Shown in pieces: positions 1-64,000 of a stretch of 64,000 bases of DNA. Under the pieces are notes generated by a model, which saw only the letters and a program-made list of their open reading frames with translations, had not been told where the DNA came from and did no database searches. Within the stretch, counting starts at the first letter, position 1, and each line of letters starts with the position of its first letter. Both the position numbers and the translations under genes were made by a program. The stretch is from the NCBI RefSeq assembly GCF_001553625.1, contig NZ_CP014230.1, forward strand, positions 2,604,001 through 2,668,000. The letters run 5' to 3'. This DNA is from Desulfomicrobium orale DSM 12838. Lineage in GTDB: Bacteria > Desulfobacterota > Desulfovibrionia > Desulfovibrionales > Desulfomicrobiaceae.

Positions 1-601
1 TGCGGCGATCCTGCCTGCCCAGACCGCCGCTCTTCTCGGCTATGCGCGGGCCGTATCCGGGTGGCACGCCCGCTCGCGCTTTTGTCCCGGCTGCGGGCAT
101 CCCACCCGGCCCAGGGTAAATGCCCAGGGCCGGGTCTGTTCCAATCCGGGCTGCGGCCGGGAGCATTTTCCCCGGGTCGATCCGGCCGTCATCGTTCTCG
201 TCCACGACGGGGACCGCTGTCTGCTTGGACGCCAGTCCGCATGGAAACCGCGCGTCTATTCCGCTCTGGCCGGGTATGTGGAACCCGGCGAAAGCGCCGA
301 GGACGCCGTGGCGCGGGAGATCCGGGAAGAGGCCGGAATCGAAGTGGACAGCGTGCGGTACCACTCCTCCCAGCCCTGGCCGTTTTCCGGCGCGCTCATG
401 CTGGGCTTTCACGCCCGGGCCGCGTCAACGCGCATAACCCTCGGCGACCGAGAACTGGAAGACGCCGGATGGTTCTCCCGCCGGGACATTATCACTTCAG
501 TCCAAAGCGGAGAACTCTGTCTGCCCGCCGGGGAAACCATCGCCCGCCGCCTGCTGGACGCGTGGCTGCCGGATGCGGACGGCATCTTTCCCGCTCTCTG
601 A
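1..601 (+). CDS. nudC: NAD(H) pyrophosphatase NudC, 5'-truncated
   Basis: The reading frame is open from the first bases of the window, so the start lies upstream. Seen in order: a four-cysteine zinc ribbon (CPGCG about 26 codons in, then CSNPGCG), the segment PRVDPAVIVLV, and a Nudix box that begins GYVEPGESAEDA and continues REIREEAGI. The zinc ribbon followed by a Nudix box is typical of NudC, which hydrolyses NADH or NAD-capped RNA 5' ends. The stop is TGA at 599-601. The missing N-terminal part cannot be judged. Assignment is firm from domain order; the exact substrate is family knowledge. Confidence 0.9.
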   Translation, partial: AAILPAQTAALLGYARAVSGWHARSRFCPGCGHPTRPRVNAQGRVCSNPGCGREHFPRVDPAVIVLVHDGDRCLLGRQSAWKPRVYSALAGYVEPGESAEDAVAREIREEAGIEVDSVRYHSSQPWPFSGALMLGFHARAASTRITLGDRELEDAGWFSRRDIITSVQSGELCLPAGETIARRLLDAWLPDADGIFPAL

Positions 602-640
602 AGAACTGCGAGGCGGATTTCCGGCCACGATAAAAATCCA

Positions 641-880
641 TCAGGCCTGTCTGACCTCCATATCGTCTTCAAAGGAAGCCGCCAAAGTAAAAAACTTCCC
701 ACCGATATTCACGCTTTCCTCCTGGCCGGGAAAAATCTCCATGAGGGGCGCGAAATCGCTGCCCAGAAAAACCGCCTTGGCCTCTCCGCTGCTTTCCCAG
801 CGCACCTCCGTTCCATCGTCCAGCACGAGAATATCTCCGTCGCGCAGATGCACCGGCAAATCCCGTTCCGAATACGACAT
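641..880 (-). CDS. small conserved hypothetical protein (79 aa)
   Basis: A 79-residue protein beginning MSYSERDLPVHLRDGD. The start at 880 is chosen because an excellent ribosome site (GGAAGGAGGT) lies just upstream on the minus strand; a longer 109-aa reading would run through that site. The sequence is acidic, with alternating strand-like segments (DILVLDDGTEVRW, AVFLGSDFAPLMEIFPG), suggesting a small beta fold. No signal peptide, cysteines or membrane segment. I do not recognise the family. It is convergent with nudC and divergent from prfC. Confidence 0.6.
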   Translation of the reverse strand: MSYSERDLPVHLRDGDILVLDDGTEVRWESSGEAKAVFLGSDFAPLMEIFPGQEESVNIGGKFFTLAASFEDDMEVRQA

Positions 881-1043
881 GACATACCTCCTTCCAGAGC
901 GTCTGGAGTTTGGGGAAAACATACCATGCCCCGGAGGGGGGTCAAGGAAAAAGCCCTCCAAACGCGCCATGGGGGCGGGCGCGTTTCTTGACGGCCGGAC
1001 CGATCGTGCCTAGTCCTCCTCTTCCCTTTGTCAGGAGAAACCC

Positions 1044-2636
1044 ATGACCCAGCTCGAAAAGGAAATCCGCGCCAACGTCGGAAAACGCCGCACCTTCGGC
1101 ATCATCAGCCACCCCGACGCGGGCAAGACCACCCTCACCGAAAAACTGCTGCTCTTCGGCGGCGCCATTTCCATGGCCGGCACGGTCAAGTCGCGCAAGG
1201 CGTCCCGGCATGCCACCTCCGACTGGATGAAAATGGAGCAGGAGCGCGGCATTTCCGTGACCACTTCGGTCATGAAGTTCGAATACGGCGGCTACGAGAT
1301 CAATCTGCTGGACACGCCCGGCCACGAGGATTTCTCCGAAGACACCTACCGCGTGCTTACGGCCGTGGACTCGGCCCTGCTGGTCATCGATTCAGCCAAG
1401 GGCGTGGAAGCCCAGACCAGAAAACTGATGGATGTCTGCCGGATGCGCAACACGCCCATCATGACGTTCATCAACAAGCTCGACCGCGACGGACTCGACC
1501 CGCTGGACGTGCTGGCGGACATCGAGGCCCATCTGGGCATCGAATGCGCGCCCCTGAGCTGGCCTGTGGGCATGGGCAAGAGCTTCCGGGGCACCTACTC
1601 CATCCACCAGCGGAGGATGCATCTTTTTTCCGCCACACACGGCGGCCGCATCCAGCAGGGCGAAATGATCGAAAACGTCCTTGATCCCCGGCTGGACGAA
1701 CTTCTGGGCAGCCAGGCCGACGACCTGCGCCGGGATCTGGAACTGCTTGACGGCGCGGGCAATCCCTTCTCCGTGGACCGCTATCTGGCCGGAGAGCAGA
1801 CGCCGGTTTTCTTCGGCAGCGCCATCAACAATTTCGGCGTACAGGAAATGCTCGATACTTTCGTGGAACTCGCGCCCTGCCCCCGGCCCCGCCCCGCCCT
1901 GACCCGCGAGGTTTCTCCCTTCGAGGAAGAATTTTCCGGCGTGGTGTTCAAGATCCAGGCGAACATGGACAAGGCCCACCGGGACCGCATCGCCTTTCTG
2001 CGCATCTGCTCCGGCAAGTTCACCAGAGGCATGAAGATGCGCCACCACCGCATTGGCAAGGACATACAGGTCAACAACGCCACCATCTTCATGGCCCAGG
2101 ACCGCACGGGAGTGGAAGAAGCCTATGCCGGGGACATCATCGGCCTGCACAATCACGGCACCATCCGTATCGGCGATACCTTCACCCAGAAGGAAGAGCT
2201 GAAATTCACGGGCATTCCGAGCTTCGCGCCCGAGCACTTCCGCAAGGTCATCCTGAAAAGTCCTCTCAAGGCCAAGCAGCTCCAGAAGGGGCTCCTGCAA
2301 CTGGCCGAGGAAGGAGCCGTGCAGGTCTTCCGGCCGATGCTCGGCAACGACTACATCCTCGGCGCCGTGGGTGTGCTGCAGTTCGATGTCATCATCTCCC
2401 GGCTGCGGGAAGAATACGCCGTGGACGCCATCTATGCGCCGGTCAATCTCTCGGCCGCCCGCTGGGTGCACGGAGACAGAGCCGTACTGGACAGGTTCCG
2501 CAGGGAACTGGCCTCGTCCCTGGCCACGGACTCGGAAGACAGCCTGACCCTGCTGGTGGACAGCATCTGGAGGCTGGAATACATCATGGAGCAGTGGCCG
2601 GACATCACTTTCCACTCCACCCGCGAGAAAAACTGA
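1044..2636 (+). CDS. prfC: peptide chain release factor 3
   Basis: 530-residue translational GTPase that recycles RF1/RF2 from the ribosome after termination. The P-loop SHPDAGKTT is at about residues 22-30, the G3 motif [11 protein letters not shown] near 89 and the G4 motif NKLDRDG near 143. Full length matches the RF3 family (about 530 aa). The start follows an AGGAG site (CAGGAGAAACCC-ATG). The stop is 2 bp before the next gene's ATG, so the two are probably co-transcribed. Confidence 0.97.
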
Positions 2637-2638
2637 CC

Positions 2639-3508
2639 ATGTGGCTCGTTCTGGCGTTTATCTTCTGTCTCCTTCTGCCCTCCGAAGCCCTGGCCTGGGG
2701 GCCGGGAGTGCACATGGCCATCGGCCGCCACGCCCTCGAACACCTGGGCGCCGTGGCTCCGGCCGTGGCTGCCGTGCTTTCCGCCCATCCGGAGCGATTT
2801 CTGTACGGCTGCCTGTCCGCGGATATCCTCATCGGCAAGGGCTGCCGCTTCACGCCTACCCACTCCCACAACTGGAGCACCGGCCAGCTGCTGCTGCGGC
2901 AGGCCAGAACACCCGGAGAAGCCGCCTACGCCTACGGATACCTGTCTCATCTGGCCGCCGACGTCATCGCCCACAATTATCTGGTGCCCAACATGCTGGG
3001 CTTTTCGGCCGGACAGGGAAAATTCTCCCACGCCTATGTGGAAATGCTCGCGGATCTGCGGGTGGAATGGCCCAAGGCGTCTCCTCTTTTCCGTATTCCC
3101 TGCGGCGAGGAAGACGCCATGCTGCGCACGGCCGTGGCCCAGAAAAAAATGCCATTTCTGGTGAAAAAGCAGCTCTTCCGCCAGAGCCTGCGTCTGGTCG
3201 AGAAAAAATCCTATAAACGCTCTCTCGGCGCGCTGCATGGGGCCCTGCCCGCCCGCAAGGAGACGCTCATTCTTGAATCCATTGATTTCGCCCGGGAACT
3301 GGTCATGGATTTCCTGCGCGCGCCCCGGCGTTCCCCAGCCCTGGAATGCGACCCCATCGGCAGCGCCAACCTCGATCAGGCGAACTCGTTCCGGAAACGC
3401 CAGCGGGGCTACTACATGCGGCACGGCGAAGGTATCATCTTTCCCCTGGACCCCCGGCTGGAAATCTGTCTGCGTTCCACAGGAGCCTGCTATGACCGCG
3501 TTTCTTGA
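2639..3508 (+). CDS. exported zinc-dependent phospholipase C-like protein
   Basis: 289 residues. The N-terminus MWLVLAFIFCLLLPSEALA is a signal peptide, and the predicted mature protein starts WGPGVHMAIGRHAL. An N-terminal Trp right after cleavage, followed by spaced histidines (HMAIGRHALEHL, later THSHNW and YLSHLAADVIAHNYL), is the pattern of the zinc-dependent phospholipase C/S1-P1 nuclease fold, where the Trp amine and His/Asp side chains bind zinc. The ATG is 2 bp after the prfC stop. The end overlaps the next gene by 17 bp. Substrate unknown; phospholipase activity is inferred from the fold. Confidence 0.75.
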   Translation: MWLVLAFIFCLLLPSEALAWGPGVHMAIGRHALEHLGAVAPAVAAVLSAHPERFLYGCLSADILIGKGCRFTPTHSHNWSTGQLLLRQARTPGEAAYAYGYLSHLAADVIAHNYLVPNMLGFSAGQGKFSHAYVEMLADLRVEWPKASPLFRIPCGEEDAMLRTAVAQKKMPFLVKKQLFRQSLRLVEKKSYKRSLGALHGALPARKETLILESIDFARELVMDFLRAPRRSPALECDPIGSANLDQANSFRKRQRGYYMRHGEGIIFPLDPRLEICLRSTGACYDRVS

Positions 3509-3851
3509 TTTTCTGCGCGAATATGCGCGGCGCGTCCGGGAGACGGAAGAAAGCGCCCTGAACCTGCTGCACGACCGGAACGACGAGTCCGGATACCGTG
3601 AAGGCATGCGCCAAAAAGCCACTCTGCTGGCCGGCCTACATGACCAGGCCGCCCCTCTTCTGGCGGACCTGCCTGCCGATCGACGGACCACCATCGAAGA
3701 CCGCCTGCGGGCTTTCTCCGGAAGCGCCCAAAACAGCCTGGATATCGGCAGCGTCTTCTACATGTCGGCCCTGCTTTACCCCGAGAATCACCAGCCGGGG
3801 CAACCCAATGATCTGGAAATCTGGCTGGCCGGTCTGGAGAAGGAAGCATGA
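3492..3851 (+). CDS. hypothetical protein (119 aa)
   Basis: Starts MTAFLDFLREYARRVRETEE behind AGGAG at 3481, inside the end of the preceding phospholipase-like gene, so translation is probably coupled. Mostly helical and charged, without cysteines, signal peptide or membrane segment. Its C-terminal part contains SALLYPENHQPGQPNDLEIWLAGLEKEA. I do not recognise the family. It sits between an exported metal enzyme and a peptidyl-prolyl isomerase; no function can be assigned. Confidence 0.65.
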   Translation: MTAFLDFLREYARRVRETEESALNLLHDRNDESGYREGMRQKATLLAGLHDQAAPLLADLPADRRTTIEDRLRAFSGSAQNSLDIGSVFYMSALLYPENHQPGQPNDLEIWLAGLEKEA

Positions 3852-3879
3852 AACTGCTGTCAGAACCAAAGGAGCGGCC

Positions 3880-4305
3880 ATGACCCTCGCCGCCGGCACC
3901 CGCGTCCTGGTGCACTACACCGGCACTCTGGACGACGGCACGCAGTTTGACTCTTCGCGGGGGCGCGAACCGCTGGAGGTGGTTCTCGGCCAGAACATGG
4001 TCATCCCCGGCTTCGAAAAAGCCATCGCCGCCATGGAGCCCGGCCAGACCGTCACCGTGCGCATCCCGGAGGCCGAGGCTTACGGCCCGCACAACGAGAA
4101 CATGCTTGTCACTTTTCCCCGTTCTTCCTTTCCGGCGGACATTCCGGCCGCCCTCGGAGAACAGCTCATTCTGCGCTCCCCCGAAGGTCACGAAGTCCCG
4201 GCGCTGATTGTGGATGTGAACGAGACGGAGATCAGCCTGGACGCCAATCATCCTCTGGCCGGATTCGATCTGACCTTCGAAATAGAACTGATCAGCGTGG
4301 AATGA
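3880..4305 (+). CDS. FKBP-type peptidyl-prolyl isomerase (SlyD-like)
   Basis: 141 residues. The FKBP core is clear: VLVHYTGTLDDGTQFDSS near the N-terminus, then VVLGQNMVIPGFEKAIAAMEPGQT, and a C-terminal return strand FDLTFEIELISVE. Between them is the insert-in-flap region (about residues 65-120, LVTFPRSSFPADI and beyond) typical of SlyD-type chaperone isomerases. There is no histidine-rich C-terminal tail, so it lacks the nickel-binding tail of E. coli SlyD. The start follows GGAG. Likely a cytoplasmic folding helper. Confidence 0.9.
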   Translation: MTLAAGTRVLVHYTGTLDDGTQFDSSRGREPLEVVLGQNMVIPGFEKAIAAMEPGQTVTVRIPEAEAYGPHNENMLVTFPRSSFPADIPAALGEQLILRSPEGHEVPALIVDVNETEISLDANHPLAGFDLTFEIELISVE

Positions 4306-4327
4306 GAGCTTCGAAGCCATGACAAAA

Positions 4328-4360
4328 AAGCGGCCCGGACTTTTTTCAGCCGGGCCGCTT
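4328..4360 (-). terminator. intrinsic terminator of the minus-strand lysozyme-like gene
   Basis: An 11-bp perfect stem (AAGCGGCCCGG with CCGGGCCGCTT) around an 11-nt loop, followed on the minus strand by TTTTTT. It lies between two convergent genes; the T run fits minus-strand termination, while plus-strand termination after the FKBP gene could use the same hairpin. Confidence 0.85.
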
Positions 4361-4395
4361 CAAGAAAAACGGACAGCATTGGCCGGGCTCCGGCC

Positions 4396-5277
4396 TCACG
4401 CCAGATCCGATTCATCCTTTTGCAGCATGTTCAGGGCCAGTTCCTTCTCCACGTTCATCCTGTTGCGAACGCTGGCCTGCACGGCGCTTGTGGAAGATCC
4501 GAAATGTTTCTTGCGGTCGTCGTAAACCGCGTCGATGAGACGCCGGGCGACCCGCACAGCCTCCTCCTGCAGATTCGTGTTCTTGAGGGCCCGCCCGAAA
4601 ATGGCCGCCGCCCCGCCCGCTCCGTGCTGTACCGCCGTGCTCCACAGAGCCTCACGCACCGCCGAGGGCAGAGCGTCCATATCCACTCCAGTCTTTGCCA
4701 GGATTTTGTTCCGGGCCGGTTTGTAATGCGTGGCCTCGATGAATTCGCGCTGCAGCTCCCCGAACCGCTCCGGATTCTCTCGCGCAATGCTCCGCCATAC
4801 ATCAGGCATGTCTCCTCTGGTTGAACCGGTATTGGCCGGGCCGGCGGCCTTGAGCGCCACCGCCCACCGGGGCTCCTTCCCGTTCAGAAAAGATATGAAC
4901 TGGTCCATGGTTCCGGGCCGGGAGGCGATCTGGTAGGCTCCGTAGGATGTGCCGCCGTTCTTGTCGTATCCGATGGCACTGACACCCTGCTTGCCGGATT
5001 CAAATTGCGCCGATAAAGCCCCAAGCGCATCGGACTTCTTCCCGGCATCGGCCCGCACGGCACCGGCCTCGCCCATCAGGCTGGCCAGCCCCTGGAGGGC
5101 GTTTTGCATCAGGGGATCGTCCACGCTGGAAGGGTTGATTCCGGGTGCAATCCCGGTCCTTTCCGTTAAGGCGGAATGCATGTGCCGCTCGAAACTGTTT
5201 TCGGAGGCCGTCCGGGCGCGCCGTTCCGGTATGGTTCCCATGAGAGTCATGAGATAGACGGGGTCGATGAGGCTCAT
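4396..5277 (-). CDS. lysozyme-like protein with VgrG3-type C-terminal domain
   Basis: 293 residues. The N-terminal third is low-complexity and helical. From about residue 95 it contains SAIGYDKNGGTSYGAYQIAS, followed by helices rich in W, R and D (DVWRSIARENPERF) and GVDMDALPSAVREALWSTAVQHGAGGAAAIF. The GGTSYGxYQ motif and the helical organisation resemble the C-terminal domain of VgrG3-like proteins, a lysozyme-fold module. No signal peptide and no T6SS neighbour, so it could be a phage- or cell-wall-related hydrolase. Divergent from an acyltransferase gene. Confidence 0.6.
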   Translation of the reverse strand: MSLIDPVYLMTLMGTIPERRARTASENSFERHMHSALTERTGIAPGINPSSVDDPLMQNALQGLASLMGEAGAVRADAGKKSDALGALSAQFESGKQGVSAIGYDKNGGTSYGAYQIASRPGTMDQFISFLNGKEPRWAVALKAAGPANTGSTRGDMPDVWRSIARENPERFGELQREFIEATHYKPARNKILAKTGVDMDALPSAVREALWSTAVQHGAGGAAAIFGRALKNTNLQEEAVRVARRLIDAVYDDRKKHFGSSTSAVQASVRNRMNVEKELALNMLQKDESDLA

Positions 5278-5467
5278 AAGGCTGTCTCCAAGTCAAAATA
5301 TCGTCTCGTAAAGTGGAGCTATTGCCGTCAAGCATGTTTCGGGCCAGCATGACGTCGGAGAAGATGTTTTTTGAAGTGGACGGGTTCGGGCGAGTATTTT
5401 AGAGCGGTTCCGCGCGGGGATGCCGAAATTTATGTTGAGTGCGTTCCACAAACTTCGGGATCCTGTG

Positions 5468-5493
5468 CCGGAATGCGGAGGCCCGCATTCCGG
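5468..5493 (+). repeat. 10-bp inverted repeat in the acyltransferase leader
   Basis: CCGGAATGCG and CGCATTCCGG separated by 6 nt, with no T run on either side. It lies in the 258-bp gap between the lysozyme-like gene and the acyltransferase, about 40 bp before the latter's start. It may be an RNA hairpin affecting expression. Nothing else was recognised in the gap. Confidence 0.4.
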
Positions 5494-5535
5494 ATGTCTT
5501 CCCGGTTCTGGCAATCATCCTCTCAGAGAAATACG

Positions 5536-6573
5536 ATGTATCTACGTTCCTTCGAGTATTTCCGGGCCATCGCCATTATTCTCATTGTTGTCGGGCATTG
5601 CTACGGCATTTCAGGCTGGTTCATCAAAACCTTTGGCGAGCGTGTGCTGGCGAATCTGATCAGCGGCGGAACATCGCTTTTTGTCTTCATTTCCGGATTT
5701 CTGTTCCATCATGTTTTCTACCCCAAGTTCAACTACAGGAAATTCATGGTAAAGAAGTTCAAAAACGTCTATGTTCCCTACCTCATCCTTTCCATTCTCC
5801 CTGTTCTCCAAGCCCTGTGGCTGCGCGTTCCCTTTCCGGAATTTTATTTCGGCCCCGAAGATACGATCTATGATCAGATCATTCTCCCGGCCATCCGTTA
5901 CTACTGGTACGGAGGAGTCATGGTTTACTGGTACATACCATTTATCATGACCATTTTTCTCATCTCTCCCGTATTCATACATTTCATTAGCCTGCCCACA
6001 AAATATCAAGTATATATTGTTGCTTTTTTTTCACTGATATCTATATTCATGCACAGACCGGTGAATAACTGGTCAATTCTGCAGTCTGCAATATATTTTT
6101 CTCCTGTGTATATGTTCGGCATACTCTGTTCAATGAAGAAAGAGTGGATATATGAAAAATTTGAAGGGAAAGAAAATATCCTTCTTATTCCGATATTTAT
6201 TCTTGCTGTCGTACAGGCTTTATTTTACATGGCGTGTGGAACAATACACAAAGAGCCGTTTGAATTCGGAGGAATCGATATAGGCTTTATCCAGAAGAAT
6301 ATACTTTGCGTATATCTCATGGTTTTTTTACATAAATATGAAAATGTAGATATCCCTCTCTTCAAAAAACTGGCTGCGGCAAGTTTTGCGATCTACTTTC
6401 TGCATGGCTGGTTTATTTACATCATATCGGTTTTTCAATCTTCCTACAGGGCATACTATGGTCTGCATCTTGTGCCTTTTCTGTCCTGCCTAGTCATCTT
6501 CCTGTCTTATTTTGCGGCATTGATTGTCAAAAAAATCTATCCCGAAAAAAGCCGGATGCTGATCGGCTGGTAG
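5536..6573 (+). CDS. acyltransferase family 3 membrane protein
   Basis: 345 residues starting MYLRSFEYFRAIAIILIVVGHCYG. The N-terminal R..AI....VV.GH pattern is the hallmark of acyltransferase-3 enzymes, with the catalytic histidine in GHCYG. About ten hydrophobic helices follow. Such proteins O-acylate cell-surface sugars at the inner membrane. A longer frame opens at 5371, but its extra residues lack family features. The gene is visibly AT-richer than its neighbours, especially after 6000, which suggests horizontal acquisition. The sugar acceptor is unknown. Confidence 0.85.
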   Translation: MYLRSFEYFRAIAIILIVVGHCYGISGWFIKTFGERVLANLISGGTSLFVFISGFLFHHVFYPKFNYRKFMVKKFKNVYVPYLILSILPVLQALWLRVPFPEFYFGPEDTIYDQIILPAIRYYWYGGVMVYWYIPFIMTIFLISPVFIHFISLPTKYQVYIVAFFSLISIFMHRPVNNWSILQSAIYFSPVYMFGILCSMKKEWIYEKFEGKENILLIPIFILAVVQALFYMACGTIHKEPFEFGGIDIGFIQKNILCVYLMVFLHKYENVDIPLFKKLAAASFAIYFLHGWFIYIISVFQSSYRAYYGLHLVPFLSCLVIFLSYFAALIVKKIYPEKSRMLIGW

Positions 6574-6671
6574 GAACAGGCCTATGGCTCGAAAAATCTG
6601 ACATCCAAAAACTTCATGAATTGTCATGAAAAACAAGGCTCTGCTTTGCTGGAGCCGTTCCAGGAGGAAAT

Positions 6672-7439
6672 ATGAAAAAAGCCATTCTTGTGTTACTGGT
6701 AATTGGATTGGGACTGTGCGGATGCGCGGCCAAACAGGAGAACCAGTGTCAAATGCCCGCTTCGGATTGGGCCGGAACCTATGTCGGCACTCTGCCCTGC
6801 GCCGACTGCGAGGGCATCCGCACGTCTCTAACCATCAGGGCGGATCAGACCTATACTCTGGTCAGTGATTATCTGGGCCGGGAAGAATATCGATTCGAAG
6901 AAAAAGGACAGTTTGCGTGGATCAAAGAGGGCGAAGTAATCGAGTTGCGGGGCGACGATCAACGCTCGCTGTACCGGGTCGGCAAAAATACTCTGACCAT
7001 GCTGAACAGCGACGGAGAAGCCGCTACCGGACCGATGGCCGAGATGTACATACTGCGCAAAGAGCCCGGCCTGTCGTCTTCCTCCGGAATCCTGAACACG
7101 AAATGGAGACTGACGGAACTCATGGGCGAGCCGGTTTCTTCCAACCCCGAAGGGAAACATCCGTATATTCATTTGAATCCGGCGGACAAAAGCTTCTCCG
7201 GATTCGGCGGATGCAACATGATGAACGGCTCCTATGAAATGAAGATGGAAAATCATATCCGCTTCATGGACATGGCCAGCACACTCAAGGCCTGCCCGGA
7301 CATGAACCACAAGGAACTGAAATTTTTTGAGGTACTTTCAATGGCCGAAACATACGTCCATGACGGCCAGAACCTGACTCTGCATAAGAAAAACCAGGCA
7401 GCAGCCCTGGCAAAATTCACGGCTGTTTCCGGGCAATGA
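6672..7439 (+). CDS. NlpE-META two-domain lipoprotein
   Basis: 255 residues behind a good CAGGAGGAAAT site. The signal peptide ends with a lipobox (LCGC), so the mature N-terminus is a lipidated cysteine. Residues about 33-130 match the NlpE N-terminal domain (YVGTLPCADCEGI), and residues about 140-250 match the META/HslJ domain (NTKWRLTEL, FSGFGGCNMMNGSYE). NlpE is an envelope stress sensor and META domains occur in heat-shock lipoproteins; the exact role here is inferred. It is followed by a strong terminator. Confidence 0.85.
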   Translation: MKKAILVLLVIGLGLCGCAAKQENQCQMPASDWAGTYVGTLPCADCEGIRTSLTIRADQTYTLVSDYLGREEYRFEEKGQFAWIKEGEVIELRGDDQRSLYRVGKNTLTMLNSDGEAATGPMAEMYILRKEPGLSSSSGILNTKWRLTELMGEPVSSNPEGKHPYIHLNPADKSFSGFGGCNMMNGSYEMKMENHIRFMDMASTLKACPDMNHKELKFFEVLSMAETYVHDGQNLTLHKKNQAAALAKFTAVSGQ

Positions 7440-7463
7440 ACTCCGTTTCCCATCCGAGCCAAG

Positions 7464-7489
7464 GGCGCGCCTCTCCGGCGCGCCTTTTT
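7464..7489 (+). terminator. intrinsic terminator after the NlpE-META lipoprotein
   Basis: An 8-bp perfect stem GGCGCGCC/GGCGCGCC with loop TCTCC, followed by TTTTT. It ends the lipoprotein transcript just ahead of the pseudouridine synthase gene. Confidence 0.9.
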
Positions 7490-7526
7490 GCTTGCTCTGG
7501 CGTACTCTTGCCTCTATGCCTCCGCC

Positions 7527-8261
7527 ATGTCCGCTGTTCGTCTGAACAAGTTTCTGGCCGACGCCGGAATAGCCTCCCGGCGCAGGGCCGATGAGCTTAT
7601 TTTTTCGGGGCGGGTGTGCGTCAACGGCGAGACCATCCGCGAACCGGGCAGGCGCGTGACGCCGGGGCAGGACCGGGTGTCCTGCGACGGCAAGGAAGTG
7701 GCGGAGAAAAATCCGCCGATCTATGTCATGCTGAACAAGCCCGTGCATGTCGTATGCACGGTTTCGGACCCGCAAGGACGGCGAACGGTTCTGGACCTTC
7801 TGTCGGGACTAAACGCACGGCGGGTCTTTCCGGTGGGGCGACTGGACTACATGTCCGAGGGCCTGCTGCTCCTCACCAACGACGGGGCTGCCGCTCTGCG
7901 GCTGACCCATCCGTCCTTTGAACATCGGAAGGTCTATGAGGTACTTGTGCGCGGGACTGTTCCGGAGGAGAACCTGCGCGCCATGCATGACGGCATGCGG
8001 CTGCGGGAAGGCGAGAGTCTGGCTCCGGTGCACGCCGAGGTAATCGGCCGCTCCGGCAACGGCACCCTGCTGCGCATGGTCCTGCGGCAGGGAGTGAACA
8101 GACAGGTCCGGCGCATGTGCCGGGATTTGAATTTGACTATTTTGCGTCTGCGCCGGGTGGAATTCGGACCTCTCACCCTCGGCCGTCTGGAGCCCGGCAA
8201 ATGGCGAATGCTGACACCCGCCGAGATATCCGCCATCGGAGTGAAACCATGTCCGTCATAA
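7527..8261 (+). CDS. RsuA/RluB-family pseudouridine synthase
   Basis: 244 residues from MSAVRLNKFLADAGIASRR. An S4 RNA-binding domain fills about residues 5-60. The catalytic domain contains GRLDYMSEGLLLLTND, in which the Asp of GRLD is the nucleophile, and a C-terminal RQGVNRQVRRMC segment. These features define the RsuA/RluB/E/F group that isomerises specific rRNA uridines. Which position is modified cannot be read from sequence. The preceding ORF extension is ignored because the S4 domain starts here. The 3' end overlaps the next gene by 13 bp. Confidence 0.93.
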   Translation: MSAVRLNKFLADAGIASRRRADELIFSGRVCVNGETIREPGRRVTPGQDRVSCDGKEVAEKNPPIYVMLNKPVHVVCTVSDPQGRRTVLDLLSGLNARRVFPVGRLDYMSEGLLLLTNDGAAALRLTHPSFEHRKVYEVLVRGTVPEENLRAMHDGMRLREGESLAPVHAEVIGRSGNGTLLRMVLRQGVNRQVRRMCRDLNLTILRLRRVEFGPLTLGRLEPGKWRMLTPAEISAIGVKPCPS

Positions 8262-8833
8262 ACCGCCATTCCATTTTCGGATTTTTGTGTGGAGCCCTGG
8301 CCGTTCTGGCGGCGGAAGTCCTTGCGTTCCTCCTGCTCACGGGAGGACTGAACTTCGGGGACGCGGATGTTTCCGCCGCCGGGCCGCAAGCTCCCGCTCT
8401 TCCCTCCGCCACGGAGCTGCATCAGATGGGCGGAACCTTCTCGGACCTGTACGGTGGAGAAAAATCCTTCGCCGGGCTGAAAGGCAAGGTGGTGCTGGTC
8501 AATGTCTGGGCCACTTGGTACCCGCCCTGTCGGGCGGAAATGCCCTCTCTGGAAAGGCTGTGGAAAATATTCAAGGATGACGAAAACATAGAAGTCTACT
8601 GCATCAGCGAGGAAAAGGCGGCCACCGTGAGCGCTCACCCGTTGGCCCGCAATCTGGACCTGCCCCTGTATGTATTCGCGTCCGGCAAACCCGGAGCATT
8701 GCGCAGCAGCGGCATCCCCGCCACCTATATTTTCGACCGGAACGGCCGTATGGTTTTTTCCCATGTCGGCATGGCCCGGTGGGACTCGCCGGAAGTAGTG
8801 GGCTATCTGCGCGCGCTCGCATCCCGCGAGTAG
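8249..8833 (+). CDS. TlpA-like thioredoxin-fold protein with altered active site
   Basis: 194 residues. An N-terminal membrane anchor (about residues 10-33) places the domain in the periplasm. The thioredoxin fold is recognisable: LKGKVVLVNVWATW, then PPCRAEMPSLERLW, and the cis-Pro region SGIPATYIFDRNGRM. The motif reads WYPPC instead of the usual WCPPC: the codon at 8519-8521 is TAC where TGC is expected, so the nucleophilic first cysteine is missing. It overlaps the pseudouridine synthase upstream and, at its 3' end, the convergent Nudix gene by 31 bp. Ordinary disulfide exchange is unlikely unless there is a sequence error. Confidence 0.85.
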   Translation: MSVINRHSIFGFLCGALAVLAAEVLAFLLLTGGLNFGDADVSAAGPQAPALPSATELHQMGGTFSDLYGGEKSFAGLKGKVVLVNVWATWYPPCRAEMPSLERLWKIFKDDENIEVYCISEEKAATVSAHPLARNLDLPLYVFASGKPGALRSSGIPATYIFDRNGRMVFSHVGMARWDSPEVVGYLRALASRE

Positions 8834-9234
8834 GCCAGCACCTGCCGGAAGGATTCGCGGTTGGACTCCCAGTGCAGCCGCTCGCTCACTTCCGCGGAAT
8901 CGAACCAGCAATAAGCGATATGTTCCGCGGAAATGACCACTTTTTCCGAGTGAACCCGCGCCAGGTACACAGGTTTGTGGAGCTCTAGGCGCGCCTCGGG
9001 AATGCAGAAGGAAAATTCCGGGATGACCAGTTCCAGCTGGTCCGCAGCAAGCCGTACCCCCGTTTCTTCCTCCACTTCGCGCAGGCAGGCCGCTTCGGGC
9101 AATTCCCCCGCAGTACGGCCTCCGGTCACGGGCTGCCAGTACTCACCGTGCCGGTGGGTGGCGGGACAGCGCAGCAGCAGGAAACGGTCGGACAGCGGAT
9201 TATACAGCCAGCACTCGATACTTTGCTTGATCAT
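8803..9234 (-). CDS. Nudix hydrolase
   Basis: 143 residues from MIKQSIECWLYN. The Nudix box starts GGRTAGELPEAACLREVEEE and ends TGV, about residues 37-60. Overall shape (early LLRCPATHRHGEYWQPVTGG) resembles dihydroneopterin triphosphate or diadenosine-type pyrophosphatases, but the substrate cannot be fixed. The start at 9234 is chosen because the Nudix fold begins there. Its start codon lies only 11 bp from the start of the divergent transporter operon, and its 3' end overlaps the TlpA-like gene. Confidence 0.85.
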   Translation of the reverse strand: MIKQSIECWLYNPLSDRFLLLRCPATHRHGEYWQPVTGGRTAGELPEAACLREVEEETGVRLAADQLELVIPEFSFCIPEARLELHKPVYLARVHSEKVVISAEHIAYCWFDSAEVSERLHWESNRESFRQVLAYSRDASARR

Positions 9235-9245
9235 GGAGGCATTTT

Positions 9246-9665
9246 TTGCATCACAGCTCTTCCCCGTCAAGGAAAACGCCGCCGGGTACGCCACCCGTGG
9301 AAGCTTTTGGCGAAACGCATTGCGTGATCGACCAGAGCAATCTTTTTGTCAGCGCCACCCTCGAGGACGAACTGCTTCTGCTCAACGCCCCGGAAGGCGC
9401 CCTCACCCGGCTTCAGGAAATCTGCGTCCGCTTCGGTTTTCAGCCTGAGCCGAAACGTCCGTTTTCCTCCTACTCCGGCGGCGAACAGGCCATTCTCTGC
9501 TGTACCTTGCTCATGCTCCTTGTGCCGGACGGCGTCCCGGTCCTTCTGGTTCATGTGCTGGAGACCCTGTCCGAGCGAAACCGGGCTCTTCTGCGGCAGG
9601 CCTTCGACGAATTTCTGCCGGCAAGTCCTCTGCTTGTCCTGAGGACGGAGGGTCCGCATGCTTGA
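9246..9665 (+). CDS. degenerate ABC ATPase subunit of an ECF-type transporter (signature only)
   Basis: 139 residues starting with TTG at 9246, supported by GGAGG at 9235-9239. The frame is closed upstream (TGA at 9228), so no Walker A can be hidden there. Present: a Q-loop region (IDQSNLFVSATLEDEL) and an ABC signature (SYSGGEQ, about residues 77-83). Absent: the Walker A P-loop and the Walker B aspartate/glutamate (VLLVHVLETLSE stands where LLLDEPT is usual). It therefore cannot hydrolyse ATP alone but could supply the signature to the partner encoded next. It overlaps that gene by 8 bp. Confidence 0.7.
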   Translation: MHHSSSPSRKTPPGTPPVEAFGETHCVIDQSNLFVSATLEDELLLLNAPEGALTRLQEICVRFGFQPEPKRPFSSYSGGEQAILCCTLLMLLVPDGVPVLLVHVLETLSERNRALLRQAFDEFLPASPLLVLRTEGPHA

Positions 9666-10167
9666 AATTCCCGCCGGAACGCACACCGCGCCGCACTCCG
9701 GCTTACGCTACACATTACGGGAGCCGCTGATTCTGCCCAGACATTCCTGTCTTTTTCTGTGCGGCGACAACGGCGCGGGAAAAACAAGTTTTCTGGAGCA
9801 TGTGCTCATCGCCCACATCCGCGCTTCCCATACCCTTTTATATCTGGCTCAGGATCTGGAATTACAGGAAAACACCATGCGCGCCACCCTGGCTCTGCTG
9901 GACATTTCCGCCGCACCTGCCCTGCCGGAACTGGCTGTGGATTGGATTCTGGCCAGCGACTGCCGGGATACGCTCATTCTGGACGAGTTCGACAAGCATC
10001 TCAACGAGTCGCTGTTCAGAAAACTCTGTCTCCAGGATTTCGGCTGGGTGATCTGTGTGTCACACTTGGAGCTGCGCACACCCTACGAAGCTCTGTCCCG
10101 TGGATATGCCCTGAACTTCAGAAGGCAGGGTACGGAAGTCCGTCTCAGCCCCGAAGAATTATGGTGA
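9658..10167 (+). CDS. ABC ATPase subunit lacking the signature motif, ECF-type transporter
   Basis: 169 residues. Walker A CGDNGAGKTS near residue 35, a Q-loop (YLAQDLELQEN), Walker B DTLILDEFDKH near residue 105 and a switch histidine (VSHLELR). There is no LSGGQ-like signature between Q-loop and Walker B (VDWILASDC stands there). It complements the preceding protein, which keeps the signature but has lost both Walker motifs. Together they could form one composite ATP site. Short for an ABC ATPase (usually over 220 aa). It overlaps the T component by 7 bp. Confidence 0.75.
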   Translation: MLEIPAGTHTAPHSGLRYTLREPLILPRHSCLFLCGDNGAGKTSFLEHVLIAHIRASHTLLYLAQDLELQENTMRATLALLDISAAPALPELAVDWILASDCRDTLILDEFDKHLNESLFRKLCLQDFGWVICVSHLELRTPYEALSRGYALNFRRQGTEVRLSPEELW

Positions 10168-10760
10168 AAATTCCAGCCATCCTGGTGCTGCTCGGGGCAT
10201 ATTTCGGCCTGTTCGTCTTCGGACTCTGGTACGCCCATGTTCCTGTCCAGGCTGGCCTCTTGCTCCTCTTTCTCCTGCTCGACACATTACGGCACGGCTT
10301 ACGGGCCATCCCGCGCACGCTGCGGATCGTGGGACCTTTCGTCCTTTGTCTTCTGTGTTTCGGCGGGATATTCCAGTGGCTGGAGCTGATGGGCCGCACG
10401 GACTGGCTTCATGATTCGCTGGTAAAGTGCCTCGTCTTTCCCAACTCCTTTCTGGCGGTCAAGCTGGCTCTGGACAGCATCACTTTCCGCGATCTTCTCG
10501 CTCTGCCTCTGTCCTCCAACTCCCGGCGGACGGTCATCGTGGCCAAGGCGGTGATGGGAAAATCAGCCCCTGTGCTGGAGCGCTACCGGTACTTCATGAG
10601 TCTTTCCCCACATTTCCGGCACAGACGCATGGAAAAATTTCTGCGCATCTGCGCGGTCATGGTGGCCGCGTACATCAGCATCTACAGGCAGACTGAACAG
10701 ACCAGGATTCTCTATAACCACAGGCGCAGGCACCTGCGCGCCATAAGGAAGCAAAAATGA
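10161..10760 (+). CDS. ECF transporter T component-like membrane protein
   Basis: 199 residues. Four or five hydrophobic helices at the N-terminal half (AILVLLGAYFGLFVFGLW, VQAGLLLLFLLLDTL, IVGPFVLCLLCFGGIF), then a basic cytoplasmic part with arginine-rich helices (FRHRRMEKFLRI). Topology and position between two ATPases and an S component fit EcfT/CbiQ-type coupling proteins. The classical A-R-G coupling motifs are not obvious, so the assignment rests largely on context. The 3' end overlaps the next gene by 4 bp (ATGA). Confidence 0.65.
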   Translation: MVKIPAILVLLGAYFGLFVFGLWYAHVPVQAGLLLLFLLLDTLRHGLRAIPRTLRIVGPFVLCLLCFGGIFQWLELMGRTDWLHDSLVKCLVFPNSFLAVKLALDSITFRDLLALPLSSNSRRTVIVAKAVMGKSAPVLERYRYFMSLSPHFRHRRMEKFLRICAVMVAAYISIYRQTEQTRILYNHRRRHLRAIRKQK

Positions 10761-11254
10761 GGAACATACGTATCGCGGCCTTGTCCATCATCGCTCTGAC
10801 CTGTCTTGCCACCCTGCTTATCCGCATCCCGCTGCCCAGCCGGGGATATTTCAATGTGGGGGATGTCGCAGTGGTTTTCGGCGGCATGGTGCTTGGCTGC
10901 ATGCGGCCTGGACAAGGCGTGTGGTGGGCGCTGGCGGCATGCGGGACGGGCTCCGCTCTGGCAGATATTCTGGGCGGATTCGCCGTTTTCGCCCCCCTGA
11001 CTTTCGCGGCCAAGGGCATAGAAGGAGCCTTCGCTGCGGCTGCGGCCAGCCGGAGCAAGGCGGGACGCATCCTGCTGCTTGGCCTGGGCGGGCTGGGCAT
11101 GGTCGGAGTCTACTTCATCGGCGAGACCCTCATGCCTAACATCGGCCTGCAAGGAGCTGTGGCCGAAATTCCCTCCAACCTGATCCAGGCCATAGGAGGA
11201 GCCGCAGGAGGTCTGCTGGCGGCGGGAACGCTGAAGAAAACCGGGCTGTTCTAG
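10757..11254 (+). CDS. ECF transporter S component (substrate-binding)
   Basis: 165 residues, very hydrophobic, with about five to six membrane segments. The pattern RIPLPSRGYFNVGDVAVVFGGMVLG at its N-terminus is typical of ECF S components of the ECF_trnsprt/riboflavin-like group, which bind a vitamin or similar small molecule. The substrate is unknown; no riboswitch is visible upstream. Last gene of the four-gene operon 9246-11254, in which every junction overlaps. Confidence 0.8.
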   Translation: MRNIRIAALSIIALTCLATLLIRIPLPSRGYFNVGDVAVVFGGMVLGCMRPGQGVWWALAACGTGSALADILGGFAVFAPLTFAAKGIEGAFAAAAASRSKAGRILLLGLGGLGMVGVYFIGETLMPNIGLQGAVAEIPSNLIQAIGGAAGGLLAAGTLKKTGLF

Positions 11255-11323
11255 GTCTGAAAGCCCCGTGCAGTCTGGACAGGCTTGGGCTGGTCGAAGG
11301 CCGCTCTTTTGACGGACATATTG

Positions 11324-11349
11324 CGGCCCGGATGAAAAACTCCGGGCCG
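11324..11349. terminator. strong hairpin between convergent ecf and moaC genes
   Basis: A 9-bp perfect stem CGGCCCGGA/TCCGGGCCG with an 8-nt loop, just beyond the ends of two convergent genes. There is no T run on either strand, so it is only a possible bidirectional terminator. Confidence 0.4.
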
Positions 11350-11354
11350 TGTCC

Positions 11355-11849
11355 TCAGGAAAGTCCAGAGGCCTCGTTGAACTCGCCGCTTTTTCCCCCA
11401 CTTTTGTGCACCAGCCGACAATCGGTGATGCGGATGTCCCGCTGCACGGCTTTGCACATGTCGTAAACGGTCATAGCTGCCACCTGCGCCGCCATGAGAG
11501 CCTCCATTTCCACGCCTGTGGGGCCGGTTGTGCGGGCTTCGGCCTCGATCTCTATGCTCAGATCGGCGGGCACAGGCGTGAGACGCACATCCACCTTGGA
11601 CAGAAATAAAGGATGGCACATGGGAATGAGTTCCCAGGTCCGTTTGGCAGCCATGATTCCGGCTATCTTGGCCGTGGTCAGAACATCGCCCTTGGGCAGG
11701 GCGCTGTCCCGAAGCAAGGCGAATGTTTCGGCGCCGAGAAGAACGCGGGTGCGGACCACGGCTCTGCGCCTGGTTTCCGCCTTGTCCCCCACATCCACCA
11801 TGGTTACCTCTCCAGAGGCGTCCACATGCGTCAATTTCTGCTCCGCCAT
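11355..11849 (-). CDS. moaC: cyclic pyranopterin monophosphate synthase MoaC
   Basis: 164 residues from [20 protein letters not shown], behind GGAGG. Family motifs are present: a Lys-rich segment [22 protein letters not shown] and [19 protein letters not shown]. MoaC converts the MoaA product to cPMP in molybdopterin synthesis, needed by the formate dehydrogenase encoded at the end of this window. Full length for the family (about 160 aa). Confidence 0.96.
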
Positions 11850-11940
11850 TTTTCCTCCGTTATCTTCGGCCTGAATTCCCCTGTATCGGCTCTTTTCCAC
11901 CGGATATGCCGTCTGGTTGAAGGCTGTCAGCGGCGCAAAG

Positions 11941-11965
11941 AAAAAGCCGGAATCTTGATTCCGGC
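11941..11965 (-). terminator. intrinsic terminator of rpoZ-dnaJ
   Basis: A 9-bp perfect stem (GCCGGAATC/GATTCCGGC, 2-nt loop) followed on the minus strand by TTTTT. It lies about 40 bp beyond the dnaJ stop. Confidence 0.85.
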
Positions 11966-12005
11966 CTGTTCCTGTTCGCGCTTGTAAAAATCCAGATTCC
12001 GGAGC

Positions 12006-13109
12006 TCAGTCGCCCATGGCTTTTTTGAAAAAGTCCTTGACCTTGTTCATGGGCCGGTCTTCCTCAAGCTTCTCGAACTCGCGCAACAAAGCTTCCTGCT
12101 TCTTGGTCACGCTGGACGGAATGTTTATCTGTATTTCCACCAGCAGATCGCCGTGAGCGGAACTGCCCAGATGGCGCAGGCCCATGCCCTTGATGCGCAG
12201 AATCTTGCCGGACGGCGTGCCTTTGGGAATTTCCAGTGTCACGGGTTCATCCAGTGTGGGCACTTCGATCTTGTCGCCCAGAATGGCCTGCACAATGGAG
12301 ATATCCACCGTAATGAGCAGATCCTGTCCCCGGCGGGCAAAAACCTTGTCGTCATCCACATGTATGACCACATAGAGGTCGCCGTGAGGTCCGCCGAATT
12401 CTCCCGGTTCACCCTCGCCGCGCAGGCGCAGGCGGCTGCCGCTGTCCACTCCGGCCGGGATGCGCACCTTGAGGCTCTTGTCGGTCTGGGTCACGCCCAG
12501 GCCCCGGCATTTGGCGCACGGATGCGTGATGATGGAGCCTTCGCCACGGCAGACCGGGCAGGGCACGGCAATACGGAAGAAGCCCTGGCTCTGGGTCACC
12601 TGCCCCTGCCCCTGGCAATGCTGGCAAGTTTCGGCCTCATGCCCGGGAGCCGAGCCGGAACCCGCGCATTCGGGGCAGGTTTCCTTTTTCGGAATGTTCA
12701 GCTCCACCTCGGTACCCTTGGCCGCGTCCCGGAAGGAAATGTGGAGATTGTAGCGCAGATCCGCACCCTGCCGGGGACGGCGGCGACTGGAAGTGCCGAA
12801 CCCGAAGAAATCGCCGAAAATATCGCCGAAAGCGCTGAACACATCCTCGGCCGAGCGGAAATGATCGCCGAAACCCTGGCCGTTGACGCCTGCATGGCCG
12901 AAGCGATCATACTGGGCGCGTTTGCCCGGATCACTCAGAATTTCATAGGCTTCCGCCGCTTCCTTGAATTTGTTCTCGGCTTCGGCGTCATCGGGATTAC
13001 GGTCCGGGTGGTAATGAAAGGCAAGCTTGCGGTAGGCGGTCTTGATTTCATCTCCCGACGCGGTCCGGCTCACGCCGAGAACTTCGTAATAATCACGCTG
13101 AATGGCCAT
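12006..13109 (-). CDS. dnaJ: chaperone DnaJ
   Basis: 367 residues. The J domain (about residues 5-70) has the HPD motif in [11 protein letters not shown]; a G/F-rich linker follows ([12 protein letters not shown]). Four CxxCxGxG-type zinc repeats start at [24 protein letters not shown] and CAKCRGLG, and the C-terminal substrate-binding domains complete the protein. It stimulates DnaK ATPase. The ATG overlaps the rpoZ stop by one base (TAATG), so translation is coupled; co-transcription with rpoZ rather than dnaK is notable. Confidence 0.97.
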
Positions 13110-13342
13110 TATTCGTCCTGCGCGTCATCCGTCACGAAGCTGAAGTTCTCGATATTTTCCGCATCCGGCATCACCTTGCCTTCGGCGATTTCCCGGAGAG
13201 CGGTCACCACTTCCTTGTTTCTGCTGGAGACAAGGGGATCATACCCTTCGTGATACTGTTTGACCCGTTTGATGGCCATCTGCACGATCAGGAATCTGTT
13301 GTTGACCTTCTCCAAGCAATCTTCAACGGTTATTCTGGCCAT
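13109..13342 (-). CDS. rpoZ: RNA polymerase omega subunit
   Basis: 77 residues from [20 protein letters not shown], the classic omega N-terminus, with VALREIAEG-like helix ([13 protein letters not shown]). The ORF could be extended upstream but omega always begins here. It helps assemble core RNA polymerase. Translationally coupled to dnaJ downstream. Confidence 0.93.
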
Positions 13343-13478
13343 TGAACCTCCGGCTCCATAATGCATCGGGTTGAAAACGATATTTCCGTGCAAAAGTCTG
13401 GGCTGAAAAATAACATTGCAAGCTACCCACACAGTCTGTCCGTGTCAATGAATAATCCCGTCCATACCCGGAAAATTC

Positions 13479-13507
13479 TTTACACGACGCGCTCCCGCCG
13501 GTATAAA
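13479..13507 (+). promoter_or_regulatory. sigma-70-type promoter upstream of the TtcA-like gene
   Basis: TTTACA and TATAAA separated by 17 bp, an almost ideal spacing, in the 312-bp gap between divergent rpoZ and the TtcA-like gene. It points rightward and would give a leader of roughly 140 nt before the ATG at 13655. No other element was recognised in the gap. Confidence 0.6.
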
Positions 13508-13654
13508 ATCCGGCCTTGTCTCTTCAGCACAAAACTTTTTTCAGCTTCGGGTCGGCACAAACGGCGTGGCAAAATCCCAGAAATCCAGAAAACATTTGCA
13601 GCACTGGAATAATACCCCTTTCGTGACTGTCAAACAGACCGCCAGGAGATCGGC

Positions 13655-14404
13655 ATGGCCCAATGGGGCAAACTCAAATACGCGCAGCAATTCTGTCTCT
13701 CTCAGGCCGGAAAAGCCATGCAGCAGGCGGGCATGGCCTGGCCCGGTGCACGTATCGGCCTGGCTGTGTCCGGCGGCATCGACAGCTGGGTCATGCTTCA
13801 GGTCATGCTCCTGCGGCAGAGGATCCTGCCCTTCCCCATCGAACTCTTTGTCATCCATCTGAATCCGGGCTTTGACGCCTCCAGCCACACGCCGCTGACC
13901 GAATGGATACGCGCACACGGCGTGGCCGGACATCTGGAAGTCACGGATTTCGGACCGCGCGCCCATTCGCCGGAAAACCGCAAGAAATCCCCATGTTTCT
14001 TCTGCGCCTGGCACCGCCGAAAGCGCCTGTTTGGCATTTGCAGAAAATACGGGCTGACCCATCTGGCTTTGGGGCACAATACCGACGATCTGGTTTCCAC
14101 TTTCTTCATGAACATGCTGAAGACGGGGAAGATCTACGGACTCGCACCCAGGGAAAACTATTTCGACGGGCGCCTGACGCTGATCCGCCCGCTTCTGCTG
14201 CTGGACAAGACCACCATTACCCAGGCCTGCCGCCAATGGGCGTTGCCGGTCTGGGAAAATGCCTGTCCGTCCAAGGATAGAACCGCCCGCTCCGAGACCC
14301 TCCAGATGGCGCTGGATCTTTGCGGCGGGGACAAACGCATCCGCACCAACATGTTCAGTGCCCTGCGGCGCTGGCAGATGGAGTCATGGCCGGGAATGGT
14401 GTAG
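13655..14404 (+). CDS. TtcA-like PP-loop ATPase (tRNA thiolation family)
   Basis: 249 residues behind AGGAG. The PP-loop SGGIDSW is near residue 40 and a CFFC pair near residue 112; a further Cys (ENACPS) near residue 205 could be the third iron-sulfur ligand. The GHNTDDLVSTFFMNM segment matches the TtcA/TilS/Ncs6 fold. TtcA 2-thiolates cytidine 32 in tRNA using a 4Fe-4S cluster. It is also possible that it acts on another nucleotide, since the family has several branches. Probably driven by its own promoter at 13479. Confidence 0.8.
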   Translation: MAQWGKLKYAQQFCLSQAGKAMQQAGMAWPGARIGLAVSGGIDSWVMLQVMLLRQRILPFPIELFVIHLNPGFDASSHTPLTEWIRAHGVAGHLEVTDFGPRAHSPENRKKSPCFFCAWHRRKRLFGICRKYGLTHLALGHNTDDLVSTFFMNMLKTGKIYGLAPRENYFDGRLTLIRPLLLLDKTTITQACRQWALPVWENACPSKDRTARSETLQMALDLCGGDKRIRTNMFSALRRWQMESWPGMV

Positions 14405-14452
14405 CTCCGGCGGCCGGAATGTCTTTCCGCGTCTGGCGGACCCGGCCCGGAC

Positions 14453-15268
14453 TCAGGGGTGCGACACCTCTTGGATGCAAATCTGTTCCTTCATCTCAAA
14501 ACGCTGTGCCGACGCAGAATAGTCCCAGCGCTGGGCCTGCCATGCCGTGCCGCCTGACGTCCGGCGGATCAGATTGACGGAGTTGGGATAATTTTCCCGC
14601 ACCCGCCTGGAAACGGCCGTTCCGGCCTGAATGATCCACAACCGCTGCCCCTGTCCGTTCCCGGATACCGGCACAATGTAGGGATGATGAATGTGTCCGC
14701 CAAGCACGGCATCGGCACCCGCATCCAGCCATGCCTGAAGGGCCGCCTCCATGTTTCCGCGCAGCAGGTTTCTTCGTTCCGTCGCATGGAGCACATGAGC
14801 GGGCTGATGTACCGCGACCAGTTTCAGTGTCTGCGGTGCTGCCGTAAGACGCCGGGCCACTCCGGCAATCTGGTCGGAAGAAAGCTCGCCGTGGATGTGC
14901 CTGTGCGGCCGGGTGGTGTTCACGCCGATGACCGTCACGCCGGGGCAAACCAGGGAAGTCAGGCCGTGTCTGTCAAAAGGCGTCGGGAAAAATTCCTGGT
15001 ACAGACTGTGAGGGCGTATCAGACGTTGCCACGGGCACCACAAGGAGATGTCGTGATTTCCCGGAAGCGCGAGGACGTGGGGCACGGCCAGCGCCTGGAC
15101 ATACTCCCGCGCGGCCATGAATTGCCGCCGCGTGGCCCGCTGGGTGATATCTCCGGACAGCACGAGGGCGTTCACGCCCTCCTCCCTTGCCAGCCGCTTC
15201 AGCGCCTGGGCCACGGACCGCACTTCCGTACCGAAGTGAGTGTCCGAAAGATGAAGTAATGTGGTCAT
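14453..15268 (-). CDS. calcineurin-like metallophosphoesterase
   Basis: 271 residues. Metal-binding motifs in order: LLHLSDTHFG, VLSGDITQRA, ALPGNHDI, VAVHQPAH and LGGHIHHP. These are the five blocks of class III cyclic nucleotide phosphodiesterase/phosphoesterases. The substrate is not deducible. It lies 6 bp downstream of the lipid kinase gene on the same strand, so the two form an operon; a role in lipid or nucleotide signalling is only inference. Confidence 0.88.
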   Translation of the reverse strand: MTTLLHLSDTHFGTEVRSVAQALKRLAREEGVNALVLSGDITQRATRRQFMAAREYVQALAVPHVLALPGNHDISLWCPWQRLIRPHSLYQEFFPTPFDRHGLTSLVCPGVTVIGVNTTRPHRHIHGELSSDQIAGVARRLTAAPQTLKLVAVHQPAHVLHATERRNLLRGNMEAALQAWLDAGADAVLGGHIHHPYIVPVSGNGQGQRLWIIQAGTAVSRRVRENYPNSVNLIRRTSGGTAWQAQRWDYSASAQRFEMKEQICIQEVSHP

Positions 15269-15274
15269 GGCGGC

Positions 15275-16213
15275 CTACGCGGGCTTCACCAGAAAAAGCC
15301 CTTTGGGGCGCACTTCAAAGCGCAGGGGAAGGTGCATCAGACAGGTTTCCCCATCGGTGGCCACTTTGATGCTCCGCTGCGGCCAGGAAGCATTGCGGGA
15401 TACGGTCATGGAACTGAAGGGAAAGCAGAGAATGTTTTTCCCGATTCCCTCCGTATCGCCGCGCAGCCCTTGAATAGCCATCCATATGAGATGCAAAGGA
15501 TTTTTCGGATGAACAGTCACGCCGAACAGGGCCGGGTCATGAGGCTCCGCGGCGGCCACTTCCGAATCGAACAGACCGAACTGCTTCAGTTGCAACAGAT
15601 TGTTGCCCACAAAAAGCATGGGTGTACGCACACATTTTCTTATTTCAGAATCGATCAGGGTCAGACGCACGAACTTCTGTTTCAGGAGCAGCGTGTAGAG
15701 CGCCGCCAGCAAGGCCACCACGCGGTTGCGGCCCAGATTGGCCTTGAACGCTTCCCGGTCTTCCAGAAGAAACGGATACAGCCCGATGCTGGCGTTGACC
15801 AGAAAGACGCGTCCGTTGACCAGCCCGACCTGCACGGGGCGAACCTTGCCCGTCAACAGCTGCTTCAGGGCGACGGGCAATTCCTGGGAAATACCGTGTT
15901 CCCGGGCGAAATAATTGAATGTTCCCTGAGGAAGAATGCCGAAAGGCATATTCCGGCCAAACACGGCCTGGGCCACGGCGTTGAGGGTGCCATCCCCTCC
16001 GGCGGCCACCACCACGGCACCTGCGGCTTCCGCCTGCGTCACGGCCTCAGGAATTTCCCGGGACAGCTCCGGTCCGGGATGCAGACCGATAATGCGGTAT
16101 TCCCTGCCCGCATCCCGCAACTCGCGCTCGATGATTTCGCGGGTTGCGCCGCTTTCGTAACTGCCCGCGCAATCGTTCAACAACACATGAATGGGCGATC
16201 GGGAAATGTCCAT
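15275..16213 (-). CDS. diacylglycerol/sphingosine kinase family protein
   Basis: 312 residues behind GGAG. The catalytic glycine-rich motif VVVAAGGDGTLNAVAQAV is at about residues 67-85, followed by GILPQGTFNYFAREHGI. This is the YegS/DgkB lipid kinase fold. The preferred lipid cannot be read. Co-directional with the phosphoesterase gene downstream. Confidence 0.88.
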   Translation of the reverse strand: MDISRSPIHVLLNDCAGSYESGATREIIERELRDAGREYRIIGLHPGPELSREIPEAVTQAEAAGAVVVAAGGDGTLNAVAQAVFGRNMPFGILPQGTFNYFAREHGISQELPVALKQLLTGKVRPVQVGLVNGRVFLVNASIGLYPFLLEDREAFKANLGRNRVVALLAALYTLLLKQKFVRLTLIDSEIRKCVRTPMLFVGNNLLQLKQFGLFDSEVAAAEPHDPALFGVTVHPKNPLHLIWMAIQGLRGDTEGIGKNILCFPFSSMTVSRNASWPQRSIKVATDGETCLMHLPLRFEVRPKGLFLVKPA

Positions 16214-16296
16214 GGTCCGCTCCGGCAGCCGGTTGTTCCCAGAATGCGGCCCCTTCTTCTGCGGACAGCGCCCGGCAGCGCGTCCGCAATATGAAT

Positions 16297-16318
16297 GGAG
16301 CCGGCACAGGCCGGCTCC
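16297..16318. terminator. perfect hairpin downstream of metK
   Basis: GGAGCCGGC/GCCGGCTCC with a 4-nt loop, about 30 bp beyond the metK stop. There is no strong T run on either strand, so termination of the sahR-ahcY-metK transcript is plausible but unproven. Confidence 0.45.
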
Positions 16319-16346
16319 GTGATGTCAAAAATATACCGATGGAAGG

Positions 16347-17516
16347 TCAGATTCTGGCCGCTGTTTTCAGATCCTCGATAGCATCCGTCACTTCCCAGGG
16401 GAAGAGCGCATCCTCGCGTCCGAAGTGTCCGTAGCAGGCACTTTTCCTGTAGATGGGCTGGAGCAGATTGAGCCGTTTGGTAATGTGGTAGGGCCGCAGA
16501 TCGAAGACTTCCGTCACCGCCTTGGTCAGTACTTCGTCCGGCACCACGCCCGTACCGCCGGTGGTCACCAGCACCGAAACGGGATCGGCCACGCCGATGG
16601 CATAGGCGATCTGCACTTCGCAGGTTCCGGCCAGTCCGGCTGCCACCACGTTCTTGGCCACGTAGCGGGCCATGTAGGCGCCGCTGCGGTCCACCTTGGA
16701 CGGGTCCTTGCCTGAGAACGCGCCGCCGCCGTGATTACCCATGCCGCCGTAGGTGTCGTTGATGATCTTGCGTCCGGTCAGGCCGCAGTCGGCCAGAGGG
16801 CCGCCCGCCACGAACCGGCCGGTGGTGTTGATATAGATGCGGGTGTTCTCGTCCAGCATGTTCTGGGGCAGGATCTTGAAGATGACCTCCCGCTTGATGC
16901 CTTCGGCAATTTCCTCGTTGGTCGCCTCGGGCGTATGCTGGGAAGACACCACCACGTTGTCGATCCGCACGGGCTTTCCTTTGCGGTACTCCACGGAAAC
17001 CTGCGTTTTGCCGTCAGGGCGCAGAAAGCCCAGAACGCCGCTCTTGCGCACCTCGGCCAGCTTGCGGCTCAGCCCGTGGGCGTAATAGATCGGCGCGGGC
17101 ATGAGCGACGGCGTTTCCACGGTGGCGTACCCGAACATCATGCCCTGGTCGCCCGCACCCTGCTCCTCGGGCTTGTCCCGGTCTACACCCATGGCGATAT
17201 CCGGAGACTGTTTGTCGATGGAGGACAGAACGGCGCAGGTATCGGCGTCAAACCCCATGTCCGAGCTGACATAGCCGATTTCACGCACTGTGGAGCGGAC
17301 GATTTCGGGCAGGTCGGCGTAGGCTTCGGTGGTGATTTCGCCGGCGATGACGGCCATGCCGGTGGTGACCAGAGTCTCGCAGGCCACCCGGGAACGGGGA
17401 TCCTGCGTCAGCAGGCAGTCCAGCACGGCGTCGGAAATCTGATCCGCGATCTTGTCCGGATGTCCTTCGGTCACTGATTCGGAAGTGAACAGATAGTGGT
17501 CCGCGTTGAGAATCAT
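16347..17516 (-). CDS. metK: S-adenosylmethionine synthetase
   Basis: 389 residues, full length. Seen: [24 protein letters not shown] at the N-terminus, [12 protein letters not shown], the P-loop-like [19 protein letters not shown] and a DLRPYHI-type C-terminus. It makes SAM from methionine and ATP. It follows ahcY by 19 bp with its own GGAG site, and the operon sahR-ahcY-metK groups both ends of the SAM cycle under one regulator. Confidence 0.98.
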
Positions 17517-17535
17517 GAAAATCTCCTTGAATTGA

Positions 17536-18957
17536 TCAGTAACGGTAATGATCCGGCTTGAAGGGGCCGGTCACGGGCACGCCGATATAATCGGCCTGTT
17601 CCTGGGTCAGAGTTTCCAGCGCCGCGCCCAGACGGGCCAGATGCAGTCTCGCCACTTCCTCATCAAGAATTTTGGGCAGAATCATGACCTGAGGCGGATA
17701 TGTGTTTTTGGCCAGATCGATCTGGGCCAGAACCTGGTTGGTGAAGGAATTGGACATGACGAAGCTCGGATGTCCGGTGGCGCATCCCAGATTCACCAGA
17801 CGGCCTTCGGCCAGCACGATGAGACTCTTGCCGCCGGGCAGAATCCACTTGTCCACCTGGGGCTTGATGTTCTCCCGCGTGCAGCCGGACGTTTTCTCCA
17901 GAAACTCCATATCGATTTCATTGTCGAAGTGCCCGATATTGCAGATGATGGCCTCGTCCTTCATGCGCATCATGTGCTCGCCGCGAATGACATGGTAGTT
18001 ACCCGTCGCGGTGACGAAGATGTCCGCCTCTTCGCAGCCCTTGTCCATGGTAGTCACTTCGTAACCTTCCATGGCCGCCTGCAGGGCGCAGATGGGATCG
18101 ATCTCCGTGACCAGCACGCGCGCCCCGAAGCCGCGCATGGACTGGGCGCAGCCCTTGCCCACATCGCCGTATCCGCAGATGAGCACCACCTTGCCCGCCA
18201 CCATGATGTCCGTGGCCCGCTTGATGCCGTCGGCCAGGGACTCCCGGCAGCCGTAGAGATTATCGAACTTGGATTTGGTCACGGAATCGTTCACGTTGAA
18301 AGCCGGAAAAAGCAGCTCTCCGGCCTTGGCCATCTGGTAGAGGCGATGCACGCCGGTGGTGGTCTCCTCGGACACGCCCCGGATGCGGGCCGCAATTTTG
18401 GTCCACTTCTGCCCGTCCACGCGCAGACTTTCCTTCAGCCGGTCCAGCACGCAGCGCAGCTCCCGATTGTCCGTCTGCCGGTCCGCCAAAGAGGGATCTT
18501 TCTCCGCCTTCACACCTTCGTGTACCAGCAACGTGGCGTCTCCGCCGTCGTCCACGATGAGGTCGGGGCCGGTTCCATCAGGCCAGGTCAGAGCCATTTC
18601 CGTGCACCACCAGTATTCTTCGAGCGTCTCGCCCTTCCAGGCAAAAACCTTGGCCAGGCCCTGTTCCACCACGGCGGCGGCGGCATGGTCCTGAGTGGAA
18701 AAAATGTTGCAGGACGCCCAGCGCACGTCCGCGCCCAGAGCGTGCAGCGTCTTGATGAGCATGGCGGTCTGGATGGTCATGTGCAGGCTGCCAGTGACGC
18801 GCAGGCCCTTCAGCGGCTTCTCGGCGCCGTATTTGTCGATGAGGGCCATGAGCCCGGGCATCTCGCGCTCGGACAGCTGCATCTCCTTGGAGCCCCAGCC
18901 CGCCAGCTTCATGTCGGCGACCTTGTACTCCAGAGCGGAATCAATGGGTTGGATCAT
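17536..18957 (-). CDS. ahcY: S-adenosylhomocysteine hydrolase
   Basis: 473 residues. An AGGAGT site precedes the ATG at 18957 (an upstream ATG in frame lacks one). The NAD-binding [20 protein letters not shown], the substrate segments [14 protein letters not shown] and [12 protein letters not shown], and the C-terminal FKPDHYRY are all as in the family. It splits SAH to adenosine and homocysteine. Co-directional with sahR and metK. Confidence 0.98.
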
Positions 18958-18981
18958 GTTCACTCCTTGGTCCATTGGTTT

Positions 18982-18993
18982 CAATATTTATTG
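18982..18993 (-). promoter_or_regulatory. short dyad upstream of ahcY
   Basis: CAATA and TATTG arms with a 2-nt spacer in the 51-bp gap between sahR and ahcY. It is AT-rich in a GC-rich context and could be a second regulator site, but the match to the clear site at 19934 is weak. Confidence 0.3.
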
Positions 18994-19008
18994 GAAATTT
19001 TCCGGCCG

Positions 19009-19923
19009 TCAGGCCGATATGTCGCGGCGGGCTGTCAGTACCACCAGCGTGAGTCCCAGATTGACCTCGTGAGATGCGCTTTCAAGCATTCGCAATCCGG
19101 CCCGGCCGAGCCAGTCACACAGATCGTCCAGAGCGAAGCCCAGCCAGCGGTCCCCGTACCGGGTACGCAGAGTTTCATTGGCGTGCGGCAGAAAATCGGC
19201 CAGAACAGCCAGCCCGCCGGGACGGATCACACGGCCCATCTCCACAATACCGTCCTGAGGTGCGGCCAGATGATGCAGCACCAAAGACATGACCGCCGCG
19301 TCCGCCTCCGCGTCGCGCAGGGGCAGATGTTCCAGATCGCCGATGCGCAGACTCACGCCGGGGCTGTCCGGCAGACGCTTGGCCGCCGCCTCCAGCATGC
19401 GCGAAGAATTGTCCACGCCGATGACCTGCTCCGCTGTCCCGGCCAGACGTTCCAGCAGAAGTCCCGGACCGCATCCCAGATCGACCACGGTCCCGCCCTT
19501 CCCGGCCCGCTGCACAATGACTTCGCTCAGGTCGAAATCTCCCAGCATTTCCCGGCTCAACCGGGTCCAGTCCCAGGCTATCTCGTCGAAAAAACGTGCA
19601 GTGGAATGCCTGCGTTCCCGCAGAACCCGCTCCGCGGCCTGCATGTCTGCCCGATGGCTGGGGAAGTCCGCCAGTTCGTTCAGAACCGCGCGCAGCAGAG
19701 CGCTCCGGGTCCGCTGTGCGGAATAAAAAGCCCACATCCCCTGCCGCTGACAGGCCACCAGATCCGCATCCACCAGAATCTTCAGGTGCCTGGAAACACG
19801 CGACTGCCCCATGCCCATGACCTGAACGATCTCACCCACATTCAGTTCATGGCGGGCCAGCACGCCCAGCAGGCGTAATCTGGTTTCATCGGCAAGTGCC
19901 TTGGTTTGCAGGAGGATTTTCAT
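19009..19923 (-). CDS. sahR: ArsR-family regulator fused to a SAM methyltransferase domain (SahR-like)
   Basis: 304 residues. Residues about 1-90 form an ArsR winged helix (ALADETRLRLLGVL, VGEIVQVMGMGQSRVSRHLKIL). Residues about 145-250 form a class I methyltransferase (VVDLGCGPGLLLERL, GVDNSSRMLEAA). This architecture directly upstream of ahcY matches the SahR regulators known from Desulfovibrionales, which respond to S-adenosylhomocysteine. The start at 19923 is chosen because the HTH begins there; the upstream ATG at 19938 lies inside the palindrome. No good ribosome site is visible, so a very short leader is possible. Confidence 0.85.
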   Translation of the reverse strand: MKILLQTKALADETRLRLLGVLARHELNVGEIVQVMGMGQSRVSRHLKILVDADLVACQRQGMWAFYSAQRTRSALLRAVLNELADFPSHRADMQAAERVLRERRHSTARFFDEIAWDWTRLSREMLGDFDLSEVIVQRAGKGGTVVDLGCGPGLLLERLAGTAEQVIGVDNSSRMLEAAAKRLPDSPGVSLRIGDLEHLPLRDAEADAAVMSLVLHHLAAPQDGIVEMGRVIRPGGLAVLADFLPHANETLRTRYGDRWLGFALDDLCDWLGRAGLRMLESASHEVNLGLTLVVLTARRDISA

Positions 19924-19933
19924 AAAATGATAT

Positions 19934-19949
19934 ATCAAGATATTTTGAT
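19934..19949 (-). promoter_or_regulatory. probable SahR operator
   Basis: ATCAA-GATATT-TTGAT, a perfect 5-bp inverted repeat with 6-bp spacer, 11 bp upstream of the sahR start. Autoregulation of the sahR-ahcY-metK operon is inferred from the position; the ATCAA/TTGAT arms resemble published SahR sites as I recall them. Confidence 0.6.
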
Positions 19950-20029
19950 CTGTCGTGCGCTACATTGTCCGGCACATACCGTCAAGCCTCTCTTGCCCGG
20001 AACCGGAAGGCCCTGTACGAACAGCGTTC

Positions 20030-20503
20030 ATGAACACGCGCACCCGGAAAATCCACTCCGCGAGCGAAGCCCTGGACAAGTTTCTGGACTCGCCAGAAGC
20101 CCTGCTGGAACTGGCCATCGCCCGGCTGTGGCGACACTGGCCGGAGGTTCTGGGCCCGGACATGTCCCAGTTCGTCCGCCCTCTGGGACACCGCAAGACC
20201 ACCATGCTGCTGGGTGCGGCCAACTCGCTGGTCATGCAGGAGCTGTCCTACTTTGGCCCGCAGATTCTGGAAAAAGCCAACTCTTTTCTGGGCAACACGT
20301 ATTTTCAGAAAGTGCAGATGGAACTCATGGGCGGCCGCCCCGCTCTGGACGCCCCCCTGCTGTCGCCCGCTCCGCGCAGGATCGCCCCTCCAGCGCCCGC
20401 TCCACTGGGCAACCTGCTGCCGTGCATGGACCCGGCCTCTCCAGTCAGCGCCTGCTACCGGGCTTATGTCAAACACTTCAACCCGGAAATGATGGAAAAA
20501 TAA
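20030..20503 (+). CDS. DUF721/DciA-like protein
   Basis: 157 residues. ALDKFLDSPEALLELAIARLWRHWPEVLGPDMSQF and the following VRPLGHRKTTMLLGAANSLVMQELSYFGPQILEKAN resemble the DUF721 domain of DciA, which helps load replicative helicase DnaB. The C-terminus is proline-rich and less conserved. The start is an internal ATG where the domain begins. The TAA overlaps the next ATG (TAATG). Function by family only. Confidence 0.7.
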   Translation: MNTRTRKIHSASEALDKFLDSPEALLELAIARLWRHWPEVLGPDMSQFVRPLGHRKTTMLLGAANSLVMQELSYFGPQILEKANSFLGNTYFQKVQMELMGGRPALDAPLLSPAPRRIAPPAPAPLGNLLPCMDPASPVSACYRAYVKHFNPEMMEK

Positions 20504-21132
20504 TGACCGTGCGCTTCCTTCTGACACTTCTGTTCCTGATGTCCGCAAGCCTCTGCGCCGCTTCCGATGAAGTCCTCAGGGACTACATCCCCACGGGCAC
20601 CATTACCCGCTTCGATGAGCCCATCAGATTCTGGGTCGGCGGCAAGGACCGGCTCGAAGGACAGTACTACATCGCTACAGTCGTCAATGAAATCCAACGC
20701 ATTGTCCCGCATCTGTCCATCACCCAGACGTCCTCCATCGGTTCGGCCAATCTGCGCATCTACCTGACCGATTCACACCAGGAATGGCAGGAGGCCATCC
20801 TCCAGGCGACCTCCGACAGCGCCGGATGGACGGAGTACGGGCACCTCATCCGCGGCATGACACTGGTAGCTCATTCACCGGGCGGAAAAATCCGGCGGGC
20901 GGATATTATTCTGCACCTGGACTTCCAGACATCGGGCGGACAAAAACTCTGGGTGGTACGGCATGAGTTTCTGCACGCCTTGGGTGTCCTGGGGCATCCT
21001 ACCCGAGCCCGCTCCACGGTACTCAACTCGCGCCAGCCGCAGGAGGAAAAGAACGGGCTTTTTTCCGATTCGGACATTCTCGTGTTGCAGACCATCTACC
21101 GCCCGGATCTGAAGACCGGAGGCTCCTGGTGA
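20503..21132 (+). CDS. exported DUF2927-type putative metalloprotease
   Basis: 209 residues. Signal peptide MTVRFLLTLLFLMSASLCAA, then a soluble domain with ITRFDEPIRFWVGGKDR and the zinc motif VVRHEFLHALGVLGH (HExxHxxGxxxH, near residue 151). These match DUF2927 proteins. Coupled to the DciA-like gene by TAATG. Probably periplasmic; substrate unknown. Confidence 0.75.
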   Translation: MTVRFLLTLLFLMSASLCAASDEVLRDYIPTGTITRFDEPIRFWVGGKDRLEGQYYIATVVNEIQRIVPHLSITQTSSIGSANLRIYLTDSHQEWQEAILQATSDSAGWTEYGHLIRGMTLVAHSPGGKIRRADIILHLDFQTSGGQKLWVVRHEFLHALGVLGHPTRARSTVLNSRQPQEEKNGLFSDSDILVLQTIYRPDLKTGGSW

Positions 21133-21144
21133 GAGCATCTTCGC

Positions 21145-21173
21145 TTGACACCGAGAGAACCTTTTCATACGGG
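21145..21173 (+). promoter_or_regulatory. promoter for the tRNA-Gln/tRNA-Glu pair
   Basis: TTGACA at 21145 and TACGGG at 21168, 17 bp apart, ending 13 bp before the mature tRNA-Gln. The -35 is perfect and the -10 weak. Confidence 0.55.
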
Positions 21174-21186
21174 GAACGCTCTCTGC

Positions 21187-21257
21187 TGGGCGATCGTTCA
21201 ACGGCAGGACAGCGGACTCTGACTCCGTCAATCTTAGTTCGAATCTAAGTCGCCCAG
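21187..21257 (+). tRNA. tRNA-Gln (CUG)
   Basis: Acceptor arms TGGGCGA/TCGCCCA pair perfectly, the D and T arms fold, and the anticodon loop CTCTGAC carries CTG. The encoded CCA follows at 21258-21260. Confidence 0.95.
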
Positions 21258-21263
21258 CCAAGC

Positions 21264-21338
21264 GTCCCCATCGTCTAGCTAGGTCCAGGACACCGGCCTT
21301 TCACGCCGATAACAGGGGTTCAAATCCCCTTGGGGACG
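21264..21338 (+). tRNA. tRNA-Glu (UUC), integration target
   Basis: Acceptor arms GTCCCCA/TGGGGAC, anticodon loop CTTTCAC with TTC, T arm AGGGGTTCAAATCCCCT. The CCA is encoded at 21339-21341. The gene's 3' 48 bp recur at 48452-48499, marking it as the attachment site of the conjugative element. Confidence 0.96.
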
Positions 21339-21341
21339 CCA
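21294..21341 (+). repeat. left attachment repeat (attL), 48 bp
   Basis: The sequence from CGGCCTTTCACGCCG to GGGGACGCCA is identical to 48452-48499. It lies within and just past the intact tRNA-Glu gene, so the tRNA stays functional. Confidence 0.93.
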
Positions 21342-21351
21342 GTCCAAAATG

Positions 21352-21401
21352 GCGCAATAACTATCCAGAATAACTGGATATTTGTTGCGCTTTTGTTTTT
21401 T
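21352..21401 (+). terminator. element-borne terminator after tRNA-Glu
   Basis: A long stem (17 bp, two mismatches) of GCGCAATAACTATCCAG with CTGGATATTTGTTGCGC, then TTTTGTTTTTT. It is inside the element, so it replaces the chromosomal terminator that now sits beyond the right repeat. Confidence 0.85.
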
Positions 21402-21416
21402 CCTTTCGCCCCCTCC

Positions 21417-21460
21417 AAAAAAAAGCCCGCTTTGGCGTTCAGCCGAGGCGGGCTTTTTTG
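21417..21460. terminator. second terminator at the left element end
   Basis: AGCCCGC/GCGGGCT stem with A-rich upstream and TTTTTT downstream, so it could act in both directions. It would insulate the element's leader region from tRNA transcription. Confidence 0.8.
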
Positions 21461-21800
21461 CGCTCTTTTTTCTGCAGCCACGCAGCGGACACCAGGGATG
21501 CCGCTTCGCTCTCATCCAACCCAAGGCGAAACGCCCCTGGGCGTCTCTGCGGCGTGGTGGCCGTAGACTGATGATGCCAGCCAGTATCTGCAACGTGAGA
21601 ACAGGACAGGAAGTATAGGCTAGCTGGAAAAACAAAAGCTCCGAGGTGGCCGCCAAGGAGCTTAAGCAGAGCGGAGAACCGCCCTTATTAAGTAAGGACG
21701 GTCCCTTAATAGCCGTTTGGCTATAACCCGTCAAGTACAATTTTGACCTGGGCTCTGTTTTTTTACCCTTTTTCCGGCAAAAAAGTAAGGACGGTCTGTA
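21461..21800 (+). other. structured leader of the replication-like gene
   Basis: No credible gene. It holds a hairpin at 21636-21663 (AAGCTCC/GGAGCTT), a 14-nt direct repeat (AAGTAAGGACGGTC) at 21690-21703 and 21783-21796, and an inverted partner ACCGCCCTTA just before the first copy. The second copy contains the ribosome site of the gene at 21801. This suggests RNA-level control of that gene or a protein-binding site. Confidence 0.45.
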
Positions 21801-22805
21801 ATGGCTACAGCAACTCTTTATGCTGGAATCAATTTTGAGGGACCTATTGTGCCATTCAAATTACTTGCGAAGCAAAAAATCTCTTTAGGGGCAAAGAATG
21901 TCTTTGCCCTTATCGCAGCATTCCGAAGGAATGGACGCAGATGCTTCGCCAAAACCACATGGTTTGCTGAGCAGCTTGGGATAAGCGAAAGCAGTGCTCG
22001 GAACTATATCAGGAGTCTGATCGAAACAGGACTGATCCGGAAAGATGACCAGGGATGCTACCATGTGGAGTGGGAAGCCCTTGGGCTCCAAAAAGAGGAC
22101 AATAATTCCGATGAAAAAGAGAAATTTTGCGCCGGTGACCGCAAAATTTGCGGCATATATAATAATATTAATACAGAACCTAAAAGACACCCCTCTCCCT
22201 CCCCTGTTCCCGCCGTTCCTCCTGCGCCTGTGGCGCGGGATGCGTCTTCTTTTCGTGATGTTAAAGCGGAAGAGGCGTTCACGCAGGTCTGGGCCGCCTA
22301 CCCTCGGCCGCCAAGGTTCGTCTCGCGCGAAAAAGCCTGGAGAGAATTCAGGCGGCTATGGAAGCAAGGCACACTGCCGAAGCTGGAAGTGATCCTTGCA
22401 GCCATTAAGCTCAACAGGGAGCAGAATCCGGCGTGGTCGCCGAGTAATGAGGGCGGCCGCTATATCCCCAATCTTGAAACCTGGTTGTCCGGCCGGCGTT
22501 GGGCAGATGACTTTGCCGGCGCGCCGATCACCTCGCCGCGCCCGTCTGCCGAAGAAATAGCCCGGGCGGAGCAAGTTGCCGCAATTCAAAAACACACGGA
22601 AGAGTGGGGCAATGTTTCTCCAACGCAAATCAAGGAATTTCAGGAGCTGGAAGGACGTTTGGGGCTCAAAGATAAATCAAAGCGCAGCCAGGCATTCGGT
22701 CTTTACCGATTTCTTAAGGCCAGAGGAGTATCACTGCATCCAGAAATGGGTAGTGATCTCCTGACTTTCCTCAAAAATGTGTCCTGGAATCACACTATCG
22801 CATAA
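21801..22805 (+). CDS. helix-turn-helix, replication-initiation-like protein
   Basis: 334 residues. N-terminal winged helix (LLAKQKISLGAKNVFALIAAFRR, WFAEQLGISESSARNYIRSLIETGLI) typical of HTH_36 proteins; a Pro/Ser linker near residues 130-155; and a C-terminal domain with FTQVWAAYPRPPRFVSREKAWREF and YIPNLETWLSGRRWADD, which resembles helicase-loader or DnaT-like regions of phage and plasmid replication proteins. It could initiate autonomous replication of the excised circle. The AAGGACGG ribosome site is part of a repeated motif. Function inferred. Confidence 0.6.
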   Translation: MATATLYAGINFEGPIVPFKLLAKQKISLGAKNVFALIAAFRRNGRRCFAKTTWFAEQLGISESSARNYIRSLIETGLIRKDDQGCYHVEWEALGLQKEDNNSDEKEKFCAGDRKICGIYNNINTEPKRHPSPSPVPAVPPAPVARDASSFRDVKAEEAFTQVWAAYPRPPRFVSREKAWREFRRLWKQGTLPKLEVILAAIKLNREQNPAWSPSNEGGRYIPNLETWLSGRRWADDFAGAPITSPRPSAEEIARAEQVAAIQKHTEEWGNVSPTQIKEFQELEGRLGLKDKSKRSQAFGLYRFLKARGVSLHPEMGSDLLTFLKNVSWNHTIA

Positions 22806-22845
22806 TATAATTGTGCATAAATTTAGGAGAATAAGGGAATACGCC

Positions 22846-23193
22846 ATGAAGAAGAAAAGATTGAGCAGAAATATTGCAAAAGTTGAATTCATTGCAAACG
22901 AAGAAACCATAAAAAATATGATCGCAGAAGGATATCCACTAAAAGTAGTTCATGAGATACTTTCACAAGAAAAGGGAATAAAGATGGCATATACAACATT
23001 CGCATTCCATTACAGGAAAGCGAAGGAAAGACTTCAGAAAAGCTCTGAAAATATTGAACATAAAAATAATCATACGAAACAAGAAAATAAAAACAAAACA
23101 TCTTCTCCACCTATTATTGGAGAAAGCAAGGTCAAAGACCCTTGTAATCCAGATTCATACCTAGAAAGCAAACTAATTAAACCAAAGGAGTAA
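22846..23193 (+). CDS. traK: TraK-like oriT-binding protein
   Basis: 115 residues, AT-rich gene. The segment IKNMIAEGYPLKVVHEILSQEKGIKMAYTTFAFHYRKAK is the TraK pattern of IncP plasmids (helical domain that recognises oriT). The C-terminus is lysine/asparagine-rich and variable. The start follows GGGAATACGCC and is chosen over an upstream frame extension with no family similarity. Start of the traK-L-M group. Confidence 0.75.
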   Translation: MKKKRLSRNIAKVEFIANEETIKNMIAEGYPLKVVHEILSQEKGIKMAYTTFAFHYRKAKERLQKSSENIEHKNNHTKQENKNKTSSPPIIGESKVKDPCNPDSYLESKLIKPKE

Positions 23194-23199
23194 AATAAA

Positions 23200-23931
23200 A
23201 TGGCCACAGTGCATTTCATTCAACAGGGTAAAGGCGGTGTAGGTAAATCCTTTATCTCTTCTCTATTATATCAGGCATTGAAATATCATTTTGGCAAAGA
23301 AGTGTATGCTTTTGATGCCGATCCGATCAATGCCACTCTGAAAGGATACAAGGAATTTGATGTCTCGCGTGTCGATATAATGAAAGGCGATAACATAAAT
23401 TCCCGTGCTTTTGACAGCGTTATTGAAGATATAGTTTCCTTCCCTGAACACTCGCATGTCATAGTTGACAATGGGGCATCATCATTTGTCGCATTGAATG
23501 CATATATCCGTGAGAATGATATAGTAAAACTTCTTTCTGATAACGGGTCAACTATCTATTTTCATGCAATTATCACCGGAGGACAGGCCCTTACAGATAC
23601 CGTCAAGGGGCTCAAGGCAATGTTCATGTCATATCCAAGTGAAAAGATAGTCGTGTGGCTTAATTCTTTCTTTGGAGACATACAGGTTGACGGTGCTACT
23701 TTCACTGATTTTCAGATTTATGACGACCACAAACATCAGATAAACACAATAATCCAGCTGCCCGAGGTCAATCCGGCGACGTTCGGCAAAGACATCGAGG
23801 AGCTTTGCGCAAAGCGTATGAGCTTCAGAGAAGGCATTGAATCCAGTAAAAATATCGTCGTGCGCTCAAGACTTAACAAATACTGGAATCAGATCATTTC
23901 AATCATGCAACAGACTGAATTCGTATCATGA
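23200..23931 (+). CDS. traL: TraL-like ParA-type ATPase
   Basis: 243 residues. The deviant Walker A QGKGGVGKSF is at residues 8-17, followed by FDADPINATLKGY. It matches TraL of IncP conjugation systems, a ParA-like ATPase of uncertain role. The ATG is 7 bp after the traK stop; the gene overlaps traM by 4 bp. Confidence 0.85.
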   Translation: MATVHFIQQGKGGVGKSFISSLLYQALKYHFGKEVYAFDADPINATLKGYKEFDVSRVDIMKGDNINSRAFDSVIEDIVSFPEHSHVIVDNGASSFVALNAYIRENDIVKLLSDNGSTIYFHAIITGGQALTDTVKGLKAMFMSYPSEKIVVWLNSFFGDIQVDGATFTDFQIYDDHKHQINTIIQLPEVNPATFGKDIEELCAKRMSFREGIESSKNIVVRSRLNKYWNQIISIMQQTEFVS

Positions 23932-24305
23932 AAGAAACAAATCCAGAATATCTTATCCATGAAGATTATTCGATAAACATGGAAGAGATCAGCAAGCGGC
24001 TTGCTGAAATACATAAGACGTATATCCCCAAGGATGATCCGATTATGATGATTGTGAGCATCCACAACGCATATCTTAATCAGCTCAAAGAGATGCACAA
24101 CAAGCATGGAGATGCCCTGAAAAAGATGATCGGAGATAATGCCGGACAGATTGTGGATGCATTATCACAAACAACAGTCAACAAGCTTAAATCAAATCTG
24201 AAGGATTATGTGACATTTCAACGTGATTTAAGGTGGTGCACTGGCATCATTGCACTGTCAGCAATCGTCAATGTGCTTGTGCTGATCGGGAGAGCTTATG
24301 GATAA
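23928..24305 (+). CDS. traM: TraM-like conjugation protein
   Basis: 125 residues. Coiled-coil-prone helices followed by one C-terminal membrane segment (CTGIIALSAIVNVLVLIG). Position after traL and size match TraM of IncP plasmids. The start overlaps the traL stop (ATGA) and the end overlaps trbB by 8 bp. Confidence 0.7.
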   Translation: MKETNPEYLIHEDYSINMEEISKRLAEIHKTYIPKDDPIMMIVSIHNAYLNQLKEMHNKHGDALKKMIGDNAGQIVDALSQTTVNKLKSNLKDYVTFQRDLRWCTGIIALSAIVNVLVLIGRAYG

Positions 24306-25284
24306 CCAGGTATACGGAGTCAGTACAGACAAGCGGCTCATCGAAAGCCTGCGTCATAACTGCGGCCCTCTGCTGCTCGGGGCGCTGGAAGATACCGGGA
24401 TCATCGAAACAATGCTCAATCCTGACGGGACGTTATGGGTAGAAAGGTATGGTGCCGGCCAGGAATGCATTGGTTCCCTGCCGCTGTCCCAGGGTAAGAT
24501 GATCCTGTCCCTGGTGGCCTCGGCCCTCGGTGTCGTGGTCACAGACAAAACGCCCATCGTGGAAGGCGAATTCCCTTTGGATGGTGCCAGGTTTGAGGGC
24601 GCATTTCCGCCGATCGTCGGGCCGGGTGTGAGTTTCACACACCGCAAAAAAGCCTCCAAGGTCTTCACTTTGGAGGAATACCGGGCGGCTGGCTCGATTA
24701 CCACCGAAGGCATCGGGATCATCACCGACGCCGTGGCCCACAGAAAAAATATCGTTGTTGTCGGCGGCACCAGCTCCGGGAAGACGACATTCGTCAATGC
24801 GATCATCGACCGCATTTCCGCGCTTTGTCCGGATGACCGTCTGGTGATCCTCGAAGACACGGCAGAGCTGCAATGCACCAGCAAAAACAAGGTCTTCTTG
24901 CGGACCAGTTCGATTCCCGGGGCGGAAATCGGACTGCGCCAGCTGGCCAAGGTCTGCATGCGCTACAATCCCACCCGCATTTTAATAGGCGAAGTCCGCG
25001 ACGCCGCAGCTCTGGAGCTTTTGAAGCTCTGGAACACCGGCCACCCCGGCGGCATCGGCACATTCCACGCCGACAGCGCGGAAGAGGCGCTGGAACGCCT
25101 TGAAGAGATCGTCGAAGAAGCCGGGCTTGGCTCCAAGCAAAAGCTCATAGGGCGGGCTGTGGATCTTATCGTCTATATGGAAAAAACAACGGATGGTATC
25201 CGGCGTATTTCAAACATGATGCGTGTGGATTCTTTTGATTCTGCAACCTTAACCTACAATACGGAGGTCATTTATGAAGCCTAG
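24298..25284 (+). CDS. trbB: TrbB, VirB11-type traffic ATPase
   Basis: 328 residues. Walker A GGTSSGKTT near residue 157, Walker B LVILEDTAEL near 182 and the His box GIGTFHADSAEEAL near 243. Hexameric ATPase at the base of the type IV secretion channel. First of the trb operon, overlapping traM and trbC. Confidence 0.96.
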   Translation: MDNQVYGVSTDKRLIESLRHNCGPLLLGALEDTGIIETMLNPDGTLWVERYGAGQECIGSLPLSQGKMILSLVASALGVVVTDKTPIVEGEFPLDGARFEGAFPPIVGPGVSFTHRKKASKVFTLEEYRAAGSITTEGIGIITDAVAHRKNIVVVGGTSSGKTTFVNAIIDRISALCPDDRLVILEDTAELQCTSKNKVFLRTSSIPGAEIGLRQLAKVCMRYNPTRILIGEVRDAAALELLKLWNTGHPGGIGTFHADSAEEALERLEEIVEEAGLGSKQKLIGRAVDLIVYMEKTTDGIRRISNMMRVDSFDSATLTYNTEVIYEA

Positions 25285-25588
25285 AGCATTCTTCTTTTTC
25301 TTCCTTGGAGTCATTTTCTTCATGCTTCCTGAATTTGCTTTGGCAAGCGGCGGCATATCTGAATTTTCCAGCCCGCTCGAAAAAGTTGTGAACACTATAA
25401 CCGGTCCGGCAGGTAAATGGATTTCCATCGTCGCAATGGCTCTCTGCGGTGTCATTTTCATCCTGAACAAGGATGACATCTCCGGAGCATTCAAGCTGCT
25501 CCTTTCTGTGGTCTTCGGCATCAGTTTCATTGCCTTTGCCGCAAGCATCGTGAACAGCGTCTTTTCTTTCTCCGGCGCGGTTATTTAA
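25274..25588 (+). CDS. trbC: TrbC, conjugative pilin precursor
   Basis: 104 residues. A signal peptide (MKPRAFFFFFLGVIFFMLPEFALA) precedes two hydrophobic segments (GKWISIVAMALCGVIFIL and LLLSVVFGISFIAFAASIV). This is the VirB2/TrbC layout; in IncP plasmids the pilin is processed and cyclised by TraF, which is also present here. The 3' end overlaps trbD by one base. Confidence 0.9.
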   Translation: MKPRAFFFFFLGVIFFMLPEFALASGGISEFSSPLEKVVNTITGPAGKWISIVAMALCGVIFILNKDDISGAFKLLLSVVFGISFIAFAASIVNSVFSFSGAVI

Positions 25589-25884
25589 TGGAGACCCGGA
25601 CCATACATCAGTCTTTGCACCGTCAGGCCCATGTGCTGGGCGGGGAGCGCGAACCCGTGATGATCAGCGCCCTTATTGCGCTGCTCGTGGGCCTGGGCGG
25701 GCTGACGTTTCTCTCCATAACAGTGTCGATACTGTTCTGGATTGTGGCGATCTTCTGCCTGCGCGGCATGGCGCAGCGTGATCCGATCATGACGAAAGTC
25801 TGGTTGCGGCACGTCTCGCAGCAGCCAGTCTATCTTGCCAAGTCATCCAGGTGGCGGGGCAGTCTTGGAGGCTATAAATGCTAG
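25588..25884 (+). CDS. trbD: TrbD, VirB3-type channel protein
   Basis: 98 residues, starting METRTIHQSLHRQAHVLGGERE, then two membrane segments (LIALLVGLGGLTFLSITVSILFW). VirB3-like inner-membrane component, placed between pilin and TrbE ATPase as expected. TAATG overlap at the start; 7-bp overlap with trbE. Confidence 0.9.
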   Translation: METRTIHQSLHRQAHVLGGEREPVMISALIALLVGLGGLTFLSITVSILFWIVAIFCLRGMAQRDPIMTKVWLRHVSQQPVYLAKSSRWRGSLGGYKC

Positions 25885-28235
25885 CGTTGTCTGATTTCCG
25901 GACCAAAGCGAAAGGTCTGCCTGATCTGCTGACATATGCCGGGCTTATTGATCCGGGCATTGTCCTGCAGAAAGACGGATCATTTCTTGCGGGATGGGAA
26001 GTGCGCGGAAGGGATACGGACAGTTCCACGCATGAAGAATTGAACTATGTTGCCGTCCAGTTCAACAATGCAGTGAAGAGCCTCGGGACAGGCTGGATGC
26101 TGCATGTTTCCGCTGCCAGGAATACGCAACAGGCATACCCGCATGCATCCATGTCGCGTTTTCCCGATCCGGTCACCCAGGCGATTGATGACGAACGGCG
26201 GGCGTTCTTCGGGCAGGATGTCTGCTACAGCACGTCCACCACCGTCATCGTCACCTACAAGCCGCGCTTTATGAAGCACACCGGCGGCGCGGTCACGCTC
26301 AAGAATCTGAACTACTTCAAGACAGTGCTGGCCGAGCTGGAAGATGCTCTGGCATCTATCCTGACCCTTGTCCGGCTCACGGAATACACGGTTGAAGATG
26401 ATGCCGGCCGGGCTGTTTATTCCGAGCTTCTCTCTTATCTGGAGTCCTTCATATCCGGAGAGCTGCATCGCATCCGCGTGCCCAGAACTCCAATGTACCT
26501 GGATGCCGTTCTCGGCAATCAGGATTTCATCGGCGGCATCGAGCCGAAGATCGGCGACAAGCATATTGCGGTCATCTCCATCGACGGCCTGCCGCAGGAG
26601 TCGTGGCCGGCGATGCTGTCCGCCCTCGATGCTTTGCCCTTCGAGTACCGTTACACGACCCGCTACATTTGCCTGAGCCAATACGACGCCACACGGGAGA
26701 TCACGACATATGTCAAAGGCTGGAATCAGCAGGTATTCCGGTTCTTCGACCAGTTCTTCAACAACCCGAATGCGCGCGCCAACCGGGATGCCCTGGCGAT
26801 GCGTGAGGACGCGGAGGAGGCCAAGGCCGAAGTCCAGAGCGGCACGGTCAGCGCCGGTTATCTATCATCCTGCGTCGTCATCATGCACACGTCGAAAGAA
26901 ACCCTGGACGACTATGCGCGGGAGCTGCGCCGTGTCATACAGAGCATCGGCTTCGGCTGCCGCAAGGAATCAATCAATGCAGTGGAAGCCTGGCTGGGGT
27001 CCCTGCCGGGGAACAGCTACGCGAACCAGCGGCGGCCGCTCATAAACAGCCTCAATCTGGCGGACCTGCTGCCGCTTTCGACGACGTGGACCGGGCAGCC
27101 GGTCTGCCAGAATCCCCGTTTCCCGAAAAACTCCCGGTGCCTGGCCGTGGTCACAACAGACGGCTCAACGCCCTTCTGGTTTGATCTGTTCGTGGACGAC
27201 GTTGGTCATACCCTGATTTTCGGCCCCACCGGGGCGGGCAAGTCTACCCTGCTGGGCCTCATCGCGGCGCAGTTCAGATGCTACCAGGGGGCAAAGATCT
27301 TTGCATTTGACAAGGGCATGAGCCTGTTCCCGCTCTGCGCCGGCGCTGGCGGCGATCATTACGATGTCGGGCATGGGGATCTTGCCTTCGCACCGCTGCA
27401 ATATCTGGATTCAGACACGGACGTGAGCTGGGCGGAAGAATGGATTGCTTCGCTCATGGAGCTACAGAGCGTGCAGGTCCTGCCCGCCCACAAGCGGGCC
27501 ATCCACGATGCAATGATGCTGCTGCGGGATCAGCCGCCGCACATGCGCTCGCTCTCCCATTTCCGGCATATCGTCCCACATATCGAAGTGAAGGAAGCCA
27601 TCGCCCACTACACGACCGAAGGCGCAATGGGGCACCTCCTTGACGCCCAGACCGACAGCCTGGGCATGTCCTCTTTCATGGTTTTCGAGATCGAGGAACT
27701 GATGAAGATGGGCGACCAGAACCTGCTGCCTGTCATCATGTACATCTTCCACCGTATTGAATCCGCTCTGGACGGCTCGCCCGCCCTGCTGATCCTGGAC
27801 GAAGCCTGGGTCATGCTCGGGCACCCGGTGTTCCGGGCGAAAATCCGCGAATGGCTGAAGGTATTGCGGAAAGCCAACTGCGCGGTCGTGCTGGCGACAC
27901 AAAGCCTGTCCGATGCCAGGCACAGCGGAATCCTTGACGTTCTGGTTGAATCCTGCCCGACGAAAATACTGCTGCCAAATATATCCGCAAATCAGGAGAC
28001 ACAGAGAGACCTGTATACGGACATCGGGCTTAATTCCCGACAGATTGATATTGTCGCAACGTCAACACAGAAACGGGATTATTATATCATTACTCCAGAG
28101 GGAAGAAGACTTGTACAGCTTGCCCTGGGTAAAAAGACACTTCGATGGATAGGGTCATCTGACAAGAAAAGCATCAACCACATAAAAGAGATCATTGGAA
28201 ATAAAGACTGGCGGAATACATGGGAGGAAATATGA
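25878..28235 (+). CDS. trbE: TrbE, VirB4-type ATPase
   Basis: 785 residues. CagE/VirB4 N-terminal region, Walker A GPTGAGKST near residue 451 and Walker B ALLILDEAWV near 636. Powers assembly of the mating pore. Full length. Its 3' end becomes AT-richer and overlaps trbJ (ATGA). Confidence 0.96.
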   Translation: MLALSDFRTKAKGLPDLLTYAGLIDPGIVLQKDGSFLAGWEVRGRDTDSSTHEELNYVAVQFNNAVKSLGTGWMLHVSAARNTQQAYPHASMSRFPDPVTQAIDDERRAFFGQDVCYSTSTTVIVTYKPRFMKHTGGAVTLKNLNYFKTVLAELEDALASILTLVRLTEYTVEDDAGRAVYSELLSYLESFISGELHRIRVPRTPMYLDAVLGNQDFIGGIEPKIGDKHIAVISIDGLPQESWPAMLSALDALPFEYRYTTRYICLSQYDATREITTYVKGWNQQVFRFFDQFFNNPNARANRDALAMREDAEEAKAEVQSGTVSAGYLSSCVVIMHTSKETLDDYARELRRVIQSIGFGCRKESINAVEAWLGSLPGNSYANQRRPLINSLNLADLLPLSTTWTGQPVCQNPRFPKNSRCLAVVTTDGSTPFWFDLFVDDVGHTLIFGPTGAGKSTLLGLIAAQFRCYQGAKIFAFDKGMSLFPLCAGAGGDHYDVGHGDLAFAPLQYLDSDTDVSWAEEWIASLMELQSVQVLPAHKRAIHDAMMLLRDQPPHMRSLSHFRHIVPHIEVKEAIAHYTTEGAMGHLLDAQTDSLGMSSFMVFEIEELMKMGDQNLLPVIMYIFHRIESALDGSPALLILDEAWVMLGHPVFRAKIREWLKVLRKANCAVVLATQSLSDARHSGILDVLVESCPTKILLPNISANQETQRDLYTDIGLNSRQIDIVATSTQKRDYYIITPEGRRLVQLALGKKTLRWIGSSDKKSINHIKEIIGNKDWRNTWEEI

Positions 28236-29032
28236 AAAAGGCATTGATATTTATCATTCTTCTTCTTTTTGGAGTAAATTCTTTCGCTGCACGGACAGTG
28301 TTCTGCGTGAATTGCAGCAATCAATTCATTCAGCTTTTAGACCGTATTACAAATCTTGAGCAGCTTGCTGTGCTGAACAAACAGTATGGAGAGAGCGTCA
28401 TTCAGACAAAAAAGCAGATTGAAATACTCCAGAACAATATCAAGCAGTATGAAAATATGCTGCAAAATACCAGGAAGCTGAAGCCCAATCTGCTTTTGGA
28501 ACTTGGAGAAACATTACTTCATCTTGCGAGACGCACAGCCGAGCTTCAGACCATGCGTGGCGATATAATAGGTCTGGGTGACATATTTGTTGAAATGTAC
28601 AAACGCCGCCCGGAGTCTGAACGTCTCGGCAGAGCGAAGAGCCCGGAAGAGATCGCGGCCGCGAACGCGGCTTACAAAGAGTATTGGGACAGGTGGTCCG
28701 ACCGCGTTGATATTGCGACCAGGGCGACTTTCCAGCTTTCCGGCTCCCAGCTTGCCGAACTGCAAAACGACACAGAAAAATTACAGGAATACATCAACGA
28801 ACTCATATCCACGCCGGAAGGCCAGATGCAGGCACTCCAGGCCGGCAATCAGCTTGCGACGATCCAGATAAACGAGGCCCGCCAGCTCAGAGAACTCGTT
28901 GCGACACGAGTCCAGTCCGACCTGGCGAGCCAGCAGAAGGCTGAAAAGATGGAACAGGTCAGCGCGGAAAAGTGGCGCTCTTTTACAGACGTGAAGGGGA
29001 TGACGGTAAAGGAGCCGACAGCTCTTCCGTAG
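28232..29032 (+). CDS. trbJ: TrbJ, VirB5-type protein
   Basis: 266 residues. Signal peptide MKKALIFIILLLFGVNSFAA, then long helices with coiled-coil character (LEQLAVLNKQYGESVIQTKKQIEIL). VirB5/TrbJ proteins are minor pilus or adhesin components. It ends directly against the stop of the reversed trbK-like gene. Confidence 0.9.
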   Translation: MKKALIFIILLLFGVNSFAARTVFCVNCSNQFIQLLDRITNLEQLAVLNKQYGESVIQTKKQIEILQNNIKQYENMLQNTRKLKPNLLLELGETLLHLARRTAELQTMRGDIIGLGDIFVEMYKRRPESERLGRAKSPEEIAAANAAYKEYWDRWSDRVDIATRATFQLSGSQLAELQNDTEKLQEYINELISTPEGQMQALQAGNQLATIQINEARQLRELVATRVQSDLASQQKAEKMEQVSAEKWRSFTDVKGMTVKEPTALP

Positions 29033-29245
29033 TTATGGAAGTGGTTTTGGTTTTGGCCCCCATATGTTTGTCCCATGAACTCTCTCATGAGTAGCATTCT
29101 CTGTAATGTCCTCTGGTATATCATCTCTGCGGACGTATCCAAGTTTTTTCAATGATTCGTCTGAAGGCGCTTCCACTGTCGGTGTTGAGTCAGAGCAAGC
29201 AGAAAACGTAAACATTATGAGGATTGAAAAAATAATGGCTCGCAT
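29033..29245 (-). CDS. trbK: TrbK-like small lipoprotein on the opposite strand
   Basis: 70 residues from MRAIIFSILIMFTFSAC, a lipobox-type signal (FSAC), with GGAGGT upstream of the start. Length and position (between trbJ and trbL) match the IncP entry-exclusion lipoprotein TrbK, but the gene is reversed relative to the trb operon. Its start lies 10 bp inside trbL, and its stop abuts the trbJ stop. It must be transcribed from a promoter within trbL. The exclusion role is inferred. Confidence 0.6.
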   Translation of the reverse strand: MRAIIFSILIMFTFSACSDSTPTVEAPSDESLKKLGYVRRDDIPEDITENATHERVHGTNIWGPKPKPLP

Positions 29246-30359
29246 AAATGTACCTCCGTTGTTTTTTATATTTATAGTATTTCTTTTATTCTCAAGCAAT
29301 GCCTTTGCTGCGGATGCTCCAAATCAAGATCTAATTGATCGTATCGTTCAAAACTTCGTTCCGGCAGCTCAAGAAATAGGAGCAAAACTGAACGTATATG
29401 CCATTAGTATATTTAAGTTATTTCTTATTTTGGATATAGCTCTATTTGGAATTCGCATGGCGCTGAATAGAGATCAAGTCCAAGATATTTTCAAACAATT
29501 TATAATTGTATTATTATTTTCCGGATTTATATTCTCTGTCATACGCTACTATCAGCCATGGACCAATGCAATAATCAAGGGATTGTTAAAAATAGGAACC
29601 GAAGTCGGAGGAGCGGAGATCGATAGTTCACCATTCTTAGTTGGCATTGAAATTATCATGAAAATAACGGACAAAATCAGTGGCTGGAGCCCTATTGATG
29701 CTCTGGCCCTCACCATCACAGCCATCGTCTTGATGGTCTGCTTTGCGCTCATGGCTGCTCAAATTATAATCATTAAAGCAGAATCGTACATTGCATTAAA
29801 TGCGGCTGTTATCCTTCTTGGGTTTGGAGGATCTAGTTTAGTTAAAGATTATGCTCTTAATACAATGCGTTACTGCCTATCTGTAGCATTTAAATTGTTC
29901 GTACTACAGTTAGTTATAGGTATATCCATGCAGTTTATCAAGGAGTTCAAAACCACAGGTACAGAGGCGATCGATCTTGTGACTCTAGTAGGTAGTGCGG
30001 TGGTCGTCTTAGCTTTGGTCAAGAGCCTGCCGGACATTGCTGCCGGGATCATAAACGGCGCGCATGTCGGAGGCAACAGCCTGATCAGCACCGGCATGGC
30101 AGCGGGAGCGGCCATGTTCGGCGGTGCGGTGGGCGCGGGCATGGGCGCACAGGCGGCAGGCGGAGGCGCGGCAAATCTGCTGCGCGCAAACAAGCTGGCA
30201 AACATGGAAGGGGCCACGGGTCTCGGAAAAATGACGCATATGGCCGGATCACTGCTCAAAGCCCGGCAGCAGGCGGCGGACCAGAAGAGTCCGTCCATGG
30301 GCACCAGGCTCCGGGACCGGATTGAAGCCGCAGCCATGAAGGACAAGAAAGGAGAATAA
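29235..30359 (+). CDS. trbL: TrbL, VirB6-type membrane protein
   Basis: 374 residues from MARINVPPLFFIFIVFLLFSSNAFA, a signal-like segment, then five or more membrane helices, and a Gly/Ala-rich C-terminal tail (MFGGAVGAGMGAQAAGG). Polytopic VirB6/TrbL channel component. Alternative ATGs at 29217 or farther upstream exist; 29235 fits the signal peptide with GAGG 12 nt upstream. The first half is AT-rich, the last third GC-rich, which suggests a mosaic gene. Confidence 0.88.
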   Translation: MARINVPPLFFIFIVFLLFSSNAFAADAPNQDLIDRIVQNFVPAAQEIGAKLNVYAISIFKLFLILDIALFGIRMALNRDQVQDIFKQFIIVLLFSGFIFSVIRYYQPWTNAIIKGLLKIGTEVGGAEIDSSPFLVGIEIIMKITDKISGWSPIDALALTITAIVLMVCFALMAAQIIIIKAESYIALNAAVILLGFGGSSLVKDYALNTMRYCLSVAFKLFVLQLVIGISMQFIKEFKTTGTEAIDLVTLVGSAVVVLALVKSLPDIAAGIINGAHVGGNSLISTGMAAGAAMFGGAVGAGMGAQAAGGGAANLLRANKLANMEGATGLGKMTHMAGSLLKARQQAADQKSPSMGTRLRDRIEAAAMKDKKGE

Positions 30360-30361
30360 CC

Positions 30362-31060
30362 ATGCTCTGGGACAGAAAAAAAACCGCTCGGGACCGGGCA
30401 CCCGCAGAAAAGACAGAGAACGTCTATCTGTCCGCCCGGGAGGAATGGCTCGAAAGGTACGGGTCATACATCAAACGGTCCGCACAGTGGCGGATGACGG
30501 CATGGTGCGCCATCGGGATTGCACTGCTGTCATTGTCCGCGAACATCATGCAGCTCACGCAGGCCAAAGTCGTGCCGTACATCATCGCAATAAACGAGAT
30601 CGGCCAGTGGTCCGCCGTGGCCCGCGCTGATCATGTCACGACATCGCCGCAACGCGCCATACAGGCGGATATTGCGGCATGCATCAGCGACTGGCGCACG
30701 GTCACAGCGGACAACGAACTCCAGAAGAAGATGATCAGGCGCCTGTCTCATTACTTTGTCGGCGCGGCAAAGGGAGTGCTGGCCGAGTGGTATAACCATA
30801 ACAATCCGTACGAGATCGCCAAGCAGGGCCGCCTGGTGCAGGTCAATGTCCAGAGCCTGCCACTGCCGGTCAGCCCGGATTCCTGGCGCGTTGAATGGAC
30901 GGAGACGGTCCGCAATCACGCCGGCATTCTGCTCTCGCAGAGCCGCTTCGCGGCCATGGTCCGGGTGCAGCTCGATCCGCCGACGACAGAGGAACAGATG
31001 CTCAACAACCCCTCGGGGCTGCATATCATCGAAATTTCAACAACCCGTATAATGGACTGA
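30362..31060 (+). CDS. trbF: TrbF, VirB8-type protein
   Basis: 232 residues. A short cytoplasmic start, one membrane helix (MTAWCAIGIALLSLSANIMQL, about residues 43-63) and a periplasmic VirB8-like domain. Bitopic scaffold of the mating channel. The start follows GGAG closely after trbL. Confidence 0.92.
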   Translation: MLWDRKKTARDRAPAEKTENVYLSAREEWLERYGSYIKRSAQWRMTAWCAIGIALLSLSANIMQLTQAKVVPYIIAINEIGQWSAVARADHVTTSPQRAIQADIAACISDWRTVTADNELQKKMIRRLSHYFVGAAKGVLAEWYNHNNPYEIAKQGRLVQVNVQSLPLPVSPDSWRVEWTETVRNHAGILLSQSRFAAMVRVQLDPPTTEEQMLNNPSGLHIIEISTTRIMD

Positions 31061-31064
31061 CATC

Positions 31065-31973
31065 ATGAAAAAAATTCTCTTCCTCCTGCTTGTGCTTCCT
31101 GTACTTCCGACACTGGCCACCGCTGGAGAAGGTTATCCTCCGGCATTGGAAACGGCCGAATCTTCTTCCCTTGGAGTCCATCCCTCCTACCTCTCTCCAG
31201 ATGTGCCGCTGTCGGACAAGGAGCAGCAGGCTCTGGAGATGGCTGCGAAATGGGCAAAGTCCAGGACGCCCGCCCCGGTCATGGCCGACCGGGGCAAGAT
31301 GGTTTTCATGCATGGAGCCGCGCTGCCGACGATCATCGCATCGCCGCTTAATATCTGCGATGTGGAACTGGAGCCGGGCGAAGTCGTCAATGAAGTGGTG
31401 GTGGGCGACTCCGCCCGCTGGATGGTTGAAACCGGATCGTCATCGACCGGGCCTGACGAGACGGTGCATCTGTTCATCAAGCCCGTGGATTCAGGGCTCG
31501 AAAGCTCAGCCGTGGTCACCACGGACCGGCGGGTTTACCACCTGCGTCTGATTTCGCGCAAATCCGGCCACACGCCGTATGTGGGCTTTCTTTATTCGGA
31601 CCAGCTGCTGGCCCGTGCGGCGCATCAGAAGCGGGCTGATGAAAAGAAGAAGAAATGGGAATCGACAACGGACGCCCAGGGGCGGCCGACAGACCTTTCC
31701 CGGCTGAATTTCGGCTATGTGGTCAAAGGGAAAGCCCCGTGGAAGCCTGAACACGTCTACGATGACGGCCGACAGACATTCATCCGGCTGCCTGAAAAGT
31801 CCACCTCCGGAGAAATGCCCGTGCTCCTGGTCCGCAAGAGCGGCAAGGACGTACTGGTCAACTACCGGGTCAAAGACAGGACCATGGTTGTTGATGGTCT
31901 TTTTGAACGGATCGCCCTGGTCATCGGCGTGGGCGGCGATCAGGAGAAAGTGGAAGTAAGGAGGGACAGGTAA
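31065..31973 (+). CDS. trbG: TrbG, VirB9-type protein
   Basis: 302 residues. Signal peptide (MKKILFLLLVLPVLPTLATA), N-terminal domain with INICDVELEPGEVV-like segment (LNICDVELEPGEVVNEVV) and C-terminal beta domain (LNFGYVVKGKAPWKPEHVYDDGRQTFI), as in VirB9/TrbG outer-membrane-channel proteins. The stop overlaps trbH by one base. Confidence 0.95.
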   Translation: MKKILFLLLVLPVLPTLATAGEGYPPALETAESSSLGVHPSYLSPDVPLSDKEQQALEMAAKWAKSRTPAPVMADRGKMVFMHGAALPTIIASPLNICDVELEPGEVVNEVVVGDSARWMVETGSSSTGPDETVHLFIKPVDSGLESSAVVTTDRRVYHLRLISRKSGHTPYVGFLYSDQLLARAAHQKRADEKKKKWESTTDAQGRPTDLSRLNFGYVVKGKAPWKPEHVYDDGRQTFIRLPEKSTSGEMPVLLVRKSGKDVLVNYRVKDRTMVVDGLFERIALVIGVGGDQEKVEVRRDR

Positions 31974-32395
31974 TGCGCCGGATAGCCTTTGTTTTTCTGC
32001 TGCTCTGCCTTGCGGCCTGCGCCAGGCGCATGCCGTCCGGCCCGTCCTGGTGTGCTGCCGAGCCGCCTGCCGGCACGGCGGCCATCGCGGAAGACGCGGT
32101 GGCCCTGCTGGCCGCGACATATCCGCCCGGGCACACGTCCATTCATCTGGAACCGGCGCAGGCCGGGCAGGATGAGAATGCCTTTGCGGCCGCGCTGGAG
32201 TCCGGCCTGCGTGCGAAGGGCTTCCGGATCGCCACGGCTCCCGGCAAGGCGCTGACGCTGGCCTATACGCTCGATGCCCTGGAAGAAAACGTCTGGTATC
32301 TGCGCCTGCGGCTTTCGGACGGCAAGACCTTCGCGCGGACATATTCATCCGGCGGCGAGCCGGAAGCGGGAAGAAGCCTGGGGGTGCGGCCATGA
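31973..32395 (+). CDS. trbH: TrbH-like lipoprotein
   Basis: 140 residues. Lipobox LAAC within MRRIAFVFLLLCLAACARR marks a lipoprotein. Position between TrbG and TrbI fits TrbH, the VirB7-like component. The sequence is poorly conserved in this family, so the name rests on position and lipobox. It overlaps trbI by 4 bp. Confidence 0.75.
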   Translation: MRRIAFVFLLLCLAACARRMPSGPSWCAAEPPAGTAAIAEDAVALLAATYPPGHTSIHLEPAQAGQDENAFAAALESGLRAKGFRIATAPGKALTLAYTLDALEENVWYLRLRLSDGKTFARTYSSGGEPEAGRSLGVRP

Positions 32396-33555
32396 GCGAC
32401 GATCCGCAGGGAATCGAACTGTCCGGGAGGCCGGCGGTCACGAAGATGAGCAAAAAGCCGCTCTATGTGGTGGCCGTGATGCTGCTTATTCTTGCGGCCG
32501 CCCTGGTCTGGTCCGTCAACTTCGCCCACAACCCCAAGGAGAAAGAGGAGCAGAAGAAAGTCGAGGTGCCGACGGAAACGCGGCCGTTGCTGCCGAGCGA
32601 CGCCAGCGGTTTGTCCCTGCCCCAGCCGGAGTCATCCGGCCTGGCATCGGTGCCGCAGGAAAATGACGAGCCCCTGATTGTTGTCCAGAAGGCTGAACCG
32701 CCCAGGGACACCGAAGGTGAGGACCTCCGCCGGCGCAAGAGGGACGCCTATTTTGTGGCCCTGGCGTCGCCCATGACGACAGTGAAACGCGGATCAACCG
32801 AGAGAGAGCAGGCGGACGCCGGCACAAGGGAAAAAAGGCAGGCGGCCGCAGTGGATGCGGCCGGGAATCCTGAAAACCAGGCGGACCTGGACAAAGAAAA
32901 CTTCATGAACCGGGTGAGCCGGGAAGATGACTGGCAGCTGCCCTATACCCGCAAAGCCGGGGCCGATCTTGAAATCAAGACCGGCACGGTCATTCCGGGC
33001 GTGATGCTGACCGGCATCAACTCCGATCTGCCGGGGAGCATTATCGCCCAGGTGTCCCAGAATGTTTTCGACACGGCCACGGGCCAGCATCTGCTTATCC
33101 CGCAGGGAGCCAGACTCTTCGGAGCCTATGATTCACGCATCGTTTACGGTCAGCGCCGGGTGCTTGTCGCCTGGAACCGGGTGGTCTTCCCGGACGGATC
33201 GGCCGTGACGCTCGGCGCCATGCCCGGCACGGACATGGCCGGCTATGCCGGCTACGAAGACAAGGTGGATAATCACTATCTGCGGATATTCGGCAGTGCG
33301 GTGATGATGGCGCTTATCACCGGCGGCATGTCGTACAGTGTTGATAAGCTGACGCCGGACAACGACAGCGACAAGATAACAGCCCAGGGCGAGCTGGGTA
33401 CGGCTCTGGCGTCTCAGCTGGGGCAGGCGACGACCAGGCTCCTCGAACGCAACATCAACATCAAGCCGACACTGGAAATCCGCCCCGGGTACCAGTTCAA
33501 TATCGTGGCGACAAAAGACATCACTTTTGAACAGCCATACACGGCCTGGCGTTAG
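32392..33555 (+). CDS. trbI: TrbI, VirB10-type protein
   Basis: 387 residues. One N-terminal membrane helix (LYVVAVMLLILAAALVWSV, about residues 23-42), a proline- and charge-rich linker, then the conserved VirB10 domain (GTVIPGVMLTGINSDLPGSIIAQV, LIPQGARLFGAYD). Energy-transducing core of the channel. It is the last trb gene and ends 13 bp before the first array of 20-bp palindromes. Confidence 0.96.
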   Translation: MSDDPQGIELSGRPAVTKMSKKPLYVVAVMLLILAAALVWSVNFAHNPKEKEEQKKVEVPTETRPLLPSDASGLSLPQPESSGLASVPQENDEPLIVVQKAEPPRDTEGEDLRRRKRDAYFVALASPMTTVKRGSTEREQADAGTREKRQAAAVDAAGNPENQADLDKENFMNRVSREDDWQLPYTRKAGADLEIKTGTVIPGVMLTGINSDLPGSIIAQVSQNVFDTATGQHLLIPQGARLFGAYDSRIVYGQRRVLVAWNRVVFPDGSAVTLGAMPGTDMAGYAGYEDKVDNHYLRIFGSAVMMALITGGMSYSVDKLTPDNDSDKITAQGELGTALASQLGQATTRLLERNINIKPTLEIRPGYQFNIVATKDITFEQPYTAWR

Positions 33556-33568
33556 GTGTGCCAAGCAA

Positions 33569-33616
33569 CATAGTCATTTCCGTCTATTTTGGCCAACATA
33601 GAGAATGCTGACTATG
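33569..33616. repeat. palindromic array 1 (two 20-bp units)
   Basis: Unit 1 at 33569-33588 (CATAGTCATTTCCGTCTATT) and unit 2 at 33597-33616 (CATAGAGAATGCTGACTATG), separated by the palindrome TTGGCCAA. CATAG to CATAG is exactly 28 bp. It lies between trbI and the convergent hic genes. Confidence 0.85.
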
Positions 33617-33643
33617 GAAAGCTACAGGCAGAACAACACGGCT

Positions 33644-33982
33644 TCAGGGGTGAGAATGCAGAGAATCATTCAGAGCCCCTACAAGCCAGGCATTCAGGCT
33701 TTTCCCGTTCATGCGTGCCCGGACATCAAGCTCAGCATGAAGCTCCGGCGGCATACGAAGAATAATACGTCCGGAATAAGGCTTCTGTGGCTCCTTGACT
33801 GCTTTCGCGCAGGACTCCAGATAAAAATCCACCGCCTCCTCAAAAGCGGCGCGAATCGCCTCTACAGAATCACCATGAAAGCTTACTATATCGCGGATTC
33901 CCTGCAAACGGCCAATCAGGCAGCCATCCTCTTCACTGTATTCAATCGCCGCAGTGTAATTTTTGTACATCATTACGTTCAT
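33644..33982 (-). CDS. hicB: second HicB-family antitoxin without a toxin
   Basis: 112 residues. The N-terminal HicB fold (YTAAIEYSEEDGCLIGRLQGIRDIVSFHGDS) is followed by a C-terminal ribbon-helix-helix-like region (RMPPELHAELDVRARMNGKSLNAWLV). It lies 42 bp behind the complete hicA-hicB pair and has no HicA of its own. Start could also be the second or third Met. The two HicB proteins are clear homologues (KPYSGR in both), so this could be a duplicated or decoy antitoxin. Confidence 0.8.
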   Translation of the reverse strand: MNVMMYKNYTAAIEYSEEDGCLIGRLQGIRDIVSFHGDSVEAIRAAFEEAVDFYLESCAKAVKEPQKPYSGRIILRMPPELHAELDVRARMNGKSLNAWLVGALNDSLHSHP

Positions 33983-34024
33983 AGCCTGATTTCTTCTATG
34001 ACTATGGTGGGAAACAGAATGGTT

Positions 34025-34357
34025 TCAGGGGTAGACGGCATCTCTGATGACATCGGCGACCCAGCTGTTGAGGCTCTTGCGGTTTTTTCCCGCCTCAGCA
34101 GCTGCCCGCCGATGCAGATCAGGGGCAATACGCAGGTTGAAACGTCCGGAATAAGGCTTTTCCGGGGTTTTTCCTTCTGTGGTGCAGAACTCAAGGTAAT
34201 CTTCCACGGAATCTTTCAGAGCGGCTTTAAGCTCATCAATGGAGCGGCCCTGAAACGTAATGACATCGTTCAGGTCGAGAACTTCTCCATGAAAAATATC
34301 CGCTTCGGAATCATACTCAAAGCATCCGGTATAGCCTCTGTAATTCAGGCAATTCAT
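34025..34357 (-). CDS. hicB: HicB antitoxin
   Basis: 110 residues. HicB partial RNase H-like fold (YTGCFEYDSEADIFHGEVLDLNDVITFQG) and a C-terminal DNA-binding segment (IAPDLHRRAAAEAGKNRKSLNSWVADV). It overlaps hicA by 4 bp. It neutralises HicA and likely represses the promoter. Confidence 0.88.
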   Translation of the reverse strand: MNCLNYRGYTGCFEYDSEADIFHGEVLDLNDVITFQGRSIDELKAALKDSVEDYLEFCTTEGKTPEKPYSGRFNLRIAPDLHRRAAAEAGKNRKSLNSWVADVIRDAVYP

Positions 34358-34608
34358 ATTTCTCCTCCCGCAGTTTCCAGAAAACGCCTGACCGATTTCA
34401 CGGCTCCCTTATCTGTGTTTCTTTCCGGGTGCGGCCTGTGGAACGTAGCAAGCACGCCATTAAGGCTGATCCGTACCCGAGAGCCTCTTCCTTCCGTGAT
34501 TTCAGCGCCAAGGGCTACGAAAAGGCTTTCAATATCCGCCCATGGGATACCGGATCGAATCGGGTCGGCAAAAATGGCTTCCAGCGTCTTCCGCTGCTTG
34601 CTGTTCAT
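34354..34608 (-). CDS. hicA: HicA toxin
   Basis: 84 residues. The HicA double-stranded RNA-binding-like fold is visible (LEAIFADPIRSGIPWADIESLF, LNGVLATFHRPHPERNT); the HRPHP segment contains the catalytic histidine. It cleaves mRNA when free. Toxin first, antitoxin second, as usual for hicAB. Confidence 0.88.
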   Translation of the reverse strand: MNSKQRKTLEAIFADPIRSGIPWADIESLFVALGAEITEGRGSRVRISLNGVLATFHRPHPERNTDKGAVKSVRRFLETAGGEI

Positions 34609-34613
34609 AAGTC

Positions 34614-34627
34614 AGGCAGTACTACCT
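34614..34627 (-). promoter_or_regulatory. probable hicAB operator
   Basis: AGGCAGTACTACCT, a 14-bp near-palindrome 5 bp upstream of hicA; TTGACA of a promoter lies just upstream on the minus strand. HicB autorepression is inferred. Confidence 0.45.
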
Positions 34628-34655
34628 AACGACACCATGTCAAGCAGGTGCTGAT

Positions 34656-36572
34656 ATGAAATCACAGGACTATGGTCTCCCCGACCAGCAGCGATCCTCA
34701 TCCTTCCGCTGGCTGTACCTTCTCTTTGCCTTTTCCCTTGGAGTCATTGCCCTGTGGACCGTGACGGAGCTGACGGCCGTCCGGTACGGCCATGCCGCCG
34801 CTCTGGGCGCGCCCTGGTTCCGTGCCGGCGGGTATCCCGTCTATGCGCCGTGGTCCGTTGTGACCTGGTACTTCCGGTTTGGCGATCCTCATGGCGTGAT
34901 CGATCAGGCCAGTAATTACGGCCTGCTGATTTTCTTTCTGCCGCAGGCTCTGGTGATGGCGTATGCCGCATCCCAGGCCGGCATGAAGGGCAACAGAAAA
35001 CTGCATGGGTCGGCCAGATGGGCCACGCGGAAAGAAGTCGGGGACATGGGCTACCTGCAGGGCAGGGGCGTGTACATAGGCGGTTATGTTCCGCCGAAAT
35101 CGCGGCAGATCATGTATCTGCGGCATGACGGCCCGGAACATGTGCTGGCCTTTGCGCCGACCCGATCAGGCAAAGGTGTGGGGCTGATCCTGCCCACCCT
35201 GCTGTCGTGGTCTGGGCCATCCCTGATTCTGGACATCAAGGGTGAAAACTGGGCTCTGACAAGCGGCTGGCGCAAATCCCGGGGGCACACAGTCCTGCGG
35301 TTTGACCCGACGGACCCAAGCGGGAACTCGGCGGCCTTCAACCCTCTGGAGGAACTGCACCTTTTCTCGGAGCACGCCATCAGTGACGCCCAGAATCTGG
35401 CCCTGCTGCTCGTTGATCCCCTGGGCAAGGGGCTCGATGATCACTGGTCCAAATCCGGTTTTGCGTTTCTGGCTCCGGCCATACTGCATTGCTGCGTGAT
35501 GATCTGGTCGGAGCATGAACGGCCGGCCACGCTGACGGATTTGTCTTTGATGCTTGCCGATGAGAACCGGACAATCGACGAGCTGCTCCAGGAGATGATC
35601 GAGGAGGATCATGCCGCCCGGCTGCGCGGCCTGGCTCCCCATGCGACGGGCGGGGACGAGATACATATCTTCATCGCGGCCGGCGGACGCGAGATGCTGA
35701 ACAAGGCGGACAAAGAACGCTCCAGCGTCTTGTCCACGGTCGTCGTCAATCTGGCCCTCTACCGTGACCCGATTATCGGCAGAAACACAAACCATTGCGA
35801 TTTCCGTATCGACGACCTGCTGGCCCGCGAGGTTCCCGTTGATCTGTATCTGGTACTGCCGGCATCGGATACGGACAGAGTTATTCCGCTCGTCAGGATA
35901 ATATTCGACATGGTTGTGAGACGCATCACGTCGAAAATGGAATTCAAAGACGGTAAAAGCGTTGCCCCATACAGGCACAGACTTCTTTTCATGCTCGATG
36001 AATTCCCGTCCATCGGCCGCCTGCCCATCATAGAAAAAGCCATCACATACATCGCCGGATTCGGCGGCATCTTTTACATAATCATCCAGAATATCGAACA
36101 GCTCGGAAAGGTTTACGGCAAAGACAATTCGATACTCGGGAACAGTCATATTCTCATTGCCTACGCCTCGAACAATCCGGCGACATGCGAGATACTCTCG
36201 AAGATGTCCGGGACCACGACCGTGGTCCAGAAAAAGAAATCCGTTTCCGGCAAGGCGGGCAGCCGCAGTCCGTCCTTTTCGATCCAGGAGACAGCCCGGC
36301 CGCTGCTGACGCCGGATGAATGCTCCCGGCTGCCGGGCATGCGGAAGTCCGGGGATGAAATCCTGCCGGGCGACATGCTGATTTTCACGGCCGGCCGGCA
36401 TCCGATTTACGGGAAGCAGATTCTTCATTTCAAAGATCCTGTATTCTTGCAGCGCGCCCGGATTCCCGCTCCGGATGTAACGGACTCCCTGTACTTCCCG
36501 CGCCAGACTGCCGAGCCGGCTGAAAGCGAAGCTCCAAAAGGAAAAAGCTTTGAAGATTATCTGGAGGAGTAA
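34656..36572 (+). CDS. traG: TraG, type IV coupling protein
   Basis: 638 residues. Two N-terminal membrane helices, Walker A APTRSGKGVG near residue 169 and Walker B LLFMLDEFPSIG near 446. VirD4/TraG proteins bring the relaxase-DNA complex to the channel. The start codon follows AGGTG. It ends in a site used as ribosome site for traF. Confidence 0.96.
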   Translation: MKSQDYGLPDQQRSSSFRWLYLLFAFSLGVIALWTVTELTAVRYGHAAALGAPWFRAGGYPVYAPWSVVTWYFRFGDPHGVIDQASNYGLLIFFLPQALVMAYAASQAGMKGNRKLHGSARWATRKEVGDMGYLQGRGVYIGGYVPPKSRQIMYLRHDGPEHVLAFAPTRSGKGVGLILPTLLSWSGPSLILDIKGENWALTSGWRKSRGHTVLRFDPTDPSGNSAAFNPLEELHLFSEHAISDAQNLALLLVDPLGKGLDDHWSKSGFAFLAPAILHCCVMIWSEHERPATLTDLSLMLADENRTIDELLQEMIEEDHAARLRGLAPHATGGDEIHIFIAAGGREMLNKADKERSSVLSTVVVNLALYRDPIIGRNTNHCDFRIDDLLAREVPVDLYLVLPASDTDRVIPLVRIIFDMVVRRITSKMEFKDGKSVAPYRHRLLFMLDEFPSIGRLPIIEKAITYIAGFGGIFYIIIQNIEQLGKVYGKDNSILGNSHILIAYASNNPATCEILSKMSGTTTVVQKKKSVSGKAGSRSPSFSIQETARPLLTPDECSRLPGMRKSGDEILPGDMLIFTAGRHPIYGKQILHFKDPVFLQRARIPAPDVTDSLYFPRQTAEPAESEAPKGKSFEDYLEE

Positions 36573-36576
36573 ATTC

Positions 36577-37131
36577 ATGCTGGTGGTGCCCGCCTGCCTC
36601 GCTGCTGCGTTTCTGATGGGGTTGCGGGTGAACATGACTCCATCCCTGCCGCGCGGGCTGTACATCATGTCCGGTGACGCGCCGGCCAGAGGCGACACGG
36701 TGGGCTTCTGCCTGACCGGAGCCTTTGCCGGGCTGGGAGGTCAGCGCGGCTATCTCGCACCGGGCGGCTGCGCGTCCGGTTTGCGGCCGCTGCTGAAAGT
36801 TCTGGCCGGTGTTCCGGGGGACCGCGTTGCAGTCGAGAACGGCACCGTATGCATCAATGGGGTGGCATGGCCGCATGGCATCAGAAAGCTGGACAGTTCC
36901 GGCCGCCCTGTTCCCTCCTGTCTTGAGTCAACAACAATCCCGGCCGGGAGCGCCCTGGTGCTGTCGCCTCATGAAGGCAGTTTTGACGGCCGGTATTTCG
37001 GCCTGGTGCCGTTTGACAGTCTGCAAAAGGTAAATCCTGTTTTCCTCCTGGAGGTCAGAAATGAAGAAGGACAAGGAGTATCTGAAGGCCGCGGCTGCGG
37101 AGGTCGAACGTCAGCTCATGGAAAACCCTGA
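36577..37131 (+). CDS. traF: TraF-like pilin maturation protease
   Basis: 184 residues. S26-type peptidase fold: hydrophobic N-terminus, catalytic Ser in MTPSLPRGLYIM and Lys in LLKVLAGVPGDRV. TraF processes and cyclises the TrbC pilin in IncP plasmids. The ATG at 36577 follows GGAGGAG, better than the ATG at 36550 inside traG. Confidence 0.88.
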   Translation: MLVVPACLAAAFLMGLRVNMTPSLPRGLYIMSGDAPARGDTVGFCLTGAFAGLGGQRGYLAPGGCASGLRPLLKVLAGVPGDRVAVENGTVCINGVAWPHGIRKLDSSGRPVPSCLESTTIPAGSALVLSPHEGSFDGRYFGLVPFDSLQKVNPVFLLEVRNEEGQGVSEGRGCGGRTSAHGKP

Positions 37132-37246
37132 TCTGGCGATCCCTGTGGACCCTGATGTGGCCGAGTACATGGGAGCTTTCGAGGAAACCGCATTGACGGA
37201 AGCCGATGTTGAAGACGACGCGCTGCGCGGGATTGACGATGACTGA
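37061..37246 (+). CDS. small acidic protein in the tra cluster
   Basis: 61 residues, MKKDKEYLKAAAAEVERQL then an acidic tail (AEYMGAFEETALTEADVEDD), behind TGGAGGTC. It overlaps both traF (71 bp) and the traC-like gene (8 bp), which supports expression as part of the operon. Function unknown; the position corresponds to small accessory tra genes. Confidence 0.65.
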   Translation: MKKDKEYLKAAAAEVERQLMENPDLAIPVDPDVAEYMGAFEETALTEADVEDDALRGIDDD

Positions 37247-39320
37247 AAAACGTATCCCCTACCACGAGGAGTTTGCGGAAGAGGTCATCCGGCGTCTGGA
37301 GGCGGGCACCGCGCCGTGGCAGAAGCCCTGGAAGCCCGGCCACAGTACAGCGCCGCAGAATCCCGTCTCCGGGACAGTTTACCGGGGCGGCAACAGGGTG
37401 TGGCTGTCCATGCGCCAGCCGGATGATGATCCACGCTGGATGACCTATGCTCAGGCGCGGGAGATCGGCGCACAGGTCCGCAAAGGCGAAAGAGGCACAA
37501 GCATCGCCTTCTGGCAATGGACGAAGCAGGTCATGGAGAAAGACGCTGACGGCCGTCCCGTGCTGGATTCGGACGGCAGGGAAAAAAAGGTCACTGTCAA
37601 CCTGGAACGGCCGTTTGTCCGTTATGCCACGGTATTTCACGCCTCGCAGATCGAGGGCCTTGAACCCCACACCATTGACCCGCCCGCATGGGAACCTGTG
37701 GAGCGCGGAGAGCGCATCCTTTCCGGCAGCGGTGCGGCCATCAGACACGACCAGGCTGACCGGGCCTACTACCGCCCCGGCACAGACACGATTCATCTGC
37801 CGGGAAAGGAACAGTTTCCGGATGCCGCAAAATACTATGCTACGGCGCTGCATGAACTCGGGCACTGGACCGGACATAAAGACCGGCTGGACCGGGAATT
37901 GGGCAATTCTTTCGGCACTCCGGAATATGCACGGGAAGAACTGCGCGCGGAAATCGCATCGTGGATGCTCGGCAGCGAGACGGGTGTCGGGCACGATCCG
38001 GACCGTCACGCCGCCTATGTGCAGTCATGGATCAAGGCGCTGCGGGATGATCCGTACGAGATCATCCGCGCCTGCCGGGATGCGGAGCATATAAGGGACT
38101 ACCTGCTGGAGAGCGAACTCACCCTCCAGCAGGAAACAAGGCAGACGGAATCCCCCGCCCTGGACAGGGCGGGAGAAAAAGAAGCTCCTGCCATGGAGGT
38201 GCGAAAGACCATGGAAAAGACGTATCTGCATGTGCCCTTTGCCGAGAAGGATCTTGCCAGGAAAGCGGGTGCGCGATGGGACAAGGATGCCAAACTCTGG
38301 TTTGCGCCGGCCGGGTCCGATCTTGACGGCCTGCAAGCCTGGCTGCCGGACGGAAATCCAGGTCCGGCCGCGCCGGCCGATCCGCAGCAGGAATTCGGGA
38401 AGGTCCTCGCGGACATGGGACTTGATCTTGGCGGCAGCCTGCCGGTCATGGATGGCCGGATACACCGCGTATATGCGACGGTGGGCAAATCCGGCAACAG
38501 AGACGGCGCGTATTGCGGCTATCTGGACGGCCATCCCGCCGGCTGGGGACAGAACTACAAGACCGGTGAGAAAATCAACTGGACGGCACCTACGGGGCAT
38601 ACGCTCGATGCTGCCGCCCGCACCGCGCAGCGGCAGGAGATGCTTGCAAACCGCCGGCAACGGGAAGCGGAGATTGCGGCGGAGCATGACCGGGTGGCCG
38701 CGATATGCCGGGACATCTGGCAGGCACGGGAGAATGCCCCCGACGATCACGCCTATCTTCATTCCAAGGGCGTGCCCGCCCTGGGAGTGAAACTCTCACA
38801 AGGCGGGGACGTGCTTGTGCCGCTGCGAAACATTGATGGAGAGCTGCGCGGCCTCCAGGCCATTTCTCCGGCCGGCAACAAGCAGTTCATGGCCGGCAGC
38901 GAAAAAAAGGGCTGCTTTCACTTCCTTGGAGATGAGAAAGACCTCTCCAAAGAGGAAATCATTCTGGCCGAGGGCTACGCCACCGGCGCGAGTCTGCACA
39001 TGGGCACGGGCAAACCCGTGGCCGTGGCCTTTGACGCGGGCAACCTGGAAGTCGTGGCGAAGAAGCTCCGGGAGAAATACCCGGAAGCCAAGATTACTAT
39101 CGCTGCGGATAACGACCACGCCAGCCGGCGCAACATCGGCGTTGAATCAGCCCGGAAAGCCGCGCAGGCCGTGGGCGGCGTGGTGAAGGTCCCGACATTC
39201 ACGAAAGAGGAGAAGACGCGCGGCCTGACGGACTTCAACGACCTGCACAAGTTTCGCGGATTGAGCGAAGTCCGGAAGCAGATGGGCGTATCACGGCAGA
39301 GAGATGAGGTGGAGCGATGA
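37239..39320 (+). CDS. traC: TraC-like primase with ArdC-type and metalloprotease regions
   Basis: 693 residues in several modules: an ArdC-N-like ssDNA-binding region (about 1-130, WQKPWKPGH, FWQWTKQV), a zincin motif ALHELGHWTGH near residue 207, a DUF5710-type domain near 327-370 (YLHVPFAEKDLARKAGARWDKDAKLWFAP) and a C-terminal Toprim-type primase (ILAEGYATGASLHMGTG, ADNDHA near 624). It resembles IncP TraC, which primes the transferred strand. It overlaps topoisomerase by 4 bp. Confidence 0.85.
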   Translation: MTEKRIPYHEEFAEEVIRRLEAGTAPWQKPWKPGHSTAPQNPVSGTVYRGGNRVWLSMRQPDDDPRWMTYAQAREIGAQVRKGERGTSIAFWQWTKQVMEKDADGRPVLDSDGREKKVTVNLERPFVRYATVFHASQIEGLEPHTIDPPAWEPVERGERILSGSGAAIRHDQADRAYYRPGTDTIHLPGKEQFPDAAKYYATALHELGHWTGHKDRLDRELGNSFGTPEYAREELRAEIASWMLGSETGVGHDPDRHAAYVQSWIKALRDDPYEIIRACRDAEHIRDYLLESELTLQQETRQTESPALDRAGEKEAPAMEVRKTMEKTYLHVPFAEKDLARKAGARWDKDAKLWFAPAGSDLDGLQAWLPDGNPGPAAPADPQQEFGKVLADMGLDLGGSLPVMDGRIHRVYATVGKSGNRDGAYCGYLDGHPAGWGQNYKTGEKINWTAPTGHTLDAAARTAQRQEMLANRRQREAEIAAEHDRVAAICRDIWQARENAPDDHAYLHSKGVPALGVKLSQGGDVLVPLRNIDGELRGLQAISPAGNKQFMAGSEKKGCFHFLGDEKDLSKEEIILAEGYATGASLHMGTGKPVAVAFDAGNLEVVAKKLREKYPEAKITIAADNDHASRRNIGVESARKAAQAVGGVVKVPTFTKEEKTRGLTDFNDLHKFRGLSEVRKQMGVSRQRDEVER

Positions 39321-41272
39321 AGCTTTTCATTGTTGAATCCCCCGGCAAAGTGAAGAAAATCCAGTCCATGCTCGGAAACGGCTGGACCGTCGAGTCCAGC
39401 GCCGGACACGTCCGGGACCTGCCCGCCAAAGAGATGGGCGTGGCTGCTCCTGATTTCACGCCGCAATACGAACCCACGGAACGCGGCGCGGAAGTACTGC
39501 GGAAGCTGTCTGAACTGGCGGCCCAGGCCGATGAAATCTATCTGGCCACCGATCCGGACCGCGAGGGCGAAGCTATCGCCTGGCATCTGGCCGATGCGCT
39601 GAAGCTCTCCAGTCCCAAGCGGATAACATACACAGAAATCACAGAAAGCGCGGTAAAAGAGGCTGTCGCCCGTCCGCGCGGCATCGACCGCGACCTGGTG
39701 ACCGCCCAGGCCGGCCGGCGCGTGCTTGACCGCATCTGCGGTTATCTGGTTTCCGGCCCGCTCTCCCAGGCCACCGGCAACAGACTGTCCGCCGGCCGCG
39801 TCCAGTCTCCGGCCGTGCGTCTGGTCGTGGAGCGGGAACGGGTCATCCGGGCGCACCAGCCCATCACGCACTATGCGGTGCAGCTGCGCTTCGGGGACTG
39901 GACGGCGGACTGGAAGCCCTGGCTGGACGATGATGAAAAGTACTTCACGGACGAAGCCGCAGCACAGCGGGTGGCGCAGGTGCACGATCTGGAAGTCGCC
40001 GGATGCAGGGAATCCGAGTATCATTCATCGCCGCCCGCACCCTTTACCACTTCCGAACTGTTGCAGGCCGCATCCGCCACCCTGAAGCTCAATCCCGGCA
40101 AAACCATGCGGCTGGCCCAGCGGCTTTTCGAGGCCGGGCACATCACCTACATGCGTACGGATTCCTCCAACATTTCAGGAGAAGCCCTGGCCGCCGTCCG
40201 CGCCTGGTGCGCGGAGCACGGCCTTGCATATGTCAGTCCGCCACGCATCTGGCCGGCCGGAGACGGCGCGCAGGAAGCGCATGAAGCAATCCGGCCGACA
40301 CATATCGAGGTCGAGGAAGCCGGCGGCAGCGCCGAGGAAATGGCCCTGTACGAGATGATCCGGCTGCGGACCATTGCCAGCCAGATGGAGGACGCCGTGT
40401 ACGCCGTGCGTACGCTTCAGCTTCTGGACGACCTGGACGGCCGACCGGTCGAGTTCACAGCCAAAGGCCGGACTCTTGTCTCCGCAGGTTGGCGGGAACT
40501 GGCCCGCAACGATCAGGACGAGGAAGAGCCGGAGCCGGACAACCCTGTTCCGAAGCTGACCGCGGGGCAGGCAGTCGTGGCCACGAACGGGAAGGTCCTG
40601 GAGAAGAAGACCCGCCCGCCTGCCAGATACACAGAAGCCAGTCTGATCAGGGAGCTGGAAAAGCTCGGCATCGGACGGCCGTCAACCTATGCTGCCATCG
40701 TCTCGATGATCCTTGACCGGGGATATGTCGCAACGGAACAGCGGCACCTCATCGCCACTGAACTCGGTGAAACGGTCGTTGACAACCTGACCGGGAATTT
40801 CAGCTTTGTGGACTACGAATTTACCCGGGTAATGGAAGCTTCTCTGGACGCCATCGCTCAGGGCGAAGGCGATTACAGAAGCCTTGTGGCCGACGCCTAT
40901 GCCCAGCTTCAGGATGAGGTGGACGCCTTCCGCAGAAAAACATGCGTGCATTGCCCTGAATGCGGCAGCCTCGGCCTGCGTCATCTGGTCAGAGAAGCGG
41001 ACGGAAAGAACCCCAGGTTCTGGAATTTCTGGGCCTGCGACGACTGCAAGGCCACCTTCGCCGACGAAAGCGGAAAGCCGGGCTCCAGACAGGAAGCAAG
41101 GAAGGAATCTCCGTACAAATGCCCGAAGTGCGGCAGGCCCATGTATCGCCGCCAGGGTGAAACAAAAGGCAGGCGATACGACTTCTGGGGCTGCTCCGGG
41201 TACAAGGAGGGATGCAAGGTGACACTGCAATCCAGACCGGACGGCTCACCGGATTCTGAAAACAGAAGATGA
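39317..41272 (+). CDS. type IA DNA topoisomerase (TraE/TopA-like)
   Basis: 651 residues. Toprim motif FIVESPGKVKKIQSML at the start and TDPDREGEAIAWHL near residue 78; the catalytic Tyr is in HITYMRTDSSNI near residue 278. C-terminal cysteine pairs (CVHCPEC, CDDCKA, CPKCGRP) form zinc ribbons. IncP plasmids carry a related topoisomerase (TraE). Relaxes DNA during transfer or replication. The stop is 2 bp before the left array of palindromes. Confidence 0.93.
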   Translation: MKLFIVESPGKVKKIQSMLGNGWTVESSAGHVRDLPAKEMGVAAPDFTPQYEPTERGAEVLRKLSELAAQADEIYLATDPDREGEAIAWHLADALKLSSPKRITYTEITESAVKEAVARPRGIDRDLVTAQAGRRVLDRICGYLVSGPLSQATGNRLSAGRVQSPAVRLVVERERVIRAHQPITHYAVQLRFGDWTADWKPWLDDDEKYFTDEAAAQRVAQVHDLEVAGCRESEYHSSPPAPFTTSELLQAASATLKLNPGKTMRLAQRLFEAGHITYMRTDSSNISGEALAAVRAWCAEHGLAYVSPPRIWPAGDGAQEAHEAIRPTHIEVEEAGGSAEEMALYEMIRLRTIASQMEDAVYAVRTLQLLDDLDGRPVEFTAKGRTLVSAGWRELARNDQDEEEPEPDNPVPKLTAGQAVVATNGKVLEKKTRPPARYTEASLIRELEKLGIGRPSTYAAIVSMILDRGYVATEQRHLIATELGETVVDNLTGNFSFVDYEFTRVMEASLDAIAQGEGDYRSLVADAYAQLQDEVDAFRRKTCVHCPECGSLGLRHLVREADGKNPRFWNFWACDDCKATFADESGKPGSRQEARKESPYKCPKCGRPMYRRQGETKGRRYDFWGCSGYKEGCKVTLQSRPDGSPDSENRR

Positions 41273-41273
41273 T

Positions 41274-41388
41274 GCTGGACACCATAGACGTTTTTGGCTA
41301 TGCTGCCGGCAGCATAGTCATCTCTGTCTGTATTGGCCAACATAGACAAGGCTGGCTATGCCCGCGGAGATAGACAGTGCTGACTATG
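41274..41388. repeat. palindromic array 2 (four 20-bp units)
   Basis: Units at 41283-41302, 41313-41332 (degenerate right arm), 41341-41360 and 41369-41388, with spacers CTGCCGGCAG, TTGGCCAA and CCCGCGGA. It opens with GCTGGACACC, also found before array 3. CTATGCTGCCGGCAGCATAG (41298-41317) is a perfect 20-bp palindrome across the first junction. Confidence 0.85.
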
Positions 41389-41457
41389 CCGGATCTCGGC
41401 GGGGAAAACATGGACTGTCTTGGAAAAAACAGACTAATTTAACTTTTTGGAACGCAT

Positions 41458-41838
41458 ATGAAGGTGTTGTTATCTATTAAACCTGAGTTTGTGAGGAAAA
41501 TTTTTTCCAGATCAAAAAAATATGAATTTAGAAAGGTTTTATTTAGAAAAGAAGTTGAAAGTGTTATTATCTATTCTACAATGCCAGTAGGGCGTATTGT
41601 AGGTGAATTTACGATTTCTAATATCATTTCTGGGAAACCAAATATCATATGGGAACAAACTAAAGAACATTCAGGTATTACAGAAAAATTTTATACTGAC
41701 TATTTCATGAACAGGAAGTTGGCGCATGCCATAGAAATAGGGCGTCTCATAAAGTACGAGATAGAAATAAATCCGTTTATAAAAATTCCTAACTTTGTTG
41801 CCCCACAGTCATTTAAGTATATCCAATGCCCAGTTTAA
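41458..41838 (+). CDS. ASCH-domain-like protein
   Basis: 126 residues from MKVLLSIKPEFVRKIFSRSKKYEFRK, the typical start of ASCH proteins, which bind RNA or nucleotides. The gene is strongly AT-rich, unlike its neighbours. It lies between two arrays of palindromes and two copies of a 23-bp direct repeat (41274-41296, 41853-41875), so it looks like an inserted cassette. Role unknown; ASCH proteins may act in translation or defence. Confidence 0.75.
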   Translation: MKVLLSIKPEFVRKIFSRSKKYEFRKVLFRKEVESVIIYSTMPVGRIVGEFTISNIISGKPNIIWEQTKEHSGITEKFYTDYFMNRKLAHAIEIGRLIKYEIEINPFIKIPNFVAPQSFKYIQCPV

Positions 41839-41852
41839 CATAAACCCTGATC

Positions 41853-41937
41853 GCTGGACACCATAGACGTTTTTGTCTATCTCCGCGGGCATAGTCAGCA
41901 TTATCTATGGCGGCCGTAATAGACAAAGATGACTATG
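41853..41937. repeat. palindromic array 3 (three 20-bp units)
   Basis: Units at 41862-41881 (CATAGACGTTTTTGTCTATC), 41890-41909 and 41918-41937, exactly 28 bp apart, with spacers TCCGCGGG and GCGGCCGT. It begins with the 23-bp repeat shared with array 2 and ends just before the methyltransferase ribosome site. Confidence 0.85.
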
Positions 41938-41955
41938 CCCGCGGAGGTTGAGGAG

Positions 41956-42615
41956 ATGGGGTACCTTGGGTCAAAACAGGCATCCGGAGCATATCAGGCA
42001 ATCATCAGCCAGATGCCCCCGCATGACCTTTACATTGAGACCCATCTTGGCGGTGGTGCTGTCATGCGTTTGAAGCCACCCGCTGCAAGGTCTATCGGCA
42101 TCGATCTTGACCAGGCTGCTCTTGACTCGTTTTCCTGCTCGTATCCGGTAGAGCTGGTCTGCGCTGATGCCCATGATTTCATAGCCAAAATTGACTATGC
42201 CGGATCTGGGCGTGTGCTGCTTTACGCCGACCCGCCCTATTTACACTCCACACGCGGAAAATCCAGGTACCGGTACGAATACACGGACGCGGACCATGTT
42301 GAGCTTATCCGGAAACTCCAGTCTGTTCCGGCGCATGTGATTATTTCCGGGTATCCTTCAGCTTTGTACGACTCTTTGCTTTCTGATTGGCGTACTGTGG
42401 AATTTCAATCAATGACCAGAGGCGGAGTCCGTACCGAGAAACTCTGGATGAATTTTGATTCCGGCTTTGTACATTGGCATTCATACGCTGGCGCAAATTT
42501 CACGGATCGTCAAAGGATCAAGAGAAAAGCTGAAAGGTGGGCCACGAAATTCCGCCAGCTCCCCGGAGCTGAACGATTAGCAATATTGGATGCTCTGCTG
42601 TCCGTCAGGGATTGA
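41956..42615 (+). CDS. D12-class DNA adenine methyltransferase
   Basis: 219 residues from MGYLGSKQASGAYQAIISQMPPHD; GGAGG 8 bp upstream decides the start. Motif I-like THLGGGAV, motif IV ADPPYLHS near residue 97. It methylates N6 of adenine at an unknown site, perhaps protecting the element. One 20-bp palindrome unit lies inside the coding sequence at 42180-42199, read as FIAKIDYA. Confidence 0.88.
   Translation: MGYLGSKQASGAYQAIISQMPPHDLYIETHLGGGAVMRLKPPAARSIGIDLDQAALDSFSCSYPVELVCADAHDFIAKIDYAGSGRVLLYADPPYLHSTRGKSRYRYEYTDADHVELIRKLQSVPAHVIISGYPSALYDSLLSDWRTVEFQSMTRGGVRTEKLWMNFDSGFVHWHSYAGANFTDRQRIKRKAERWATKFRQLPGAERLAILDALLSVRD
42180..42199. repeat. palindromic unit within the methyltransferase gene
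   Basis: CATAGCCAAAATTGACTATG fits the 20-bp consensus of the arrays and is followed by CCGGATCT, as is the last unit of array 2. Confidence 0.75.
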
Positions 42616-42704
42616 TCTGACGCATACCATTTGACGCACCCCGCTCTCTGCCCTAGCGTTCATTTTGGAGCCTGAAGGCTGGCCCCCGTAAGGAGGTCAT
42701 GCCT

Positions 42705-42791
42705 ATGGAGCAATTCCTATCGGACGTTGCGGCCCATGTGGTTGGCGGCGTACTGGTTGCGTTCATACTGCGCCGGATTTTCCGGCGGTAG
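42705..42791 (+). CDS. 28-residue membrane peptide
   Basis: MEQFLSDVAAHVVGGVLVAF, then ILRRIFRR. The AAGGAGGT site at 42690-42697 is ideally spaced (8 nt) from this ATG; another ATG at 42699 is too close. One hydrophobic helix with a basic C-terminus, a layout seen in type I toxins and small regulatory membrane peptides. It is followed by strong hairpins. No homologue recognised. Confidence 0.5.
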   Translation: MEQFLSDVAAHVVGGVLVAFILRRIFRR

Positions 42792-42801
42792 GTAAAACAA
42801 A

Positions 42802-42832
42802 GCCCCTGTAGGAGTTGCATTCCTACAGGGGC
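42802..42832 (-). terminator. perfect hairpin after the small peptide
   Basis: A 12-bp perfect stem GCCCCTGTAGGA/TCCTACAGGGGC with a 7-nt loop. T-rich sequence (TTTGTTTT) follows only on the minus strand, so it may end an antisense transcript running over the peptide gene. Confidence 0.55.
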
Positions 42833-42876
42833 AAAAACCTTGAGATGTGAATCTCGGGGGCTTGCCCCGGCTCCGG

Positions 42877-42907
42877 GGCCGAGTGTTGACGCACTCGGCC
42901 TTCTTCT
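42877..42907 (+). terminator. terminator of the small-peptide transcript
   Basis: GGCCGAGTG/CACTCGGCC stem with a 6-nt loop and TTCTTCT. Between this and the hairpin at 42802 are further short stems (GAGA/TCTC, GGGGC/GCCCC). Confidence 0.6.
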
Positions 42908-43050
42908 ATGGCGCGGCATGAGCCTTGTCAACTTGTCAGTGGCCAGCGCCGGTGAAGCACTTGTATGAGAACAGCCTGCTGAACCTTGACAGCTTTGTTT
43001 TCCCACGACTACTTATTTTGGTAGAGCTGAATTTTTATCGGAGGAAAGTC

Positions 43051-43278
43051 ATGGAATTCAAGTTGACGCCAGAAGAAAAGGAACTTCTGACCCAAATCAA
43101 TGCCGCCAGAGCGCAAGGAGATCTTGAGACAGCCTGCAGGCTGGGAAAAAAACTACCTCTTAATCCATCGTCTGCAATGGCTGCCAAAAAAACCTTCGGC
43201 GCAAAATTCTTAATCGAAGGCGGCTATAACCTCTCCTGGGCGAATGCAGAGTATGGACAAGACTGGCTTACTACGTAA
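43051..43278 (+). CDS. small protein, member A of a paralogous pair
   Basis: 75 residues behind GGAGG. The C-terminal part reads KKTFGAKFLIEGGYNLSWANAEYGQDWL. The next gene has the related FKEGFGSDYIRNSGFDLSMAEKVYGSDWL, so the two are paralogues sharing FG..(F/Y)I...G(Y/F)(N/D)LS.A...YG.DWL. Helical, no membrane segment. Family not recognised. Confidence 0.7.
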   Translation: MEFKLTPEEKELLTQINAARAQGDLETACRLGKKLPLNPSSAMAAKKTFGAKFLIEGGYNLSWANAEYGQDWLTT

Positions 43279-43298
43279 CATCTTTAATCCAATGGAGA

Positions 43299-43514
43299 AT
43301 GCACTTGGACAACACTAGCATCTATGATAAAATTGATTTGGCTATTGAGTCTGGAGACATGAATAGAGTTGTTGAACTCTCCAAACAAGTTCCATTACCC
43401 CCAGAAATAGCTTTAGCGTTTAAGGAGGGATTTGGCTCTGATTATATAAGAAATTCTGGATTCGATCTTTCTATGGCGGAAAAAGTTTATGGATCAGACT
43501 GGCTTTCCCGCTGA
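43299..43514 (+). CDS. small protein, member B of a paralogous pair
   Basis: 71 residues, or 69 from a TTG at 43305 that is better spaced (7 nt) from GGAG. Paralogue of the preceding protein (see shared C-terminal motif). The N-terminal half is unrelated except for helical character (AIESGDMNRVVELSKQVPLPPEI). It overlaps the next reading frame. Confidence 0.65.
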   Translation: MHLDNTSIYDKIDLAIESGDMNRVVELSKQVPLPPEIALAFKEGFGSDYIRNSGFDLSMAEKVYGSDWLSR

Positions 43515-44061
43515 TACTATTATCCTATCGCTTTCTGCTGCTGACTGGCGGCATCGCCAAGAACTTGAACAGTCTAATGTTTTTGAAAAGTATACCAAGG
43601 GATTAAAAAAAACATTACTGGTATTGAAGGATCTTCAGAAATCCGATGATATTGACCTGCTCGTTAAGGTCGAAGCATCTCTTATCAGCATGGAACGCTC
43701 TCTGTACGCCAAAAATGATCCGTCTGTATTGCCATCACTTAACGCGGCGGTGAGGGATTTTGAAGATATAAAGAAGGCAGTTGACGTAGTGAAATCTCCA
43801 AAAGCATATATTGCAGCTGCAAATACCTATCGCTCCAATAAAAAAATACACGGTGTTGTTATAGATGGATGCCACGAGGCTATCAACGGGCACGTCACCC
43901 GTCTTGGCAACCGCATGAGTGCCGTAGGTATTTCCATCCCGGAAAAGAACATCCTCCGGCAGCGCCAGGAGAACATGCGGCAGGCCAAGAAGCTTTACAT
44001 GGACCTGCAACGCAAAGCCCTGGGCTTGCCGCTGGAAACGGACAGGGGACTGGAACGCTGA
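43489..44061 (+). CDS. hypothetical helical protein upstream of the duplicated traI end
   Basis: 190 residues, predominantly helical (KYTKGLKKTLLVLKDLQKSDDIDLLVKVEASL). The C-terminal part from about 130 (GHVTRLGNRMSAVGISIPEKN) is GC-richer than the rest. The start overlaps the previous gene by 26 bp in another frame and lacks a clear ribosome site, so the true start may be later. Not recognised. It ends 3 bp before the 67-bp repeat of the traI 3' end. Confidence 0.55.
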   Translation: MDQTGFPADTIILSLSAADWRHRQELEQSNVFEKYTKGLKKTLLVLKDLQKSDDIDLLVKVEASLISMERSLYAKNDPSVLPSLNAAVRDFEDIKKAVDVVKSPKAYIAAANTYRSNKKIHGVVIDGCHEAINGHVTRLGNRMSAVGISIPEKNILRQRQENMRQAKKLYMDLQRKALGLPLETDRGLER

Positions 44062-44064
44062 CTC

Positions 44065-44131
44065 ACCTTTCGATGTCTTTGCCTTTGCCGACTGTCTTTT
44101 CCGGGCTCCTCTTCAGGAAACGGATTTCGTT
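44065..44131. repeat. 67-bp direct repeat, left copy (duplicated traI end)
   Basis: Perfectly identical to 44861-44927, which contains the traI stop codon and last codons. The two copies enclose the higB-higA module (729 bp). Confidence 0.93.
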
Positions 44132-44438
44132 ATACAGCAGCAACAGGCGACTCATCGTCAGCCGGAACAAGCTTTATGCGGAGTTTTGAATGCGTAGCCT
44201 CGGCGACACGTTTCAATGTGGATACCGATGGTACGTGTGCGCCGGACTCCAAACGGGCAATCACAGACTGGGTTGTACCAATTTTTTCTGCCAATTCCTT
44301 TTGTGACAGCCCGGCGGCAATGCGGGTGCGAATGATCTCGCGGGCAATGGAGAATTCTTCTCTGGCCTCTTCCCACGCGGCGGCAAATTCCGGGTCTTCC
44401 ATCATCTTCGGGAGTCTATCGAGTAAGCGTCTGGACAT
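44130..44438 (-). CDS. higA: HigA-like antitoxin
   Basis: 102 residues. XRE-type helix-turn-helix: TRIAAGLSQKELAEKIGTTQSVIARLESGAHVPSVSTLKRVAEA. It follows the toxin gene by 2 bp. Toxin-first order is characteristic of higBA. Likely represses the operon through the palindrome at 44820. Confidence 0.9.
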   Translation of the reverse strand: MSRRLLDRLPKMMEDPEFAAAWEEAREEFSIAREIIRTRIAAGLSQKELAEKIGTTQSVIARLESGAHVPSVSTLKRVAEATHSKLRIKLVPADDESPVAAV

Positions 44439-44440
44439 GC

Positions 44441-44782
44441 TTATTCCTCCACCAGCTGCATACGCTCAATGGCGATAGCGATTTCATTACGCGGAGTCTT
44501 CCCTGACTGCTTCTGGAAATATCGCAGAACGATGATACGCCTTCCGGCTACAGTGCAATACAATCCGCGCCCAAGGCCGGACTTCGCCTTGACACGCAGT
44601 TCCCACAATTTGCCCTGCAGGTGCTTCACATAAGGTTCGCGCAGGGCTGTGAGACCGACTTCTTCCACAAGAACCGCCAAATGCATGAATTTCGCCTGGA
44701 TATCCTTGGGCAGGGCGTCGAACTCGGCATCCACGAGTGCATTAAGGTTCTCAACTACCCATGAATTTCCAGATTCAGGCAT
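44441..44782 (-). CDS. higB: HigB/RelE-type toxin
   Basis: 113 residues from MPESGNSWVVENLNALVDAEF. ALREPYVKHLQGKLWELRVKAKSGLGRGLYC and IIVLRYFQKQSGKTPRNEIAIA are the phage Gp49/HigB pattern of a ribosome-dependent mRNase. The start at 44782 has AAGG 8 nt upstream; three residues upstream is another ATG. Confidence 0.9.
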   Translation of the reverse strand: MPESGNSWVVENLNALVDAEFDALPKDIQAKFMHLAVLVEEVGLTALREPYVKHLQGKLWELRVKAKSGLGRGLYCTVAGRRIIVLRYFQKQSGKTPRNEIAIAIERMQLVEE

Positions 44783-44816
44783 GAGGAGCATCCTTAAGTA
44801 TTAGCATACATTCTTA

Positions 44817-44845
44817 TAATATAGCATTTTTGCTATAATCGTCAA
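44817..44845 (-). promoter_or_regulatory. higBA promoter with overlapping operator
   Basis: On the minus strand TTGACG and TATATT are 16 bp apart. Between and over them lies TATAGCA-AAAA-TGCTATA (44820-44837), a perfect 7-bp inverted repeat well placed for autorepression by HigA. Confidence 0.7.
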
Positions 44846-44858
44846 GGCATACAGCGTA

Positions 44859-46409
44859 CTACCTTTCGATGTCTTTGCCTTTGCCGACTGTCTTTTCCGG
44901 GCTCCTCTTCAGGAAACGGATTTCGTTTTCAAGCATCACCTGGTTATTGCCCCACCGCGCGCGGGCGTATTGCTTCGCAATATCCGCCGCCGCGCTCCCA
45001 AAGTAGATATTCCGGCCGGTATCACGGATGCGGCTGCCGTCGGGCAGGGTGAACATGACCACGCCGACCTGGGAGATGTCATACTTGATGCCCCGGATAA
45101 TCCGTTCCATCTTTGTGACCGACAGCAGTTGCCTCTTTGCCGGGGCCGACATGCCGGACATGAGTATCTTCTCCTCTTGCTCCAGCAATCGCCGCTCATA
45201 CTCCCAATCAATGTTCTTCTCCTGCGCTTCCTGCTCCTGACGCTCCTTTGAGCGCAGGATGGAAAGTGCCGTCTCGCTGCCGGCCCGTGCCCTCTCCTTC
45301 AGGAATGCCGTCCACGTCGTTGGACCGGAAAAAATCTGTGCCCGCTGGGCGTCGTATTCCTGCCGGATGGACAGCAGTTCCCGCCGTTCAAGATTGGATG
45401 CCAGACATTTCGCAATGATACCCGCCAGTCCAGACCTCCGTGCTTCCCATGACGCTTTCACGGCGGCTGTCTTTTCATCTCTGGCGGCTTTCGCCAAATC
45501 CAACGCCGCCACTCTTGCGTCATGTTCAGCCTTATACTCGGCGTACAGCTTGTCCCGTCCCGAAGTCTTTTCATGCACAGGCTGCCGTGAGTATCGTTCC
45601 GTCCCGGGTTGGATATTTTCTGCCGGAACAAACTGGCCCACCAGGTCGATCAGTTTCTTTGCTGACAGCTCGCGGGCAACAGAACTGGCTTTGACCTGCT
45701 CCTTTCCATGCAGATTGGCCACGATCAGACCCGCGCCTTTCGGTCTGATGGCCATGCCGTACTGGGCAAATGCCGCATGCACATCCTGCCAGCTCCTGGA
45801 CGTTTCCAGCGCCGCCACCAGGAGCGTTGCTTTAGACCGCGCATAGCTTTCAAAGCTCTGCTCGCCGGTCATGGCTTCGACCTTCGCCGCACCAACGCTC
45901 AAGCCTTGCCGGCCAGCCTCACGGCCGTTGTCCACGGTCAGGCCGTAATCCCGCTCGATCTCACGGCACAGTCTGTCCCGCAGGGCGTAATCCCGGTATG
46001 GCTCATGGCGGGTCAGTTTCTCCGGGTGGATCATGTTGTACGCAACATGCATATGCAGGTTGTTGGTGTTCTGATGCACGCCGCAGTGCCGCTGGTGCTC
46101 ACCAAATCCCAATGCGTCGGCAAAGCGCAGCTCGATGGCCTTCAGTACTTCCGGTGTCAGCCTGGCTTCGTCCTCCGGCCGGAAGCTGATCAGCAAATGA
46201 TATGTCTTCTCCCGGGTTGTCCGGGTATTCAAAGCCTGCGTGTCCACAACCTCCGTGATCGACAGATCATACTCGTCGTCTCCGGCCCATGTTCCCGCGC
46301 ACCAGGTCATCAGGCATTTCTCTCCATCGTGACTGGCGTCAGCAATATAGCGGGCCAGCCGTGCGTAATTGTCGTTCGCGGGCTTGCACTCAATATGCTG
46401 GCTGATCAT
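44859..46409 (-). CDS. traI: TraI relaxase (MobP type)
   Basis: 516 residues. N-terminal relaxase domain with tyrosines near residues 16 and 22 (NDNYARLARYIAD) and the metal-binding HQNTNNLHMHVAYNMIH near 110-127. The C-terminus contains an LPD7-like region (VVMFTLPDGSRIRDTGRNIYFG). It nicks oriT and stays bound to the 5' end. Shorter than RP4 TraI (732 aa). It overlaps traJ by 4 bp. Confidence 0.92.
   Translation of the reverse strand: MISQHIECKPANDNYARLARYIADASHDGEKCLMTWCAGTWAGDDEYDLSITEVVDTQALNTRTTREKTYHLLISFRPEDEARLTPEVLKAIELRFADALGFGEHQRHCGVHQNTNNLHMHVAYNMIHPEKLTRHEPYRDYALRDRLCREIERDYGLTVDNGREAGRQGLSVGAAKVEAMTGEQSFESYARSKATLLVAALETSRSWQDVHAAFAQYGMAIRPKGAGLIVANLHGKEQVKASSVARELSAKKLIDLVGQFVPAENIQPGTERYSRQPVHEKTSGRDKLYAEYKAEHDARVAALDLAKAARDEKTAAVKASWEARRSGLAGIIAKCLASNLERRELLSIRQEYDAQRAQIFSGPTTWTAFLKERARAGSETALSILRSKERQEQEAQEKNIDWEYERRLLEQEEKILMSGMSAPAKRQLLSVTKMERIIRGIKYDISQVGVVMFTLPDGSRIRDTGRNIYFGSAAADIAKQYARARWGNNQVMLENEIRFLKRSPEKTVGKGKDIER
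44861..44927. repeat. 67-bp direct repeat, right copy
   Basis: The original 3' end of traI; see the left copy at 44065-44131. Confidence 0.93.
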
Positions 46410-46744
46410 GCCATGCCTTTTACCCGGGTTTTGAGCAGGTCCCGGGTCCGGTCGATCTCGCGCAGATGTGTATGGATCAGATGCCGGTCCACACCGCTGG
46501 CCAGTGCCTGCTTGAGCAGGCCGCCCAGACGTCCCAGGTCCGCGTTAATCTTCAGCAGCTCCCGCCGGGCCTGCTGATCTTCCCGGCTTTTGACCTGCAT
46601 CGCCAGACACACGCGCCGGGCGAACGTCGAAAGAGATAATCCTGCCCGGCCGCTGCTTTCCAGCAGAACGGATAATTCCTCGGCCGTGACGTACATCTTC
46701 ACGCATTTGTCGCGCTTGCCGCGCGGCTTGTTCTGCTTTGCCAT
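46406..46744 (-). CDS. traJ: TraJ/MobC-like oriT-recognition protein
   Basis: 112 residues. Basic N-terminus (MAKQNKPRGKRDKCVKMYVTAEE) followed by a ribbon-helix-helix-type region (LSLSTFARRVCLAMQVKSRED) and C-terminal helices. It would bind the inverted repeat next to the nick site and load TraI. Its first 66 codons are overlapped by the 3' end of trbN in another frame. Confidence 0.8.
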   Translation of the reverse strand: MAKQNKPRGKRDKCVKMYVTAEELSVLLESSGRAGLSLSTFARRVCLAMQVKSREDQQARRELLKINADLGRLGGLLKQALASGVDRHLIHTHLREIDRTRDLLKTRVKGMA

Positions 46745-47171
46745 CTGTCATCTTCCTGTAAATCTGCCATGCATACTGCCGGCCGCGCTCATGGTCCGGG
46801 GAGTGGTAACGTCCGACGGCCTTCCAGTTTCGGCCGTGGCGGCGAATTTCCTGATCCAGTATCCACTTGCCCCAGGCCAGATTCCGGTCAGGATCAAGCA
46901 TACTCTTGGGGTCCACGCCGAAACGGCGCATCCACTGACAGTTGATCTGCATCAAACCGACATCGAAGGATACCCCCGCTGCCCAGGCTCGCTCTATCAG
47001 AGCTTCAGCCTCTTCCCGCGTCTTCGGCATGACAGATTTCCCCGCGATATTCAGAGCCAGAGGATTACCGCCAGACTCCTGCCGCTGGATGGCTGCAACC
47101 AGGCTCTCCGCTCTCCCTTCCGTTGGAGACAACAGGCCCAAAAGCAGCATGCATATCAACGAGGTCCGCAT
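46545..47171 (-). CDS. trbN: TrbN-like lytic transglycosylase
   Basis: 208 residues. Signal peptide (MRTSLICMLLLGLLSPTEGRA), then an SLT domain: AIQRQESGGNPLALN with the catalytic Glu, GLMQINCQWMRRFG, and a C-terminal Tyr motif YHSPDHERGRQYAW. It opens peptidoglycan for the channel. The domain ends near residue 150; the last 66 residues, basic and disordered-looking, are encoded over the start of traJ. GGAG precedes the start. Confidence 0.88.
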   Translation of the reverse strand: MRTSLICMLLLGLLSPTEGRAESLVAAIQRQESGGNPLALNIAGKSVMPKTREEAEALIERAWAAGVSFDVGLMQINCQWMRRFGVDPKSMLDPDRNLAWGKWILDQEIRRHGRNWKAVGRYHSPDHERGRQYAWQIYRKMTDGKAEQAARQARQMREDVRHGRGIIRSAGKQRPGRIISFDVRPARVSGDAGQKPGRSAGPAGAAED

Positions 47172-47234
47172 CGTTGAGACTCCGGGTTTTAAGCGTTGAG
47201 CCGAAGGCGAATAAGCTCGCTCCCCGCGCAGGGG

Positions 47235-47285
47235 CAGGACGTAAAGTGGGACATGGGCCCACTTTACCTGTCCTGCCTCCCAAAC
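47235..47285 (+). other. oriT: origin of transfer (IncP-like oriT)
   Basis: Inverted repeat GTAAAGTGGG (47241-47250)/CCCACTTTAC (47258-47267), directly followed by CTGTCCTG-CCTCC. RP4 has CTTCACCTATCCTG-CCC at the same place; here it reads CTTTACCTGTCCTG-CCT. The predicted nick is between G47275 and C47276 on the plus strand. The arms extend further as GGCAGGAC/GTCCTGCC with a 2-nt interruption. Confidence 0.85.
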
Positions 47286-47512
47286 TCGATCTACTTTTTT
47301 GCACTGTATTGTATTTTTTGGTTCTCCGTCACTATTTTTTACTCCAAAACAAAAAAATACAAAAAAGTTTAACAAAAAACATGAAAATGCACAGAAACAC
47401 AAAAAAATGCAAAAAAATACATAAAAGTATAAAAAAGTTTAGCGAGGTGTAATGATATGCAAAAAGATTCAAGAAAGTACAAAAAATTTCTTGACACTAT
47501 AAAATCACAAAA
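47286..47512. other. A-tract-rich, probably curved region between oriT and integrase
   Basis: No gene seen. On the plus strand short runs of five to seven A recur about every ten bases (for example 47345-47440). Phased A tracts bend DNA, which would help assemble relaxosome or integrase complexes. Confidence 0.5.
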
Positions 47513-48371
47513 TTAGATGCCCAAGTTAATCAGATGTTTGATTCCTTGGCTTGGGGCCAAGTGGGCATAGCGCATTGTCATCCTGATGTTCGTGTGCCCC
47601 AGCAGTTGGGCCACAACCGCAAGCGGTGTACCATCCTGAACAAGCCAGCTTGCAAATGTATGCCGGAGTGTATGGAAAACCACTTTATTCCGGCGGTCCA
47701 CATCAGGCGGATTAAGCCCTGCCCGCTCTACTGCTGAAGTGAAAATCCTGCTGACGAATCGTATTGGCGAGCAGGTCTGATCATTGAAAAAAAGATAGGG
47801 ACGATTCAGGCAAGCATGTCGCTGAACAACTTCCAATGCTTGTGCGTTTAGGTATATTGATCTGTTTAGAGTAGACTTCGTATCAAAGATATGGATGTAT
47901 CTATTTTGTATATCCAAGCTTGATTTGCGTAATGAAAAAATTTCGCCTGCTCTAAGCCCAGTATATAACGCAATAGCTGTGATGTCATGCCATAAAAGAT
48001 TTTGACGAAGCTCTTCCAGTAATTTTCTGGCCTCTGATTTTGACAGAAATCTAACACGGCGGTTGTCATAAGAGCGAAGCCTAATTTTAGGGATTGCCAT
48101 GTCGCATAGACCATAATGAATGCTAAAATTAAGCACTCTTTGAAGTAGCGATATGCAATGTTTGATAGTTTGCGGGCTTAGCTTTCTGCTTTGCAGATAG
48201 GACTTGAATTGAAGTAGCTGCACTGAGCTAAGAGTGTTGATTTTCCTATTTGCTCCAAAAAAAAGCGCAAATATGTTTCCATCGTCCTGAATCAGTTACT
48301 TGTGATCGTATTTTTCGATCTGTCAGGACGTTATTAAAGTAGAAATCCCACAAATCTTGTAAAGTCTCCAT
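47513..48371 (-). pseudogene. int: tyrosine integrase, split by a frameshift in an 8-T run
   Basis: The catalytic part (47513-48223) has the R-H-R-Y set: TGLRAGEI, HTLRHTFASWL, LLGHTNIRMTMRYAHL. The N-terminal part starts at 48371 (METLQDLWDFYFNNV) behind AGGAGG and runs to a stop at 48246. The two frames join perfectly if one T is removed from the 8-T run at 48257-48264: AFFGANRKINTLSSVQLLQ is then read through. It may be a true mutation, a sequencing error, or transcriptional slippage that restores the full protein. Confidence 0.85.
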
Positions 48372-48451
48372 AGCGGTCCTCCTTAACCGTTTAGAATAAA
48401 TGGATAACCTATCTGTAAACAAAGATGACAAAGATATCCATTATGCGTAAA

Positions 48452-48499
48452 CGGCCTTTCACGCCGATAACAGGGGTTCAAATCCCCTTGGGGACGCCA
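48452..48499 (+). repeat. right attachment repeat (attR), 48 bp
   Basis: Copy of the tRNA-Glu 3' end including CCA, identical to 21294-21341, 81 bp beyond the integrase start. Confidence 0.93.
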
Positions 48500-48512
48500 A
48501 TAAAGAAAAATA

Positions 48513-48545
48513 AAGCACTTACATGAAAATGTGAGTGCTTTTTCG
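48513..48545 (+). terminator. original chromosomal tRNA-Glu terminator
   Basis: AAGCACTTACAT/ATGTGAGTGCTT stem with loop GAAA followed by T-rich sequence. It lies just outside the element and was probably the tRNA-Glu terminator before integration. The rest of 48546-48646 shows nothing I can name. Confidence 0.8.
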
Positions 48546-48646
48546 TTTTGGAATTCCTAACATTACTGAGGCATCGGATTCAGCCAGCAATCCGGCGTCG
48601 GGTGTTGCTTAAAATTTTATCTCCTGCCATACAACACGACCAAAGA

Positions 48647-49456
48647 TCAAGGCTTGAACAACTTCTCCACCCCCGGGTCAGCTGCATGATCTCCGGTCAG
48701 AGGATAGGAGTGGACCATCACCGATACATCCGGCTCCCAAACAACTTTTTCCCCCGGTTTGGGCAGTTTCGGCATGGTTACAGCGAGAACCACCTTGCCT
48801 TTGGTAAAAGGACGCACCCAGAGCACCTGGTTATCCCGCAAGTACAGTCCGGAATATCCCGGCCCCTCTCCGGAGCCGAAAACCATGTCAAAAACTTCGC
48901 CGCGACGCCCCAGAAAATCCTGCTCCCGCTCATCTCCCCACGAAGAAACACCGATAATCAGATTATATCGGCCCGACTGGCGCAGCTCTTCCGCAAAATG
49001 AAATAACCGTTCTTCGTCCGCCTCGGACATGTCCTTTTCGGGGAACAGCACGAAGGCAAGATTTCCTTCGGGTACACTCCTGACGATCAGTTCGGGCTCA
49101 TGCAGGGGATAGGGCACGGCAAACGGCACGTTCCATTCCCGTTCAGAGGCGGCGAGCATGAACAGGTCGTACTTCATATGTGCATGGGCCGCGACGAGAG
49201 CCTCCATGCCTATATCTTCCTTCGCACCGGAAAAAGGCACCAGTTCATAGCCCAAACCGAGAAAAAGAGTTCCGGGCATTCTCAAAGAGTTGAAAAAGGC
49301 GGCCCGCCGGGCCAGCCCACCGAGGCTTCTTCCCCCTCAGGTCGGACAGGGGGCATGTTCGCCCAGAGTATTCCCGGTCAGTACAAGACGGGTCTCGGCC
49401 CATCCCGCGCCGTAAAGCTGGACGATCAAGATGGCTATCAGAAAAATGATACGCAC
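48647..49456 (-). CDS. UshA-like exported protein, candidate selenoprotein
   Basis: 269 residues if the in-frame TGA (49339-49337) is read as selenocysteine. GTG start, hydrophobic export signal (VRIIFLIAILIVQLYGAGWA), then LVLTGNTLGEHAPCPT-TGA-GGRSLGGLARRAAFF. The reading frame continues unbroken for more than 220 codons, and GG..LGGLARRA is the conserved start of 5'-nucleotidase/UshA-type metallophosphoesterase N-domains. CPT-TGA would be a CxxU redox pair. GC-rich hairpins (GGCCC/GGGCC) lie about 25-40 nt downstream, where a bacterial SECIS is expected. Last gene of the minus-strand run. Confidence 0.65.
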
Positions 49457-49463
49457 GGCGCTC

Positions 49464-50276
49464 TCAGCTGGTTTTAAGGATGGGGCTGCGGGCAATGAGA
49501 TCAAGCAACCTGGTTCTGCTGTCCACAAGCTTTCGGGCAATGGAGCGGATGTCCCCTGCGGCCTGGCTGTCCGGGGCGAATTTCAGCAACGGCACCTGCT
49601 GGCGCACGGACTCCGGCACCATGCCGTCTTTATGCACGACCCCCAGAAACTTCACGGGCAGGCCCAGAAAACGGTCACAGGCCTGGCTCAGGCGTTCGAA
49701 AGCGATTTTCGCTTCTTTATCGCTTTCAGCCATGTTCACGATGATCTGAAATGTTCTGACCTGATGCTGAGTGGCGAGTACCTTGATCAGCGCATAGCTG
49801 TCCGTCAGAGAGGTCGGTTCGGGCGTGATGACCACGATCCGTTCCTGCGGCATGGCCGCAAAGGCCAGTACCGTGGGGCTGATGCCCGCGCCGAGATCCA
49901 GCAGGAGAAAGTCGTATTGACGGAACAGGGCTTCGAGTTTGTCCAGCAGAACACCCCGCACATCTTCGTCCAGTTCCACCAGCTCCGCCACACCCGAAGC
50001 CGAGGGCAACAGAGCAAAGCCCTCCTCAAGAGGCACCACAACGCTCTCGGCGCTGGTCTCGCCCAACAGGTCCTGAAGGTTTTTTTCCGGTGAAATGCCC
50101 AGCAGCACATCCAGATTGGCCAGCCCCAGATCCGCGTCCAGAAGCATCAGGGAATGCCCGGCTTCCCGCAGGGCAAAGCCCAGATTGAGGGCGATGTTGG
50201 TCTTGCCCACTCCGCCTTTGCCGCTGACCACGGAAAGACTCAGGGTTTTGTTCGGTCCGCTCATAGATATCCTCAT
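49464..50276 (-). CDS. MinD/FlhG-type ATPase
   Basis: 270 residues. Deviant Walker A SGKGGVGKTNIAL near residue 18, switch segment LLDADLGLANLDVLLG, Walker B FLLLDLGAGIS near 125. Similar to FlhG/MinD2 proteins that set flagellar number or position. The start may also be the ATG four codons later, which has GAGG upstream. It overlaps the GGDEF gene by 4 bp. Confidence 0.88.
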   Translation of the reverse strand: MRISMSGPNKTLSLSVVSGKGGVGKTNIALNLGFALREAGHSLMLLDADLGLANLDVLLGISPEKNLQDLLGETSAESVVVPLEEGFALLPSASGVAELVELDEDVRGVLLDKLEALFRQYDFLLLDLGAGISPTVLAFAAMPQERIVVITPEPTSLTDSYALIKVLATQHQVRTFQIIVNMAESDKEAKIAFERLSQACDRFLGLPVKFLGVVHKDGMVPESVRQQVPLLKFAPDSQAAGDIRSIARKLVDSRTRLLDLIARSPILKTS

Positions 50277-51121
50277 GAATCCCCGCCCCGCTCCGCCGCA
50301 TCGGTGAAGAGGGAGGAAAAAAGAAAGCGTTTTTCGTTCTGCTGCACCAGCGTGTGATCCAGCGGCAACGCGGCGTCCAGAAGCGGTGCCGCCACCAGGC
50401 GGTTCTTGCCCTCGGCCTTGGCCCGGTACAGAGCCTTGTCCGCCTCGGCCAGCAGTCTGTCCGCATCTGGAGCCTGTTTGCCCCGGTAGCAGGCCAGCCC
50501 CGCCGAGCAGGTAAAGGACAGATTTCCGGCCGTGGAACAGTCCACACGCCCCTCACGAACGGCCTGAAGGAGCCGCTCCACCAGTTTCTGGGCGCTGAGC
50601 AGGCCGGTGCCGGGCAGAATGAGCCCGAATTCCTCGCCGCCGATGCGAGCCGGCACATCGATCTTCCGCGTTCCGGAGCGCAGGACGCCACCCATGGCCT
50701 GGATGACCAGATCGCCACACGGGTGGCCGTACTTGTCGTTGACGCTTTTGAAATTGTCCAAATCAAGAATGCACAGGCTAAGAGGCGTCTTGAAACGGGT
50801 GGCCCGCTCCACTTCCACTCCCAGAAGACGGTCGAAAGCCCGGCGGTTGGGAAGCCCCGACAGGGGGTCATGGTCTTTTTCGAAGACCAGAGCGTGCAGC
50901 CGCTCCCGGAGCCGTTCCAGAGCGGGAAACTTGTCCGCGCCCAAAGGCAGAACGATCCACTGCGCCAAATCTTTCTGACGCAGCAGCTCCTCCAGGGGCA
51001 CGCCGGACCGGACCAGACGGATCACAGCGGTCAGTCCGCCCGCTTCGGATTGCGGCAGAAGCTTTTCCAGCTCCTCCAGTTCGGCGAGGAACTCTCTGGC
51101 GGCGGTGCTATTTTCTGGCAT
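50273..51121 (-). CDS. GGDEF diguanylate cyclase
   Basis: 282 residues. N-terminal helices of unknown sensory role, then a GGDEF domain with DHDPLSGLPNRRAFDRLL and the active-site variant GGEEF near residue 172. Likely makes cyclic di-GMP. The start at 51121 overlaps the prfB stop by 14 bp, so translation is coupled. Confidence 0.9.
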   Translation of the reverse strand: MPENSTAAREFLAELEELEKLLPQSEAGGLTAVIRLVRSGVPLEELLRQKDLAQWIVLPLGADKFPALERLRERLHALVFEKDHDPLSGLPNRRAFDRLLGVEVERATRFKTPLSLCILDLDNFKSVNDKYGHPCGDLVIQAMGGVLRSGTRKIDVPARIGGEEFGLILPGTGLLSAQKLVERLLQAVREGRVDCSTAGNLSFTCSAGLACYRGKQAPDADRLLAEADKALYRAKAEGKNRLVAAPLLDAALPLDHTLVQQNEKRFLFSSLFTDAAERGGDS

Positions 51122-52218
51122 GGAGGTGCAGCAGATAATTGTGGATGAAAGGAGCGATGCATCCGTCCAGCACCGCGTCGACATTACTCGTTTCGGTATC
51201 GGTGCGGTGATCCTTGACCAGCCGGTAGGGCTGAAGCGTATATGTCCGGATCTGGGAGCCGAAGGCGATGGCTCCTTTGGCTGCATACTCGGCCTGCCGC
51301 TCGTCGGCGATCTTCTGCAGTTCCAACTCGTACAGGCGGGCCTTGAGCACCTTGAGCGCCGCCTCCTTGTTCTTGTGCTGGGACTTCTCGTTCTGACACT
51401 GAGCCACCAGACCCGTCGGCAGGTGTGTGATACGCACTGCGGAATCCGTGGTGTTCACGGACTGTCCGCCCGGCCCGCTGGAGCGGAAGATGTCCACGCG
51501 AATATCCTCGTCCCGTACGGTGATCTCAATGTCCTGGCCCGCGTCGGGATACACGTCCACCGAGGCGAAAGACGTATGCCTGCGGCCGCTGGAATCAAAC
51601 GGAGAAATGCGGATCAGGCGGTGAGTTCCCTTTTCGGCCTTGAGCTGGCCGTAAGCGTACGGGCCGTGAATATGCAGGGTGACGCTCTTTATGCCCGCCT
51701 CGTCACCGGGCAGCAGATCGAGCACCTCGACCTTGAAGCCGCTCTGTTCGGCAAACCGCCGGTACATGCGCAGCAGCATTTCGGCCCAGTCCTGAGATTC
51801 CGTGCCACCCGCTCCCGGATGGATTTCCAGAATGGCCTCGCTGATGTCCTCGGGGCCACTTAGAAGTGTACGCATCTGGGCGGCGTCGAGCCTGGAGGAC
51901 ATCTCGTCCAAGGCCTCGTTCAGAGCCTGCAGCATCTCCGCCGTTTCTTCCTCGGCGGCCATTTCGAGCCATTCCAGAACATTGTTGCGGGACGCTTCCA
52001 GCGCCTCCCACTCTTCCACCTGCCCGGACAGCTGCGTTTTTTCCTGCAACACCGGGGTGAGCAGATCCGGCTTGTCCCATGCTCCGGGCGCGGAAATCTG
52101 CTTCTCAATTTCGTTTAAGCGTTCCTTGTGTCCACGCAGGTCAAAGCCGCCCCCAGAAATCGCTGAAACTTTCGTTCAATTGGGCGGCCCTGGTCTTCAA
52201 TTCCGAGTATTGGAGCAT
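51108..52218 (-). CDS. prfB: peptide chain release factor 2 with programmed +1 frameshift
   Basis: The first 25 codons (MLQYSELKTRAAQLN, ending WGRL) stop at TGA (52143-52141). A slippery CTT-TGA-C with an upstream GGGGGCGG Shine-Dalgarno-like stretch allows the known +1 shift, giving LDLRGHKERLNEIEKQ and the full factor. The GGQ motif is in RSSGPGGQSVNTTDSAVR. It recognises UGA and UAA. It overlaps lnt at its start by 22 bp. Confidence 0.96.
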
Positions 52219-53774
52219 GGTGATTCCGGATGTTTTCTGCGGCCTTTCAGCCAGCAGGCAGCCCCGGAAAGGAGTGCCGCCAGAGGAAAGACCAGATGAA
52301 TGAAATCAAAATGGTCATGGTAAAAGGTTGTCCCTGTCAAGAGCGGGACATCTTTTTTCCGCGGCGTGGCGGCGGTGAAAAGCCCCGTGGCCGTTTCCAC
52401 CCTACCGTCCGGACCGATGAACGCACTTACGCCCGTGTTTGTGGCCCGGACGAGCGCACGCCCCTGCTCCACCGCGCGCAGGACCGCGAGATGCAGATGC
52501 TGTATGGGCGCGGACGAACGGCCGAACCAGGCGTCGTTGCTGATGTTGACCAGCACATTGGCTCCCTGGGCGACCCGCTTCTGCGCCAGCTCCGGAAAAA
52601 TGGCCTCATAGCAGATGAGCGTTCCCAGTGCCAGCGCGCCGGAGCGCAGAGGTTCCATGTTCCGGCCGGGGCGGAATTCGTACTCGCCGGGGACCAGCCT
52701 GGTCAGAAAAGGAAGCCATTTGCCAAGGGGCACGTATTCGCCGAAAGGAACCAGATGTTCCTTGTCGTACCAGCCAAGCGTCCCACCCTGGGCATTCAGA
52801 AGATAAGCCCGGTTACGCAGCACGAAATCCGCTTCCGGCTCATCCTTGGGGTCCAGGCTGGAATAGGCCGGGGCTCCGGCCAGCAGCGGAACGCCCAATT
52901 CCGCCACGGCCCGGCTGGCATGCCGGGACAGTTCCGTCGGGTCCTGAAAATAGAAAGGCATGGCCGTTTCCGGCCAGACCACGAGATCGGCGCTCTCTTC
53001 CCGCACCGCTGTACGGGAAAGATCGATGTAGGTTTGCAGAATGCTCTTCTGGCTTTCCTCGTCCCATTTGAGATTCTGGTCGATGTTGCCCTGAACGACG
53101 ATCACCTCAGCCCGCTCATCGGGCATTGCGGGCGGGGAAAACAGGGCCGGAAGAAAAGGAAGTACCAGAAAAGGAACGGCCATGAGCCTGCCCATGTTCC
53201 GGCACAGAAGCACGGCATGGGTCAGGGACACCAGAATCCCGGACAGGCCGAACGCACCCACCCAGGCGGCCGCCCCCAAAACCTGTGGCCAGATGGCCGG
53301 GGCCGAGGCCAGCGGCAGCCAGGAAAAGCCCGTCAGGAAGTGGTTCCGGGCCAGTTCGAGGCTGGACCAGAGCGCGCCGGAGAAAAGACAGGCCGCCGGA
53401 TGCCCGGCATGGCCGCGGGTCAGGAAAATTCCGGCACAGAAGATGGCCGCATAGGCGGCCAACAGCCCTCCGACCAGAACCGGACAGGGAAGCGCCAATA
53501 CCCAGGGCAGATTGCCGAAATCATGCACCGGCAGGGCTATCCAGTACAGGCTGGCCGCGTATCCCGGCAGAGATACCAGAAACCCGGCGCGCAGAGCCTG
53601 TGGAAGGCTTTCGGAACGAACTCCGGTCAGCAGGAGCGCCGCTGGCAGCAAAAAAATGGCCGGGGGAAAATGAAGAAGCGGGTTGGCAAAGCCGAACCAG
53701 GCACCCAGAAAGGCCAGAACCGCAAGCCCCCAGAAGCTTTTCAGGAAATCAGTCCGCCGGGCCGGAAACGACAA
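52197..53774 (-). CDS. lnt: apolipoprotein N-acyltransferase
   Basis: About 525 residues. N-terminal membrane helices (FWGLAVLAFLGAWFGFANPLL), then a nitrilase-type domain with ESADLVVWPETAMPF (catalytic Glu), HLVPFGEYVP (Lys region) and LGTLICYEAIFPEL (catalytic Cys). It finishes lipoprotein N-acylation in the inner membrane. No ATG near the expected start; TTG at 53774 (26 bp inside corC) is proposed but uncertain. Confidence 0.92.
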   Translation of the reverse strand: MSFPARRTDFLKSFWGLAVLAFLGAWFGFANPLLHFPPAIFLLPAALLLTGVRSESLPQALRAGFLVSLPGYAASLYWIALPVHDFGNLPWVLALPCPVLVGGLLAAYAAIFCAGIFLTRGHAGHPAACLFSGALWSSLELARNHFLTGFSWLPLASAPAIWPQVLGAAAWVGAFGLSGILVSLTHAVLLCRNMGRLMAVPFLVLPFLPALFSPPAMPDERAEVIVVQGNIDQNLKWDEESQKSILQTYIDLSRTAVREESADLVVWPETAMPFYFQDPTELSRHASRAVAELGVPLLAGAPAYSSLDPKDEPEADFVLRNRAYLLNAQGGTLGWYDKEHLVPFGEYVPLGKWLPFLTRLVPGEYEFRPGRNMEPLRSGALALGTLICYEAIFPELAQKRVAQGANVLVNISNDAWFGRSSAPIQHLHLAVLRAVEQGRALVRATNTGVSAFIGPDGRVETATGLFTAATPRKKDVPLLTGTTFYHDHFDFIHLVFPLAALLSGAACWLKGRRKHPESPCSNTRN

Positions 53775-54573
53775 CCCACTGAATCTGTTTGGCATCGGCT
53801 TCCTTGATGAGAAAGGTGTATCCCTCCAGTTCCAGGGATTCGTCGGCTTCCGGAACGCGCCCAAGCTGCTCGCTGATATATCCGCCGACGGTTTCCACCT
53901 GTTCGGAGTCGAGGTGAATGCCGCATTCCTCTCCCAGATCCTCGAGGGTGGTGCGGCCGGACACGAGAAAGGTGCGGTCATCCATGGGCTGAATGTCCTC
54001 AGGCCGGGGTGGGTCGTACTCGTCCTCGATGTCGCCGACGATTTCTTCCAGCACATCCTCCAGAGTCACCAGCCCGGCAGTGCCCCCGTACTCGTCGAGG
54101 ACGATGGCCATGTGCTGCTTGTTGTTCTGGAAGTCGAGCAGGATGTTTTTGACGTTCTTGGTCTCCGGAATGAAATAAGGGGGGCGCAGAACCGAGGCCA
54201 GATCAGCGGGAGCCTGTTCGTCGCCCGCGAAAAAACGCAGGAGTTCCTTACAGTGCAGAACGCCGACAATCTGGTCCTTGGTTTCCTTGTAGATGGGCAG
54301 GCGGGAATGCCCGCTTTCAAAGAATCTTCTGGCGACTTCGGTGATGGTGTCTTCAAGCTCCGCGCAGACTATGTCCGTCCGCGGAACCATGATTTCGTAT
54401 GCCTGTTTGTCATCGAGCTGCAACACGTTCAGAAGCATGGACATTTCGTCGTTTTGCAGCTCTCCGCCGTCCTTTGCTTCCTGTATGGCGTCTTCCAGAT
54501 GACTTTCGCCCTTACGCTGAAAAAGACGCTTCAGCAGGGTAGCCCACGGTCGACTGTCAGAGCCCTCATCCAT
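53749..54573 (-). CDS. CBS-pair and CorC/HlyC-domain protein
   Basis: 274 residues from MDEGSDSRPWATLLKRL behind GGAGG. A helical start, two CBS domains (IMVPRTDIVCAELEDTITEVARRFF and IVLDEYGGTAGLVTLEDVLEEIVGDIEDEYD) and a C-terminal transporter-associated domain. Matches CorC/YbeX-like proteins; often adjacent to lnt, as here, in many bacteria. Confidence 0.92.
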   Translation of the reverse strand: MDEGSDSRPWATLLKRLFQRKGESHLEDAIQEAKDGGELQNDEMSMLLNVLQLDDKQAYEIMVPRTDIVCAELEDTITEVARRFFESGHSRLPIYKETKDQIVGVLHCKELLRFFAGDEQAPADLASVLRPPYFIPETKNVKNILLDFQNNKQHMAIVLDEYGGTAGLVTLEDVLEEIVGDIEDEYDPPRPEDIQPMDDRTFLVSGRTTLEDLGEECGIHLDSEQVETVGGYISEQLGRVPEADESLELEGYTFLIKEADAKQIQWVVVSGPAD

Positions 54574-54622
54574 CAATATGGTCCTCCGCTGGGAATTTTG
54601 AAAATGAAAAACGCCTGCACGT

Positions 54623-55654
54623 CTAAACGATTTCCCCCTCCCGGTAAAGTTCCAAGTGGCGTTTGAAAACCCAGTTGACCAGGTCGTCCACACCCTGACG
54701 GGGTTCTATCCTGATCCAGTCCAGAGTGGTCGCCTTCCGGTCGCGGCATTCGACAAACTCGTAGCCCAGCAGAAGTGCCCCGCTGTTCACGTCCCGCACG
54801 CTGGTGCGCAGCCGCGCCGCTATATAATACGGAGGATATTCCGTTCCGGCCACGGGTATCAGCTCCAGCCGCATGAAAAGAACCGGATTTCTGGCTACGA
54901 ACTCCTCCAGCCCCTGGTACTGCTCCGGATCGAAGAACAGCTTGATGCCGCCGCCGGAAATGTCCATGACGCGCATGCCGGCCCCATCCGAAGCGTAAAC
55001 CGCCAACGGCGCGGGCCAGGCTTCCTCTTCCGTGTCAAAGGGACAAGTGCCGTCCTCGGGAGCCCAGATGCGGAAATCCCTGATATCCGCCGGGGGCACT
55101 TCCAGCCGCAGATGGCGGCGCTTCTGCCCCAGTTCCACTTTCCGGGGCATGGTAAGCACCAGATAGCCAATGCCGCCGTCCCGGAATGTACGCAGGACGG
55201 ATGTGGAAAATCTGTAGAAGTAAGGCCCCTTGCCCGGCTGGGGGATGCGGAAGAAGCAATCCATGACCCGGTCCTGCCAGAACTCCGAGGGCGTGATCCC
55301 GACGGGCATTTCCAGAACGATTTCCTCGTCCGAGATATCGTGCAGGGTGCAGGAGACGGTCTTCCGCACTTCATCGATGGAATGAAAGCTCATGTCCATC
55401 CGGCTTCGGTGCATGAGGGCCTGTTGGAGAATGGCTGTGACGGCCTCGGGCTGCATGGCCGGGCCGCCTCCCCAGCGGGAGCCCTTGCCGGAAGCGATTT
55501 TTTTCCACAGCAGATAGCACAGAATGGCCGCAGCGACCAGGATGGCCGTGGTCAGAATGGGGGTTTCCTGCGGGCGGTGGCTCACTTCGCCAAAAGAGCG
55601 CGACACCTGCTGCAACAGGGTTTCGGAGGTCTGAAGAAAAAAGCGGTCGAGCAT
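54623..55654 (-). CDS. PilZ-domain-like membrane protein
   Basis: 343 residues. One membrane helix (TTAILVAAAILCYLLWKKI, about residues 35-53). Later KRRHLRLEVPP, and VMDISGGGIKLFFDPE, the RxxxR and D-x-S-xx-G motifs of PilZ c-di-GMP sensors. It may respond to the GGDEF protein in the next operon. Divergent from the DUF2868 gene. Confidence 0.8.
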   Translation of the reverse strand: MLDRFFLQTSETLLQQVSRSFGEVSHRPQETPILTTAILVAAAILCYLLWKKIASGKGSRWGGGPAMQPEAVTAILQQALMHRSRMDMSFHSIDEVRKTVSCTLHDISDEEIVLEMPVGITPSEFWQDRVMDCFFRIPQPGKGPYFYRFSTSVLRTFRDGGIGYLVLTMPRKVELGQKRRHLRLEVPPADIRDFRIWAPEDGTCPFDTEEEAWPAPLAVYASDGAGMRVMDISGGGIKLFFDPEQYQGLEEFVARNPVLFMRLELIPVAGTEYPPYYIAARLRTSVRDVNSGALLLGYEFVECRDRKATTLDWIRIEPRQGVDDLVNWVFKRHLELYREGEIV

Positions 55655-55718
55655 TGTCTGCCTCGTTTATAAGAAGACGTCATCCCGGCCCGGATGCCGA
55701 AAAGATATTTTCCGGAAC

Positions 55719-57347
55719 GTGGAAACAGTCCATATCCGTCTGGATGTATTGGCCGTATACGAGGGAAAATGCAAGATTCGGGCACACGTGCCTTCCAGAC
55801 GAAACGGGCGGTTTCTCCTTCTCCTTTGCCAAGAGACAGGCTTACTGATAGAGGCCGCGGGCATGAAGCACGGACTGCGCCTTGTCGACTATCTGGATAT
55901 GGACTGGTTTCTGGAAGAAGACCGGAAGGCCGGACATGATGCATTGCAGGCCAGAGACCGCCAGTGGGGACTCGAGGCCGCAAAGCGGGAGCTGCCGGAC
56001 GAAAAGTGGCCGCTGTTCTGGATCGAACAGCGCCGGGCCGGAGAAAAAAAGCGGCCGCCCTCGGCGCTGTGGGCTTCCTTCATGATGCTGGCGCGATGGA
56101 CCGTGGTCATCTGCGGCCTTGCCGGAGGCATATCTCTGGTACGCGGTCTGTTGCAGTATTTCGGCGGACATCCGGTCAATGTCTCCGTGTTTCTGCTCCT
56201 GGCCGTTTTCTCCCAGACGGCCCTTTCCCTTCTGGCCCTGCTGTTCTGTCTGATCCGGCGGCCCGAGCGCGGATACGGAACGGCATTGGGCCGCACCCTC
56301 TTTTCTTTCTTCGCCGCGAAAGCGGGCCGGAAAGACTCGACGGCCGTCCGTTTTCTGCGCGCCGTGCTGACCCAGAACCGCTACGCCCGGCTGCTGGGCT
56401 GGGAAATATTCGGACTCGCGCAACTGGGCGGCCTGTGTTTCGCCCTGGGCGCACTGGGCGGCACCCTGGGCAGCGTGGTGGTCACGGATCTGGCTTTCGG
56501 ATGGCAGTCCACGCTGCGCACCGGCCCGGAAGGCATGCATGCGGTCGTCTCCGCCCTGTCCCTGCCCTGGCGCTGGCTTCCGGATTCTCTGGGTCTTGCC
56601 CCCACTTTGGCACAGATAGAAGGCAGCCGCATCATCCTCAAAGACGGCATCGCCCGGCTGGCTTCCGCCGATCTGGCCGCCTGGTGGCCGTTTTTGTGTG
56701 CCTGTCTGGCTGTTTACGCCGTTCTGCCGCGCGCTGCGCTTCTTTTTGCGGCGCGGTGGAGGCTGCGCGCGCTGGAAGCCTCTTTCATCCATCCCGATGC
56801 GCGGCGCATCGCTGACAGGATGCGTACCCCGCTTGTCCGCGCGGACAAGCCGGAGGAAGCCCGGTTCACGCCCCTGCCTGCGCCGCGCGCATCAGCCGCC
56901 TCCACCCCCCAGCCATCACCCTCGGCACTGGACGCGGTACTGGTGGCCGGGCCGGAAATTCTCGAACGCGTCGCCCCGGATGCGCTGAACGCCGTCCTGC
57001 TGCAGACGACAGGTCATGCGCCGGACAAGATCGTGGCCGCAGCGCTGGAAGAGACACAGATCCGGAAAATACTCGAGACCTGCTCGGAAAACGTCTGGCA
57101 GGGCGGACACGAGCGCTTCGTGGTTCTGGTGGAAGCATGGCAGCCGCCCATCCAGGAAAATCTTTCCGCCCTGTCTCTCCTTGGCCGGGACGAGGCCATG
57201 AACCGCAGCGTCACGCTTCTGCTGGCCGGGCGGCCCAGAAACGGAAACTGGCTGACCGCGCCGACGGCCACCGAACTGCAAATATGGACCGAAGCGGCCG
57301 GACGTCTGGCGCCGCCGCGCATGGATGTCATCGGAGTGCCGGAATGA
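55719..57347 (+). CDS. DUF2868 membrane protein
   Basis: 542 residues from a GTG start (METVHIRLDVLAV). Four or so membrane helices in two groups (WTVVICGLAGGISLVRGLL, VSVFLLLAVFSQTALSLLALL, PFLCACLAVYAVLPRAALL) and a soluble C-terminal domain after a Pro-rich linker. Paired with the DUF3482 GTPase by a 4-bp overlap; these two domains are commonly encoded together. Function unknown. Confidence 0.8.
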   Translation: METVHIRLDVLAVYEGKCKIRAHVPSRRNGRFLLLLCQETGLLIEAAGMKHGLRLVDYLDMDWFLEEDRKAGHDALQARDRQWGLEAAKRELPDEKWPLFWIEQRRAGEKKRPPSALWASFMMLARWTVVICGLAGGISLVRGLLQYFGGHPVNVSVFLLLAVFSQTALSLLALLFCLIRRPERGYGTALGRTLFSFFAAKAGRKDSTAVRFLRAVLTQNRYARLLGWEIFGLAQLGGLCFALGALGGTLGSVVVTDLAFGWQSTLRTGPEGMHAVVSALSLPWRWLPDSLGLAPTLAQIEGSRIILKDGIARLASADLAAWWPFLCACLAVYAVLPRAALLFAARWRLRALEASFIHPDARRIADRMRTPLVRADKPEEARFTPLPAPRASAASTPQPSPSALDAVLVAGPEILERVAPDALNAVLLQTTGHAPDKIVAAALEETQIRKILETCSENVWQGGHERFVVLVEAWQPPIQENLSALSLLGRDEAMNRSVTLLLAGRPRNGNWLTAPTATELQIWTEAAGRLAPPRMDVIGVPE

Positions 57348-58747
57348 AGACCATCCCCGTTTTTGCCGTGATCGGCCATCCCAACGAAGGCAAGTCCTCC
57401 GTGGTCGCCACCCTGGTGGAAAACGACCGGATCCGGATCAGCCCCGTGCCGGGAGAAACGGTCCGGGCCCAGGAGTACCCCGTCATCATCGACGGAGAGC
57501 CGTGCATCGTTTTCGTGGACACGCCCGGATTTCAGAATCCCGTGCAGACCCTGGGCTGGATGCGCAAACACCCGATGCCCGAAGGAAAAATGGTGGAAGC
57601 CTTTCTACGGGAGCACGCCGACGATCCCGGTCTGGAGCACGAACGCGAACTCCTGACTCCGCTCACCCGGGGTGCCGGGCTTATCTATGTGGCCGACGCC
57701 TCCCGGCCTCTGCGCCAGGTCGATCTGGCGGAAATGGAGATTCTGCGGCTGACGGGCTGTCCGCGCATGGCCATCCTCAACTGCAAAACCGGTGAGGAAG
57801 GTTTTCTGGAGGAATGGAAGAACGCCCTGCGCAGGCATTTCAATGCGGTGCGCATGTTCAACGCCCTGGCCGCCACCTTCGCCGAAAGACTGCGGCTTCT
57901 GGAGAGTCTGCGTGTGATCGAACAGGACTGGGAGGCCGCCCTCGGCCGGGTCATCGACGCCTTTGTCCGGGACTGGGAACGCAGAAACGCAGAATGCGCC
58001 GCCCTGGCCTGCGAATTCCTGAACCGGATTCTGGACATGCGGGAAGAAGCCGAACTGGATGATCCCTCCCGGCGCAAGGAAATGGAAACCCGCCTGACCG
58101 GCCGGCTGGAAGATCGCATCCGGGCCGAGGAAGCCCGTCTGCACGCCGAGGTCTGCCGATTGTTCCGCCACGATCCCCGGTCGTTTTCACTGCCCGGACA
58201 GTCCATGCTTCAGGAAGACCTTTTCTCCCGCACGACATGGCGGGTGTTCGGCCTGAGCCGGACCAAACTGGCTGCGGCGGCAGCGGCCGCTGGCGGAGCC
58301 GCCGGAGCCGTGGTCGATGTGGCCGCTCTGGGGCACAGTCTGGGGCTTTTCGCGGCGGTGGGCGGTGCGGCGGCGGGGCTGGCCGCCCTGTTCCAGGGCG
58401 AGCGTCTGGTCCGCAAACGCGTGCTCGGCATGGAAATAGGACAGAGAACCGTGCGGGTGGGACCCGTCAGTACGGTGCAGTGGGTTTACATTCTGCTGGA
58501 CCGCTTCCTGCTCCATTACTGGCATGTGATCCACTGGGCGCACGCCCGCCGCGACGAGGACATACTGCCCGCGGAGATGGAAGAGCGCGGCAGGCTCGGG
58601 CTGACCAGCACCTGGAGCGGCGAAGACCGGAAGATCTGCGCCGAATATTTCCGGGTCGGAACGGACGGGAACGTTTCCAGCCCGGAGCTGGAGGAAAGCC
58701 TGCGCCGTATCCTCGAAAGAGAGCTCGGGGCCATGTCCTCGCGCTGA
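57344..58747 (+). CDS. DUF3482-type GTPase
   Basis: 467 residues. GTPase domain at the N-terminus (AVIGHPNEGKSSVVATL near residues 7-22, DTPGF near 66, ILNCKTGEEG near 144). A helical middle part and a hydrophobic Ala/Gly-rich stretch (AAAAAAAGGAAGAVVDVAALG) follow. It probably works with the DUF2868 membrane protein at the membrane. Role unknown. Confidence 0.82.
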   Translation: MKTIPVFAVIGHPNEGKSSVVATLVENDRIRISPVPGETVRAQEYPVIIDGEPCIVFVDTPGFQNPVQTLGWMRKHPMPEGKMVEAFLREHADDPGLEHERELLTPLTRGAGLIYVADASRPLRQVDLAEMEILRLTGCPRMAILNCKTGEEGFLEEWKNALRRHFNAVRMFNALAATFAERLRLLESLRVIEQDWEAALGRVIDAFVRDWERRNAECAALACEFLNRILDMREEAELDDPSRRKEMETRLTGRLEDRIRAEEARLHAEVCRLFRHDPRSFSLPGQSMLQEDLFSRTTWRVFGLSRTKLAAAAAAAGGAAGAVVDVAALGHSLGLFAAVGGAAAGLAALFQGERLVRKRVLGMEIGQRTVRVGPVSTVQWVYILLDRFLLHYWHVIHWAHARRDEDILPAEMEERGRLGLTSTWSGEDRKICAEYFRVGTDGNVSSPELEESLRRILERELGAMSSR

Positions 58748-58885
58748 ATATGGCGGGACGTGGAGCTAAGGCCCCAAAAAAGCACAATCTTCGTCTTGTG
58801 AAGCGTTCTTTTTTGTCGTATCGGCCTCCCAGAACTGAAATTTTGAGGCATGAAATTTTCCTCAACCCATAAAAAGGAGAACGAC

Positions 58886-59413
58886 ATGGCGGATTTCAAC
58901 AAGATTCTGGAACCTGGGGATTATGAAAACGGCGTAGTCAACGTGGTGGTGGAAATTCCCGCCGGCTCCTGCCACAAGATTGAATGGGACCGCAAAATGG
59001 CCGCGTTCAAGCTGGATCGGGTGGAACCGCAGATATACGCCAAACCCGTCAACTACGGTTTCATCCCCCAAACTCTGGATGAAGACGGCGACGAGCTGGA
59101 TGTCCTGCTGTTGACTGACCACCCGCTGACCACCGGAATTTTTCTCGAAGCCAGGATTCTCGGCGTCATGAAATTCGTCGATGACAACGAGGTGGACGAC
59201 AAGATCGTCGTTGTCCCCGCCGACGACCGCAATACCGGAAACTTCCTGAAGAAACTGGAAGACATCCCGCAGCAGCTGATCAAGCAGATCGAACACCACT
59301 TCAATCATTACAAGGACCTGAAAAAGCCTGGCTCCACGAAGGTCGAAGGCTGGTATGGCCTGGATGAAGCCAAAAAGGTCATCAAGGACGCCATCGCCCG
59401 CTGGAAAAAATAG
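58886..59413 (+). CDS. ppa: inorganic pyrophosphatase
   Basis: 175 residues behind AAAAGGAG. Family I signature: IPAGSCHKIEWDRKMAAFKLDR, YAKPVNYGFIPQTL and DEDGDELDVLLLTD (metal-binding aspartates). Soluble enzyme that hydrolyses pyrophosphate. Followed by a strong terminator. Confidence 0.96.
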   Translation: MADFNKILEPGDYENGVVNVVVEIPAGSCHKIEWDRKMAAFKLDRVEPQIYAKPVNYGFIPQTLDEDGDELDVLLLTDHPLTTGIFLEARILGVMKFVDDNEVDDKIVVVPADDRNTGNFLKKLEDIPQQLIKQIEHHFNHYKDLKKPGSTKVEGWYGLDEAKKVIKDAIARWKK

Positions 59414-59454
59414 ATTTCATCCGGGCCGAAGGAGGCGGTAACTGAATGACGGCG

Positions 59455-59495
59455 AGCGCCGGCACTGTCCCAGGAAAGTGCTGGCGCTTTGTTTT
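59455..59495 (+). terminator. intrinsic terminator after ppa
   Basis: AGCGCCGGCACT/AGTGCTGGCGCT stem (one wobble) with a 10-nt loop and TTTGTTTT. It lies between ppa and the response regulator and supports the later start of the latter. Confidence 0.85.
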
Positions 59496-59508
59496 CCGGG
59501 AGGCGCGT

Positions 59509-59877
59509 ATGGCTGATATCATCGTACTGGACGACGTTTCCGACGCGGGAGTTCTGATCAAGCGGATTCTGGAACGGCAGGGGCATAAGGTTCAGGTTTT
59601 CACCGGAGAGGAAAGCGCGATCCGGCATGTGGCCAAAAAACACGTGGATCTGGCCATACTGGACATGAAACTGGAAAAGATGACCGGCATCGAGGTGCTG
59701 TCCAGAATGAAACAGGCCCGGCCGGAATTGAAGGCCATCATGCTGACCGGATACCCGAGCCTGGAGACGGCCCGCGACTCCCTGCAACTGGGGGCCAGCG
59801 CCTATTGCGTCAAGCCCATCGACAAGGAAGAACTGGAAATGAAGACCGCCGAGGTCCTGCGGGAGAACGCCTCATGA
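59509..59877 (+). CDS. single-domain response regulator
   Basis: 122 residues, only a receiver domain: MADIIVLDD, phospho-acceptor Asp in LAILDMKLEKMTGIE near residue 50, Thr in AIMLTGYPS and Lys in CVKPID. GGGAGG precedes the start. No output domain, so it acts through a partner. No kinase is nearby. Confidence 0.9.
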   Translation: MADIIVLDDVSDAGVLIKRILERQGHKVQVFTGEESAIRHVAKKHVDLAILDMKLEKMTGIEVLSRMKQARPELKAIMLTGYPSLETARDSLQLGASAYCVKPIDKEELEMKTAEVLRENAS

Positions 59878-59948
59878 CCTACGCGGGATGACGCCGGAAA
59901 CCGGGGGCGGGCGCGATGCAGACCCGGCCCGGAAAGCCAGACGTCTTC

Positions 59949-59972
59949 TGCGGAAAGACCGTGTTTTCCGCA
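59949..59972. repeat. inverted repeat between response regulator and fdhE
   Basis: TGCGGAAA/TTTCCGCA, 8-bp perfect arms, in the 117-bp gap between convergent genes. No T run. Possibly a weak terminator. Confidence 0.35.
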
Positions 59973-59994
59973 AGCCGCCCGCCGGGAAACAACC

Positions 59995-60900
59995 TCAGGA
60001 CTCCTGGCGGTCCATCCCCAGAGCCGTCCATGGCGCAGACGAGAGCGGCGCATATCCCCGGCTCTGCGCGACGGCGTCCAGATGTACGAGCTCCAGAGCG
60101 GCAAGATCGACATCCGTTCTGGACCCGCTCTCCACGAGATCCAGACACAGAAGATAGCGGCGGCAGGCCTCGCAGGCGTAGATATGCTCCATGGGAGCAT
60201 CCGGTGCGGAGAAACGGGTCAGCTGTTTGTGATCCAGATTGCCGCACGCGGGGCAGGCCACACGCACGAATCTCCAGCGATGCAGACAGGCCGGACAGTG
60301 ATGCCATACTTCGCCGCTCTTGGAGACAAGAAATTCCGACGGATCGGGATGATTCTCCAGCACAGCCATGTCCGGTTCCGAACCGCAGACCGGACAGTAG
60401 GGCCTGCGCCACAATTCCATCGATATTCCGTTCAAAAGCGCGGGCCGGGCCGCCGCCATGACCGGCGCCCAGGCGGACCGCAGACACAACAGCAAAAGCT
60501 CCGGCGCCGTGCCGCTCTGCTTTGCTGCAAGGCCGATGGCTCCGGCGTCGGCGTGCATCAGCGCCCGCAAGGCTTGCTCCAGCCACTCTCCTTCCGGAAG
60601 AATCCGCTCAAGGCGGTCCAGAGTTTCCTGCAGATCGGGAAAAATGCCGCCCAGAACGGGCCAGACACGGGCGGCCGACAGCCGGAACGACGGAACGAAA
60701 AGACTGGGCCGGACCGCATGCACGATGGGAACGCCGGACAGGAGATCCTTTTCGCTCGGAGAAGCCGGGATATCCAGAGGACCGAGTTCCTCGCGGACAT
60801 CCTTCTGGCAGTGCAGCAATCTGCCGAAACGGTCGATAATCTCGCGAAAGGGCTCATGGCGGGCGGACATGTCCTCTCCCCTTTTGCCGGAAACGGGCAT
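59995..60900 (-). CDS. fdhE: formate dehydrogenase accessory protein FdhE
   Basis: 301 residues from MPVSGKRGEDMSARHEPFR, behind AGGAGAG. Four CxxC pairs in the C-terminal half (RPYCPVCGSEP, WHHCPACLHRW, VACPACGNLDH, YACEACRRY) bind metal, typical of FdhE, which helps mature formate dehydrogenase. A hairpin plus T run sits right before the ribosome site. Confidence 0.93.
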   Translation of the reverse strand: MPVSGKRGEDMSARHEPFREIIDRFGRLLHCQKDVREELGPLDIPASPSEKDLLSGVPIVHAVRPSLFVPSFRLSAARVWPVLGGIFPDLQETLDRLERILPEGEWLEQALRALMHADAGAIGLAAKQSGTAPELLLLCLRSAWAPVMAAARPALLNGISMELWRRPYCPVCGSEPDMAVLENHPDPSEFLVSKSGEVWHHCPACLHRWRFVRVACPACGNLDHKQLTRFSAPDAPMEHIYACEACRRYLLCLDLVESGSRTDVDLAALELVHLDAVAQSRGYAPLSSAPWTALGMDRQES

Positions 60901-60912
60901 GGTCTCTCCTTG

Positions 60913-60946
60913 AAAAAACCGGCCCGCCGGGATGCCGACGGGCCGG
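60913..60946 (-). terminator. terminator/attenuator between fdhB and fdhE
   Basis: CCGGCCCG/CGGGCCGG, an 8-bp perfect stem with a 12-nt loop, then TTTTTT on the minus strand. It ends 12 nt before the fdhE start, so it would reduce read-through into fdhE. Confidence 0.7.
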
Positions 60947-60970
60947 AACGAATTGATGAACGGATGCCGG

Positions 60971-61693
60971 TCAGCCGATGATATGCCTGAACGGCCTGAC
61001 CAGGCTGGCCAGGAATTCTCCCCGGTCCAGCGGCCGGGGCTGGCGGCAGGCGTAATCATGATACATGGCTCTGGGCTGGGTCACGAGGAAGATGACCGAC
61101 AGGTCCTCCACATCCAGCAATTCGGCCTTGGGATGCTCCTTCTTGACCTTCTCGAGCCGCTCCTCGGCCAGACGGATCATGTCGTCCCGCTCGCCGAAGC
61201 TCATGGTCCCGGTGCAGCAGGTTTTCACGCACATGGGCTCCAGACCTGCGTGCACGCGGTCGATGCACATGTTGCATTTACTCAGCATACCGGTTTCCGG
61301 ATTGCGGCGCGGAACGTTGTACGGACAGGAATCGATGATTTCCTGGCACTGTTCCTCGGTCAGATCCTTGCATTTCTCCGTACAGACCACGATGCCCGTG
61401 GCCTCGTCGATGACGATGGCCTCGTCCACGTACGGATCGGAGGCCATCTTGCATCCGGGCTGCAGGCAATGACGGCACTGGTCGGGAAAGAAGAGCCAGT
61501 GTATCCGCCCGTCGATCTTGTGCTCGGAGAAGCGGACCAGTTTGTTGTTCTGGGGGGTGAAGTCCGGCGGATTCTGGTGCGTGCCGGTCTGTTTGGTGGG
61601 CACGGCCTCGAATCCTTTCCACTGTTTGCAGGCCACCTGGCAGGCGCGGCACGCCGTGCAACGGCTGGTATCGATGAAGATGCTTTTGCTCAT
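60971..61693 (-). CDS. fdhB: formate dehydrogenase iron-sulfur subunit
   Basis: 240 residues. Four clusters of cysteines (CTACRACQVACKQW, CRHCLQPGCKMA, CTEKCKDLT, CNMCIDRV and CVKTCCTG) bind four 4Fe-4S clusters. No membrane anchor and no own signal peptide, as in soluble periplasmic FdhAB carried out by the Tat signal of FdhA. It follows fdhA by 15 bp. Confidence 0.95.
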   Translation of the reverse strand: MSKSIFIDTSRCTACRACQVACKQWKGFEAVPTKQTGTHQNPPDFTPQNNKLVRFSEHKIDGRIHWLFFPDQCRHCLQPGCKMASDPYVDEAIVIDEATGIVVCTEKCKDLTEEQCQEIIDSCPYNVPRRNPETGMLSKCNMCIDRVHAGLEPMCVKTCCTGTMSFGERDDMIRLAEERLEKVKKEHPKAELLDVEDLSVIFLVTQPRAMYHDYACRQPRPLDRGEFLASLVRPFRHIIG

Positions 61694-61708
61694 GGCGTTC
61701 CTCCCTTC

Positions 61709-64000
61709 TTAGATGACCAGTTCCTTCACCTTGGAAGCCTTGCGCACATTCACCAGACAGGCCTTGTATTCCGGAATGGTGGTGTTGGGATCTCCCACGG
61801 ACGGAGTCAGACGGTTGGTTGCGTCGCCCACGCCGGGCGTGGTCCAGCCGAAACAGAAGGGCATACCGATCAGGTGCACCGTTTTTCCCTGAACCGTAAG
61901 AGGCGTCATGCGCACCGTGACCATGGCGATGGCCTCGACCTTGCCGCGAATGCTCTCCACGATGACGGGATCGCCGTTCTTGATGCCTTTTTCCTCGGCC
62001 AGTTCGTGGCTCATCTCCACATAGAGCTGTGGCTCGGCCTCCAGCAGATACGGCGTGTTTCGCGTATCGCCGCCGCCGCACCAGTGCTCCGTCAGGCTGT
62101 AGGTGGTCAGTACGATAGGATACTTCGGGTCCGCAGGCTTGGCCAGCAGGTCCTTGTCGCTGCTGGTGAAGGCCATGCACGGATTGTTCATCTGCGAAGA
62201 GAACGGATTTTTGGCCACCGGCGTTTCCGCAGGTTCGTAATGCTCCGGGAAAGGACCGTCCACGCGGCCCGGTCCGAAGAGCTGTCCGTGCCCTTCCGTG
62301 TGCATGATGAACGGATAGGTGCCCTTTTCCATGGCCACCGGCGGCGCACCGCCGTCCGGCGTGTCTCCGACCCACTTGCCGTCCTGCCAGGCGATGACCG
62401 GCAGTTCCGGATTGAAGGGTTTGCCGTTCACGTCCACCGAGGCGCGATTATAGAGGATGCGCCGGTTCATGGGCCAGGCCCAGGAATAGTTGGGGAACAG
62501 GCCCAGTTTGGCGTCCAGAGGCGTCTGGTTCAGATCCCGCCGTTTGGCCAGGTTCTGGTCTTTGGCCGGATATCCGCCGCAGTAGACCCAGTTCAGGCTG
62601 GTGGTGGAACCATCGGCCTGGAGCAGCGCGAAACCCGGCACCTGATCGCCCTTTTTGTAGGTTTTTCCTTTGATGGTCACGTCGCGGGTGAACATGCCGT
62701 TGATCTGGCGGGCCACTTCCTCGGCGTCGTACTCGTCGAGCCAGACATGATTCAGCACGCCTTCGGGAAAGGCGCCCTTTTCCTTCTCATACAGAGCCCG
62801 CACGCGCTTCATGATCTCCACGATCATCCAGCCCATGGGCTTGCTTTCTCCCATGGGTTCGTAGCCCTTGAAGTGCCACTGGTGCCACCGGCCGGAATTG
62901 GAGGTGGTGCCGTCTTTTTCACCGCGCTGGCAGGACGGCAGCAGAAAGACCTCCGTCTTGATCTTCTTGGGATCAAGCCCTGGCCCGCGCCAGAAGGAAC
63001 TGGTTTCCGTGTCGTGGGCCTCGCCCATGACCAGCCAGTCCAGATTCTGGAGGGCCCTGCGGATTTTATGCGTGTTGGGCATGCTCTGGGCCGGGTTGTG
63101 GCCGAAGATCATGCCGCCCCGGATTTTTCCGGCGTACATTTTATCGAACATGAACAGGCTGGCGTAATTTACTCCCGCTTCGGCCTTGGGCAGCCAAGCG
63201 TAGCCGAATTCATTTTCCGCAGTGGCCTTGTCGCCGAACCAGCCCTTGAGCAGACTGACCACGTACTTGGGCCGGTTGCCCCACCAGTTGACGCTTTTGG
63301 GGTCGTTGGTGACGGGCGTGTTGGCCTTGAGGTACTCCTCCAGAGTGGGCCAGGCCGTAGTCGGCATGGCGTTGTATCCGGGAAGGATGTGCCACAGCAG
63401 CGCGTGGTCCGTGGAGCCCTGGACATTGGGCTCGCCGCGCAGGGCGTTCACGCCGCCGCCGGCCACGCCGATATTGCCCAGAAGCAGCTGGATCATGGCC
63501 GCCAGCCGGATATTCTGCACGCCCACGGTATGCTGGGTCCAGCCCAGAGCGTACATCATGGTGCCGGCCTTGTCCGGCTTGCCCGTGGCCGCGTAGATTT
63601 CATAGACCGCGAGCAGGTTTTCCTTGGACACGCCGGTAATGGAAGACACCGTATCCAGATCGTAGCGCTCGTAGTGCTTGGCCATGAGCTGGTACACACA
63701 GCGCGGATCTTTCAGGGTCTTGTCCCGTTTGGGCACGCCCTTTTCGTCCTTGGCGAAAGCCCATTTCTTCCGGTCATACTTGCGCGTGGTCGCGTCGTAT
63801 CCGGAAAAAAGGCCGTCCTTGAACTCGTAGTCATCGCCCACGATAAAAGAAGCGTTGGTATATTCGGTGACGTACTCCTTCTGGATCAGGTTGTTATCCA
63901 GAATGTATTTGAGCATGCCGCCCAGAAAGGCGATATCCGTGCCCGACCGCAGGGGGACGTGCATATCGGATCTGGCCGAGGTCCGCGAAAATTTCGGATC
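61709..64000 (-). CDS. fdhA: formate dehydrogenase catalytic subunit, truncated by the window end
   Basis: The C-terminal roughly 760 residues of a molybdopterin (or tungstopterin) formate dehydrogenase. The visible part starts inside the cofactor domain (DPKFSRTSARSDMHVPLRSGTDIAFLGG) and ends with the MopB C-terminal domain (PFCFGWTTPGVGDATNRLTPS). The N-terminal iron-sulfur site and the expected Sec codon lie outside the window. It oxidises formate in the periplasm and passes electrons to FdhB. Confidence 0.95.
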   Translation of the reverse strand, partial: DPKFSRTSARSDMHVPLRSGTDIAFLGGMLKYILDNNLIQKEYVTEYTNASFIVGDDYEFKDGLFSGYDATTRKYDRKKWAFAKDEKGVPKRDKTLKDPRCVYQLMAKHYERYDLDTVSSITGVSKENLLAVYEIYAATGKPDKAGTMMYALGWTQHTVGVQNIRLAAMIQLLLGNIGVAGGGVNALRGEPNVQGSTDHALLWHILPGYNAMPTTAWPTLEEYLKANTPVTNDPKSVNWWGNRPKYVVSLLKGWFGDKATAENEFGYAWLPKAEAGVNYASLFMFDKMYAGKIRGGMIFGHNPAQSMPNTHKIRRALQNLDWLVMGEAHDTETSSFWRGPGLDPKKIKTEVFLLPSCQRGEKDGTTSNSGRWHQWHFKGYEPMGESKPMGWMIVEIMKRVRALYEKEKGAFPEGVLNHVWLDEYDAEEVARQINGMFTRDVTIKGKTYKKGDQVPGFALLQADGSTTSLNWVYCGGYPAKDQNLAKRRDLNQTPLDAKLGLFPNYSWAWPMNRRILYNRASVDVNGKPFNPELPVIAWQDGKWVGDTPDGGAPPVAMEKGTYPFIMHTEGHGQLFGPGRVDGPFPEHYEPAETPVAKNPFSSQMNNPCMAFTSSDKDLLAKPADPKYPIVLTTYSLTEHWCGGGDTRNTPYLLEAEPQLYVEMSHELAEEKGIKNGDPVIVESIRGKVEAIAMVTVRMTPLTVQGKTVHLIGMPFCFGWTTPGVGDATNRLTPSVGDPNTTIPEYKACLVNVRKASKVKELVI

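Follow-up and report, generated by a model that had tools for sequence, protein, structure and literature searches.

The palindrome arrays considered here can be set beside several described systems. REP, BIME and REPIN repeats likewise consist of short imperfect palindromes in modular and partly inverted arrays with conserved linkers, and they too occupy intergenic space, often at the ends of genes. In contrast, the palindromes described below are few in copy number, reside on mobile elements across unrelated bacteria, are accompanied by short directional label sequences, and occur in a genome without a Y1 transposase. The operator arrays of phage and plasmid regulators, such as KorB sites and C-protein boxes, resemble our arrays in having multi-copy dyads before genes and covarying arms, but here copies are also found in the gaps between convergent genes. 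To our knowledge, such operator arrays have neither the site sequence found here, nor its 10-bp gap between the arms, nor the label palindromes.

A structured region ahead of a plasmid-borne adenine methyltransferase is also known from the Frpo/ssi systems with M.EcoGIX-type enzymes. M.EcoGIX and M.BceJIII protect conjugating plasmids and are beta-family enzymes, unlike the D12 enzyme of the locus studied here, and for a conjugative-plasmid methyltransferase family different from ours, a single-strand promoter has been proposed to drive expression upon entry (PMC7736820). Our sites, in contrast to the Frpo/ssi systems, show no strand bias and are also carried by phages. The IncP-1 upf31.0 region (trbL-trbM-...-upf31.0) encodes a homologous methyltransferase with CATCG-type palindromes upstream on plasmid pAOVO02, whereas tight arrays with a 28-bp period, like the ASCH gene, are peculiar to the host organism of our locus. 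In the literature that we searched on REP-like repeats in ICEs, upf31.0, P2-like methylases and orphan methyltransferases, these palindromes are not described.

Palindrome arrays in a conjugative element of Desulfomicrobium orale

Here, we analyzed a window from Desulfomicrobium orale DSM 12838, i.e., the whole stretch of 64,000 nucleotides at positions 2,604,001 to 2,668,000 of contig NZ_CP014230.1, the single contig of a 2.78 Mb genome. The window holds a conjugative element that extends from a tRNA-Glu (21264) to a copy of the tRNA 3′ end near 48463-48500 and encodes one tyrosine integrase (47513-48223), which is located near the att site and shows no sign of action on the arrays. Ten 20-bp palindromes of the form CATAG-N10-CTATG had been proposed for this element in an earlier note on the sequence, and a pattern scan of the window (CATAGNNANNNNTNNCTATG, at most two mismatches) found every one of them again (Table 1), compared to a mean of 0.97 and a maximum of 4 in dinucleotide shuffles. 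Also in agreement with that note, the palindromes within an array follow each other at 28 bp from start to start, or once at 30 bp (41283 to 41313), and every spacer is palindromic, either in full or in its core (TTGGCCAA, CTGCCGGCAG, CCCGCGGA/TCCGCGGG, GCGGCCGT). Such palindromic spacers are a conserved feature, as phage and plasmid palindromes have TGGCCA, CTGCAG or GGTACC next to them; TTGGCCAA, CTGCCGGCAG and CCGCGG are the local version in the window of these family labels.

When the array cores are aligned, the natural repeat in the best-conserved stretch is 48 bp long and consists of two palindromes that form a dyad about a central GGCC, with the consensus CATAGTCA-TYTY-YGTCTATT-NYGGCCRM-CATAGANA-AKGC-TGACTATG. 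It is present at 33569-33616 and 41313-41360 and, inverted, at 41890-41937. Position 6 of the single palindrome is mismatched in most copies in the window (T.T, A.A, A.G), because the outer and the inner arms each pair across the GGCC centre. Arrays 1 and 2 have a common left end, TGATYGCTGGACACCATAGACGTTTTTG. That of array 1 contains a promoter-like TGGACA-17-TATGCT (41276-41304), although such matches are no more numerous than expected by chance. Array 2 lies directly 5′ of the methyltransferase gene, and its right arm, CCCGCGGAGG, places a ribosome-binding-site-like GGAGG ahead of that gene. The tenth palindrome, inside the methyltransferase coding sequence, is probably set by the coding of a conserved stretch of the protein rather than being an independent array member; its flank, CCGGATCT.GGCG, nevertheless matches that at the end of array 1. 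A more degenerate palindrome can be read by eye at approximately 33981-34007, between the two hicB copies.

Table 1 Features of the cassette and its surroundings (window positions)
Feature	Position	Strand	Remarks
Two-palindrome array (one 48-bp unit): palindromes 33569, 33597, around TTGGCCAA	33569..33616	.	3′ end of virB10, convergent with hicB
hicB, hicB, hicA cargo	33644..34608	-	Between virB10 and virD4
Array 1 left end TGAT.GCTGGACACCATAGACGTTTTTG	41267..41304	+	Common to array 2 and second element
Array 1: palindromes 41283, 41313, 41341, 41369; spacers CTGCCGGCAG, TTGGCCAA, CCCGCGGA	41283..41388	+	Directly 5′ of ASCH gene
ASCH-domain protein, 126 aa	41458..41838	+	PADLOC PDC-M11B, phrog_3136
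Array 2: left end TGATCGCTGGACAC; palindromes 41862, 41890, 41918; spacers TCCGCGGG, GCGGCCGT	41848..41947	+	
Small Dam-type (D12) adenine methyltransferase, 219 aa	41956..42615	+	IncP-1 Upf31.0 homologue; phrog_56
Palindrome within methyltransferase CDS (FIAKIDYAG)	42180..42199	+	
Conserved cassette tail: 28-aa hydrophobic peptide (42705-42791) and hairpins	42667..42931	+	93% identical in second element

The methyltransferase matches PF02086 in its DPPY half only, below the curated cut-off. Motif I and DPPY lie only ~60 residues apart, which suggests that the enzyme lacks the usual target-recognition domain. Its structure model (mean pLDDT 85) partially matches Dam (TM 0.55) and has as its C-terminal end a helical hairpin with an invariant IKRK which, judging from the model, could bind DNA.

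Scattering of the motif over the chromosome, which the earlier note had named as an argument against its own reading, was not found: sites with at most one mismatch cluster only in the window and at 2134488-2137572, and both clusters reside in mobile elements. The second cluster belongs to another conjugative element, whose VirD4 has 42% identity with that of the window and whose backbone can be aligned in a few stretches only (67-75% nucleotide identity). The cassette of array, ASCH gene, array and methyltransferase gene is common to both conjugative elements; the second element has the segment 41273-42931 at 88-99% identity, in reversed orientation, after an ardC/primase gene and with an IS inside the ASCH gene.

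Distribution across plasmids and phages

The tight arrays appear to be confined to D. orale among the genomes searched. A scan of 60 related genomes gave no true second case of an array (the single match was a lone site), and the loci of 20 relatives found through VirD4 contained no palindrome arrays, only coincidences in coding sequences; virB10 and virD4 are adjacent in most relatives, in contrast to the window, where the hic cargo separates them. The tight two-unit pattern with 28-bp spacing yielded 12 lone pairs and no clusters in 84,980 species genomes, which is approximately the chance expectation. Owing to the divergence of arms and spacers, a blast search of array 1 against plasmids and phages returned chance pieces only. 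The cassette stretch 41273-41947 was not found in E. coli genomes, and Rfam families gave nothing above chance. The statement in the earlier note that no element with this layout is known stands for the tight 28-bp array, but not for its building block, which is widespread in mobile elements. Similarly, a lack of conservation in related elements, which that note had considered damaging, is what we observed in the nearest relatives of the window's element, but not in unrelated plasmids and phages.

On plasmids, CATAG-N10-CTATG occurs upstream of homologues of the methyltransferase, e.g., five times on Acinetobacter plasmid pKBN10P02143 and one to two times on Shewanella plasmid pSBP3. When whole plasmids were scanned, five out of six carried 1 to 10 sites versus none for the reversed control pattern; the sixth, chosen for its ASCH gene only, had no sites. 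On the IncP-1 plasmid pAOVO02 the methyltransferase gene comes after trbL-trbM and related genes and its upstream palindromes have the form CATCG...CGATG, and in other IncP-1-type records the homologue is named upf31.0. A scan of IMG/VR for the motif only (two palindromes 8-38 bp apart, with no gene used as query) recovered seven loci, all of which have a methyltransferase homologue adjoining the sites (44-223 aligned residues).

From 80 relatives of the methyltransferase in IMG/VR we obtained 45 upstream regions that are less than 80% identical. With the site generalized to CAYRG, a YA-N4-TR core and CYRTG, these regions contain 103 sites versus 2.4 in shuffles, with at least one site in 40 of them, although these counts and those that follow come from related, non-independent phages and nominal p-values are therefore too small. 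Site density is 6.4 per kb upstream of the methyltransferase, compared to 0.33 per kb at a distance of 0.9-2.6 kb and 0.05 per kb in shuffles. GGTACC, CTGCAG and TGGCCA are present in 32, 35 and 36 of the 45 regions, respectively, where the same-contig background predicts 0.6, 1.2 and 1.4 occurrences overall, and a label or its 4-bp core follows within the next 8 bp at 86 of the 103 sites. The arms vary between elements (CATAG, CACAG, CATCG, CACTG) while the dyad is kept. The sites also obey an orientation grammar: in the direction of transcription, TGGCCA comes after the palindrome in 27 cases and before it in 3 upstream of the methyltransferase (20 and 2 at other loci), and ATCGAG lies ahead of the palindrome at a ratio of 20:1. 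Where the methyltransferase has another gene ahead of it in the operon, the sites precede that gene (L101, L134, L173, L174). The arrays are real and conserved, and selection apparently acts on them as dyads whose neighbours have a set direction.

The sites are not restricted to the surroundings of the methyltransferase. IMG/VR scans with motif plus label gave 60 distinct loci, only 11 of which have the methyltransferase within 1.5 kb; of another 31 records that are 30 kb or longer, 12 have it at some other place and 19 lack it altogether. The carriers include IncP-1 plasmids, Acinetobacter plasmids and P2-like phages, and the arrays in the window are a locally dense version of a DNA element that is widespread among mobile elements and apparently undescribed; it lies between genes and is densest immediately ahead of a small DNA methyltransferase gene.

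A putative control region and competing explanations

Our preferred reading, to which we assign a probability of about 0.42, is that the palindromes are putative duplex-DNA sites of a dyad-recognizing protein, mainly in the control region of the methyltransferase and of neighbouring cargo. Operator sites had already been suggested in the earlier note, and they remain the best reading. Dyad symmetry with covarying arms agrees with them; placement agrees at the methyltransferase (40 of 45 regions), but not for the copies between convergent genes. Mismatched pairs in the 45 upstream regions include 35 that would wobble on the sense strand and 31 that would do so on the other strand; this lack of strand preference favours recognition as duplex DNA and gives no sign of an RNA or single-strand structure. 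The protein would recognize a dyad with arms CAYAG/CTRTG and the core GNCA-N4-TGNC, and the arrays would together govern the methyltransferase operon as well as nearby cargo genes of the mobile element. Binding may be cooperative at several 5′ sites, the last one of which is close to the ribosome-binding site, and bound arrays would silence the cargo in an established element, with expression following entry or induction. In this reading, the cassette in the window has duplicated its array, and the ASCH gene and the methyltransferase have one each. No regulator gene common to all carriers was found; since the methyltransferase is the only gene that we found repeatedly linked to the arrays in phages, plasmids and the window's element, self-regulation comes first among the candidates. 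The strongest argument against a role as promoter operators alone comes from arrays and sites in convergent gaps, where there is no promoter to control (SEN5 15016-15099, a site at pSBP3 24339, three of the four near-identical arrays of pBJ83, and 33569 in the window). The motif-plus-label loci that mostly lie far from the methyltransferase, and the 19 long records without it, also weigh against this reading. The methyltransferase of pBJ83 has no array within 3 kb upstream.

A close rival to such control sites, although in itself somewhat unlikely, is that the palindromes are orphan repeats of the REP/BIME/REPIN or MITE kind, i.e., modular units which copy into the intergenic spaces of mobile elements with their machinery encoded elsewhere, and which pile up beside the methyltransferase and other cargo. 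By a simple ORF rule, 58 out of 66 distinct matches are indeed intergenic (e.g., between tail terminator and tail completion genes, beside tail sheath genes, and between head protease and decoration genes), and relatives differ in how the palindrome and label modules are ordered. Plasmid pBJ83 has four copies of the array in four places (90-380 bp at 97-99.5% identity), phage phiT5282H contains the SEN5 array block by itself (84.6% identity), and in L097/L096 terminal inverted repeats of 52-66 bp, each holding a palindrome, flank the methyltransferase. In array 2 of the second D. orale element, the two-palindrome unit is inverted and one palindrome has been lost despite ~99% identical flanks, so that arrays rearrange faster than their surroundings. 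However, PF01797 (Y1 transposase, RAYT) is absent from the genome, with positive controls, as are serine recombinases, and the chromosome has two clusters only. Moreover, three related Acinetobacter plasmids show no insertion polymorphism but have the arrays at the same places within 380-bp repeats, and therefore no fresh mobility is seen; nor would a fixed direction relative to transcription be expected of an idle repeat.

It is rather improbable that the arrays act as homology islands at module boundaries, where short common sequences would allow cargo to be swapped by homologous or annealing recombination. The shared cassette does begin at the left end of array 1, and arrays are found at cargo or moron spots, such as between virB10 and virD4 in the window and between tail fibre assembly and tail sheath genes in phages. 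Yet in the window no array marks where the cassette ends on the right (42931), the ends of a large deletion between pAS53-3 and pKBN10P02143 are not at arrays either, and homology would need neither dyad conservation nor a fixed orientation.

Slightly more improbable still are hairpins in single-stranded DNA or RNA, which would form an Frpo/ssi-type entry promoter of the methyltransferase gene or, in its mRNA, mask the ribosome-binding site. As a single strand, array 2 of the window, GGAGG included, has a much stronger fold than its shuffles (z -8.2 and -10.2), and the single-strand promoter proposed to act on entry in the different methyltransferase family of conjugative plasmids offers a precedent (PMC7736820). 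On the other hand, array 2 of the second element folds no better than shuffles (z +0.7), the stem mismatches have the above-mentioned balance between the strands, and the carriers include P2-like phages as well as convergent gaps without a gene to express.

Sites for site-specific recombination of the Cre/Flp kind, the second suggestion of the earlier note, or of the resolvase kind are highly improbable: the window does have inverted arms around 8-bp cores and the unit in array 2 is inverted relative to the other copy, but TGGCCA mostly has an arm on one side only (the 27:3 ratio makes two-armed cores the exception in the family), the cores differ within one array, and no recombinase common to both elements was identified. 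Serine resolvase or invertase subsites were rejected, with PF00239 absent from the genome and controls positive. A type III toxin-antitoxin system of array 1 and the ASCH gene (tandem RNA repeats before a toxin) was dropped because the units occur inverted and without a gene, and OxyR-type ATAG spacing was also dropped, as the spacing differs.

Implications for a possible control of mobile-element cargo

Going beyond the locus, and doubtful at present, is the notion of an oriented cis-element class (ATCGAG or CTGCAG, then the palindrome, then TGGCCA or GGTACC) which is common to temperate phages, conjugative plasmids and ICEs of many bacteria, and through which one family of reader proteins would coordinate the expression or protection of cargo. 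The reader could perhaps be a host factor, or the linked methyltransferase that lacks a target-recognition domain. A conserved directional element is retained by unrelated mobile elements, both next to a modification gene and in the spaces that separate modules, which points to a common reader, a question that is testable with small DNA fragments. The palindromes also provide a simple sequence handle for locating cargo loci, and naming the reader would reveal how the anti-restriction and cargo genes of phages and plasmids are timed.

Flanks and terminal repeats of the palindromes

The right flank of array 1, the palindrome array 5' of the ASCH gene, is nearly equal to the coding sequence directly past the internal palindrome of the methyltransferase gene (see the table), and TTGGATCCGGAGG takes the equivalent position in the terminal repeats of the IMG/VR locus L097. 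In L097 and L096 (IMGVR 3300024947), terminal inverted repeats of 52-66 bp with a palindrome inside lie on both sides of the methyltransferase gene; the gene with these repeats occurs twice on one contig, adjoining AATAAAGTTTCATACTGAA-like repeats.

Coordinates of the features (window positions unless prefixed by a locus)
Feature	Position	Sequence or remark
hicB tandem pair	33644-34357	3' flanks alike
Array 1 right flank	41389-41400	CCGGATCTCGGCG
ASCH protein	41458-41838
Methyltransferase coding sequence past internal palindrome	42200-42211	CCGGATCTGGGCG
Hydrophobic peptide, 28 aa	42705-42791	MEQFLSDVAAHVVGGVLVAFILRRIFRR
Strong hairpin-terminator	42802-42832	opposite strand to peptide gene
Element integrase	47513-48223	N-terminal part apparently missing
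att duplication of tRNA-Glu end	~48463-48500
399-aa ORF, IS transposase-like	L001:5491-6690
399-aa ORF, IS transposase-like	L001:14090-15289

Cargo genes and an insertion sequence

The ASCH protein matches the PADLOC candidate defence family PDC-M11B at 8e-46, and its plasmid relatives adjoin acetyltransferase or methyltransferase genes. The two 399-aa ORFs of locus L001 look like two copies of a single IS transposase; one of these IS copies interrupts the ASCH gene of the second element, with a 10-bp duplication (AGATCAAAAA).

The paired hicB genes are accompanied by a single hicA. Relative L068 likewise carries hicB between virB10 and virD4, but without an array.

In the cassette tail, the 28-aa peptide resembles a type I toxin or a peptide of the holin-like kind; together with the hairpin, its region is ~93% identical to the copy in the second element.
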